From: Clostridiales bacterium | GTDB taxonomy: Bacteria > Bacillota > Clostridia > Lachnospirales > Lachnospiraceae | Assembly (NCBI GenBank): GCA_012839295.1 | Contig: DUNO01000028.1 | Span: 1-40,599, forward strand | DNA length: 40,599 bases | Direction: 5' to 3' | Part shown: positions 1 to 40,599 of the stretch, piece by piece | How the letters are laid out: every line of letters starts with the position of its first letter | How positions within the stretch are numbered: position 1 is the stretch's first letter | Notes under the pieces: generated by a model | Databases searched by the model: none | What the model was told of the DNA's origin: nothing | What the model saw: only the letters and a program-made list of their open reading frames with translations | Position numbers and translations under genes: made by a program

Positions 1-214
1 AAATTTTTATTTTTGCTGCATCATCACCAAGGGATTCGGTCAAGGCTTGTAACTGCTCATCAACAACTGCAATTGCTTCGTGAAACTTTTTAATTTCCTC
101 CGCTTTTATATCCTGTGTCACATAAGCTTCTTTCACACTTGCCTCATAGGGCTTATAAATGTATACCTTACCCACAGCAACACCGGAAGAAACAGGATTA
201 CCTTTCAAAATCAT
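1..214 (-). CDS. ptsI: PTS Enzyme I (phosphoenolpyruvate-protein phosphotransferase), N-terminal part, cut by window edge
   Basis: Enzyme I takes phosphate from PEP and passes it to HPr in the cytoplasm. Only the first 71 codons are inside the window. The protein begins MILKGNPVSSGVAVGK, the typical Enzyme I opening (a short strand followed by SxGxAxGK), and continues into a helical segment of the HPr-binding N-domain. The active-site histidine and PEP domain lie outside. The ATG at 212-214 is preceded by AGGGAGGG at a suitable distance. It is the last visible gene of the minus-strand PTS operon, 80 nt after the HPr gene and separated from it by a strong hairpin. An EI/HPr pair encoded inside a sugar operon suggests a dedicated phosphorelay, but a second general EI elsewhere in the genome cannot be excluded. 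Confidence 0.85.
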   Translation of the reverse strand, partial: MILKGNPVSSGVAVGKVYIYKPYEASVKEAYVTQDIKAEEIKKFHEAIAVVDEQLQALTESLGDDAAKIKI

Positions 215-238
215 ATACCTGCCCTCCCTCTTTTAATC

Positions 239-293
239 ATAATGCCGGTAAGATCACCATTGTAACATACGGAACTCATCTTACCGGCATTAT
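239..293 (-). repeat. Intercistronic hairpin between HPr and Enzyme I genes
   Basis: Perfect 16-bp inverted repeat: arms 239-254 and 278-293, spacer 23 nt, core ATGCCGGTAAGAT. In the direction of transcription (minus) no U-run follows, so it is not a standard terminator. Its place immediately after the HPr stop and before the Enzyme I ribosome binding site fits an mRNA-stabilising or processing element that sets the HPr to EI ratio. That role is inferred. Confidence 0.7.
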
Positions 294-294
294 A

Positions 295-567
295 TTATTC
301 TCCAAATCCTGTCTCTACCAGTGCCACTAATTTGTCCACTGCCATGGTTTCATCCGGCCCATCAGCTGATATTTCGATAGTATCTCCCATAACAATCCCT
401 TCACTTAATAATCGGGCTATTGACTTTGCATTCACTGCTTCCGAGTCATTCTCCATTTTACGGATATAAATCTTAGATTTATATTTTTTTGCCTCTAAAA
501 TAAAGTCAGATGCCGGACGGGCATGCAACCCGGTTTTATTTTTGATTGTTGTTTGTTTTAAATACAT
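295..567 (-). CDS. ptsH: HPr family phosphocarrier protein
   Basis: HPr accepts phosphate from Enzyme I on a histidine and hands it to the sugar-specific EIIA. The protein is 90 residues from the ATG at 565-567, chosen because GGAGGTGAC lies just upstream; a longer reading from 585 would put the start upstream of this Shine-Dalgarno. The active site GLHARPAS is intact with His15. The regulatory serine of Gram-positive HPr is also present (NAKSIARLLS, Ser49, shifted three residues by a small insertion), so HPr-kinase control remains possible. The gene follows the 6-phospho-beta-glucosidase by about 14 nt and precedes Enzyme I. A diverged, operon-borne HPr may serve this transporter preferentially. 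Confidence 0.92.
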   Translation of the reverse strand: MYLKQTTIKNKTGLHARPASDFILEAKKYKSKIYIRKMENDSEAVNAKSIARLLSEGIVMGDTIEISADGPDETMAVDKLVALVETGFGE

Positions 568-581
568 GCTGTCACCTCCGA

Positions 582-3340
<2,759 letters not shown>

Positions 3341-3393
3341 GTTTTTCCCTCCAATATTCTTAATTTCTAAAACATTTCATTTACTTACAAGGA

Positions 3394-3690
3394 TTACTGT
3401 GCCATTACTTCACTAATTAATTTAAAAATGTTATCCGCCTTGCCCAATGCATAATCAAGCTGCGGGATAACCGCTACCGGTTTTTGTGTGATGTTCCTGA
3501 TATCATTGCATTTATAGGAAACCTGAGGTCCTAATAGAAGCACGTCATACTCCGTAAATACATCAACATAGTCCCCAAGCCCCTTTGCTATAACATCAAA
3601 GTCCATTTCTTGCTCTTTTGCATATGTTTTTAACTTTTTCATTAGAATACTTGTGGACATGCCACCTGCGCAGATCAATAACACTTTCAA
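3394..3690 (-). CDS. celA: PTS lactose/cellobiose-family EIIB
   Basis: Cytoplasmic phosphotransfer subunit of 98 residues. The N-terminal P-loop MKVLLICAGGMSTS carries the phosphorylated cysteine (Cys7), the classic position for this family, followed by alternating strands and helices (LLLGPQVSY, PVAVIPQLDYAL) of the small Rossmann-like fold. It receives phosphate from EIIA and passes it to the sugar bound by EIIC. A strong AGGAGGAAAAAGG lies upstream. It sits between EIIA and EIIC in the operon, the usual order for Gram-positive cellobiose systems. Confidence 0.93.
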   Translation of the reverse strand: MKVLLICAGGMSTSILMKKLKTYAKEQEMDFDVIAKGLGDYVDVFTEYDVLLLGPQVSYKCNDIRNITQKPVAVIPQLDYALGKADNIFKLISEVMAQ

Positions 3691-3753
3691 CCCTTTTTCC
3701 TCCTCTTAATAAATATTTATTTAAAAATACAACGTGGTACCAAAATAATATTA

Positions 3754-4074
3754 CTATTTACCAAAATCTTCACGCAAAGCAATAATTTCAGCAATAAGCT
3801 CAATAGCCAACTGTGCTGTCATAACATGATCCTGCGCATGTGAGAGCAAAAGATCCACCCCTTCTACTTCACCACGGGAATCCATTTTTAACAATTGGCT
3901 GTGTGCCGCATGGGCATTATCTCCATACTGATTTGCGTGTTCCATTTTCATTCTGGCTTCTTCAAAGTTCCCCTTTTTGGCAGCCGCCAAAGCCTCGAAC
4001 GCACACCCCCTTCCAGCACCAGCATTCGATATAATCAACATTGCTTGATCCTCAAGTTTTTCGTTATTAAGCAT
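3754..4074 (-). CDS. celC: PTS lactose/cellobiose-family EIIA
   Basis: Small helical trimer-forming subunit (106 residues) that takes phosphate from HPr-His15. The signature LLSHAQDHVMTA contains the phosphorylated histidine (His79) and the neighbouring aspartate of the trimer metal site (Asp82). The N-terminal NAGAGRGCAFEAL stretch is also typical. The ATG at 4074 has AGGAGG six nucleotides upstream, which decides the start over the internal ATG at residue 12. It begins about 10 nt after the regulator gene, so regulator and EIIA are on one transcript. Confidence 0.93.
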   Translation of the reverse strand: MLNNEKLEDQAMLIISNAGAGRGCAFEALAAAKKGNFEEARMKMEHANQYGDNAHAAHSQLLKMDSRGEVEGVDLLLSHAQDHVMTAQLAIELIAEIIALREDFGK

Positions 4075-4084
4075 TTTGAACCTC

Positions 4085-6691
4085 CTATAATTTATATATA
4101 ATCGTAATTAACAGTGCCAACTCATCATCAGAAAAGATGACGTGAAAAGCGTTTTCTAATGGCTTTAAGATTTTTAAAAGTTTTTTATATGCCCTTCCAT
4201 ATTTTCTGATAATCTGCGTTTTCTGGATACAGACAGGCGTCTTACCCTTTGCAAGAACACGCTCAATGCTGCATGGAATATGCAAAAACAATCCAACCCT
4301 TGTATCGGAAGACAGTTTAAGAACATTTGAGCTGATTTCTTCAATAACTCCGGGCAGGTACTTTCTTACCTTCGCAATACTCACATATTCTAAGTGTTCA
4401 CCAAGATATTGATAAATGGACTCATAGTCCTCTAAGCTAACGTTCCCCTTTTTATAATGGGAAACATTCTTCAGAAGGTGTGGCAAGTCACCTTTTTCAC
4501 AATTGAACAATTCCACTGATGAAATAAAGGCCAAACCAAACATGCCAGGGTCATAAGTCCCAACAACGCAACTAATATTGGCACGTTCCATCACTTTTAC
4601 CAATTCCTCCCGCAATTGCTCCCGGCTTGCCGCTGCCAAAGGGATAATGCGTGTTTTATCATCCCCCCCATGCTGTTCGATATACTCTTTCAATCTTACT
4701 GCGCCGCCCATACCTGTTGCACATAAAGTGATTATTACATTAGGCTTTGGCTTTGTTTGATAGTTCACCACCTGGGCTAATTCTTGAAATATCGAATCAA
4801 GATCATTATCTGTAGCAGCCTTTCTCGAAAGTGTCAAAGCAATTTCTGTGTATGGCATTAAGGTTTTGCGGATGTCTATGCCTGTTTCTAAAGCTGTTAC
4901 TTCAAGTACGTTTCTCATAAAATCTGCATCATATAGCGCCAAGATGCCTTTGCCCCGATGTATTCGCTTGATATAGCTGCAAAACGCATCAAAGTATTCA
5001 GCAGGTTCTTGTTTCATAGGCACTTCAAAATAAAATGCATTGTCGAGTTGCAATGACTGATTAACAAGTGTCGCAAACGCTTGAGCTAACCCGCTCCCTC
5101 GAAATGCAAACAATAGCACCGGCTTATCACTTGTGTCAGACGGAACAGCCTGGAAGCTGATAAACATCGCAATTAGAACAGCCTCCTCCATAGGAAGTTG
5201 AACTCCAAATGTTTCGTTAATCGTCGTAGCAAGCAACAAAGATAAAGTATATTCTTTGTTGTAATTTTCAATGATCTCACGAATCTGCTCGTTAGAAATG
5301 TCAACCTTTTTATTTCTATTTTTTAACGTAGAATCTAAGTGCAGACAAATCCCATAGAATACAGAGGGCGGATATCTCTTCATCAGGACAACAGAAGTAT
5401 TTTCAAGAAAATCTTGCACTAATGGAATGATTCGGGAATCTATCAGATTCTGAAGCTGTGAAGTGCTTATCTCCTGGCTTGAAAAATTTTTTTCATATAT
5501 CTGGTTCATGGATTCCAGTTCTGTTGCAATGATGACGCTGATCTCATCGCGGGGGACACCCCGCTTTGCCAACTGCTGTGATCGTTGTTCAATCATAGTG
5601 TATTGAGTGCCGTCTTCGGAAGTGTCTTGCTCAACAGCTTGCACTTGTACACCACTTCCATCAAACCGGTAATTGTAATCATACGGTATAATGCGTTCAA
5701 TCTCCTCGCGATGAGCCCGATAATACAGGAAACCTTTGCGCACGTAATTTTCAAAATCACTCACGTAGAGATTCATGAATTCAGACGAGATTGCACGTTC
5801 CCGCACATAAGCATTTGCGCATCCAATCTTGATATCATGCTGTAACTGTGTTACATTTAAGTCCGTATCATATAACAAAAGACAACGCAACAACTCTGAA
5901 TTGATGGCAATAGGACGCTTTACATGAGCAGCTTCCAAAGACAAGAAGTTTTGTACAAATGCAAAGCGTTCATCCATGGGTCGTTCCCTCAGAGTTGGCA
6001 TCTCGATGGTTATTGGGAACCGCTTTTTTAAGTTACTAAACCCCCCGCATTCACCATTCAATAGCAGAATCACAATTGGAGCTTCATCGGCACTGGATTT
6101 TGCTTCAAGGGCATCAAGAATGTGTGTACAAAACGCTGTGCTTATTACTTCTACGCCATCCAAAATCAAGGCGCAATTTCGCAAATCCTGATATATCCCC
6201 CCATCGTTTGCTGTACCAAACAATTCCATATAAATCTGCTCATTCGTTTTTGACCTTTCGCAATAATAAATATGGCAGGGCGAATGTGGTGGCAATACGC
6301 CATTTTTACATGCATATTCCAGCATAATGCCAGCTAACATCTTTTTGCCTGTGCCATGTGCACCTACTATCAACGTTTTTAAACTGCTCTGTGGGTACAA
6401 AATTGCAGCTTTTGCCAGCTGTACAGCATGTTTTAGGCTACCTTGGCTACCAATCATCTTGCTAAAGCATACATCATCTTGGATACTATTGTTTTTTGCA
6501 AAGTACAAAACCGGACGGCCTTTTTTCTTTACTACAAGCCCTTCGGAATCTAAAACCGTGAGAATTGCACTTACATTTGTTCGTTGGATCGATAAAGCAT
6601 CCGCTATTACTTTTGTTGATGCACCTGCAGATTGTCCCTCAATAAACTGCAATTTTAGTAATTCGTAAACTCTTTCTTTATTTGTTTTCAT
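4085..6691 (-). CDS. LevR/LicR-like PTS-controlled transcriptional regulator with degenerate AAA+ domain
   Basis: Predicted operon regulator of 868 residues. Visible order: winged helix-turn-helix (about 1-65), AAA+ module (about 70-320) with Walker A GAHGTGKK, PRD1 (about 425-515, ICLHLDST), EIIA-mannose-like domain (about 520-650), EIIB-like domain with CATGMG (about 690-770), and PRD2 (about 780-868, LFLHIPCS). This is the LevR/ManR architecture. However, the GAFTGA loop that contacts sigma-54 is missing (the segment reads LFGTANDGGIYQD), Walker B reads LILDGVE, the EIIA phosphorylation histidine is replaced (FRGSG), and the second PRD1 histidine is Met. It may therefore work without sigma-54. 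The ATG at 6691 with GAGGTG upstream is preferred to the GTG at 6715, which would extend the gene into an inverted repeat. First gene of the operon. Confidence 0.85.
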   Translation of the reverse strand: MKTNKERVYELLKLQFIEGQSAGASTKVIADALSIQRTNVSAILTVLDSEGLVVKKKGRPVLYFAKNNSIQDDVCFSKMIGSQGSLKHAVQLAKAAILYPQSSLKTLIVGAHGTGKKMLAGIMLEYACKNGVLPPHSPCHIYYCERSKTNEQIYMELFGTANDGGIYQDLRNCALILDGVEVISTAFCTHILDALEAKSSADEAPIVILLLNGECGGFSNLKKRFPITIEMPTLRERPMDERFAFVQNFLSLEAAHVKRPIAINSELLRCLLLYDTDLNVTQLQHDIKIGCANAYVRERAISSEFMNLYVSDFENYVRKGFLYYRAHREEIERIIPYDYNYRFDGSGVQVQAVEQDTSEDGTQYTMIEQRSQQLAKRGVPRDEISVIIATELESMNQIYEKNFSSQEISTSQLQNLIDSRIIPLVQDFLENTSVVLMKRYPPSVFYGICLHLDSTLKNRNKKVDISNEQIREIIENYNKEYTLSLLLATTINETFGVQLPMEEAVLIAMFISFQAVPSDTSDKPVLLFAFRGSGLAQAFATLVNQSLQLDNAFYFEVPMKQEPAEYFDAFCSYIKRIHRGKGILALYDADFMRNVLEVTALETGIDIRKTLMPYTEIALTLSRKAATDNDLDSIFQELAQVVNYQTKPKPNVIITLCATGMGGAVRLKEYIEQHGGDDKTRIIPLAAASREQLREELVKVMERANISCVVGTYDPGMFGLAFISSVELFNCEKGDLPHLLKNVSHYKKGNVSLEDYESIYQYLGEHLEYVSIAKVRKYLPGVIEEISSNVLKLSSDTRVGLFLHIPCSIERVLAKGKTPVCIQKTQIIRKYGRAYKKLLKILKPLENAFHVIFSDDELALLITIIYKL

Positions 6692-6703
6692 ACACACCTC
6701 TGA

Positions 6704-6731
6704 TATGTACAGCACTTAATGCCTGTACATA
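6704..6731. promoter_or_regulatory. Inverted repeat, putative operator of the PTS operon
   Basis: TATGTACAG (6704-6712) and CTGTACATA (6723-6731) form a perfect 9-bp inverted repeat with a 10-nt spacer, directly upstream of the regulator's ribosome binding site. A TATAAT-like hexamer lies just upstream on the minus strand. Symmetry and position fit an autoregulatory operator; an RNA hairpin in the 5' leader is the alternative. Confidence 0.5.
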
Positions 6732-6963
6732 TAATACAAATTATACAGCATTTCGTCAAAATCAATTAATATATCGCTCCAGGCATTCTTTCATACACTA
6801 AATTGTATAAAAACTACAATACATTATATCATTTTTTAGTATATTTCACTTATGTAGACGGAGATATTCTCATTTTTTTTGACAGTGTATACATTTTACC
6901 GCATATTATGTGAATGTGTATACCCTCTGCAACAAAATCTATAAATTTTCTTTTATATTCTAA

Positions 6964-7350
6964 ATAATATCTGCTCAGCAGGTGTCGTCTAAGGCAGCGA
7001 CACTACGGCATATATTTTTATCCGGTTTTTTTCTGTTTTTCCTGATATTGAACCTGGTGCAGAGGATTGGGGAGCGGATTTGGGAGGAAGAAACAGCCAG
7101 GGTGAAGGAAATGGACGGGGTATGGCTTAACAGGGAAAAGACCATAAAAAGGTACTGAAGCAGGAAATACTAAGAACCTTAAGTGCTGCAAAAGCACCAA
7201 AGAAAGACTGTAAACTAAGACACAAGAGTTCCTCATGTGCCTGGCTTGGTTCAGCTCCTTTCCCTGCATATAGCTTGAGATATTTTAATGTAAAAAACGT
7301 GATAAACAGGTCTGAGAAAAACCGGATGGGAGATTGCCAATAATCGCTTG
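6964..7350 (+). pseudogene. Decayed ORF, possibly a transposase remnant
   Basis: Plus-strand frame open from 6964 to a stop at 7159 reads like genuine protein (LVQRIGERIWEEE, then DGVWLNREK). In a shifted frame just beyond, a further open stretch continues to about 7340 (RTLSAAKAPKK, KLRHKSSS). Both lack a start codon and ribosome binding site. The glutamate-rich helix followed by a basic segment resembles transposase N-termini of the ISLre2/UPF0236 kind, but I cannot confirm the family. It occupies part of the roughly 900-nt gap between the PTS operon and rpsR. A short hairpin (GTGTCG at 6982, CGACAC at 6998) lies at its left end. Confidence 0.3.
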
Positions 7351-7520
7351 ACACAAACATTTTTATAATGAATATTTACTGACAAACTAATAATAGTAAT
7401 TCGTTCTGAAGATGCAAACAAGTTTGGTGTAAACCTCTATGATATTAAAGATAATTTAAATCAATTGCTGCTATCTTAATTATCTTTAATAATAATCAAT
7501 AGAATTCTAAAAAAGCCGCT

Positions 7521-7645
7521 ACACGACTCAAGTGAAATCTTTCACTTTCGTCATGTAACAGCTATTTTCAATTCATATTCGCAAGTCGTGTACAAGTCAT
7601 GTAAATCGACTTTCACAACCGCTGGAGCCCTAGTAAAATAAGGGC
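7521..7645. repeat. Structured intergenic segment downstream of rpsR
   Basis: ACACGACT (7521-7528) pairs with AGTCGTGT (7584-7591), and inside it AGTGAAA-TC-TTTCACT (7531-7546) is a perfect small palindrome. Next to the rpsR stop, GCCCT (7627-7631) pairs with AGGGC (7641-7645); this lacks a clear U-run, so it is only a weak terminator candidate. From 7345 to 7520 I see only AT-rich sequence without a gene. Confidence 0.4.
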
Positions 7646-7918
7646 TTAATCCATTGTATACGGCATAAGCGCGATATGCCTAGCCCTCTTCACAGACACG
7701 GTCAGCGCTCTCTGGTGCTTTGCGCAGTTACCGGTAATTCTTCTGGGAAGGATCTTACCTCTTTCAGATACATATCTCTTTAACTTGTTCACATCTTTAT
7801 AATCAATTCCTGTGTGGTTCTTGTCCGCACAGAATACGCATACTTTCTTTCTTCTGCGTCCGAAGGTTTTTCTCTTCATCGGAGAATCGCCCTTATCATC
7901 ATTTCTCTTGAATGGCAT
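7646..7918 (-). CDS. rpsR: 30S ribosomal protein S18
   Basis: Small-subunit protein that packs against S6 on the platform of the 30S subunit. The core [19 protein letters not shown] and [16 protein letters not shown] is unmistakable. The 90-residue form has the cysteine-containing variant typical of many Clostridia (CVFCADKN and NCAKH, a likely zinc site) and a short N-terminal extension before MKRKTFG. The ATG at 7918 has GGAGGTCATACA upstream, supporting the longer start. It is the last gene of the rpsF-ssb-rpsR operon. Confidence 0.97.
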
Positions 7919-7979
7919 TGTATGACCTCCTTATCCGATTTCATCATAGCATCATAGTTGATATGATTACTCTTATTTA

Positions 7980-8447
7980 TTAGTTGAATGGTAATTCTTC
8001 GTCAATACCATCAGGGATGTTCATAAATCCATCCCCCATCGCTGAGCTGGGTTCAGGACGGAAGTTGTTGCTCTGGTTATTGCTATTGCCCTGATAACCG
8101 GAGTCTCCGCCTCCTGGATTGCTTCCCTTGCTTTCAGCAAATTCTATATCTTCCGCTACCACGTCGGTCGTGTACACTTTCTGTCCGTCCTTATTGGTGT
8201 AGCTTCCGGTCTGTATTCTTCCAGAGAGAACCATCTTCATTCCCTGCCTGAAATACTTCTCCACGAATTCCGCCTGCTTGCCAAAGGCAACGCAGCTGAT
8301 GAAATCCGCTTCCTGTGTCTCGCCGGCTCTTTTGAACCTGCGGTCAACTGCTAAAGTAAATCTTGCGATGGCCATGGAGTTATCGCCCTGACTGTACCTC
8401 ACTTCAGGATCTCTGGTCAAACGGCCTATTATAATTGCTTTATTCAT
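7980..8447 (-). CDS. ssb: Single-stranded DNA-binding protein
   Basis: Binds and protects single-stranded DNA during replication, recombination and repair, and recruits partner enzymes. It is 155 residues: an OB fold (about 1-105, opening MNKAIIIGRLTRDPEVRYS), a flexible Gly/Asn/Gln-rich linker, and the acidic partner-binding tip DEELPFN. A good AGGGAGG ribosome binding site precedes the ATG at 8447. It sits between rpsF and rpsR, the standard Firmicute arrangement, so it is transcribed with the ribosomal genes. Confidence 0.97.
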   Translation of the reverse strand: MNKAIIIGRLTRDPEVRYSQGDNSMAIARFTLAVDRRFKRAGETQEADFISCVAFGKQAEFVEKYFRQGMKMVLSGRIQTGSYTNKDGQKVYTTDVVAEDIEFAESKGSNPGGGDSGYQGNSNNQSNNFRPEPSSAMGDGFMNIPDGIDEELPFN

Positions 8448-8585
8448 AAGTTAAATACCTCCCTTTCGTTTTATGCCTTAGGGTAGTATATCCACACAAG
8501 TCGATTGGTAAGCCAACCCCTGTTATTCAAACGTAGTAAGCGTTCGTCTTAATGCAGGCACTGCTTATCAGTAGCCTGTCATTCA

Positions 8586-8873
8586 TTAGGCATCTTTTCT
8601 GATGCACAAATATCTGATTACATTTTCCATGATACGAACTCTTTGCTCGATTTCGTTTGGAACTGTTGAATCAGATTCGAATTGGATGAAATAGTAATAG
8701 CCTTCCTTCATTTTCTGAATTTCATAAGCTAATCTTTTCTTTCCCCAGTCATCAACATTAGTCACTGTACCACCGAATCTGGCAATCAGTTCTTTTGCTG
8801 CTTCTAATGTAGCTAATCTGGCTTCATCCTCGATTTTTGCGTTTACAACTAAGGCTAATTCATATTGATTCAT
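8586..8873 (-). CDS. rpsF: 30S ribosomal protein S6
   Basis: Small-subunit protein that binds S18 and 16S rRNA on the platform. The 95-residue protein begins MNQYELALVVNAKIEDEA and contains WGKKRLAYEIQKMKEGYYY and VMENVIRY-type segments (here IMENVIRYLCI), all S6 hallmarks. AGGAGGTGCTACGCAACT precedes the ATG. First gene of the operon; the 138-nt gap before ssb shows no second gene. The promoter lies about 120 nt upstream. Confidence 0.97.
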   Translation of the reverse strand: MNQYELALVVNAKIEDEARLATLEAAKELIARFGGTVTNVDDWGKKRLAYEIQKMKEGYYYFIQFESDSTVPNEIEQRVRIMENVIRYLCIRKDA

Positions 8874-8989
8874 AGTTGCGTAGCACCTCCTTCTGGTCTC
8901 TGGCCCTTATCGAATGCAATCCGACCGACGAAGAATCTGGATCACATTTAAAGAGCAAGGAATTTTTGTATAACATATCACAATTAGGT

Positions 8990-9018
8990 ATTGTAGCATA
9001 GGTCTGTAAATATTACAA
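8990..9018 (-). promoter_or_regulatory. Promoter of rpsF-ssb-rpsR
   Basis: On the minus strand TTGTAA (9013-9018), a 17-nt spacer and TACAAT (8990-8995) form a near-consensus sigma-A promoter, with an extended -10 TATGC just before TACAAT. The resulting leader of about 110 nt may hold an S6/S18 autoregulatory structure, which I did not verify. Confidence 0.8.
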
Positions 9019-9069
9019 CCTATTTTTTCAACCCTTGCTTCGCATTGTTTAATTTGTATATATTTCAGT

Positions 9070-9089
9070 ACTGTTTTGTACAAAACAGT
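9070..9089. repeat. Perfect 20-bp palindrome
   Basis: ACTGTTTTGT followed directly by its complement ACAAAACAGT, with flanking AGT/GCT nearly extending it. It lies just after the stop of the membrane-protein gene at 9098 and about 50 bp upstream of the rpsF -35 element. It could terminate minus-strand transcription (no clear U-run) or be a protein-binding site. Confidence 0.45.
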
Positions 9090-9097
9090 GCTAAGCT

Positions 9098-9619
9098 TTA
9101 TTCATACAGGCTGCTGTAATCGGAAAGCCTTTTTTGCAACAGGGACAGGATATCCTCCGGCTCCATGTCCTTGGCCTTATTGACAAATATGGTGACCGGC
9201 GGAAGGCTCTGGTTTAAATTACGGTTCATCATCCTCTGCTTCGTTGTGTTAAATTTTAATAAAAAGCTACTGACATCCTTGGGGATCACTGCAATGGCAT
9301 CCTTTTTGTTCACAGTTATAACCATGAATTCCTTAATGTCATCAAAGGAAATATAGCCTATACCGCCGATTGTGGAGTTATCAATGATTCCGTCATGGGT
9401 AATGGTTAACAGCTTTTTAATCTCAAAGGCCTTTATTAGTGCACCGGCAAATGCAATTAAAAGCATCACGCTGATTACGACCCCCGGCAGCCAATAACCG
9501 ATAACATGGCGGTAAATGCCAAAGCCCACCACGCCGATCCCTGCCACCAGGAATAAAAAATTAATAAATAATGTCAGCATTGCCTTATAATTCACTTCCT
9601 GAATTATGATATCTCCCAT
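9098..9619 (-). CDS. Small two-TM membrane protein with PH-like domain (STM3941-like)
   Basis: Function unknown. About 173 residues from the ATG at 9617-9619, which has AGGGGG seven nucleotides upstream; a longer reading to 9655 has no such site. Two adjacent hydrophobic segments (about 10-33 and 37-60, AMLTLFINFLFLVAGI and GVVISVMLLIAFAGAL) form a hairpin, followed by a cytoplasmic beta-rich domain (KKLLTITHDGIID, GYISFDDIKEF, VNKKDAIAVIPKD) resembling the bacterial PH-like proteins called STM3941 family. It ends the minus-strand sugar locus, 80 nt beyond the small repetitive ORF. A link with that locus is positional only. Confidence 0.65.
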   Translation of the reverse strand: MGDIIIQEVNYKAMLTLFINFLFLVAGIGVVGFGIYRHVIGYWLPGVVISVMLLIAFAGALIKAFEIKKLLTITHDGIIDNSTIGGIGYISFDDIKEFMVITVNKKDAIAVIPKDVSSFLLKFNTTKQRMMNRNLNQSLPPVTIFVNKAKDMEPEDILSLLQKRLSDYSSLYE

Positions 9620-9677
9620 GAAAATCCCCCTATCAGCCATAGCCCAACTATCCATATTGTAGCGGTTTTTTCCTTAT

Positions 9678-9813
9678 ATTTCAAGGGAAAAATATATTTC
9701 CTAGCATTTAAGCAAGAAAATATGCCTTCTGTATTCAAGCAAGAAAATATGCCTTTCACATTCAAGTAAGAAAATATATCCTCCATATTCAAGCAGGAAA
9801 ATATGCTTTCTAC
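9678..9813. repeat. 27-bp tandem repeat, five copies
   Basis: Units at 9678-9705 (diverged, 28 bp), 9706-9732, 9733-9759, 9760-9786 and 9787-9813. Shared core: TTCAAGCAAGAAAATATG. Copies are directly adjacent without spacers, so this is not a CRISPR array. The period is a multiple of three and keeps reading frames open on the minus strand. Confidence 0.9.
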
Positions 9814-9820
9814 CTTTCAT
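9701..9820 (-). CDS. Small ORF encoding a 9-residue repeat peptide (39 aa)
   Basis: Not a recognised family. Reading the 27-bp repeat on the minus strand from the ATG at 9818-9820 gives a 39-residue peptide in which the unit HIFLLEYxR is repeated about four times (HIFLLEYGG, YIFLLECER, HIFLLEYRR, HIFLLKC) before a TAG. A very strong AGGAGGAGGTG (9830-9840) sits nine nucleotides upstream of the ATG, immediately after the rhamnosidase gene. The peptide would be amphipathic and basic with hydrophobic IFLL blocks. A second frame is also open through the repeat, so this may be a by-product of repeat expansion beside a chance Shine-Dalgarno sequence. Confidence 0.35.
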   Translation of the reverse strand: MKGRKHIFLLEYGGYIFLLECERHIFLLEYRRHIFLLKC

Positions 9821-9865
9821 GCAGAAAAGCACCTCCTCCTTTTGCGGCCATAGGAACCTCAAAAA

Positions 9866-11881
9866 TCATTTCCCAGGGGCAAAATATTCCATCAATACCG
9901 GAATCGGTGCTGCAGCCCAGGCATGGCACAGGCTCGTATTCCATTTCTGATCCTTTCCCCAGGCCTCATAGGCCGCTGTTGCACCTTCTTCCAGCATATT
10001 GTACCAGGAGTGCTCTGTTGTATTTGTAATCAGCTGATATGCGGTTTCTGCCTCCCCCATCCGGACCAGGGCGTATAAAACAAAATATGAGACATATACA
10101 CCGCAGCATAGCCCCTTCCTTTTAATCAGCTCCACTATCTTATTTCCTTCCGGCTCCAAGCCGTAGAAGCTTGCAAATACGTTTGCATGAAGCGAGCTGT
10201 GGGTGCTTACTGAAGAGTCTACAAACAGCCCTGTTTCCGGGCGGTAAAAGGTGTGGACAAAGGCCTGCTTCAATTGTTCAAATTCAGCTGCGCCGTCAAC
10301 GCCCAGAATCCCCCTGATCTCTTCCATGCACTTTTTCATTCCTACATATAGTGCGTTAATCACATTATGGCATCCGTCCCCGACAATGGGCTGCGCCAGC
10401 TCGAAGTCATAATCATCCCGGAGATTTTCCGGCCAGTCTACCAGATTCCATTTTGTTTTTACATCCTCAAGCATGCCTGATTCATTCCTAAACCGGTCAA
10501 AATATCCTTCGATTCCTTCTGCAACGTCAAGCATTTCCCCTAAAAATTCCTTGTCCTTAGAAAACCGATAATACAGCAGCAGCTGGTATGGAAAGAGCAG
10601 CGAAAAATCCGCTATTTCCTGCATGAAGCTTCCCGGTGCCACAGCCATCATTCCCTCACAGATTGCGGTAGAATTCGCAAAATCCTGCAGGGCTTTTTTA
10701 AAGAGCCTGTCATCCCCTGTCAGATAATGAAAGGCATGTGCCGTAACTGTCAAATCCCCCAGATACTGCCCCTTTTCCCGGTGGGGGCAATCTAAAAAGG
10801 CTTCCTGGGCGCAATTGCGGACTGCATTTTTGCAGATCTCCCAGATCCGGTTCACCAGTTCATCCTCAGAATGAAATTTATAGAAGCCCTCATCAAAGGG
10901 ATAATGCCTGTAGTCCACGCGGAACGCACTGGACTCTATCCCATTTTGCATCACCAGCTGTATGTACCGGAAGCATTTGTACTCAAATTGCTCCAGCTCA
11001 TTTTCTCCTTCCGCCAGAATCCATTGATCCTCATAATAGCAATTGCACCGCATATCGTTCCGCACCTGATTTTCACTCTGAAGTTCTTCCCCAAAGAGAA
11101 TTTTCACCTTATCTCCTGCGTGTCCCACCGCTTTCATATAAAAGGTTCCTGTCAGCTCCTGTCCAAAATCAAGCAAATATCCGTTTTCCAATTTCTTCAC
11201 TTCCACCGGTTCCCGGTATTCCATCTGCAGGTTTGGCGTCTGCTGCAGCACCAGCACATGGTCATCCTTCTCCTTGATTGCTGCCTGCTCCCATCCGGAA
11301 TCATCATAATCATATTCCTTCCACCCCGTCAGCTTCCGGTTGTTGTCGATCTGTTCATCAAACTGGGTGTCATATGCTATGGTCCGGCTGGCCCCATACT
11401 CCTTTGCCTCCGCGCATTTCCAGCTGTCATCCGTCACCAGGAGGCCGTCGGCCCATGCCTCTGCAATCATTCCCTGCCTGTAATCCCCGCTGTTGTATGC
11501 CCGGTTCACCAGCCCCTGATAATAGACATGTACCGCAAGGATATTGTCCCCTTCCTTCATCAGCCCGGTAATGTCAACCCGGTTATAGTTGTAGCAAAAG
11601 GCATAGGAATTCGCCGGCCCCTGGGTCACATATTTTCCATTAATATATAGTTTGTAATAATCATCCGCGGAGATATCCAGGATAATCTTTTTTGTACCCT
11701 TTTCAATATTTATCTTTTTCCGGAACAGGGTATGGTTATTTTTCAAATCCTCCCTGTGCTCCGCCATTTTAAAGGCAGGATCCAATTGCTTATGCAGCAG
11801 CTGCAGCGGTTCCAGCACCTCATATCTGGGATTACAGATCCATCTGTTTTTCCATGCTTTCTCGCCCATTTTCTTCTCCAT
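9866..11881 (-). CDS. GH78-like alpha-L-rhamnosidase
   Basis: Predicted intracellular glycosidase releasing terminal alpha-L-rhamnose from oligosaccharides or glycosides. In the 671 residues, an N-terminal beta-sandwich part (about 50-330: DDYYKLYINGKYV, DFGQELTG) precedes an (alpha/alpha)6 barrel. The family motif DCPHREKGQYLGD (about 364-376) carries the expected catalytic-site acidic residues, and the C-terminal EEGATAAYEAWG...SLCHAWAAAPI segment is typical of GH78. There is no signal peptide, so it acts after uptake. The ATG at 11881 overlaps the response-regulator stop (TGATG) and has AGGAGGAGG upstream. It is shorter than many GH78 enzymes, with few extra modules. A related GH106/GH78-like specificity cannot be excluded. 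Confidence 0.8.
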   Translation of the reverse strand: MEKKMGEKAWKNRWICNPRYEVLEPLQLLHKQLDPAFKMAEHREDLKNNHTLFRKKINIEKGTKKIILDISADDYYKLYINGKYVTQGPANSYAFCYNYNRVDITGLMKEGDNILAVHVYYQGLVNRAYNSGDYRQGMIAEAWADGLLVTDDSWKCAEAKEYGASRTIAYDTQFDEQIDNNRKLTGWKEYDYDDSGWEQAAIKEKDDHVLVLQQTPNLQMEYREPVEVKKLENGYLLDFGQELTGTFYMKAVGHAGDKVKILFGEELQSENQVRNDMRCNCYYEDQWILAEGENELEQFEYKCFRYIQLVMQNGIESSAFRVDYRHYPFDEGFYKFHSEDELVNRIWEICKNAVRNCAQEAFLDCPHREKGQYLGDLTVTAHAFHYLTGDDRLFKKALQDFANSTAICEGMMAVAPGSFMQEIADFSLLFPYQLLLYYRFSKDKEFLGEMLDVAEGIEGYFDRFRNESGMLEDVKTKWNLVDWPENLRDDYDFELAQPIVGDGCHNVINALYVGMKKCMEEIRGILGVDGAAEFEQLKQAFVHTFYRPETGLFVDSSVSTHSSLHANVFASFYGLEPEGNKIVELIKRKGLCCGVYVSYFVLYALVRMGEAETAYQLITNTTEHSWYNMLEEGATAAYEAWGKDQKWNTSLCHAWAAAPIPVLMEYFAPGK

Positions 11882-13518
11882 CAATAATCCTCCTCCTTCA
11901 ACATTATTTTGTACTCTGTGGGTGTGCAGCCATAATATTTCTTAAAGCTGCTGGCAAAATAGCGTTGGTTGCTGTACCCGCAGGCCTCTGCCACATCCTG
12001 GATCTTTAAATCTGTCTTTCTCAGGAGGCCTCCCGCCTTTTCCATCCTCTTGCGTATCACGTATTCCATGATGCGCTCCCCGGTCTTTTGCTTAAAAATC
12101 TGCCTTACATAGGTGGAACTAAAATGTATTTTTTCCGCAATCCACTCCAGGGTCAGCTCTTCCATTTCCAGATTGCATTCGATCAGGTTCTTGATATGCT
12201 CCACAATCACCTCCGTCTGCCGCCTGTCCTTACTTTCCATAAAGGATCTATGGCACATCTCAAAATAACTTCTCAGCAGCTCCCTGATTTCCAGCAGGCT
12301 GGCATTCCTCAGCTGTTGTCTCAGCCGGCTCTGTATCTCTTCATTTGTCCGCTTCTTATCAAGCCGGATGTCATTCTGCTCAATTTCATTAAATATCCCA
12401 TAAACCAGCTCCTGGGCAGAAATAGCCACAAAATCCGTCTTTCTCGGTGAAATTGATGCATAAACCTGAATCAGCTCATCCAGATGTTCTACGGATTCCT
12501 TCCCCTTCCCCATCCGGACGGACAGCAAAATCTGTTCCTTAAGGTTTTTAATCTGTTTTGAAGAATCCACAATTCCCTTTGACGGGGTCTCCATTTTCTC
12601 TTCCCCGCAGATAATCAGGCTTTTGTCAGTGGAGGTAAGGCCCTTCCATACCTTTAATGTTTCCTCATAGGATTCGCTCAGCTTCCTCCATTCAACGTAA
12701 ATACCCCCAATGATGCAGATGAGGCGCACATCATAATACTTTTCCATGCTCCGTTGCAAATGCTCCATGCTTTCTCTTACCTTATAGAAAAACTGCTGCT
12801 TTTCCAAAGCCCTACCTGCCAGGATTAGGATTGCCCCGTTATCCTCAAGTCCCAGACCCTGTACCTGGATATCCTTGTGTATGCAGCCGCCGCTTAAAAT
12901 TTTCACCAGCTCTTCTATATTGTCCCGCTTTTCCATATTCCAGCCCGACGCAGTGAAATATAGGGGCAGCTTTAGCAGGCAGATACAATAATAATCCGCC
13001 TCCGTATCCAATATATCCGCCTTCGGCTCAGGAACCTCCTTCTTTCCCAAAACAATGTCCCGGAGAATCCTTTCCTTTAGAACAGTCTCGCTTCCATCCA
13101 CTTTTTCCTTCAAAAGCTTCATATTATCGAGCAGTGTGTTCTGCCGCTCTAATTCTTTTTTAATTTTTTCCAGTACCTTTTTTAATTCCAAAGGCTCAAA
13201 GGGCTTTAATAAATACTCTGACACCCCTAGCGCAATTGCTTTTTTAGCGTATTCAAATTCGTCATGGCCGCTGATAATAACCACCTTCAGGGGGATATTT
13301 TTCTTCGCCGCTTCCTGTAAAAACTCAAGGCCGTCCATCACCGGCATGGCGATGTCCGTAATCACGATATCCGGGCGATGCAGCTCTGTCAGCCTGAGGG
13401 CTTCCTTCCCGTTCACAGCGCCTCCTATTACTTCCATATCCGGTTCTTGCTTTTTTATGTATTTTACAAGCAGGTTTCTCATCTCTGACTCATCTTCTGC
13501 AATCAGTATTTTATACAT
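11881..13518 (-). CDS. YesN-like response regulator with AraC-type DNA-binding domain
   Basis: Transcriptional output of the adjacent kinase. Receiver domain residues 1-125 begin MYKILIAEDES; Asp9 forms the acid pocket, Asp55 (VITDIAMPVMDG) is the phosphoacceptor and LLKPF carries the conserved lysine. A long middle region of unknown fold with coiled stretches follows, then a C-terminal AraC double helix-turn-helix (about 440-545, IAEKIHFSSTYVRQIFKQKTG and VAEACGYSNQRYFASSFKK). I chose the ATG at 13518 because the receiver fold starts there; alternatives at 13530 or 13554 add 4 or 12 residues and none has a strong ribosome binding site. Expected to activate the sugar transporter genes, possibly through the 32-bp repeats upstream of the binding-protein gene. 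Confidence 0.88.
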   Translation of the reverse strand: MYKILIAEDESEMRNLLVKYIKKQEPDMEVIGGAVNGKEALRLTELHRPDIVITDIAMPVMDGLEFLQEAAKKNIPLKVVIISGHDEFEYAKKAIALGVSEYLLKPFEPLELKKVLEKIKKELERQNTLLDNMKLLKEKVDGSETVLKERILRDIVLGKKEVPEPKADILDTEADYYCICLLKLPLYFTASGWNMEKRDNIEELVKILSGGCIHKDIQVQGLGLEDNGAILILAGRALEKQQFFYKVRESMEHLQRSMEKYYDVRLICIIGGIYVEWRKLSESYEETLKVWKGLTSTDKSLIICGEEKMETPSKGIVDSSKQIKNLKEQILLSVRMGKGKESVEHLDELIQVYASISPRKTDFVAISAQELVYGIFNEIEQNDIRLDKKRTNEEIQSRLRQQLRNASLLEIRELLRSYFEMCHRSFMESKDRRQTEVIVEHIKNLIECNLEMEELTLEWIAEKIHFSSTYVRQIFKQKTGERIMEYVIRKRMEKAGGLLRKTDLKIQDVAEACGYSNQRYFASSFKKYYGCTPTEYKIMLKEEDY

Positions 13519-13606
13519 TAGTATGTCCATGCCTTTTACCGCACAAAACGCCATAAAAGCGCTGGCATGGCCCCGGTCCCCCCTTCATTCATTAGTATTA
13601 TTTCTT

Positions 13607-15442
13607 TTAACCTTCCTCCTTCACCCTCATAGAGATTGTAAGGATCGCTTTTGTCCATTCCCCTTCCCGGCTCTCATAGCAAAGCCCGTAGCCCTCTCCG
13701 TAATAGAGTTTGATCCTTTCATTCACATTGAAAATACCATACCCGTCCCGGTTGTCAGTGGTCCCTTCCTCTAGTCCACGGTTGATCTGCTCCAGTTTGT
13801 CCGGCGGGATTCCCTTTCCGTCATCCTCAACCACAAACCGGATCCATTCTCCTGCCGCCGGATCTGTTTTCTTTTCAGCCCAAATCCGAATCCGTCCCAT
13901 CGCTTCTTTTTCTTTGATACCGTGATAAATTGCATTTTCTACAATCGGCTGCAGTACCAGCTTCAAAATCGTGTACTCCATCAATTCCTCCGGCACATCA
14001 ATTTCATACTGCATCACCTCCGAATACCGGATTGCCTGTATGGCGAGATAGCTTTTTACATGCTCAAGCTCATCCTTTATGGTAATGACCTCCGCTCCCT
14101 TACTGAGGCTGATGCGGAAAAAACGTCCAAGGGAGTTGGAGAGGATGCTGATTTCATCCATCCCCTGGTCCGATGCCAGCCAGGTAATTGTATTCAGCGT
14201 ATTATATAAGAAATGCGGGTTAATCTGCGCCTGCAGGGCACGGAGCTCCGCCTTCCGCTTCTGCCTCTGGACCTGCTCCACAAAGTCCCTTTCTTCCTTT
14301 AAGACAGCGATATACTCCTCCTGCTTTTTCATCGCCCTCTCAATCTTGTCCGCCATATAGTTAAATGTCCTTGCAAGGCTGCCTATTTCATCCTTATGGG
14401 GGTAATAATACCTGGCTTCCATCTCTCCGTTCCTCATCCGGTTCATCTGGACTGCCAGGCGATGGAGGGAGGATGTCAGCTGCCGGGATAAGAGGGCAAC
14501 GATAACAAGGCAGATTCCGGCGATTACAGCTGTTAATCCCACAATAAGCCTCCCCATGTTCCCTATGCTGTTCAGCAATTCGGATTTTGATTTCAGCATA
14601 TAGATCTGCCAGTTATTGATATCCACCACACCTTTGTACATGAGATAAACTTCCCCGTTGTACTCAATCTCCCCGCCATATTTTTTATCCTCATGGTTTT
14701 CATTGACACCAATGAGGTTCTTTAAATCCTCATTCCGGGCATCCATTGTTCCCGCAATATAGCGCCCCTCGCTATCCGTGATTAAAATTTCTCCCAGCTT
14801 TTTTGTATTTCCTATGATCTCCTCAAGAAGTACCTTCTGGTCCAGCTGGATAATCAGATAGGCCGGTGTTTTCCTGTTTTTCGTTGATGCAAAACGGCGC
14901 ACATAGGGAATCACCATATCCCCGCCACGGAAAATCTCATCCCGCATGGTCGGCATCCACTGGATTGAGGGCGCCCCCTTATCTCCAAAAAATCTTCCAA
15001 ATGCAGATTCCCCAAAGTTAAACTCCCAATTTCTTGCCTTGGTATAATCATCCCAGCTTCCCCGTTCCGTATAAATCAGCGTGGAATTTACCAATGGCTC
15101 TGCCATGCTGATATCCTTAAGCCAATAGGCCGCCTCCGTGCTGATGATTACCTCCTTCCTGGTACTGGGCGCACTCATATAATCATCGAAGGGCTGGATA
15201 AAGGAATGATTGGTAAGCGCCGCAAATGCCCTCCGGTTAACGGCTTCCAGCCTGGTATCCAATGTGTTTCCCAATTGGCTTACCAGGCTTTCTGCATTCG
15301 CTGTAAAATTGTCTATAATTTCTTTTTCTGCAAATTTATAATACAGGCTTCCCGCAACACTGGTAGAAAATATGCACACAATAGTGAAAATCCATGTCAT
15401 TTTCCTCCGAAAGCTGATGCCTCGTATTCCTCTTAGCTTCAT
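13607..15442 (-). CDS. YesM-like sensor histidine kinase
   Basis: Membrane sensor of 611 residues that should phosphorylate the adjacent regulator. TM1 (about 14-34), an extracellular sensing region of about 260 residues (Cache-like), TM2 (about 298-318), HAMP (about 320-372), then the His_kinase domain with QAQINPHFLYNTLN (His410) and a HATPase domain (N box VENAIYHG, G boxes DDGKGIPP and GYGIFN). The ATG at 15442 places the N-terminal basic patch just before TM1; the longer frame to 15499 adds 19 residues with no support. Kinase, regulator and transporter are on one strand, a layout seen in many Firmicute glycan-uptake loci. Confidence 0.9.
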   Translation of the reverse strand: MKLRGIRGISFRRKMTWIFTIVCIFSTSVAGSLYYKFAEKEIIDNFTANAESLVSQLGNTLDTRLEAVNRRAFAALTNHSFIQPFDDYMSAPSTRKEVIISTEAAYWLKDISMAEPLVNSTLIYTERGSWDDYTKARNWEFNFGESAFGRFFGDKGAPSIQWMPTMRDEIFRGGDMVIPYVRRFASTKNRKTPAYLIIQLDQKVLLEEIIGNTKKLGEILITDSEGRYIAGTMDARNEDLKNLIGVNENHEDKKYGGEIEYNGEVYLMYKGVVDINNWQIYMLKSKSELLNSIGNMGRLIVGLTAVIAGICLVIVALLSRQLTSSLHRLAVQMNRMRNGEMEARYYYPHKDEIGSLARTFNYMADKIERAMKKQEEYIAVLKEERDFVEQVQRQKRKAELRALQAQINPHFLYNTLNTITWLASDQGMDEISILSNSLGRFFRISLSKGAEVITIKDELEHVKSYLAIQAIRYSEVMQYEIDVPEELMEYTILKLVLQPIVENAIYHGIKEKEAMGRIRIWAEKKTDPAAGEWIRFVVEDDGKGIPPDKLEQINRGLEEGTTDNRDGYGIFNVNERIKLYYGEGYGLCYESREGEWTKAILTISMRVKEEG

Positions 15443-15525
15443 GTGTGTTACCCCGTTTTTCCTTTCAGTATAACACAGTTTGGTAAATCCATACCACATG
15501 ATATGATTTCCTGTTCCAGCACGCT

Positions 15526-16386
15526 CTAGCCCTTCACCGCACCGGCAGTCAGACCCTCGATAAACTGCTTATTGCATAGAAGATATACAATCAGAATCGG
15601 AATAATGGCAATGGATGCGCCGGCCAGCATAATATGCCATTCCGCTGCCGCATTCACAGAGTATTTCAGCTGTACTACTGCCACTGTCAGTGTCTGCAGC
15701 TTTGGGTTGCTGATTGTCATGATCAAGGTTGTAATATAGTCATTCCAGGTATTTCTGAATACGAACAGGGCCACAACCGCCAGGATTGGTTTCATGAGCG
15801 GCAGGATAATTCTCGCAAACACACCGTAAATCGTACATCCATCAATCGTAGCCGCCTCATCCAGCTCCTTCGGAATGCCCCTGACAAATCCCATGACTAA
15901 GAGCACATTCACCGCCTGTCCGCCGGTCAGGGCAATCACCAGTCCCACCATGCTCTTGCTCAGCCCCATAGTCCTCAGGAGCTGGTAGATCGGATACAGG
16001 GTAACGGAGCCAAGGCTGATAAACATCATGGAGGTATACAGGGCAAGGAACAGCTTCTTTCCAATGAAATTCCGCCGTGCGAAGATAAAGCCGGCCAATG
16101 CGCAGGTCACAACTGCCAGGACGGTCGCTGACACTGCCAGGATCACACTGTTTATTGTATATTTTACAAAATCAGCCTGCACAAAGGCCTGATAATAATT
16201 CTTAAACTGCCACTCCCTGGGAAGGAAGGAGCCCCCGGAGGTCAGCTCCGCATTCGTTTTTAAGGATCCAAATACCGTATAAATAATCGGATAAAGCGTA
16301 AATACAATCATAATAACAAGAAAGAGGACTGCGCACATTTTTCCTGCTTTTATGGATAAACTATTGCTTTTTGTCTTGATTTCCAT
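15526..16386 (-). CDS. CUT1 sugar ABC transporter permease (MalG type)
   Basis: Inner-membrane subunit that forms the translocation pore with the preceding permease. The 286 residues contain six hydrophobic segments and the EAA loop ELDEAATIDGCTIYGVFARIILP that docks the ATPase. It ends FIEGLTAGAVKG, a very common terminus for MalG-type permeases. The ATG at 16386 is preferred because GGGATTTGCA precedes it; a longer frame from 16416 would overlap the upstream permease by 14 nt. No ATPase gene occurs in the locus, so a shared MsmK/UgpC-type ATPase is expected. Confidence 0.92.
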   Translation of the reverse strand: MEIKTKSNSLSIKAGKMCAVLFLVIMIVFTLYPIIYTVFGSLKTNAELTSGGSFLPREWQFKNYYQAFVQADFVKYTINSVILAVSATVLAVVTCALAGFIFARRNFIGKKLFLALYTSMMFISLGSVTLYPIYQLLRTMGLSKSMVGLVIALTGGQAVNVLLVMGFVRGIPKELDEAATIDGCTIYGVFARIILPLMKPILAVVALFVFRNTWNDYITTLIMTISNPKLQTLTVAVVQLKYSVNAAAEWHIMLAGASIAIIPILIVYLLCNKQFIEGLTAGAVKG

Positions 16387-16402
16387 TGCAAATCCCTTTC
16401 TC

Positions 16403-17338
16403 TTAATAAATATCATCTAACTTCTTCGATGCCCTCAGGTACAAAACCGTAACCAGGCCCGCAATTACTGCTGAAATCACGCTGACTGCCGCACCATATC
16501 CATATTGGGAAATGACGGATTCCGAAGCGGAGATCGGGAAGAAATATTTATATCCATACAGAGCCATTACCATGGTCGCATTATTGGGCCCTCCTTCTGT
16601 GAGGACCATGACATTTGTAATGTCATTAAAGGCGGAGGTGATGGAGAGCATTAGGATGATCTTTAAAATCGGCCCCATCATTGGAATTGTGACATACCAC
16701 AAGGTCTTCACCGCTCCGGCCCCATCAATCCTTGCGCTTTCTAAGGCATCCTTTGCAACCTGCTGAAGTCCTGCGATAAAATATACCATATAATTTCCGA
16801 CTCCACCCCATATGGCTGTAATTACCAGGGTTTTCATGGCATGCTTTTTTCCCAGCCAATTGATGGGCGCATCAATAATATGTAAATTCATAAGGTACTG
16901 GTTAATTTCACCGTTGTAGGCATTAAAGAGCAGATAGAATACCAATCCCATGACTGCCGAGCTCATAATGGTAGGCAGAAAAACCATGCTCTGGGCCATT
17001 CCGTTCCATCTGGTCTGCCTGCTCAAAAGCAGGGCTAGAAAAAATGCCAGGGGAATGATAATCAGTACCTTCCCGAACCCGTATACAAATGTATTCCTGA
17101 CACTTAACCAATACACCTCATCATGGAATACGCGGATCAGGTTGTTTAGGCCAACCCATTTAGGTGCAGCCGTCCCAATTCCTCCATATTGATAAAATAC
17201 GTATTTCAATGTCCAGATGACCGGATAAATTGAGCACAAAATAAACAGGATCAAATTAGGAAGCAAAAACGAGTACGCTTCCAGCTGCCGTTTTATGCTT
17301 TTCTTCCTGTATCCCTTACTCATTTCCACCTTTTTCAT
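16403..17338 (-). CDS. CUT1 sugar ABC transporter permease (MalF/LplB type)
   Basis: First permease of the importer, 311 residues with six predicted membrane segments (first at about 22-44, SFLLPNLILFILCSIYPVIW). The ATPase-docking loop reads ALESARIDGAGAVKTLWYVTIP near residue 195. It follows the binding-protein gene by about 90 nt and precedes the second permease by 16 nt. Substrate is unknown; the rhamnosidase downstream points to a rhamnose-containing oligosaccharide or glycoside. The start has GGGAG upstream. Confidence 0.92.
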   Translation of the reverse strand: MKKVEMSKGYRKKSIKRQLEAYSFLLPNLILFILCSIYPVIWTLKYVFYQYGGIGTAAPKWVGLNNLIRVFHDEVYWLSVRNTFVYGFGKVLIIIPLAFFLALLLSRQTRWNGMAQSMVFLPTIMSSAVMGLVFYLLFNAYNGEINQYLMNLHIIDAPINWLGKKHAMKTLVITAIWGGVGNYMVYFIAGLQQVAKDALESARIDGAGAVKTLWYVTIPMMGPILKIILMLSITSAFNDITNVMVLTEGGPNNATMVMALYGYKYFFPISASESVISQYGYGAAVSVISAVIAGLVTVLYLRASKKLDDIY

Positions 17339-17426
17339 AACTTCATTCTCTCCCTCATTCCCATAGAACCAGATATTTTTGCTACAGAAAGGGAGGAAGA
17401 TAACTCCTCCTCCCCTGCATCATATC

Positions 17427-18854
17427 TTATGGATTCATCGGATCATAATTTTCTATTTTGAACTCTTTTCCTATTCCGTCTTCGATACCCTGCTTATAGG
17501 CTTTGTTATAACGTTCTGCCAGATCCTGTAATGTACTTGTCATATCCGCATTGCCATAATAAATGGTTTCAAAGGTTTTATAATAATCCTCACCCTCTAC
17601 AATAACGGCCTGCCCGTTCGCTTCCTGCGGTGTCAAAGGAAGCACATCATCAATGTCCTGCATCTGAAGCCATTTTTTATCCCTAATTTCATCATTCAGC
17701 TTGGCTTTTGCTACAATGTCCGGGATAATGCTCACACCGTAGCCGCCTTCATGGTATCCAACCAGAAAATCTTCGCTTGTAAAAATCTCTTTATATACTT
17801 TAAAGGCCAGTTCTGTATTCTTACTTTGTGCGTTTATCAAATATGCAGATGTAAATGTAATATTCTGTTTTCCAGCCTCTACACCGCTTGCCGTTGGAAT
17901 TGGTGCCGCATCCCATTTTTCAGAATCCATTGGAAACTGATCCCTATAAACACCGGGCTCTGAATGTGTCCAGGAAATGTACATACCAATTTTTCCATTT
18001 GCAAACTGAGTTCTTAAAGGATCTATATCCAGTGACTCACATCCTGGGAAAGCGCAATCCTCAGAGAGTAATTCTGTCCAATATCCCAGCAGCTCCTCAT
18101 AACCGCTAAAGTCATATTCGCCCTTTTTAAAATCAAATCCTTTTTTAATCCCAGTCTCACGTTCCATCTGTAAATCAAGGGAACGCTCCAAGGCAGAAGA
18201 AGCACTCTTCATATGCTGGGCATAACCGTAAATTCCTTCGCCTGAAAGAGTGGAGGTAATCAGCTTCGCATCTTCAACCATCTCCGCCATTGTAGCCGGA
18301 GGATTTTCAATTCCAACTCTTGCAAAAATCTCCTTGTTATAGATGAGGCGCCCTGTTGTTCCACAGGTCGGGATATAATACAGCTTTCCATCAATCTCAT
18401 TGATTCCGCTGTACACTTCATCTTTAAAGTACTCCTTCATGTCAGCATCCATATATTCATATAAATCCAGCCACTGACCCTGGTTTACATACTGGTTATA
18501 TACCTGATCCTGTAATTTGAGAATGTCCGGAAGCTCATCGCTTAGTACTGCCAGGTCAACTGCCTGCTGAAAATTGTCTGTATACAGTTGATAATCAACC
18601 TTTACATTGTCCGTATTGCTTTCATTGTAAGCATCAATCTTTTCTTGTATATACTTTGCATCATGCCTATCCTTTGACCAGATTGTTATAACTGTCTTCT
18701 CACCCTCTGTGTTTCCTGAGGTTCCAGCATTGCTGTCATTATTGCTTGTCCCTGTAGTGTCTCCCCCGTCCTTTGCACCGCTGCAGCCTGCCAATGCAGT
18801 AATTGCTATCATTACGGCCAAAACCAGGGATAAAAATTTCTTTCTTTTCATCAT
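17427..18854 (-). CDS. Extracellular sugar-binding lipoprotein (family 1 solute-binding protein)
   Basis: Captures the substrate outside the membrane and delivers it to the permeases. The 475-residue precursor begins with a basic n-region, a hydrophobic stretch and the lipobox LAGCSG (Cys about 23), then a low-complexity Gly/Thr/Asn linker and the two-lobed binding domain (VITIWSKDRHDAKY onward; GRLIYNKEIFARVGI and NGKIGMYISW are typical segments). GGAGGAGG precedes tandem ATG codons; either can start the protein. It is the first gene of the operon and normally the most expressed. Four 32-bp repeats and a palindrome lie upstream. Confidence 0.92.
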   Translation of the reverse strand: MMKRKKFLSLVLAVMIAITALAGCSGAKDGGDTTGTSNNDSNAGTSGNTEGEKTVITIWSKDRHDAKYIQEKIDAYNESNTDNVKVDYQLYTDNFQQAVDLAVLSDELPDILKLQDQVYNQYVNQGQWLDLYEYMDADMKEYFKDEVYSGINEIDGKLYYIPTCGTTGRLIYNKEIFARVGIENPPATMAEMVEDAKLITSTLSGEGIYGYAQHMKSASSALERSLDLQMERETGIKKGFDFKKGEYDFSGYEELLGYWTELLSEDCAFPGCESLDIDPLRTQFANGKIGMYISWTHSEPGVYRDQFPMDSEKWDAAPIPTASGVEAGKQNITFTSAYLINAQSKNTELAFKVYKEIFTSEDFLVGYHEGGYGVSIIPDIVAKAKLNDEIRDKKWLQMQDIDDVLPLTPQEANGQAVIVEGEDYYKTFETIYYGNADMTSTLQDLAERYNKAYKQGIEDGIGKEFKIENYDPMNP

Positions 18855-18919
18855 CGTTCCTCCTCCTATATGACTTGCATAAGCTTTGTATTTATAATCA
18901 TATCTGTTTTCCCTTGATC

Positions 18920-18936
18920 CGAAAATCCAATTTTCG
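18920..18936. promoter_or_regulatory. Palindrome upstream of the binding-protein gene
   Basis: CGAAAAT-CCA-ATTTTCG, a perfect 7-bp inverted repeat with a 3-nt centre, 66 bp upstream of the start codon, in the expected promoter region. It may be an operator for a repressor such as a LacI- or CcpA-like protein, though it does not match the cre consensus. Confidence 0.4.
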
Positions 18937-18956
18937 TTGTTGCAATGTCTAAAATA

Positions 18957-19084
18957 CGCTGACTATACCGGCTAGCATGCTTAAAACATGTTGACTATAC
19001 CCGTTAACTTGCTTAATATATGTTGACTATGCCCGTTAACTTGCTTAACATATGTTGACTATACCCGTTACCATATTTAAAAGG
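18957..19084. repeat. 32-bp tandem repeat, four copies
   Basis: Units at 18957-18988, 18989-19020, 19021-19052 and 19053-19084; the middle two differ at only two positions. Core: GACTATACCCGTTAACTTGC. The copies abut without spacers. They lie 100-230 bp upstream of the binding-protein start and next to the greA terminator. Period 32 bp equals about three helical turns, so equivalent sites would face the same side of the DNA. Confidence 0.9.
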
Positions 19085-19122
19085 CAGATTAAGGAAATCA
19101 CAATGGCTCCCCTTAATCTGCC
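19083..19122 (-). terminator. Rho-independent terminator of greA
   Basis: Perfect 12-bp stem GGCAGATTAAGG (19083-19094) with CCTTAATCTGCC (19111-19122), 16-nt loop, followed on the minus strand by TTTTAAATA. It begins just after the greA stop, and its U-run enters the last copy of the 32-bp repeat. Confidence 0.8.
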
Positions 19123-19137
19123 TCCGTTTTCATTCAC

Positions 19138-19641
19138 TCAATACTTCCTTAATTCATCCTCCCCATTATCCTCCAGCTTTTCTATCTTTCTGATGACCAC
19201 CTCATAAAAGCTGGTATCATTTGCCTTCACCGTAATCTGATCGGATACCTTATGGCGCAATAAGGCCTTTCCCAGGGGCGAATCGATGCTTATCCTGCCT
19301 TTTAGGGAATTTGACCTGACAGTGGTCACGATTTTCACCGTCTCCTCTTCCTCGTCCGCCGGGTAATAGATCGTCACCCTGTCATTTAGCCCCACCTCGT
19401 CTGAGATGGAATCCTCGGGAATAATCCTGGCCGTTTTTATCATCCGCTCCAGGTACCTTATTCTGCTCTCATTTTGGTTTTTGAATTGCTTTGCCGCCTT
19501 ATATTCAAAATTCTCGCTTAAATCCCCATGGGCCCTGGCTTCCTTTACATCCTCAAGGGCTTCCTTCCTTACCACCAGCTTACGGTATTCAATCTCTTCC
19601 TCCATTCGTTTTACATCCTTCTGCGTTATCCTGTCATACAT
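19138..19641 (-). CDS. greA: GreA/GreB-family transcription elongation factor
   Basis: Rescues backtracked RNA polymerase by stimulating cleavage of the extruded RNA 3' end. The 167-residue protein has the N-terminal coiled coil with the acidic tip AHGDLSENFEY (Asp40 and Glu43 correspond to the metal-positioning residues) and the C-terminal globular domain with ISIDSPLGKALLRHKVSD. The tip is complete, so cleavage activity is expected. It may be a second Gre paralogue. A GGGATAGGG sequence precedes the ATG at 19641. The 5' leader contains a hexanucleotide repeat. Confidence 0.88.
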   Translation of the reverse strand: MYDRITQKDVKRMEEEIEYRKLVVRKEALEDVKEARAHGDLSENFEYKAAKQFKNQNESRIRYLERMIKTARIIPEDSISDEVGLNDRVTIYYPADEEEETVKIVTTVRSNSLKGRISIDSPLGKALLRHKVSDQITVKANDTSFYEVVIRKIEKLEDNGEDELRKY

Positions 19642-19705
19642 AACCCTATCCCTTTCTCCTGCTCCTATTCTCTATTCTTCGCTTACTTTCTGAAACTATG
19701 ATTCC

Positions 19706-19770
19706 CCTATTCCTATTCCTATTCCTATTCCTATTCCTATTCCTATTCCTATTCCTATTCCTATTCCTAT
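19706..19770. repeat. Hexanucleotide microsatellite (CCTATT)10
   Basis: Ten perfect copies of CCTATT from 19706 to 19765 plus a partial copy, with degenerate copies on both sides. On the greA (minus) strand this is (AATAGG)n, beginning about at the expected transcription start and running within the leader. Long perfect hexamers are prone to slippage. Confidence 0.95.
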
Positions 19771-19775
19771 GTATC

Positions 19776-19804
19776 ATTATTACCCAGAGAAGATTTTTTG
19801 TAAA
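19776..19804 (-). promoter_or_regulatory. Putative greA promoter
   Basis: Minus strand TTTACA (19799-19804), 17-nt spacer, AATAAT (19776-19781). The hexamer repeat starts about 6 nt downstream of the -10 element. Match is moderate and unproven. Confidence 0.45.
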
Positions 19805-19885
19805 TGGCCGATTTTCAATTTCCAAGCAATAATATCCACAAAATAATATGATTCAAGCAACAAAAGTCTTCCCATAAACTAGCGC

Positions 19886-20006
19886 GGTGAATGCGGGGGC
19901 ATATCGGGGCATCTGGCGCAGACCGGGCATCCCATGATTGCCTGCACTTGGTAATCATGGGATGTTAAAGGCAAGCCAGATGCCCCGATATGCCCCCGCA
20001 TTCACC
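19886..20006. repeat. 121-bp intergenic hairpin with perfect 32-bp arms and nested stem
   Basis: Outer arms 19886-19917 and 19975-20006 are perfect 32-bp complements (arm begins GGTGAATGCGGGGGCATATC). Inner arms 19928-19939 (CATCCCATGATT) and 19953-19964 are perfect 12-bp complements around a 13-nt loop. The two internal single-stranded segments are both exactly 10 nt. GC content of the arms is far above the flanks. Neither side has a long U-run. It lies between divergent greA and the padR operon. Confidence 0.9.
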
Positions 20007-20043
20007 TCACAACCTAAAACTCAAAATTTTTTCAAAAAAGTAC

Positions 20044-20088
20044 TTTACCTGTCGTAGTAATTATGCTATACTCATATTACTACGACAG
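20044..20088 (+). promoter_or_regulatory. padR promoter with overlapping 13-bp inverted-repeat operator
   Basis: TTTACC (20044-20049), 17-nt spacer, TATACT (20067-20072) with extended TGC. The perfect 13-bp arms CTGTCGTAGTAAT (20049-20061) and ATTACTACGACAG (20076-20088) flank the -10, leaving a 14-nt spacer that contains it. This is the expected layout for repression by the encoded PadR protein. Confidence 0.8.
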
Positions 20089-20126
20089 ACGAAGTACGAT
20101 AGATGGAGTAGAAAGGAGGAAGCTAT

Positions 20127-20459
20127 TTGATCAGCAGTGATGTTATCAGGGGTTACAATGATACCATCATCCTTTACCTTCTTCTTGGCGGAGAATCTTA
20201 TGGGTATGAAATATCAAAGAACATCAAGGAGCTATCCGAGGAAAAATATATCATGAAGGAAACAACCCTCTATTCTGCCTTTGACCGGCTGGAAAAGAAC
20301 GGATATATTGAATCCTTCTACGGCGATGAGACCTTCGGAAAGCGACGTACTTATTATAGGATCACCCCCAAAGGCCAGGCTTATTACAAAGAGAAATGCG
20401 AAGAATGGGAGCTTACAAAGGATGTTATTAACCGATTTATAAAGGAGTGGAATGTATAA
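20127..20459 (+). CDS. PadR-family transcriptional regulator
   Basis: Winged-helix repressor of 110 residues, PadR-s2 short type. Recognition segments are YGYEISKNIKELS, the helix ETTLYSAFDRLEKNGYIES and the wing KRRTYYRITPKGQAYY. The start is TTG at 20127, set by GAAAGGAGG eight nucleotides upstream; no ATG is better placed. It overlaps the next gene by one nucleotide (TAATG). It probably represses its own operon through the inverted repeat over the promoter and is released by a stress or ligand not visible here. Confidence 0.9.
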   Translation: MISSDVIRGYNDTIILYLLLGGESYGYEISKNIKELSEEKYIMKETTLYSAFDRLEKNGYIESFYGDETFGKRRTYYRITPKGQAYYKEKCEEWELTKDVINRFIKEWNV

Positions 20460-21424
20460 TGGAGACTATCAAAAGCTATCTGGACAACATGTTTGCCGGC
20501 CTGCCTAAGACAGCCCGGGTATTAGACCTTAAGGGCAATATCCTGTCTAATATGGAAGAAAAGTATTATGAATTAAAAAATCAGGGAAAATCAGAAAACG
20601 AAGCAATTGGCATTGTTATATCGGAATTCGGGAACATCGATGAGCTGGTCACTGAGCTTGGAATCCGTCAGGATGAGCAGGCCGCTAATGAGCCGGTAGT
20701 TACAAGGGAAGAAGTGGAGGCTTACTTATCCATTAAAAAATCCATGGGTCAGCAGATCGGCATTGGCGTCTTTTTATGTATACTGGCAGCCGCAATGCTG
20801 ATCCTCCTATCCAGCGCATTGGAGGTTATCCCGGGCATCTCCGAGGCTGCCGCTGATGCACCCGGAATCATCGCCCTCTTAGTCCTCGTAACGATTGCCG
20901 TGGGCATCTTCATCTACTCCGGCATGAAATTTGAACAGTATAAGTATATGGAAAAGGGCGTGCAATTACCCACATACCTGGAGGTAGAGCTAAAGCAAAG
21001 ATACGACCAATACAACCCTGTATTCTATCTCCACCTCATTATAGGTGTGGGTATCCTTATTCTTTCCCCTATTTCATTATTTGTATCTTCCCTCTTTGGT
21101 GATAGGGCGGAAAACTATGGTGTGGTCATTTTAATGTTTCTTGTTGCCTGTTCCGTCTACCTGTTCATTTCCTCTGGCACAGTCAGGGAAAGCTACTCCC
21201 GCTTGCTAAAGCTGGGCGATTATTCGGAACAGGAAAAGCATAAAAAGGAAGACAAAGTCATTGGTGCCGTTGCTGCCATTGTCTGGCCTTTGGCGACCGC
21301 TGTGTTCCTGTTCTGCGGATTTGTATATGGGCTATGGCACATCGCATGGATTGTATTTCCGATCACCGGTATTTTATTTGGCATGTTCAGCGCGGCTTAC
21401 AGCATTATCACTGACAAGAACTAA
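20459..21424 (+). CDS. PadR-associated multi-TM membrane protein (permease-prefix/DUF1700-like)
   Basis: Function unknown. The 321-residue protein has an N-terminal cytoplasmic helical domain (about 1-75, NILSNMEEKYYELKNQGKSENEAI, EFGNIDELVTELG) of the kind found before permeases and in DUF1700 proteins, then about six hydrophobic segments (first near 100-125, IGVFLCILAAAMLILLSS). Such genes are usually paired with a PadR regulator, as here, and probably act in envelope stress response. The ATG at 20459 is chosen over 20447 because the AAGGAG site is too close to the latter. Confidence 0.75.
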   Translation: METIKSYLDNMFAGLPKTARVLDLKGNILSNMEEKYYELKNQGKSENEAIGIVISEFGNIDELVTELGIRQDEQAANEPVVTREEVEAYLSIKKSMGQQIGIGVFLCILAAAMLILLSSALEVIPGISEAAADAPGIIALLVLVTIAVGIFIYSGMKFEQYKYMEKGVQLPTYLEVELKQRYDQYNPVFYLHLIIGVGILILSPISLFVSSLFGDRAENYGVVILMFLVACSVYLFISSGTVRESYSRLLKLGDYSEQEKHKKEDKVIGAVAAIVWPLATAVFLFCGFVYGLWHIAWIVFPITGILFGMFSAAYSIITDKN

Positions 21425-21460
21425 GCTTCAACATTAGAAGCACAGCATAAGGCACCATTT

Positions 21461-21522
21461 TTAAAGGGGCGGTGAAAGGAAGTCAAAAGGGCTTTCCTTC
21501 AGCCGTTCCTTTTTAATTTGCA
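21461..21522 (+). terminator. Terminator of the padR operon
   Basis: Imperfect stem (GGGGCGGTGAAAGGAA with TTCCTTCAGCCGTTCC, one or two bulges) followed by TTTTTAATTT, about 40 nt after the stop. It faces the convergent ppa terminator. Confidence 0.6.
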
Positions 21523-21556
21523 GCGGGTTAATAGTGTATTTTATCAATGCCTATAA

Positions 21557-21587
21557 TAAAAAACGGAATGCTCCAAGTAGACATCCG
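21557..21587 (-). terminator. Terminator of ppa
   Basis: On the minus strand CGGATG (21582-21587) pairs with CATTCCG (21564-21570) with one bulge, followed by TTTTTTAT. It lies 80 nt after the ppa stop. Confidence 0.5.
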
Positions 21588-21667
21588 GCAATAGGTAACC
21601 CTATCCCTGGACACTGCTTTGAAGCATCCCATCCTGTTTTTCCAGTCTTTAAAATCCCATTATACCA

Positions 21668-22201
21668 CTATTTCGTAAAGATCTCTTTGTAATTTTCAAT
21701 ACAATGCTCAATAATCTTCACTGCTTCCTCCGGCCCGCCGATCTCATTCACCGCCGTCTCCTTGTGCTCAAGCTCCTTGTAGACACTAAAGAAATGCCTC
21801 ATTTCTTCAAAGATATGGGATGGCAGGTCGCTAATACTATGGTAGGAATTGAAGGTGGGGTCGCTAAAGGGTATCGCAATAATCTTCTCATCACCCATAC
21901 CATTATCGATCATGCTGATTACGCCAATTGGGTAGCATCGGACTAATGTAAGCGGTTCCAGGGATTCCGAGCAAAGTACCAGCACATCAAGGGGATCCTT
22001 ATCGTCGCCATAGGTCCTCGGAATAAAGCCATAGTTAGCCGGATAATGGGTCGAAGTATACAAGATACGGTCAAGGACAATATATCCGGTCTCTTTATCT
22101 AACTCATATTTCTTTTTACTTCCCTTGGAAATCTCAATTACTGCCATGAAATCCTGGGGTTCAATCCTATCAGGATTCATATCATGCCAAATGTTATGCA
22201 T
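21668..22201 (-). CDS. ppa: Inorganic pyrophosphatase (family I)
   Basis: Hydrolyses pyrophosphate to phosphate in the cytoplasm, pulling biosynthetic reactions forward. The 177-residue protein carries the family I signature [10 protein letters not shown], with upstream [15 protein letters not shown] and the [14 protein letters not shown] segment that provides further metal and phosphate ligands. Length is normal for prokaryotic family I. GGAGAAGC precedes the ATG. It has its own promoter within the end of the neighbouring transporter gene and its own terminator. Confidence 0.93.
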
Positions 22202-22274
22202 TCATGCTTCTCCTTTTCCTTGTCTGATTCCTCCGAGGCCAATGCCCCTTGGTGTCTCAGAATTTGTTGAAATG

Positions 22275-22303
22275 ATTGTAGCATATTATTTTAAGAACTA
22301 CAA
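22275..22303 (-). promoter_or_regulatory. Promoter of ppa
   Basis: Minus strand TTGTAG (22298-22303), 17-nt spacer, TACAAT (22275-22280) with extended TATGC, nearly identical in design to the rpsF promoter. The -35 hexamer overlaps the stop codon of the upstream ABC permease. Confidence 0.75.
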
Positions 22304-23062
22304 TTTTTTCTTTTCAAAGATTAGAATTGACGCAATCAGACATGATAGGATTAAAACAACCGTAATACTTACGGTAATTGTAAGGTCGCTTACGGATTTT
22401 GCACCTTCCAGAAGGGCTGTATTAACAGAGGCAAGAGTAACCGGGTTATACCGCCCCGCCTTTGGAACCATGCCGAGCATCAGCATAACAACCAAAGCTA
22501 CTGCCGATAAAATAAGTCCCCCGAAGCTTCCCGGTGCAATTGTACTGGACAGCAAAATCAAGGATATTACAAAGCAGACGAACAGCCATAGGCAAAACAG
22601 GCTGAAGAAAAGGTTGGCAACACCCCCGTTAGGAAATAAATAAACCGTATAGCCATAGTCTGTTGCAATAGCCAGTGCATAGCCTGCAGTCCAAACCAGC
22701 ACTGCTGCCGCATATTTTGATAAAAGTACCGTTCTTCTGGGAAGTCCCTTTGCTAAGATATTAACCAATGTGCCCCTTGCTAATTCATTGGATAGTGTTC
22801 CTCCGAAAACCAAAAGTACACCAAGGATCCCCATCTGGGTAAGGTTCTTAAAAAACTGCGCGTAGGCGTCGTAAACCGTCGGTTCCGGCACCTGGATTAC
22901 CAGCCCTTCCATATCCAGGGAAGAAAATATCTCCGGCATTAGCTTTGCCATCAATGGGCTCATCATGCCAATTACTAAGAATACCGCAAATAGAATCCAT
23001 AACCGGTAGGTTCGCACCTGCTCTAACAGTTCCTTTTTTATAAAAACCATAAAGCCTCTCAT
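22298..23062 (-). CDS. ABC-2 type exporter permease
   Basis: Membrane subunit of an ABC-2 transporter, 254 residues with about six hydrophobic segments. The N-terminus MRGFMVFIKKELLEQVRTYRLWI is the typical amphipathic entry helix of this family, and a large loop follows TM1. The ATG overlaps the ATPase stop (ATGA), and GGAGGTGATAGG lies inside the ATPase coding end, so the two are translationally coupled. Substrate unknown; related pairs export lipids, peptides or drugs. Confidence 0.85.
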   Translation of the reverse strand: MRGFMVFIKKELLEQVRTYRLWILFAVFLVIGMMSPLMAKLMPEIFSSLDMEGLVIQVPEPTVYDAYAQFFKNLTQMGILGVLLVFGGTLSNELARGTLVNILAKGLPRRTVLLSKYAAAVLVWTAGYALAIATDYGYTVYLFPNGGVANLFFSLFCLWLFVCFVISLILLSSTIAPGSFGGLILSAVALVVMLMLGMVPKAGRYNPVTLASVNTALLEGAKSVSDLTITVSITVVLILSCLIASILIFEKKKL

Positions 23063-23976
23063 CCTATCACCTCCAGGAAGACATTTTCTAACGAAGGTTC
23101 CAATAGCTCATATCGAAGAACGGGTATTCTTTGCTGGACCAAATAGCCTAAAATATCCATCCCGGCCTGCCCGGCATTCGTTATCTGGATGTCAAGCTTA
23201 TTGTTATTTATCTTTATCTCTGACACAAAATCCATTTGCATCAGTTCCTTAGAAACCTGCTCCACCTTACTTTCTATGGCCACCTCAAGCCGGATTACAT
23301 CCCTTCTATGGTTATTCTTTATTTCCGTAACACTGCCTTGCACAACTATTTTTCCCTGGTCGAGCATTCCGATACTGTCGCAGATACGCTCAACATCGGA
23401 CAGGATATGGGTTGAAAAAACAATGGTGGTCCTGGCCTTCGCCAGGGAAAGAATGTCTAAGATCTCTTTTCTTCCCACTGGGTCAAGGGCTGATGTGGGC
23501 TCATCGCAGATCAGCAGCCTCGGCTCCCCAAGGAGTGCCTGGGCAATGCCAAGGCGTTGCTTCATACCCCGGGAAAAGCCCCGGATCCTCCGGTTTACTC
23601 CCTCCAGCCCGACTAAACCCAACAGCTCCTTTGTCCGCTCCGTAATAATGCCCTTTTTTAAACCACTGACTTCCCCGCAAAGCTTCAGATATTCCTTCGG
23701 ACTCATATAGCCGTAAAACTCGGGAACATCCGGAAGATACCCAATATGCCGGTTTGTCTTCGTATTTCCATAGGTCACCCTTTCACCAAAGATGCGGATT
23801 TCTCCCTGGTCCGCTGCCAAAAATCCTAAAATCATTTTCATGGTTGTCGTCTTCCCCGCACCATTTTTTCCGATAAAGCCAAAGACACAATGCTCCGGTA
23901 CGGAAAAGGACAGGTCTTTAATAACCTCCAAATCACCAAAACGCTTTGAAACATTTTTCAGCTCTAATATTTCCAT
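23059..23976 (-). CDS. ABC-2 type exporter ATPase (CcmA/NatA-like)
   Basis: Energises the adjacent permease. The 305 residues contain Walker A GKNGAGKTT, signature FSRGMKQR, Walker B LLICDEPTSALD and the switch histidine in FSTHILSDVE, followed by a C-terminal domain of about 90 residues (IRLEVAIESK onward). The signature has R in place of the second G of the usual SGGMKQR. The ATG at 23976 begins the first strand MEILELKNVSKRFG; the frame extends to 24057 only by overlapping the upstream gene. Confidence 0.9.
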   Translation of the reverse strand: MEILELKNVSKRFGDLEVIKDLSFSVPEHCVFGFIGKNGAGKTTTMKMILGFLAADQGEIRIFGERVTYGNTKTNRHIGYLPDVPEFYGYMSPKEYLKLCGEVSGLKKGIITERTKELLGLVGLEGVNRRIRGFSRGMKQRLGIAQALLGEPRLLICDEPTSALDPVGRKEILDILSLAKARTTIVFSTHILSDVERICDSIGMLDQGKIVVQGSVTEIKNNHRRDVIRLEVAIESKVEQVSKELMQMDFVSEIKINNNKLDIQITNAGQAGMDILGYLVQQRIPVLRYELLEPSLENVFLEVIG

Positions 23977-23981
23977 ATTTC

Positions 23982-24182
23982 CTACTCTTCTCCCCTTCCG
24001 ACCGTAAAGTAAAGAATGGGTCCCACATACCCAAACACCACCACAATGATAATCCAAAGGATACGGTTACCAAAGCGGTACCTATTATGCCTTAATACGT
24101 GGACTAACGCTGTTAGCATTAAGGCCACTTCTATAATCACCAGCGGTATAAAAAAAGGTAAGTACTGCATTATATCATCCAT
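23982..24182 (-). CDS. PLDc_N-domain small membrane protein
   Basis: A 66-residue protein with two membrane segments (about 8-30 and 41-62) separated by HVLRHNRYRFGNR, ending FGYVGPILYFTVGRGEE. This is the PLDc_N pattern (two helices then GPxxYFxxGR), commonly encoded before ABC-2 ATPase genes in Firmicutes. GGAGGATGGAGATAT precedes the ATG and the stop is 5 nt from the ATPase start. Probably an accessory membrane subunit of the exporter or a bacteriocin-immunity-like protein; exact role unknown. Confidence 0.85.
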   Translation of the reverse strand: MDDIMQYLPFFIPLVIIEVALMLTALVHVLRHNRYRFGNRILWIIIVVVFGYVGPILYFTVGRGEE

Positions 24183-24228
24183 ATATCTCCATCCTCCCTG
24201 GCAACTTTTAATTTTAAATACACATCAA

Positions 24229-25341
24229 TCACCTTGCATAATGCTCCACCTGCTTTTTCATACGGATAAACCGCTCCTCCTTCTCCAGGCTTTCAAATAT
24301 CGGATTATGAAGAAGGAGATTGACCAGGTCTGCCCAAACTGCCTTTGAGCTCCTGGGCAGGTCTGTCTCTTCCACCTCGGAAGCTAAATACCGGTCCAGC
24401 ACATCAAAAATACGGTTCCCGTGTAAGGAAAAATCCCCATGGTTGGATTTTAAAAGCAGCTCCGTATATTTTTCCAGCGCATTCAAGGCCTCTTCCTTAT
24501 TGCCCTGGGCAATATAATTCATAGCAGCCGACAGGTGGATTTGAATTAACATAACCGGATGCAGTTCCTCCACCTCAAAAAGCTTGCCTAAGCCGGTGAA
24601 TAAATCATAGTAATGCCCCATCCTCTCCGGCTGTCCTGCATACATGGCCAAATAGTCCGTTGCTGAGCCCAGCATGGTGACCAGGTTCAAATAGGTAGAA
24701 CCCTGCAGGTATTCCAAGGCCTTCTGCTGATCCCCCTTCATCTGATAGGCTTTTACTAGCATACTTTCCACCGGGAGGGGTAATTCCTTTATATTCTCAA
24801 GGATATCAATTGCTTCGGAAGGCCGCTGCAGCATGATATGGCATATTGCCTGCATCTTTAACGCCAGCTTTGCCATTATGACCTCATTACAGGATTGCTC
24901 TACCCTTTGATAAAGCTTTAGCACCCTTTCAATTATTTCTGCCGCCTTCTCCTGGCTTCCCGCAAGGCTTGCATGATTGATTAAGAGTAAGCCCATCCGG
25001 TATTGCAGCTCCCAACAGGAGAAGTATTTCTTAATGTAGCCCTCGCACTCCTCATATACCTGTGAAAATGGCTTCCCGGTGAAGTCATTTGCCAATCTGT
25101 GGTATAGCTTTCTCACATCCTCCTTCGACATCTGCGGTTCATATCCTATTAATTGGTCAATGGTAATGTCGAAATAAGCCGCCAGCTCCGGTAAAAGCAA
25201 AATGTCCGGATAGCTCTGCCCGGATTCCCACTTGGAGACCGCAGGCTTTGAAACACCGAGGTGATTCGCCAATTCCTCCTGGGTAATTCCTTTTTCTTTC
25301 CGGTGGGCTGCGATAATTCTACCTATCTGAATTGTGCTCAT
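24229..25341 (-). CDS. XRE-family regulator with TPR-like C-terminal domain
   Basis: Likely controls the downstream exporter. Residues 1-70 form an XRE helix-turn-helix (ITQEELANHLGVSKPAVSKWESGQSYPDI, then LLPELAAYFDITIDQLIGY); the remaining 300 residues are helical repeats that look like TPRs (KALEYLQGS, EALNALEKYTELL) and may bind a peptide or partner. 370 residues from the ATG at 25341, chosen for the GGAGCAAGC just upstream; the frame runs on to 25407 without support. The gene is 46 nt from the PLDc_N gene, so all four probably form one operon. Confidence 0.85.
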   Translation of the reverse strand: MSTIQIGRIIAAHRKEKGITQEELANHLGVSKPAVSKWESGQSYPDILLLPELAAYFDITIDQLIGYEPQMSKEDVRKLYHRLANDFTGKPFSQVYEECEGYIKKYFSCWELQYRMGLLLINHASLAGSQEKAAEIIERVLKLYQRVEQSCNEVIMAKLALKMQAICHIMLQRPSEAIDILENIKELPLPVESMLVKAYQMKGDQQKALEYLQGSTYLNLVTMLGSATDYLAMYAGQPERMGHYYDLFTGLGKLFEVEELHPVMLIQIHLSAAMNYIAQGNKEEALNALEKYTELLLKSNHGDFSLHGNRIFDVLDRYLASEVEETDLPRSSKAVWADLVNLLLHNPIFESLEKEERFIRMKKQVEHYAR

Positions 25342-25429
25342 GCTTGCTCCTTTCAATCGTCCATTACTGTATTTTCTATCTATGATTCTAAAACTAATCT
25401 CCTCCACTTACAATGGATTAACAGTAAAC

Positions 25430-25460
25430 TTGTGTTAATTTAATTAACTGTTAGTTAACT
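25430..25460. promoter_or_regulatory. GTTAA-type palindrome cluster between XRE gene and small membrane gene
   Basis: GTTAAT-TTA-ATTAAC (25434-25448) is a perfect palindrome, followed by TGTTAGTTAAC and preceded by GATTAACAGTAAAC, giving several copies of GTTAAY in about 45 bp. The position in a divergent intergenic region fits an operator for the XRE protein. Confidence 0.45.
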
Positions 25461-25484
25461 CTCCCCTCCAGTAATACTACACAG

Positions 25485-25513
25485 TTGACAGGGGTTGCGT
25501 TAAATCATAAAAT
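25485..25513 (+). promoter_or_regulatory. Promoter of the small membrane gene
   Basis: TTGACA (25485-25490), 17-nt spacer, TAAAAT (25508-25513): perfect -35 and good -10, 60 nt before the start codon. Confidence 0.75.
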
Positions 25514-25572
25514 AATAAAATATAGGAAGAACAAGCAATAAAATAATATAAGAGTACTGGAGAGCCCCGGCC

Positions 25573-25869
25573 ATGATTTATAAGCTGACAAACGGAAAAT
25601 TAACAAAGATATTAATTATACTGGAAACCTTAATCAATATAGCCTGCTACAGATTTCTGCCTGATAATGTAGGTATTCAATTTAATGCTTCCGGGGATAT
25701 TAGTAGGACAATACCAAAGCTTCTATTTATATTTTTTATTCCACTGATTACCCTGCTGCTGAATTTTTATTATAAAAGAACAAATTCTTCTCCCGAAATT
25801 AAAACTACCCTATTCACGGTTATTTTTTTCGTAATAAACCTCGTTACCCTTTTTCTGAATTTAAGATAA
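25573..25869 (+). CDS. Small three-TM membrane protein, DUF1648-like
   Basis: Function unknown. A 98-residue protein with hydrophobic segments at about 11-28, 49-66 and 79-96. The segment LPDNVGIQFNASGDISRTIPK after TM1 resembles the DUF1648 motif (P, then HFN-like, G, then K), which is found in SdpI-family immunity and membrane proteins. The ribosome binding site GGAG is modest, but a near-perfect promoter lies upstream. It is divergent from the XRE/exporter operon, with possible shared control through the palindromes between them. Confidence 0.65.
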   Translation: MIYKLTNGKLTKILIILETLINIACYRFLPDNVGIQFNASGDISRTIPKLLFIFFIPLITLLLNFYYKRTNSSPEIKTTLFTVIFFVINLVTLFLNLR

Positions 25870-26726
25870 AGCGGCATATTTAAATTATAAAAAAATAAGC
25901 AATAAGTATTGATTCATGGGAATATTTATAGTAATATGTAACTCACTGGGCAAAGCGTTTGGTGACATATGCAATCTGTAAACAAAACAGCCATGATATA
26001 GCTTTGGTTCTTCATCGAAACAAAATATATGTACGGGTTTTGGTTTTAGATTCTTGTGGCATCCAATCAAAGGGGATTGGTGTGATTTTATGAAAATCAT
26101 ATACAGTCCTTTTCATTTGCTTCAAAAAGACTTGTCTTAAAAATACTAAAATGTGCACTTTATTCATTCAAATGAATTTATATGCATTTCATTGGCCGAA
26201 GGGGAAATTTTTGCTATAACTTGTTATAATAGCAAATATATTGTAAAGTTATGACAAATCCGCTCTAAAAAAGCGGAAACTTTAAAAACCGTATGGCACG
26301 GACATTTGTTTCCACTTGACAATTGCTTGATTTTATAATATCCTTTTTAGGATGATATATACTATTATTATACATTTTTTGTATGCTTTAATATTTATGC
26401 ACTGCAATGCATAAAATTACGCGATAAAACAGGTGATTTTTTGTATATTTGTATATCGTGCCACTTTACAGGAAGTTGTATAAAGGATATCGTTTTTGCA
26501 TTCCAGGCAAAGATGCCTATCCGTATATCATCCTTTTTTGTCACTTTGTGCCGTACAATCCTTGTGCGGTATAATTAGCCGCTTCGTTGGTCTCTCATTC
26601 AAAAAGGTGGGTTATTTATGATAGATGTTTCCTGAAAAATGAGTATACTAAGTTAAATCTAAGAAATTATAACGAGCAGGCAAAGGTGTCACTTATTTGC
26701 CATTTTTATTTTAAAGGAGTAAACCT
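25870..26726 (+). other. Long AT-rich leader and intergenic region upstream of opp
   Basis: No convincing gene. It holds a candidate promoter TTGACA (26316-26321), 17 nt, TATCCT (26339-26344); a hairpin TTTATGCA/TGCATAAA (26394-26415); a long-range 11-bp inverted repeat AGGATGATATA (26349-26359) and TATATCATCCT (26524-26534); and AGGCA-AAGA-TGCCT followed by TTTTTT at 26533-26538, resembling an attenuator. A minus-strand frame at 25885-26100 has no good start signal. Confidence 0.5.
26485..26539 (+). terminator. Putative attenuator/terminator in the opp leader
   Basis: GGATAT (from 26485) can pair imperfectly with ATATCATCC (to 26533), enclosing AGGCA-AAGA-TGCCT, followed by TTTTTT. The downstream strand can instead pair with AGGATGATATA at 26349, giving two exclusive structures. 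Confidence 0.4.
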
Positions 26727-27644
26727 ATGATTAAGTATATCTTAAAACGACTATTGCTCGCAGCTGTTACCATATTTGTTGTGGGCACCCTTACATTCTT
26801 TCTGATGAATATGGTTCCCGGAGGACCCTTTCTTTCAGAAAAAGCTATCAGCCCTCAGGCACAGGCAGCATTAGAAGCAAAATACGGTCTGGATAAGCCC
26901 TTGTTTCAGCAGTATCTTACATATATATCAGATGCTGTTCATGGTGATTTTGGAGAAAGCTTAAAACAAAGAGGACGTACCGTTTCCGGAATTATCTCTT
27001 CAAAATTCCCGGTATCCGCAAGAGTCGGCGGCTGTGCGATCCTGCTGTCATTGCTGGTGGGTATTCCCTTAGGCTGCTTTGCGGCCCTTCACCGCGGGAA
27101 AGTCCTTGACAGTTTTATCAGCGTCATATCAACCTGCGGTATCGCAGTCCCAAGCTTTGTAATCTGTACATTGCTTATGTATTTCCTTGGGCTGCGCTTG
27201 AAATTATTGCCAACCCTCGGGTTAGCCTCCTGGAAGCATTATATCATGCCTGTTGTTTCCTTATCCTTTTATCCTACTGCCTATATCATGAGATTAATGA
27301 GGTCTTCCTTATTAGATGTTCTGGGCCAGGACTATATCCGTACAACAAAAGCAAAGGGTGTATCACAGTTCATGTCACTATTTAAGCATGCCCTCCGGAA
27401 TGCCGTTCTTCCCGTTATTACCTATATCGGGCCAATGGCAGCATATACACTGACCGGTAGCTTTGTTGTGGAAAAAATCTTCACGATTCCGGGTCTGGGC
27501 GGGGAATTCGTCGGCTCCATTGGCAGCAGGGATTACACGGTTATTATGGGAACCACCATATTCCTTGCAACTATTATGGTCTTCATGAACGTAGCCGTTG
27601 ATATTGTTTATAAACTGGTAGACCCTCGAATTAAATTGAAATAA
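26727..27644 (+). CDS. oppB: Oligopeptide ABC transporter permease OppB
   Basis: Pore subunit of a peptide importer. 305 residues, six hydrophobic segments, N-terminal MIKYILKRLLLAAVTIFVV typical of OppB/DppB, and the ATPase-docking loop TTKAKGVSQFMSLFKHALRNAVLP. The C-terminus IVYKLVDPRIKLK is also characteristic. AAAGGAG seven nucleotides upstream fixes the ATG. First gene of the operon after a long leader. Confidence 0.95.
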   Translation: MIKYILKRLLLAAVTIFVVGTLTFFLMNMVPGGPFLSEKAISPQAQAALEAKYGLDKPLFQQYLTYISDAVHGDFGESLKQRGRTVSGIISSKFPVSARVGGCAILLSLLVGIPLGCFAALHRGKVLDSFISVISTCGIAVPSFVICTLLMYFLGLRLKLLPTLGLASWKHYIMPVVSLSFYPTAYIMRLMRSSLLDVLGQDYIRTTKAKGVSQFMSLFKHALRNAVLPVITYIGPMAAYTLTGSFVVEKIFTIPGLGGEFVGSIGSRDYTVIMGTTIFLATIMVFMNVAVDIVYKLVDPRIKLK

Positions 27645-27747
27645 TGAAATTATTTTTCGAGAAAAATAGTGAAATTATTTCCCAAGAAAACAATTTAGGA
27701 AAGGATAAGTGCAGACTGCTTTTGGTATTATATGCTTAATAAAGCAG

Positions 27748-27769
27748 TATTGCAAAGGTATTTGCAATA
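27748..27769. repeat. Hairpin between oppB and oppC
   Basis: TATTGCAAA-GGTA-TTTGCAATA, a perfect 9-bp stem with a tetraloop 16 nt before the oppC ATG. The whole oppB-oppC gap is 141 nt and also has two copies of GAAATTATTT near 27650-27685. Confidence 0.6.
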
Positions 27770-27785
27770 TGCATGGACATGAAAT

Positions 27786-28832
27786 ATGAAGAAAAATCCC
27801 CTCACATTACAAAGGAACTGGAACCCGGATGACTTTTTGCCGGCATCCGAGGAAGAAAAAGAAAGTCTGGTCATCATGCGCGAAAGCGTCAGCTTCTGGA
27901 AGGACGGCTTCCGCCGTTTAAAAAAGAACAAAGTAGCAATGGTAAGCTTAGTGGTAATCATAGTTATTATGATCATCTCCTTTATCGTACCAATGTTTTA
28001 TCCATATACTTATGAACAGCAGATAAGAGGATCTGAGAATTTACGGCCTATGGCCTATTCCGTAAAGGAGCTGGAGCGGATCGATGCCGGTGAAAAGGTA
28101 TTTCCCCATATCCTTGGAACAGATAAATTGGGACGTGATTATGCTGTCCGGGTAATGATGGGCAGCCGTATCTCCCTGCTGGTCGGTCTGATTGCAACTG
28201 GAATTATCCTTATCATCGGTTCCGTCTACGGTGCGGTTTCCGCCTTTTTTGGCGGTAAGACGGATATGGTTATGATGAGAATTGTCGATATCATTTATAC
28301 AATTCCCGATATTTTGCTCATTGTCCTGTTGTCCTTCGCTTTGAAGGCTCCGTTGAATTCTCTGGCGGCAGTGCCTGCCTTTAAATGGATACAGGTTGTG
28401 GGTGTCAATTTAATCAGTATATTCATTGTATTTGCTTTATTATATTGGGTTGGTATGGCCCGTATGGTCCGCAGCCAGGTTCTTATGCTGAAGGAAAGCG
28501 AGTATGTTACGGCAGCAAGGGCACTGGGTGCCTCCAATGCGAGAATCATCCGCAAGCATTTGCTGACAAACTGTATCGGAACCTTGATCGTAACCACTAC
28601 CCTGCAGATCCCCTCCTCAATCTTTACGGAGAGCTTCTTAAGCTTCCTTGGATTAGGTGTGGCTGTACCCCTGCCATCCCTGGGCAGCCTTGCAAGCACT
28701 GCCATCAACGGATTAAATACCTATCCATATCTGTTATTTGCACCTGCGTTACTCATAAGCTTGATTATTTTAAGTTTTAATTTATTAGGTGACGGATTGC
28801 GTGATGCATTCGACCCTAAATTGAAACACTAA
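27786..28832 (+). CDS. oppC: Oligopeptide ABC transporter permease OppC
   Basis: Second pore subunit, 348 residues. A cytoplasmic N-terminal stretch (LTLQRNWNPDDFLPASEEEK) precedes TM1; then DKLGRDYAVRVMMGSRISLLVG and the docking loop TAARALGASNARIIRKHLLTN; the end GDGLRDAFDPKLKH is standard. Unusually for a gene inside this operon, it starts 141 nt after oppB behind a hairpin and with only a weak GGA-type ribosome binding site. Expression may be tuned separately. Confidence 0.94.
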   Translation: MKKNPLTLQRNWNPDDFLPASEEEKESLVIMRESVSFWKDGFRRLKKNKVAMVSLVVIIVIMIISFIVPMFYPYTYEQQIRGSENLRPMAYSVKELERIDAGEKVFPHILGTDKLGRDYAVRVMMGSRISLLVGLIATGIILIIGSVYGAVSAFFGGKTDMVMMRIVDIIYTIPDILLIVLLSFALKAPLNSLAAVPAFKWIQVVGVNLISIFIVFALLYWVGMARMVRSQVLMLKESEYVTAARALGASNARIIRKHLLTNCIGTLIVTTTLQIPSSIFTESFLSFLGLGVAVPLPSLGSLASTAINGLNTYPYLLFAPALLISLIILSFNLLGDGLRDAFDPKLKH

Positions 28833-28849
28833 GGAAAGGAAGCGGTAAA

Positions 28850-29932
28850 ATGGGAAAATATTTAGTTGAGATAAAAAATGAAAAGCTTTCTTTCTTTACA
28901 CCGGCAGGTGAGGTGAAGGCCCTCAATGACGTCTCCTTCCATTTGAATGACGGAGAGGTGCTCGGTATCGTTGGAGAAAGCGGTTCCGGTAAGTCCGTAA
29001 CAGCCTACAGCCTCATGGGATTAACGGCCCATCCCGGAAAGATCATTGGAGGAACGCTGGAATTCAACGGGCACAAGGTTCACGAAATGAACGATAAGCA
29101 AATGAATAAAATCCGCGGAAATGAAGTATCTATCATTTTCCAGGATCCTATGACCAGCTTAAACCCGGTTTTTACAATCGGAAACCAGATCATGGAAGCA
29201 ATTCTGTTACACACGGATTATAATAGAAAGCAGGCTCATGCAAGAGCCGTAGATTTATTAACCCTGGTAGGTATTAATGAGCCACAGAAGCGTTTAAAGC
29301 AATACCCCCATGAATTATCCGGCGGTATGCGCCAGCGTGTCATGATTGCCATGGCATTGGCCTGTGAGCCAAAGCTGCTGATTGCCGATGAGCCCACCAC
29401 TGCACTTGACGTTACGATCCAGGCACAGATCCTGGAGCTTATGATGGACTTAAAGAAGCAGCTGGGCATGGCAATTATTATGATTACCCATGACCTGGGT
29501 ATTGTAGCAAGCATGTGTGACCGTATTGCCGTTATGTATGCCGGCAAAATTGTTGAATATGGCACAACGGACGATATTTTTTACAATCCAAAGCATGAAT
29601 ATACGAAGGGTCTGCTCGCCAGCATCCCTCGTGTTGATGCAACGGAGCATGAAAGACTGGTGCCCATTGAAGGTACACCGATTGATATGTTAAATCCGCC
29701 AAAGGGATGTCCCTTTGCACCCAGATGCAGTAATTGCATGAAGATCTGCTTAAAAGAAATGCCCCCTGTATCCAATATTAGTGATATTCACTATGCCCAG
29801 TGCTGGATGAACCAGAAAAACGAGATGGAGGGTAATAATGGCACTGCTCGTATGGAATCAGAGGGAGGTAAAGCCTCCCAGGAAGAGATAGGAGGCCAAG
29901 CCTCCAAAAAGGAGGCTATAAAGAATGAGTGA
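28850..29932 (+). CDS. oppD: Oligopeptide ABC transporter ATPase OppD
   Basis: ATPase of the importer, 360 residues. Walker A GESGSGKS, signature LSGGMRQR, Walker [13 protein letters not shown], and the oligopeptide-transporter cysteine motif near the C-terminus ([15 protein letters not shown]). About 35 extra residues after [10 protein letters not shown] are Glu/Lys/Gly/Ala-rich and repetitive ([18 protein letters not shown]). Their codons build hairpins around the ribosome binding site of oppF, so this tail may exist for the RNA. AAGGAAGCGG precedes the ATG. It overlaps oppF by 8 nt. Confidence 0.95.
29864..29916 (+). promoter_or_regulatory. Hairpins sequestering the oppF ribosome binding site
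   Basis: GGAGG (29864), GCCTCC (29873), GGAGGC (29891), GCCTCC (29900) and GGAGGC (29911) form alternating complementary blocks. GCCTCC-AAAAA-GGAGGC would bury the Shine-Dalgarno of oppF (ATG at 29925). Ribosomes translating oppD would open it, giving tight coupling. Confidence 0.6.
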
Positions 29933-30914
29933 AAAATTGATACAGATAGAGCATTTAAAGCAATATTTCCCCTTAGGCGGCTTTGGTAAGAATAAAAGAT
30001 TTTTAAAAGCCGTTGACGATGTATCCTTATATATTAATAAGGGTGAGACCCTGGGTCTTGTTGGCGAAAGCGGCTGCGGAAAGACAACGACGGGAAGATC
30101 CCTTTTAAGATTATATGAGCCCTCCGGCGGACGCATTATCTATGATGACAAGGTTATTTATGACCATGATAAGAAGATCGCTGTTGACATGATGCCCTAC
30201 CGCCGTAAAATGCAGATCGTATTCCAGGATCCTTACGCAAGCCTTGATCCCCGTATGACCGTCGGCGATATTGTCGGGGAGGCAATTGATATCCACAAGT
30301 TAGCCTCCAGCAAGCAGGACAGACATGATAGGATTATTTCCATACTCCAAAGGGTTGGCTTGAACTCAGAGCAGGCGAACCGTTATCCCCATGAGTTTTC
30401 CGGCGGCCAGCGCCAAAGGGTCGGTATTGCCCGCGCACTTGCCGTAGAGCCTGAATTCATTGTATGTGATGAGCCTATCTCGGCTCTTGATGTTTCCATC
30501 CAGGCCCAGGTAGTGAATATGTTTGAAGATTTACAGGCTGAATTTGGTCTTACCTATTTGTTTATCGCACATGATTTATCCGTTGTAAAGCATATATCCA
30601 ACCGGATCGGTGTTATGTACCTGGGCAAATTAGTGGAATTGGCAGACAGCTATGAACTGACCTTCCACAACATGCACCCTTATACCAGGAGCCTTATTTC
30701 AGCCATTCCTGTGGCTGATCCAAAGACTGCACGCTCCAGCCAGCGTATCATGTTAAAGGGAGATGTCCCAAGCCCCTTAAATCCTCCCTCCGGATGCCGT
30801 TTCCGGACACGCTGCCCTTATGCATCAGAATTATGTGCGGAGCAGGAGCCACAGTGGCAGGAGGCTAAGCCGGGACATTTTGTGGCATGCCACCATTTAG
30901 ATAAGTTAAACTAA
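29925..30914 (+). CDS. oppF: Oligopeptide ABC transporter ATPase OppF
   Basis: Second ATPase, 329 residues, pairs with OppD. Walker [11 protein letters not shown]-loop [13 protein letters not shown], signature [15 protein letters not shown], Walker [16 protein letters not shown]-loop FIAHDLSVV, and the C-terminal cysteine segment [16 protein letters not shown]. The start overlaps oppD, with AAGGAGGC upstream inside a hairpin. Confidence 0.95.
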
Positions 30915-30998
30915 AGCTTGATGTATGGCAGTTTGTATGAAAATGTACAGATTGTTTATATATAATACAAAAAAATACTCATTAAAAGGAGGAAGATT

Positions 30999-32699
30999 AT
31001 GAAAAGAAAAGTTGCCCTTTTACTCGCAACTGTGTTCGTTATTAGCACTCTTGGGTTAGCTGCATGCTCACCTAAGGGAAACGATAGCGGAACAACCCCT
31101 ACCAAAGCACCTACTACTGATACTGATGCCGGCACAACAGGCGCACCAGCAGGAGAGAAACAATTGGCAGTACAGATCGGTCCGGATCCTGAGACCATTG
31201 ACCCTGCATTAAACACTGCTGTTGATGCAGGTAATATGCTTCTGTATTCACATGAGTGCTTATTAACCGTTGACCAGAACAGCCAGATTGCTCCTGGTGC
31301 TGCAGAGGATTATAAGGTTTCTGATGACGGTTTAACCTGGACCTTCTATTTACGTGATGGTTTAAAATGGTCTGATGGTTCACCTCTTACAGCAAATGAT
31401 TTCGTATACAGCTGGAAGCGTGTATGTGATCCTAACGTTGCTGCTCCTTACGCAGAGACCGTTCTTTCTCCTGTAAAAGGCTTCGAGGAAGCTATCGCAG
31501 GTAATATTGACGCTCTTGCAGTATCCGCTCCGGATGACAAGACCTTTGTAGTAGAATTATCCGGTCCTTGTACTTATTTTGCAAGCCTTGCAGCATTTGC
31601 TACCCTTAGCCCTGTTCAACAGGCAACCGTTGAAACAAACGGTGATGCATGGGCTACTAAGGCAGAGACCTATATTGGAAATGGTCCCTTCTACGTTACT
31701 GACTGGGTACCTGGCTCCCATATTATTATGAGCAAGAACCCCAATTACTGGAATGCAAGCGCTATCAAGCTTGACAGCATTAAATTTGCATTAATCGAGG
31801 ATCCCAATGCTTCCTACACTGCATACCAGAATGGCGAAGTAATGATGATTAAAGACGTTCCTACAGAGGAAATTCCAAGCCTTCAGGGTAACCCGGAATT
31901 CCATGTTGAGCCTATCATCGGAACCTACTATGTAGATTTAAATAATGGTATTGAGCCATTTAACAATCCTCTTGTCAGAAAGGCATTAAGCCTTGCAATC
32001 GACCGCGAGTATGTTGCTAATGTCTTAATGCAAGGTACCTACACTCCTGCTTCCAACTTTATGGGACCGGGCTGGGTTGATACTGACGGCAGCAGCTTTA
32101 TGGCTAATGCAAACGGCGGAAAGCCTTACATTGATACAAGCAATTTTGAAGCAAACCTTGAAGAAGCTAAGAAGCTGTTAGCAGAAGCTGGCTATCCTAA
32201 CGGAGAAGGCTTCCCTACTTTCAATTACTCCATTAACCCTGCAGGCTATCACCAGGTTGTTGCTGAGTATTTACAGCAGGCTTGGGCTGAGCTTGGCATT
32301 ACCGTAAATGTAGAGGTTGTTGAATGGTCCAGCTTTACACCTATGCGTCGTGCAGGTGATTACCAATCCTCCAGAGATGGTTGGGTTGGTGACTACAGCG
32401 ATCCTTCCAACATGTTAGGTATCCTGGTAAGCACAAACGGAAACAACAATGCAAAATACAATAATCCTAAGTTTGACGCTGCAATGGCAGAAGCTCAGTC
32501 ATTGGCTGATCCGGTTAAACGTTCTGCTGCACTTCATAAGGCAGAAGATATTTTAATGGACGATGCAGGTATCCTTCCGATTGCATACTATAACGACTTC
32601 TGGTTACAGAGCGAGAAGATCACAGGCTCCTGGCATTCACCCTATGGCTACTGGTTCTTCATGTATGCTGATATTGCTGTTGATGATGTAGAAGAATAA
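30999..32699 (+). CDS. oppA: Oligopeptide-binding lipoprotein OppA
   Basis: Extracellular peptide-binding protein, 566 residues. Signal peptide MKRKVALLLATVFVISTLG with lipobox LAACSP (Cys about 23), a Thr/Gly/Pro linker, then the SBP-family 5 fold (QIGPDPETIDPALNT, LRDGLKWSDGSPLTANDFVYSWKR, IGNGPFYVTDWVPG). AAAGGAGGAAGATT gives a strong start. It is last in the operon here and may also have its own weak promoter in the 84-nt gap (TATAAT-like at about 30960). The family includes murein-peptide and pheromone-binding members, so the ligand is uncertain. Confidence 0.94.
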   Translation: MKRKVALLLATVFVISTLGLAACSPKGNDSGTTPTKAPTTDTDAGTTGAPAGEKQLAVQIGPDPETIDPALNTAVDAGNMLLYSHECLLTVDQNSQIAPGAAEDYKVSDDGLTWTFYLRDGLKWSDGSPLTANDFVYSWKRVCDPNVAAPYAETVLSPVKGFEEAIAGNIDALAVSAPDDKTFVVELSGPCTYFASLAAFATLSPVQQATVETNGDAWATKAETYIGNGPFYVTDWVPGSHIIMSKNPNYWNASAIKLDSIKFALIEDPNASYTAYQNGEVMMIKDVPTEEIPSLQGNPEFHVEPIIGTYYVDLNNGIEPFNNPLVRKALSLAIDREYVANVLMQGTYTPASNFMGPGWVDTDGSSFMANANGGKPYIDTSNFEANLEEAKKLLAEAGYPNGEGFPTFNYSINPAGYHQVVAEYLQQAWAELGITVNVEVVEWSSFTPMRRAGDYQSSRDGWVGDYSDPSNMLGILVSTNGNNNAKYNNPKFDAAMAEAQSLADPVKRSAALHKAEDILMDDAGILPIAYYNDFWLQSEKITGSWHSPYGYWFFMYADIAVDDVEE

Positions 32700-32728
32700 A
32701 TGGATTAGATTATAAGAGATTAATTCGA

Positions 32729-32761
32729 AGAGCTGCTTCCGTGGAAGCGGCTCTTCTTTTT
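32729..32761 (+). terminator. Terminator of the opp operon
   Basis: AGAGCTGCTTCC-GT-GGAAGCGGCTCT (32729-32754), a 12-bp stem with one G-T pair, followed by TCTTTTTCT, 30 nt after the oppA stop. The rest of the gap to 32944 holds a weaker inverted repeat GTAAACT/AGTTTAC (32773-32813). Confidence 0.85.
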
Positions 32762-32879
32762 CTGCCTAATAAGTAAACTCACAGGTCTGCTTTTTTGCCC
32801 AACAGCAGTTTACTCATGGCAACTATTGCCTTATTGACAAAAAACTCATATGCCAGCCTTCTATTTCTTATTTAACACC

Positions 32880-32907
32880 TTTACAACTATGATTTAAATG
32901 GTATTAT
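32880..32907 (+). promoter_or_regulatory. Putative fprA promoter
   Basis: TTTACA (32880-32885), 16-nt spacer, TATTAT (32902-32907), about 38 nt before the ATG. The sequence after it is AT-rich and partly symmetrical (ATTATCATAAT) but does not clearly match a PerR box. Confidence 0.45.
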
Positions 32908-32944
32908 TATATTATCATAATTCCAAAGATAGGAGGTATTACAC

Positions 32945-34168
32945 ATGCATAACGTATATGAAATTTCACCTGAGATATTCTGGATCGGCGGTAATGACAG
33001 GCGTATCGAACGCTTTGAAAATATGTTCCCATTGCCAAATGGGGTGGCCTATAATTCATATCTGATACTTGATGATAAAACTGCCATTATTGATACCGTA
33101 GATTCCTCCATCAGTGCCCTATACCTTGAAAATATAAAGCATGTACTTGGAGGAAGATCCCTGGACTATTTAATTATTAACCACATGGAGCCGGACCATT
33201 GCGCCAACATTGAAGAAATCGCCCGCCGTTATCCTGGGGTTAAGATCGTCGGAAACAAAAAAACCTTTCAATTCATGGAGCAATATTACAGCCTGGACAT
33301 GTCCTCCAATTACCTGGAGGTACAGGAAGGAAGTGAGCTTAACCTGGGAAGCCATACCCTGCGCTTCTATCTTGCCCCTATGGTACACTGGCCCGAGGTA
33401 ATGTTTACCTATGAGGTACAGAAGGGAATCCTGTTCTCCGCAGATGCCTTTGGCTCCTTCGGTGCCATGGCCGGGAACCTGTTCGCTGATGAGGTCGAAT
33501 ATGACAATCAATTTTTGGACGAGGCCAGGAGATATTACGCTAACATTGTAGGCCGTTATGGCTCTCAGGTACAGGCTGTATTCCGGAAGCTGGGCAACCT
33601 GCCCATTAACATGATCTGCTCGCTGCATGGCCTTATATGGCGCGGTGAGGACATTGCCTATATTATGGGGAAATACGATCTCTGGAGCCGTTATCTCCCG
33701 GAGAAAAAGGGTATCGTGCTGGTATATGCCTCCATGTATGGCAATACGGAAAATGCAATGAATGCCCTGGCAGCCAAGCTGGCACAGCGGGGTGTGAAGG
33801 ATATGCGTATGTATGACGTATCAAAGACCCACCCATCCTATATTATTTCTGATATTTTTAAATACAGCCATATTGTATTAGGCTCCTGCACCTATAATAT
33901 GAACCTATACTTCCCTATGGATTCCTTATTAAGGGAGATTTCCGTACTGGGAGTTAAGGACCGTAAGGTAGCCGTCCTTGGGAACCATACCTGGGCTTCT
34001 GCAGCCGTTAAATGCATTACTGAGCTGTTAGGCACCATGAAGGGGATGGAGCTTATCACCGCTCCCCTGGATATCCGTTCTACCTTGAAGGCAGGACAGG
34101 AAGAAGAACTCAATGCAGTGGCTGACGCAATCTATGCTTCCCTGATGGAATCAGGGGAAGCCCAGTAG
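32945..34168 (+). CDS. fprA: Flavodiiron protein (A-type flavoprotein, FprA)
   Basis: Cytoplasmic oxygen or NO reductase that protects anaerobes. 407 residues in two domains. The metallo-beta-lactamase-like diiron domain has a complete ligand set: His80-x-Glu82-x-Asp84-His85 (HMEPDH), His148 (MVHWPEV), Asp167 (SADAFGSFG) and His228 (SLHGLIW). The flavodoxin domain begins about 255 with VYASMYGNTENA for FMN. No rubredoxin or flavin reductase domain is fused, so an external rubredoxin or F420/NADH donor is required. AGGAGG precedes the ATG. Monocistronic, with its own terminator. Confidence 0.95.
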   Translation: MHNVYEISPEIFWIGGNDRRIERFENMFPLPNGVAYNSYLILDDKTAIIDTVDSSISALYLENIKHVLGGRSLDYLIINHMEPDHCANIEEIARRYPGVKIVGNKKTFQFMEQYYSLDMSSNYLEVQEGSELNLGSHTLRFYLAPMVHWPEVMFTYEVQKGILFSADAFGSFGAMAGNLFADEVEYDNQFLDEARRYYANIVGRYGSQVQAVFRKLGNLPINMICSLHGLIWRGEDIAYIMGKYDLWSRYLPEKKGIVLVYASMYGNTENAMNALAAKLAQRGVKDMRMYDVSKTHPSYIISDIFKYSHIVLGSCTYNMNLYFPMDSLLREISVLGVKDRKVAVLGNHTWASAAVKCITELLGTMKGMELITAPLDIRSTLKAGQEEELNAVADAIYASLMESGEAQ

Positions 34169-34178
34169 CAAAAATTTA

Positions 34179-34233
34179 GGCTTAAGTCCTCCCATCCAAC
34201 CATACATCACGGGAAGGCTTAAGCCATTTTTTT
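34179..34233 (+). terminator. Terminator of fprA, probably bidirectional
   Basis: GGCTTAAG (34179-34186) pairs with CTTAAGCC (34218-34225), extended by CCTCCC with GGGAAGG, followed by TTTTTTT. On the opposite strand TAAATTTTT follows, so it may also stop minus-strand transcripts from the oxidoreductase operon. Confidence 0.8.
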
Positions 34234-34290
34234 AACATTCCTTTATAATTTCACGTTAGCTTATAATTTATAAATTAACATCAGCCAATA

Positions 34291-34440
34291 GATTACTCCA
34301 AAAATCCTATATAAATTACTCTGAAAAATCCTACATAAACTACTTTAGAAAAAACCCACATAAACTACTTTAGAAAAATCCTACATAAACCACTTTAGAA
34401 AAATCCTGCATAAATCACCCTAGAAAAAATCCTGCATAAT
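34291..34440. repeat. 25-bp tandem repeat, six copies, overlapping the 3' end of a gene
   Basis: Units of 24-26 bp, core ACTTTAGAAAAATCCTACAT, from about 34291 to 34440. The outermost copy includes the last codons and TAG stop of the oxidoreductase beta gene (34420). The remaining copies extend into the intergenic side, as if the gene end had been duplicated repeatedly. No spacers, so not CRISPR. Confidence 0.85.
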
Positions 34441-35265
34441 ATTTTTTAACACGTCCGGGCTTCTCTCGATGTCAATCAAAGGCACCCCGGCCTTTAACAC
34501 CGGATTTTTCTGATGATAATCTGCCTTATCCTCCTTATAAAGAATACCAATCGGTATCTTTTCACCAAATTCCATGGATTTCTCCATTGCAGCGATTTTA
34601 TTGTAAGGGTCATAGCCCTCCCCCAGCTCATAAACACGTTGGTTGTAATACGCAAAGGTATTCAGCTTATTAAAGCTGACACAGGGCTGCAATATATCCA
34701 CGATTGCGTAGCCTTTATACTCTATGGCCTCCTTCATAACAGAAACCAGATGCTCCTTCCGTCCGCTGAAAGCCCTGGCAACAAAGCCTGCCCCGCAGGC
34801 AATGGCCAACAATACAGGATTCAGGGGCGTATTTGCATTCCCATTTACCTGGACATCTGTAACCATGCCTTCCATGGAGGTAGGGGATGCCTGCCCCTTT
34901 GTCAGGCCGTAGATCTGGTTATCATGGACAAAATGTGTTATATCCACATTTCTTCTTATGTTATGTATGAAATGGTTGCCGCCTTCACCGTAGGAATCTC
35001 CGTCCCCCGTATCTACAATCACCGTCAGCTTCTCATTGGCCATCTTAGCTGCAACCGCCGCAGGCAGCGATCTTCCATGAAGGCCGCAGAAGAAGTTGGC
35101 ACTGATGTACTGGGGCAGCTTTGCTGCCTGCCCGATTCCGGCAACCATCAGGACTTCATAAGGATCCTTGCCAAGCTCCTCCAGGGCTGTTTTTAAGCTG
35201 TCCAGGATCTGAAAGTTACCGCAGCCCGGGCACCAGGCAGTCTGATGGGTTGAAAAATTACTCAT
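34420..35265 (-). CDS. 2-oxoacid:ferredoxin oxidoreductase beta subunit (KorB/PorB-like)
   Basis: TPP-binding subunit of an enzyme that oxidatively decarboxylates a 2-oxoacid to acyl-CoA with reduction of ferredoxin (or the reverse). 281 residues. WCPGCGN near the N-terminus and QPCVSFN near residue 197 supply cysteines for a [4Fe-4S] cluster; GDGDSYGEGGNH is the TPP/Mg motif. LHGRSLPAAVAAKMAN is also conserved. The gene starts 4 nt inside the alpha stop region, indicating coupling. The substrate (pyruvate, 2-oxoglutarate or branched oxoacid) is not readable. Confidence 0.92.
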   Translation of the reverse strand: MSNFSTHQTAWCPGCGNFQILDSLKTALEELGKDPYEVLMVAGIGQAAKLPQYISANFFCGLHGRSLPAAVAAKMANEKLTVIVDTGDGDSYGEGGNHFIHNIRRNVDITHFVHDNQIYGLTKGQASPTSMEGMVTDVQVNGNANTPLNPVLLAIACGAGFVARAFSGRKEHLVSVMKEAIEYKGYAIVDILQPCVSFNKLNTFAYYNQRVYELGEGYDPYNKIAAMEKSMEFGEKIPIGILYKEDKADYHQKNPVLKAGVPLIDIERSPDVLKNIMQDFF

Positions 35266-36932
35266 AGCTTTACCCCCTTTCTGGTATAGCTTATAATCTC
35301 ATCCGAGGACATCTGCCTTCCGTCATATTTTAACAGGCTATCGTCACATACAATACCCGTCTTTTCACGGATCAGCTCTGCCAGCTGTCCTGTAGCATTC
35401 TGTTCAATATTAATAATCCTCTTTGCCCGGGGTGCCTTTTCCTTCAACAGCTTTTCAGGCAGGGGATAAATATCCCCAAAGAGCAATGCGGCATATTTCC
35501 CTGAGGTTTCCCGGTTTAAGCGGTTGACTGCTTCCGTAATCGGTCCGTAGGTGGAGCCCCAGCCCAGGAACAAGGTTTCATAGGTATCTTCTCCTACAAA
35601 CTCAGGCTCCTGCAGCTCTTCCTTTAGCTTAATTAATTTCCTGAGGCGCTTCTCCATCATCTGGTTTCTGACCTCTGCCGATTCCGTAATCCATCCTCTT
35701 TCATCATGCTCATCACTGTCCGAGGTTACAAAATTCTTTGTTTTGCCGGGAACCAGAAGAGGTGAGATACCATCCTCCGTGATCCGGTACCGTAGGTAAG
35801 TTCCTTCCTCCACAACAGCCTCCAGCTCCTGCGCAGGCTGTACGCCGTCAAGCTCGTAAGGTTCTATGGAGGCATAGGAATCTGCAAGGTACTGGTCGCT
35901 TAAGATGATAACCGGTATTTGATATTTTCTTGCCAGGTAAAAGGCTCTCGCCGTCTGATAAAAGGCATCCCTATGGCTGCGGAGGGCGATTACCAGCCTC
36001 GGAAATTCTCCATGGGAGGCAGATATGACAAACTTAAGGTCACTTTGCTCCGTCCGGGTAGGAAGTCCAGTCGCAGGTCCCGGCCTCTGGATATCTGCAA
36101 CGACAAGGGGGATTTCCGCCATACCGGACAGCCCCAGAGCCTCTACCTTAAGGCAGAAGCCGCCTCCGGAGGTTCCAGTCATGGCCGGTGCTCCTGCAAA
36201 GGCCGCACCAATCGCCATATTGATTGCAGCAATTTCATCCTCCGCCTGTTCAACAACAATATCCGCTTCCGTCGCTTTTGAGGAAAGGTATTCCAGGATT
36301 GTTGTGGAAGGGGACATGGGATATGCGCTGTAAAAACGGATTCCTCCTGCAATTGCCCCAAAGGCCAGAGCCTGGTTGCCGGAGATAATGATCCGCTCCC
36401 CTGGCTCACCTGCCGGCAGCGAGTACCGCTTCCCTACAAGCCCGTACCCTCTCAGAAGGGCGTTCCGGTTCTCCTCCAGGTACTGCTTCTTTATGTATTT
36501 CCTCAAGGTATCCTCTATATGTACCGGCTCCAGATCAAATAATTTCAGGATTACTCCCGTCGCTATGCTGCCTATGGTGCGGGCATTCCCAAGCTCTTTC
36601 GCAATGCCCAGCAGATCCAGGGGAATAATCCGCTGGTCCTTATCCTTCCACTGGCTGTCACATAGAATAAACCCATCCGGCTTCAAGCTTTTGCTGTGGA
36701 GCACCAGGCTGTCTTCATCAAAGGCAATAATCCCGTCAAGAATATCGCTATGGGAAAGTACCTGCTCAGCTCCAAACCGGATCAGGGTAAAATTATGTCC
36801 GCCCCTGACCCTGGACATGAAGTCCCTGGTGGTGAACACATATAAGCCTGAGTCCTTTAAAAACTTCTGCAATACTGCTGCCATCGTCTCAATTCCCTGC
36901 CCGGCAGCTCCTCCGATTAATATATTAAAAAT
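35262..36932 (-). CDS. 2-oxoacid:ferredoxin oxidoreductase alpha subunit (gamma-alpha fusion), apparent ATT start
   Basis: Large subunit of the same enzyme, about 556 residues: gamma domain (about 1-170) fused to the TPP-pyrimidine and core alpha domains (from about 190: SGNQALAFGAIAGGIRFYSAYPMSPSTTI). The first in-frame ATG is at 36884, but it would delete a conserved segment NILIGGAAGQGIET that is plainly encoded upstream and starts the gamma fold in this family. No ATG, GTG or TTG lies between it and the in-frame stop at 36963-36965. A strong AAGGAGGG (36939-36946) is seven nucleotides from an in-frame ATT (36930-36932), giving M(ATT)FNILIGG. I use that start. Sequencing error is the alternative. 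Confidence 0.85.
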   Translation of the reverse strand: MFNILIGGAAGQGIETMAAVLQKFLKDSGLYVFTTRDFMSRVRGGHNFTLIRFGAEQVLSHSDILDGIIAFDEDSLVLHSKSLKPDGFILCDSQWKDKDQRIIPLDLLGIAKELGNARTIGSIATGVILKLFDLEPVHIEDTLRKYIKKQYLEENRNALLRGYGLVGKRYSLPAGEPGERIIISGNQALAFGAIAGGIRFYSAYPMSPSTTILEYLSSKATEADIVVEQAEDEIAAINMAIGAAFAGAPAMTGTSGGGFCLKVEALGLSGMAEIPLVVADIQRPGPATGLPTRTEQSDLKFVISASHGEFPRLVIALRSHRDAFYQTARAFYLARKYQIPVIILSDQYLADSYASIEPYELDGVQPAQELEAVVEEGTYLRYRITEDGISPLLVPGKTKNFVTSDSDEHDERGWITESAEVRNQMMEKRLRKLIKLKEELQEPEFVGEDTYETLFLGWGSTYGPITEAVNRLNRETSGKYAALLFGDIYPLPEKLLKEKAPRAKRIINIEQNATGQLAELIREKTGIVCDDSLLKYDGRQMSSDEIISYTRKGVKL

Positions 36933-36991
36933 AACAATCCCTCCTTCACCTAAACCTTCATCCTATTTATCAAAGCATGTGAGGCCAATCA

Positions 36992-37477
36992 TTAATAATC
37001 CTCCCTTAAGCCAAACTCGGCGGATTCCACCCATTCCTCGGGCCGGGTAACCAGCTTTACCAGCTCCTCCAATATGATGCAATGTGTGTCCTCCTGCTGG
37101 ATTAAGTAGTCAAACACCTTCTTTGATTGCTCTTCCTGTGAACTATCACGTAAATCTTTATAAAACTTTAAGCTCTGGATCTCCTTCTCTAAAGCCATCC
37201 TATAAGCATCCAGCTGGCTGGGGATCTCCTTTATGTCGGATTTAAAATCCGGAATTTCTTTAAAAATCGGCTGCACCTCGGAAAGAATGCAGCTGTCCTC
37301 CAAGGGCAGGACAAGCTTTTCCGAATAGCTCCTTAATATTTCCGTGTGCTTTTCCTCTTCCTTCTCCAGCAGCTGAAAGACCGTCTGCAGACTATTTCCT
37401 TCATGTAATTTGGCCTGCTTCTTATAAAAGCTTTGCAAGTCCTCCTCTAAGGAAAGGGCTAAGTTTAATAATTCCAT
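36992..37477 (-). CDS. Ferritin-like / rubrerythrin-type diiron protein
   Basis: About 161 residues, all helical, with two related halves. Half one has ALSLEEDLQSFYKKQ and EKEEEKHTEIL; half two has ALEKEIQSLKFYKDL and IQQEDTHCIIL. Each half gives the E...Y and ExxH pattern of ferritin-like diiron proteins. No rubredoxin domain is present. The ATG at 37477 with GGAG upstream is preferred to 37495. It lies 59 nt before the oxidoreductase alpha gene on the same strand and is probably cotranscribed. A role in peroxide reduction or iron handling near oxygen-sensitive FeS enzymes is inferred. Confidence 0.75.
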   Translation of the reverse strand: MELLNLALSLEEDLQSFYKKQAKLHEGNSLQTVFQLLEKEEEKHTEILRSYSEKLVLPLEDSCILSEVQPIFKEIPDFKSDIKEIPSQLDAYRMALEKEIQSLKFYKDLRDSSQEEQSKKVFDYLIQQEDTHCIILEELVKLVTRPEEWVESAEFGLREDY

Positions 37478-37790
37478 ACCATTTTCTCCCTTCATAAATT
37501 GATATTAATGCCTTATTTCTTTATTAGATCTCTTTATTATATTTCCTTACTTTGTACAAGATGCCTTTACCAGGTTGGTTTATAAATTATTAGCTTCAGC
37601 TAATTGACAACAAAATAACAAACAATTTTGCTAATTTCATGGATAACATTAACTTGTACGTTAATAATTCCATAATTATATAATTCAGCTGTCACTTGTT
37701 GTTATTTTACTTCTTATTTCTATTTTTTTCAACCAATAATTACTTAATACCCATAAATTTTTTATTTTATCTCTGCTTTATAAAAGAACA

Positions 37791-37827
37791 GGCAGGCCAT
37801 AAGAGAATTTCCCTCCTATGGCCTGCC
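37791..37827 (-). terminator. Terminator of the signalling-protein gene
   Basis: Perfect 11-bp stem GGCAGGCCATA (37791-37801) with TATGGCCTGCC (37817-37827), 15-nt loop, then TGTTCTTTTAT on the minus strand. From 37496 to 37790 I see only AT-rich intergenic sequence. Confidence 0.7.
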
Positions 37828-37851
37828 CATATTTATTACAATTTTCTATCT

Positions 37852-39393
37852 TTAATCCCTTTCCTTCTTCTGCATCATCTGGATAAACAGCTCTACAAGC
37901 TCCGGGTCAAAGACCGTTCCGGCCTCCGCCCTAAGCTCCTTGAAGATGGAGGTAATGGCCTCCTCATCAGGCTGGCCATGCCTGGCAAGCCTTCTTTCAT
38001 AGCTCTCTACTAAAGAGATGATCCTTGAGATCATGGGGATTTCCTGCCCCTTCAAGCCCTTGGGATAGCCCGAGCCGTCCCATTTCTCGTGATGGCCATA
38101 GATACCCGGCGCCAGATCCAGGGTGGCGTCAAAGAGGTTCAAAATACGGTAGCCGATAACCGGGTGCAGGCGCATCTGCTGCTTCTCATGCTCATTCAAT
38201 TCATCCTTGGATAAAATCGCCTCATCCAGTGCTACCTTGCCGATATCATGGAGATAGCCTGCTTCGCTCAGCTTTTTCACCTCATCCTCCGGCAGCCCCA
38301 TAGCCTTTCCTATATCGCTGCAGAGCTTTGCCACAATCTCAGAGTGATCCTTTTCCTTTATGCTTTTTTTCTGCAGTGACCGGATCAGGCTTGATATGGT
38401 ATCCTGGGCGAAGCCCTTGCGCAGGTTAAACTTTTCTTTATACATTTCACCTTCCGCATTTACCATAACCTTTTCAATATCCTGGTAAGTGCTTATTTTC
38501 GTATCAAAGCCCAAGGCCATACTGCACTGGACCTCATTTACCGTTTCCTTCATCAGCTCCAGTTTAATCCTGTCGACTATCTGCTGGGCAGCTGCGGCTT
38601 CCGTATTTGGAAGCAGTACAATGAATTCATCCCCGCCGACGCGTGCAATGATATCTGATGTCCGGCAGGATTTCTTCAGGATATTTCCCGCACGCCTGAT
38701 CAGGTTATCACCGGTTGCATGCCCAAACACATCATTAACCAGCTTTAAGCCGTTAAGATCGGCAAAGATGATGGATATTGGCAGCTTTTCCTCCTTATCA
38801 TTGACAATCAGCGCTTCCTCCAGATAGCTCCGGTTCATCAGCCCCGTCAGCGTATCATGGCAGCTCAGGTACCTTATCTGTGCCTCCGTTTTATTGCGCT
38901 CCGTTATATCCAAAAATGTAATTACTGCGCCTATGATTTCACCGTTCTTATATTTCGGATAGGAATAGTATTCTACAGCAATGCTTGTACCATCGGCCTT
39001 CCAATATACCTCGTCCGTCACATGTGCCTTTTCCCCAGTGGTTAGGGTACGGTAGGCTTTGGACTTTTCAAAGGGCACCAGCTCCCCCTCCGGGGACTTG
39101 TATTGGATTAAATCATGTATTCTCTTGCCCAGGAAATCGCTCTGCCTCTTATAGCCCAGCAGATAGATGCAGCTGTTGTTGCAAAAGGTACACCTTCCCT
39201 CCAAATCAATACCAAAGATGCCCTCCGCCGTGGAATCAAGGATAAGGTACAATTCCTCTTTTGTCTTATTTAAAGCGTCATTGGCCCTCTCTAATTCAGA
39301 GGTGCGCTCCTTCACCTTTGTCTCCAAATTGTGTACCAGCTGATACATCTTATCTGCCATGGAATTAAATGCGCTTGATATCTTTTTTGCCAT
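37852..39393 (-). CDS. PAS-GGDEF-HD-GYP cyclic-dinucleotide signalling protein
   Basis: Soluble protein of about 513 residues. N-terminal coiled coil (about 1-48), PAS domain (about 48-165), GGDEF domain with intact RVGGDEF (253-257) and inhibitory I-site RTSD (244-247), then HD-GYP with HDIGK (382-386) and HHEKWDGSGYP (434-444). It could both make and degrade c-di-GMP or a related dinucleotide. One difference: the VaDaxDA metal motif after the GYP loop reads LVESYER, with Glu463 for the usual Asp. The ATG at 39393 has GGAGGATGAT just upstream; a GTG at 39429 is less well placed. No membrane segment. It follows the oxidoreductase gene by 70 nt. Confidence 0.88.
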   Translation of the reverse strand: MAKKISSAFNSMADKMYQLVHNLETKVKERTSELERANDALNKTKEELYLILDSTAEGIFGIDLEGRCTFCNNSCIYLLGYKRQSDFLGKRIHDLIQYKSPEGELVPFEKSKAYRTLTTGEKAHVTDEVYWKADGTSIAVEYYSYPKYKNGEIIGAVITFLDITERNKTEAQIRYLSCHDTLTGLMNRSYLEEALIVNDKEEKLPISIIFADLNGLKLVNDVFGHATGDNLIRRAGNILKKSCRTSDIIARVGGDEFIVLLPNTEAAAAQQIVDRIKLELMKETVNEVQCSMALGFDTKISTYQDIEKVMVNAEGEMYKEKFNLRKGFAQDTISSLIRSLQKKSIKEKDHSEIVAKLCSDIGKAMGLPEDEVKKLSEAGYLHDIGKVALDEAILSKDELNEHEKQQMRLHPVIGYRILNLFDATLDLAPGIYGHHEKWDGSGYPKGLKGQEIPMISRIISLVESYERRLARHGQPDEEAITSIFKELRAEAGTVFDPELVELFIQMMQKKERD

Positions 39394-39463
39394 ATCATCC
39401 TCCACTAAGGTAGTCACAAGTCCCTGCACCAGCCTTTTCCTTAAACAGCAAAGCTTAATAGCT

Positions 39464-40459
39464 TTAATAACCTATCTGTAATTTTGCTTCCTGGAGCAGC
39501 TTCTGGACCTCGAGGGAGTTCCTTCTAAGGCTCAGGTAATCATCCTCTGCCTCTCCCCTTACCATCCCCGAAAAGCTCCGGACCAACCGGGAGGCCGTAT
39601 GGACAAATATTTCAGAATCATTCATCACGCTGTCCGGCATGGATGCCCCGCAGTCTATCATGGACATCTCACGGCTTAAATCCGTCTTTGTCACACCTAA
39701 CAGCATAGAAATGTTCTTTAACCCGAAGGTAGCCTTATCACATATGATCTCGCTGCCTGCGTAGCCCTGCCCCAGCTTGGACAGCGTAATGACAACGTCA
39801 AAGCTTTCGTAGCTAAGGACCAGGGTATCCGTAATGTCAACCTCACCAAACCATCTGGCAAAGGCCTGCAGGGACTTGGGCGCCCCAAACAGGTTAACCG
39901 CCAGATGGAGCGGATATACCCCAAGGTCCATGAGAACCCCTCCGCCTGATCCCTTATGGAAGGTAGAGGCTAAAATGCCCTGTTTTGCGGCCTCCAGCTT
40001 ACTGGAACGCTGTGAGAAGTCAAACCTTGCTATAATAATGTCCCCGCTTTTATGAAGCTCCTTTTTTAAGGCCGGTATTGCTGGTGAGAAATAGTTCATA
40101 ATCGCCTCAGAGAACCGTTTCCCTTCTTCATCAGCCACCCTGCATACCTCCCCGTATTCCTCCACGGACATGGTGACAGGCTTTTCACAAAATACATGCT
40201 TACCTGCCCTTAAACAGGCGATGGAAATAGGCCCATGATGGACATTTGGCGTACAGTTATAAACAACATCAATTGCCGGATCCTTTAGCATTTCCTCCAG
40301 ATCACCATATGCCCTGGCTCTTCCCCCTGCAAAGGCCTCCGCTTTCTGAAGGTCCCGGGAACAGACAGCATAAAACCTTTCCCCTGCTTCCTCTATGGCT
40401 GCTGCATAATGTTTGCTTAACCAGTTGGTACCGATTATGGCATAATTCAGTCTTCTCAT
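39464..40459 (-). CDS. Gfo/Idh/MocA-family NAD(P)-dependent oxidoreductase
   Basis: Predicted sugar or inositol-type dehydrogenase. 331 residues: N-terminal Rossmann fold (LNYAIIGTNWLSKHY, in place of the usual GxGxxG), then the family signature VYNCTPNVHHGPI and AGKHVFCEKPVTMS (the catalytic Lys-Pro of EKP), and the C-terminal alpha/beta domain with GSGGGVLMDLGVYPLH. The dinucleotide motif is unusual (GTNWLS). The ATG at 40459 is chosen; GTGGAGAC sits rather close to it, and a GTG at 40480 is the alternative. Substrate unknown. Confidence 0.85.
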   Translation of the reverse strand: MRRLNYAIIGTNWLSKHYAAAIEEAGERFYAVCSRDLQKAEAFAGGRARAYGDLEEMLKDPAIDVVYNCTPNVHHGPISIACLRAGKHVFCEKPVTMSVEEYGEVCRVADEEGKRFSEAIMNYFSPAIPALKKELHKSGDIIIARFDFSQRSSKLEAAKQGILASTFHKGSGGGVLMDLGVYPLHLAVNLFGAPKSLQAFARWFGEVDITDTLVLSYESFDVVITLSKLGQGYAGSEIICDKATFGLKNISMLLGVTKTDLSREMSMIDCGASMPDSVMNDSEIFVHTASRLVRSFSGMVRGEAEDDYLSLRRNSLEVQKLLQEAKLQIGY

Positions 40460-40522
40460 GTCTCCACCCGTGCCTTCCACTTTTTGATGACCTACTCAAA
40501 AAGTGAATAGGCCTTAATAAAT

Positions 40523-40573
40523 AGTTTGAAAGTGACTTTCTTTCAAACTTACTGATATGCTGCCGTAGGCAGC
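40523..40573. repeat. Two hairpins upstream of the oxidoreductase gene
   Basis: AGTTTGAAAG-N7-CTTTCAAACT (40523-40549) and GCTGCC-GTA-GGCAGC (40559-40573), both perfect. They may be terminators of an upstream gene beyond the window or leader structures. Confidence 0.6.
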
Positions 40574-40599
40574 ACAAACATAATTGGGAAGAACGCTGC

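Follow-up and report, generated by a model that had tools for sequence, protein, structure and literature searches.

A dispersed foldback element in a Clostridiales genome with a conserved hairpin and a putative structured RNA

The hairpin between greA and padR

The window, which is the whole stretch of 40,599 nucleotides that was analysed, contains a long hairpin that sits between the divergent genes greA and padR (Pfam names) and not behind a gene. Its outer arms, 19886-19917 and 19975-20006, are 32 nt each and 100% complementary, exactly as the first-pass annotation had described them. The perfect nested 12-bp stem of that annotation was also recovered; its 12 perfect pairs can be extended past one G-T to 15 nt (19928-19942/19950-19964, 93%). 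The two internal segments, 19918-19927 and 19965-19974, had been called symmetrical. This applies to their length, which is 10 nt each, but not to their sequences, which differ. Among the eight inverted repeats listed for the window (at least 16 nt, at most 300 bases apart) two are perfect, and the hairpin is the longer of these, the second measuring 16 nt.

Folded as RNA, the + strand reaches a minimum free energy of -102.9 kcal/mol, compared to -44.4 (sd 4.0) for shuffled sequences (z -14.5), none of 200 shuffles being as low. The - strand, with -94.6 kcal/mol (z -11.6), is likewise far under its shuffles. A search for intrinsic-terminator-like sites, meaning a short GC hairpin followed by a U-run, found none in 19780-20130, which agrees with the initial view that the structure is unlike a normal terminator and has no U-run. 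An Rfam search of 19600-20300 produced eight weak hits, all under the gathering score, and no known family. The microRNA hits, which are far under their gathering scores, were dismissed as hairpin look-alikes.

The hairpin is the core of an element of about 170-200 bp, and the mobile unit at this locus exceeds the hairpin and covers about 19850-20019. Read on the + strand, it starts with a left terminal inverted repeat at 19850-19866 (GATTCAAGCAACAAAAG; family GATTYGVSCGNCAAAWG), found by pattern match with two mismatches (15/17), and continues with a conserved left hairpin foot at 19878-19885, defined by alignment (family ACTAACGC; window copy ACTAGCGC). The left outer arm is hypervariable among copies yet paired, as seen from the pairing and from the comparison of copies. 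It leads into the 5' half of a conserved internal loop (19918-19927, GCAGACCGGG), whose columns are invariant or nearly so in 36 aligned copies and which is common to four genomes. The apical stem with its loop at 19943-19949 (19928-19964 in all) is supported by pairing and covaries. The 3' half of the internal loop (19965-19974, TTAAAGGCAA) is again conserved in the aligned copies and in four genomes, and the right outer arm is by its pairing the perfect complement of the left one. Alignment finally defines a conserved right foot box at 20007-20019, the family form of which, CCTCACAGCCTAAA, begins within the arm. Beyond this box, the right terminal repeat of the window copy is degenerate.

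A single promoter-like match is aimed in + direction at the hairpin. It occupies 19819-19847, close to the element but not within it, and is based on the consensus alone. A promoter within the left end was considered and discarded: a -10-like TATACT stands at the foot of many copies, with no convincing -35, and in the window copy none was predicted there. Ahead of padR there is a separate inverted repeat (20040-20061/20076-20097, 22 nt, 86%), which overlaps a promoter-like site. Since the palindrome upstream of padR is also visible in two relatives (G012 and G033), the region 20040-20097 is predicted to be, and likely is, a PadR operator.

The element belongs to a dispersed, lineage-restricted family

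We searched the element's own genome (G000; 6.36 Mb in 82 contigs) with the 133-bp unit as the query and obtained at least 65 matches (best 40 of 113 candidates scored), some of which are duplicates on both strands. A strict core pattern, AGACCGGGC N20-45 TTAAAGGCAAG, is found in 68 places, split 39 to 29 between the two strands; the reversed control pattern is found in none. Many dispersed copies had been named beforehand as the mark of a mobile element, and this is what the genome contains. Both flanks are available for 54 of the 68 places; the remaining 14 are at contig ends. Some of these 14 probably represent opposite halves of a single copy: in L037 and L044 the rare core is identical, and the two lack opposite flanks. 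This puts the true number of copies with the strict core in this genome at about 60 to 68. Several of its contigs (e.g. C12, C25, C29, C31, C32, C41, C46, C49 and C64) begin or stop inside a copy, so that the repeat breaks up the assembly and leaves some uncertainty in the count of copies. As copies of the family are found across many contigs and also outside this genome, there is little likelihood of an assembly artefact at the site in the window, a possibility that the first-pass annotation had raised as a refutation.

Among 61 genomes (the own genome and 60 relatives) the strict core occurs only in the own genome and in a Herbinix sp. MAG (G012), which has 15. With a looser core pattern, GCGCAGACCGG N20-60 AAGGCAAG, six genomes of the genus were surveyed. 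It gave 63 matches in G000, 42 in G012, 8 in G031, 5 in G029 and none in G010 and G004, the controls being 0, and relatives of the element are present in three congeners. The elements of G029, G031 and G012 are about 180-195 bp long, fold from end to end and have the same internal loop (L187-L190, L200 and L202). G010 has 52 matches to the pattern of the element ends; the loci sampled there (e.g. L173, L174, L178, L184, L194 and L196) are a different, multi-stem element of about 300 bp with the same ends and without this core.

A wider search of genome contigs returned 17 stretches, 12 of them contigs of a single Herbinix sp. MAG and five from unrelated genomes. One of the five, L121 of Caldicoprobacter, has no paired arms and was left out of later counts, and the other four, with spacings of 50-53 and not 55-56, were taken as chance matches. 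Carriage by phages or viruses was also rejected: 27 viral stretches with the core pattern have no long paired arms, and several of them are one coding-like sequence, while 11 viral stretches with the end pattern have no second end (at most two mismatches, within the stretch examined). A literature search found no description that we recognised as the present family.

Ends, target duplications and an empty site indicate mobility

The unit is bordered by GATTYG... and ...CRAATC, inverted ends that form terminal inverted repeats of about 17 bp. With at most two mismatches, the end pattern has 82 matches in the own genome, compared to 17 for the reversed control, and a 19-base form with at most one mismatch is present in 11 of 34 genomes of the genus. 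Paired ends are seen in L123, L187, L189 and L200. In most copies the right end is degraded: of 69 copies, only 4 match in at least 14 of 17 positions at both terminal repeats and just 5 at the right one, so that this end is poorly defined. L123 (G000:C72:158616-158697) has both ends but lacks the hairpin, as though the palindrome had been neatly removed.

Target duplications were scored in the 49 of 83 strict-core copies (68 own and 15 of G012) in which both ends can be placed by a loose match. When the flanks are matched as duplications of 7-8 bp the score is 67.5, compared to 15.4 (sd 6.3) for shuffled flanks, and 0 of 2000 shuffles reach it. Individually, three copies show 8/8, one shows 7/7 and 33 of the 49 show none. 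In relatives, 21 more elements score 70.5, compared to 16.8 (sd 6.2) and a largest shuffle of 44; six of these have 7/7 duplications and seven none by that measure. Moreover, at the greA-padR locus of the window, the one locus covered by this comparison, the site is empty in two relatives. The two genes are adjacent without the element in G012, with greA 92% and padR 95% identical, and likewise in G033, with greA 78% and padR 83% identical.

Frames around the own copies were also compared with the 15 strict-core loci of G012 (best 40 pairs), and among the copies with sufficient flank, which those at contig ends lack, no insertion site common to both genomes was seen. Long matches between the two genomes beyond the element itself have 23-38% identity (46% in one match of 57 residues), compared to 92-95% for the orthologues greA and padR, and are therefore paralogues.

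RUP elements are mobilised by an IS630-type transposase. In six genomes we scanned the loci of three transposase families for element ends, PF00872 (IS256; 6 matches), PF01610 (ISL3; 8) and PF01609 (DDE_Tnp_1; 9), and none of these loci is bounded by a pair of ends. A PF01609 locus of G010 (L231), which has one end nearby with one mismatch, was rejected as an autonomous partner; it reads as an IS inserted into an about 300-bp MITE (L177).

REP/BIME sequences are palindromic repeats that are often found behind genes. REP units form hairpins of about 20-40 nt with tetranucleotide guides, and they are not known to have terminal repeats or target duplications. The present elements resemble them in being palindromic and often behind genes, but have terminal repeats and target duplications and are therefore MITE-like rather than REP-like. 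The mobile palindromic element that had been suggested as either thus turns out to be the former, and its assignment to a lineage-restricted foldback MITE family is well supported.

The fold is kept while the arms diverge

We aligned 36 of the 83 strict-core copies. RNAalifold assigns 50 pairs to them, 28 of which are changed on both sides. Of the alignment cells, 98.6% are paired, compared to 88.3% when shuffled and at most 41.8% when slid, and the covariation score is 0.340, compared to 0.139 and at most 0.071. The structure was taken from the same alignment, which biases the figure for cells paired in its favour. Covarying stems had been proposed as the sign of an RNA, and covariation is indeed strong among these copies.

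The sequence of the arms is highly diverse. After 13 of the 68 own copies had been dropped, the 55 whose arms are complete contain 54 distinct 23-base arm segments, with a mean difference of 11.4 in 23 positions. The near-perfect arms, which the first-pass annotation had ascribed to recent origin, active maintenance or a mobile element, are a trait of the family and nothing peculiar to the copy in the window. The letters of the internal loop, in contrast, are invariant or nearly so in the 36 aligned copies, which is partly imposed by the search pattern. Both strict loop halves are also present in 18 of 20 loci found by BLAST alone, L007 and L014 being slightly different, and the loop of the sister subfamilies agrees under the looser core pattern. 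The inner ~120 nt, arranged around the conserved internal loop, are strongly constrained to pair.

To relate pairing to the state of the ends, 69 copies with enough flank were grouped. Where both ends match in at least 14 of 17 positions, 125 of 128 cells are paired (97.7%, four copies); where one end does, 837 of 864 (27 copies); and where neither end is recognisable, 1175 of 1216 (96.6%, 38 copies). Since pairing is equal without recognisable ends, the arms are either kept after insertion or corrected, though copies in the last group may never have had good ends.

Mismatches on one strand are mostly G-U and rarely A-C

The mismatches within the stems are unevenly distributed. On the + strand, those in the apical stem are G-U in 77 cases and A-C in 6 (79 copies); without one position, which contributes 32 G-U and 1 A-C, the ratio is 45 to 5. 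In the outer arms it is 43 to 14 (70 copies). Since the copies share ancestry, these counts do not represent independent events. The bias recurs, more weakly, in 41 copies of the sister subfamilies (G012, G029 and G031), with 83 G-U and 29 A-C, which divide into 30:2 in the apical stem and 53:27 in the arms. One common arm position adds to these latter counts, and as the arm alignment overruns the paired part there, it also includes 146 mismatches of other kinds and 143 gaps. Because mismatches on one strand are mostly G-U and not A-C, the asymmetry points to a functional single strand, most likely RNA.

It may be, though we would put this below an even chance, that the hairpin matters as DNA alone, template switching at the replication fork (quasipalindrome correction) keeping the arms identical without any selected RNA. 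Between the window copy (L001) and L002, its closest match, there are four differences in the arm and one at the foot, each of them matched on the other arm, as correction would have it; the arms that remain paired in copies with unrecognisable ends fit as well. Symmetric correction of arms, however, predicts neither an excess of G-U over A-C on one strand nor an internal loop that is invariant and asymmetric in sequence.

Copies often adjoin the stop codon of an incoming gene

A right-hand gene can be called in 51 of the 54 own copies with both flanks, and in 41 of the 51 it points towards the element. We then scored incoming frames of at least 100 codons that stop at most 60 nt from the foot in 60 own and G012 copies, 23 having been dropped for short flanks. 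Such a frame is present on the right only in 29 copies, on the left only in two and on neither side in 29. Frames come in from both sides in 26 cases, and in 21 of these the right-hand frame lies closer. In the 41 sister copies the same test gives 15 on the right only, 4 on the left only and 22 with none, so that the bias of position, like that of strand, recurs more weakly. With a lower limit of 70 codons, 58 of 75 copies have an open frame that terminates no more than about 150 nt from the right foot (median 36 nt), and two of the 58 are frames that run into the hairpin. As the right side adjoins the stop of the incoming gene, the G-U-rich (+) strand is usually antisense to that gene. In L048, L050, L079, L083, L094 and L062, the right foot box (TTTAGGCTGTGAGG in minus-strand reading) or a close variant of it occurs as tandem repeats between stop codon and hairpin.

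This arrangement would suit a hairpin that acts in the mRNA of the preceding gene, as a 3'-UTR stabiliser, an RNase III site or an aid to termination, in line with proposals for NEMIS and ERIC, its mobility being incidental. Frames that end near the right foot in most copies, a gene that is faced by the same side of the element across copies and the very stable folding of both strands all speak for such a role. Nevertheless, we regard it as rather unlikely. The strand present in that mRNA is the one that carries A-C and not G-U mismatches, the window copy lacks a terminator-like U-run, and almost half of the copies, as counted above, have no incoming frame of the required length ending close by on either side. 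A fixed, locus-unique structured RNA, be it a terminator or a regulatory leader, would accord with a very stable structure near a regulated promoter (the operator-like palindrome at 20040-20097) but is highly improbable given 68 dispersed places in the own genome, the empty greA-padR site in two relatives and the lack of any Rfam family at gathering score.

A foldback MITE with a putative structured RNA

Taken together, the reading that we favour, and consider quite likely overall, combines a foldback MITE with a structured RNA of the + strand. For the second part of this reading, the putative use of the fold as + strand RNA, which covariation and strand asymmetry support, we see about an even chance. 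The elements would be moved in trans by a DDE-type transposase, and the constrained molecule would be the single strand of + orientation, most likely RNA, which would usually be antisense to the gene with the adjoining stop codon. The internal loop might be recognised by a protein that binds RNA, for instance one of the RNase III type. Insertions may persist mainly just behind genes, where they would be nearly harmless or would influence the 3' end. More tentatively, and with well below an even chance in our view, the element could be a vehicle for a small structured RNA, antisense to the preceding gene, whose loop is bound by a host protein or a transposase-related one and whose folding is needed for spread or for a 3'-end effect. 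If so, the arms would diversify freely but in concert, and each copy would have its own duplex sequence.

According to PMC2229807, bacterial MITEs are about 100-200 bp long and give RNAs with long stable stem-loops, and the present family is of this same kind. The comparisons that follow are by description. The Correia/NEMIS elements of Neisseria are MITEs of about 107 and 155 bp and have been proposed to be RNase III substrates (PMC2229807). The present family resembles them in its terminal inverted repeats, target duplication and predicted long stem-loop RNA. NEMIS ends, however, carry a TA dinucleotide, whereas here the duplications are 7-8 bp, and the passages of PMC2229807 consulted make no mention for NEMIS of strand-specific covariation, a conserved internal loop or an orientation relative to stop codons. 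ERIC (IRU/RU-1) elements, dispersed repeats of 127 bp for which an orientation-dependent effect on upstream mRNA stability has been reported (PMC2229807), are similar in their dispersal and stem-loop RNA, but are enterobacterial and have TA at their termini. RUP of Streptococcus pneumoniae is, like the present element, a small MITE of a Firmicute with a stem-loop RNA, but has a 9-bp terminal repeat with a TA motif (PMC2229807).

Compared by description, this is a new structured MITE family, set apart from the NEMIS and ERIC type by its ends, target duplication, internal loop, strand-specific covariation and host group; the functional role of its hairpin is putative. Proof that bacterial MITEs maintain their fold requires covariation, beyond the description of a stable stem-loop. 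With a duplex whose sequence is nearly free, pairing that is kept, a fixed loop and one favoured strand, more than 50 copies in one genome and the sister subfamilies amount to a natural experiment. With it, one could test directly whether the hairpins of MITEs function as RNA and what makes them accumulate behind genes.

Other repeats in the window

Between greA and the element there is a perfect tandem array of CCTATT with 10.8 copies (19706-19770). Further tandem arrays outside the element are found at 18950-19070, 9689-9828 and 34300-34439, with periods of 32, 27 and 25 bases, respectively.
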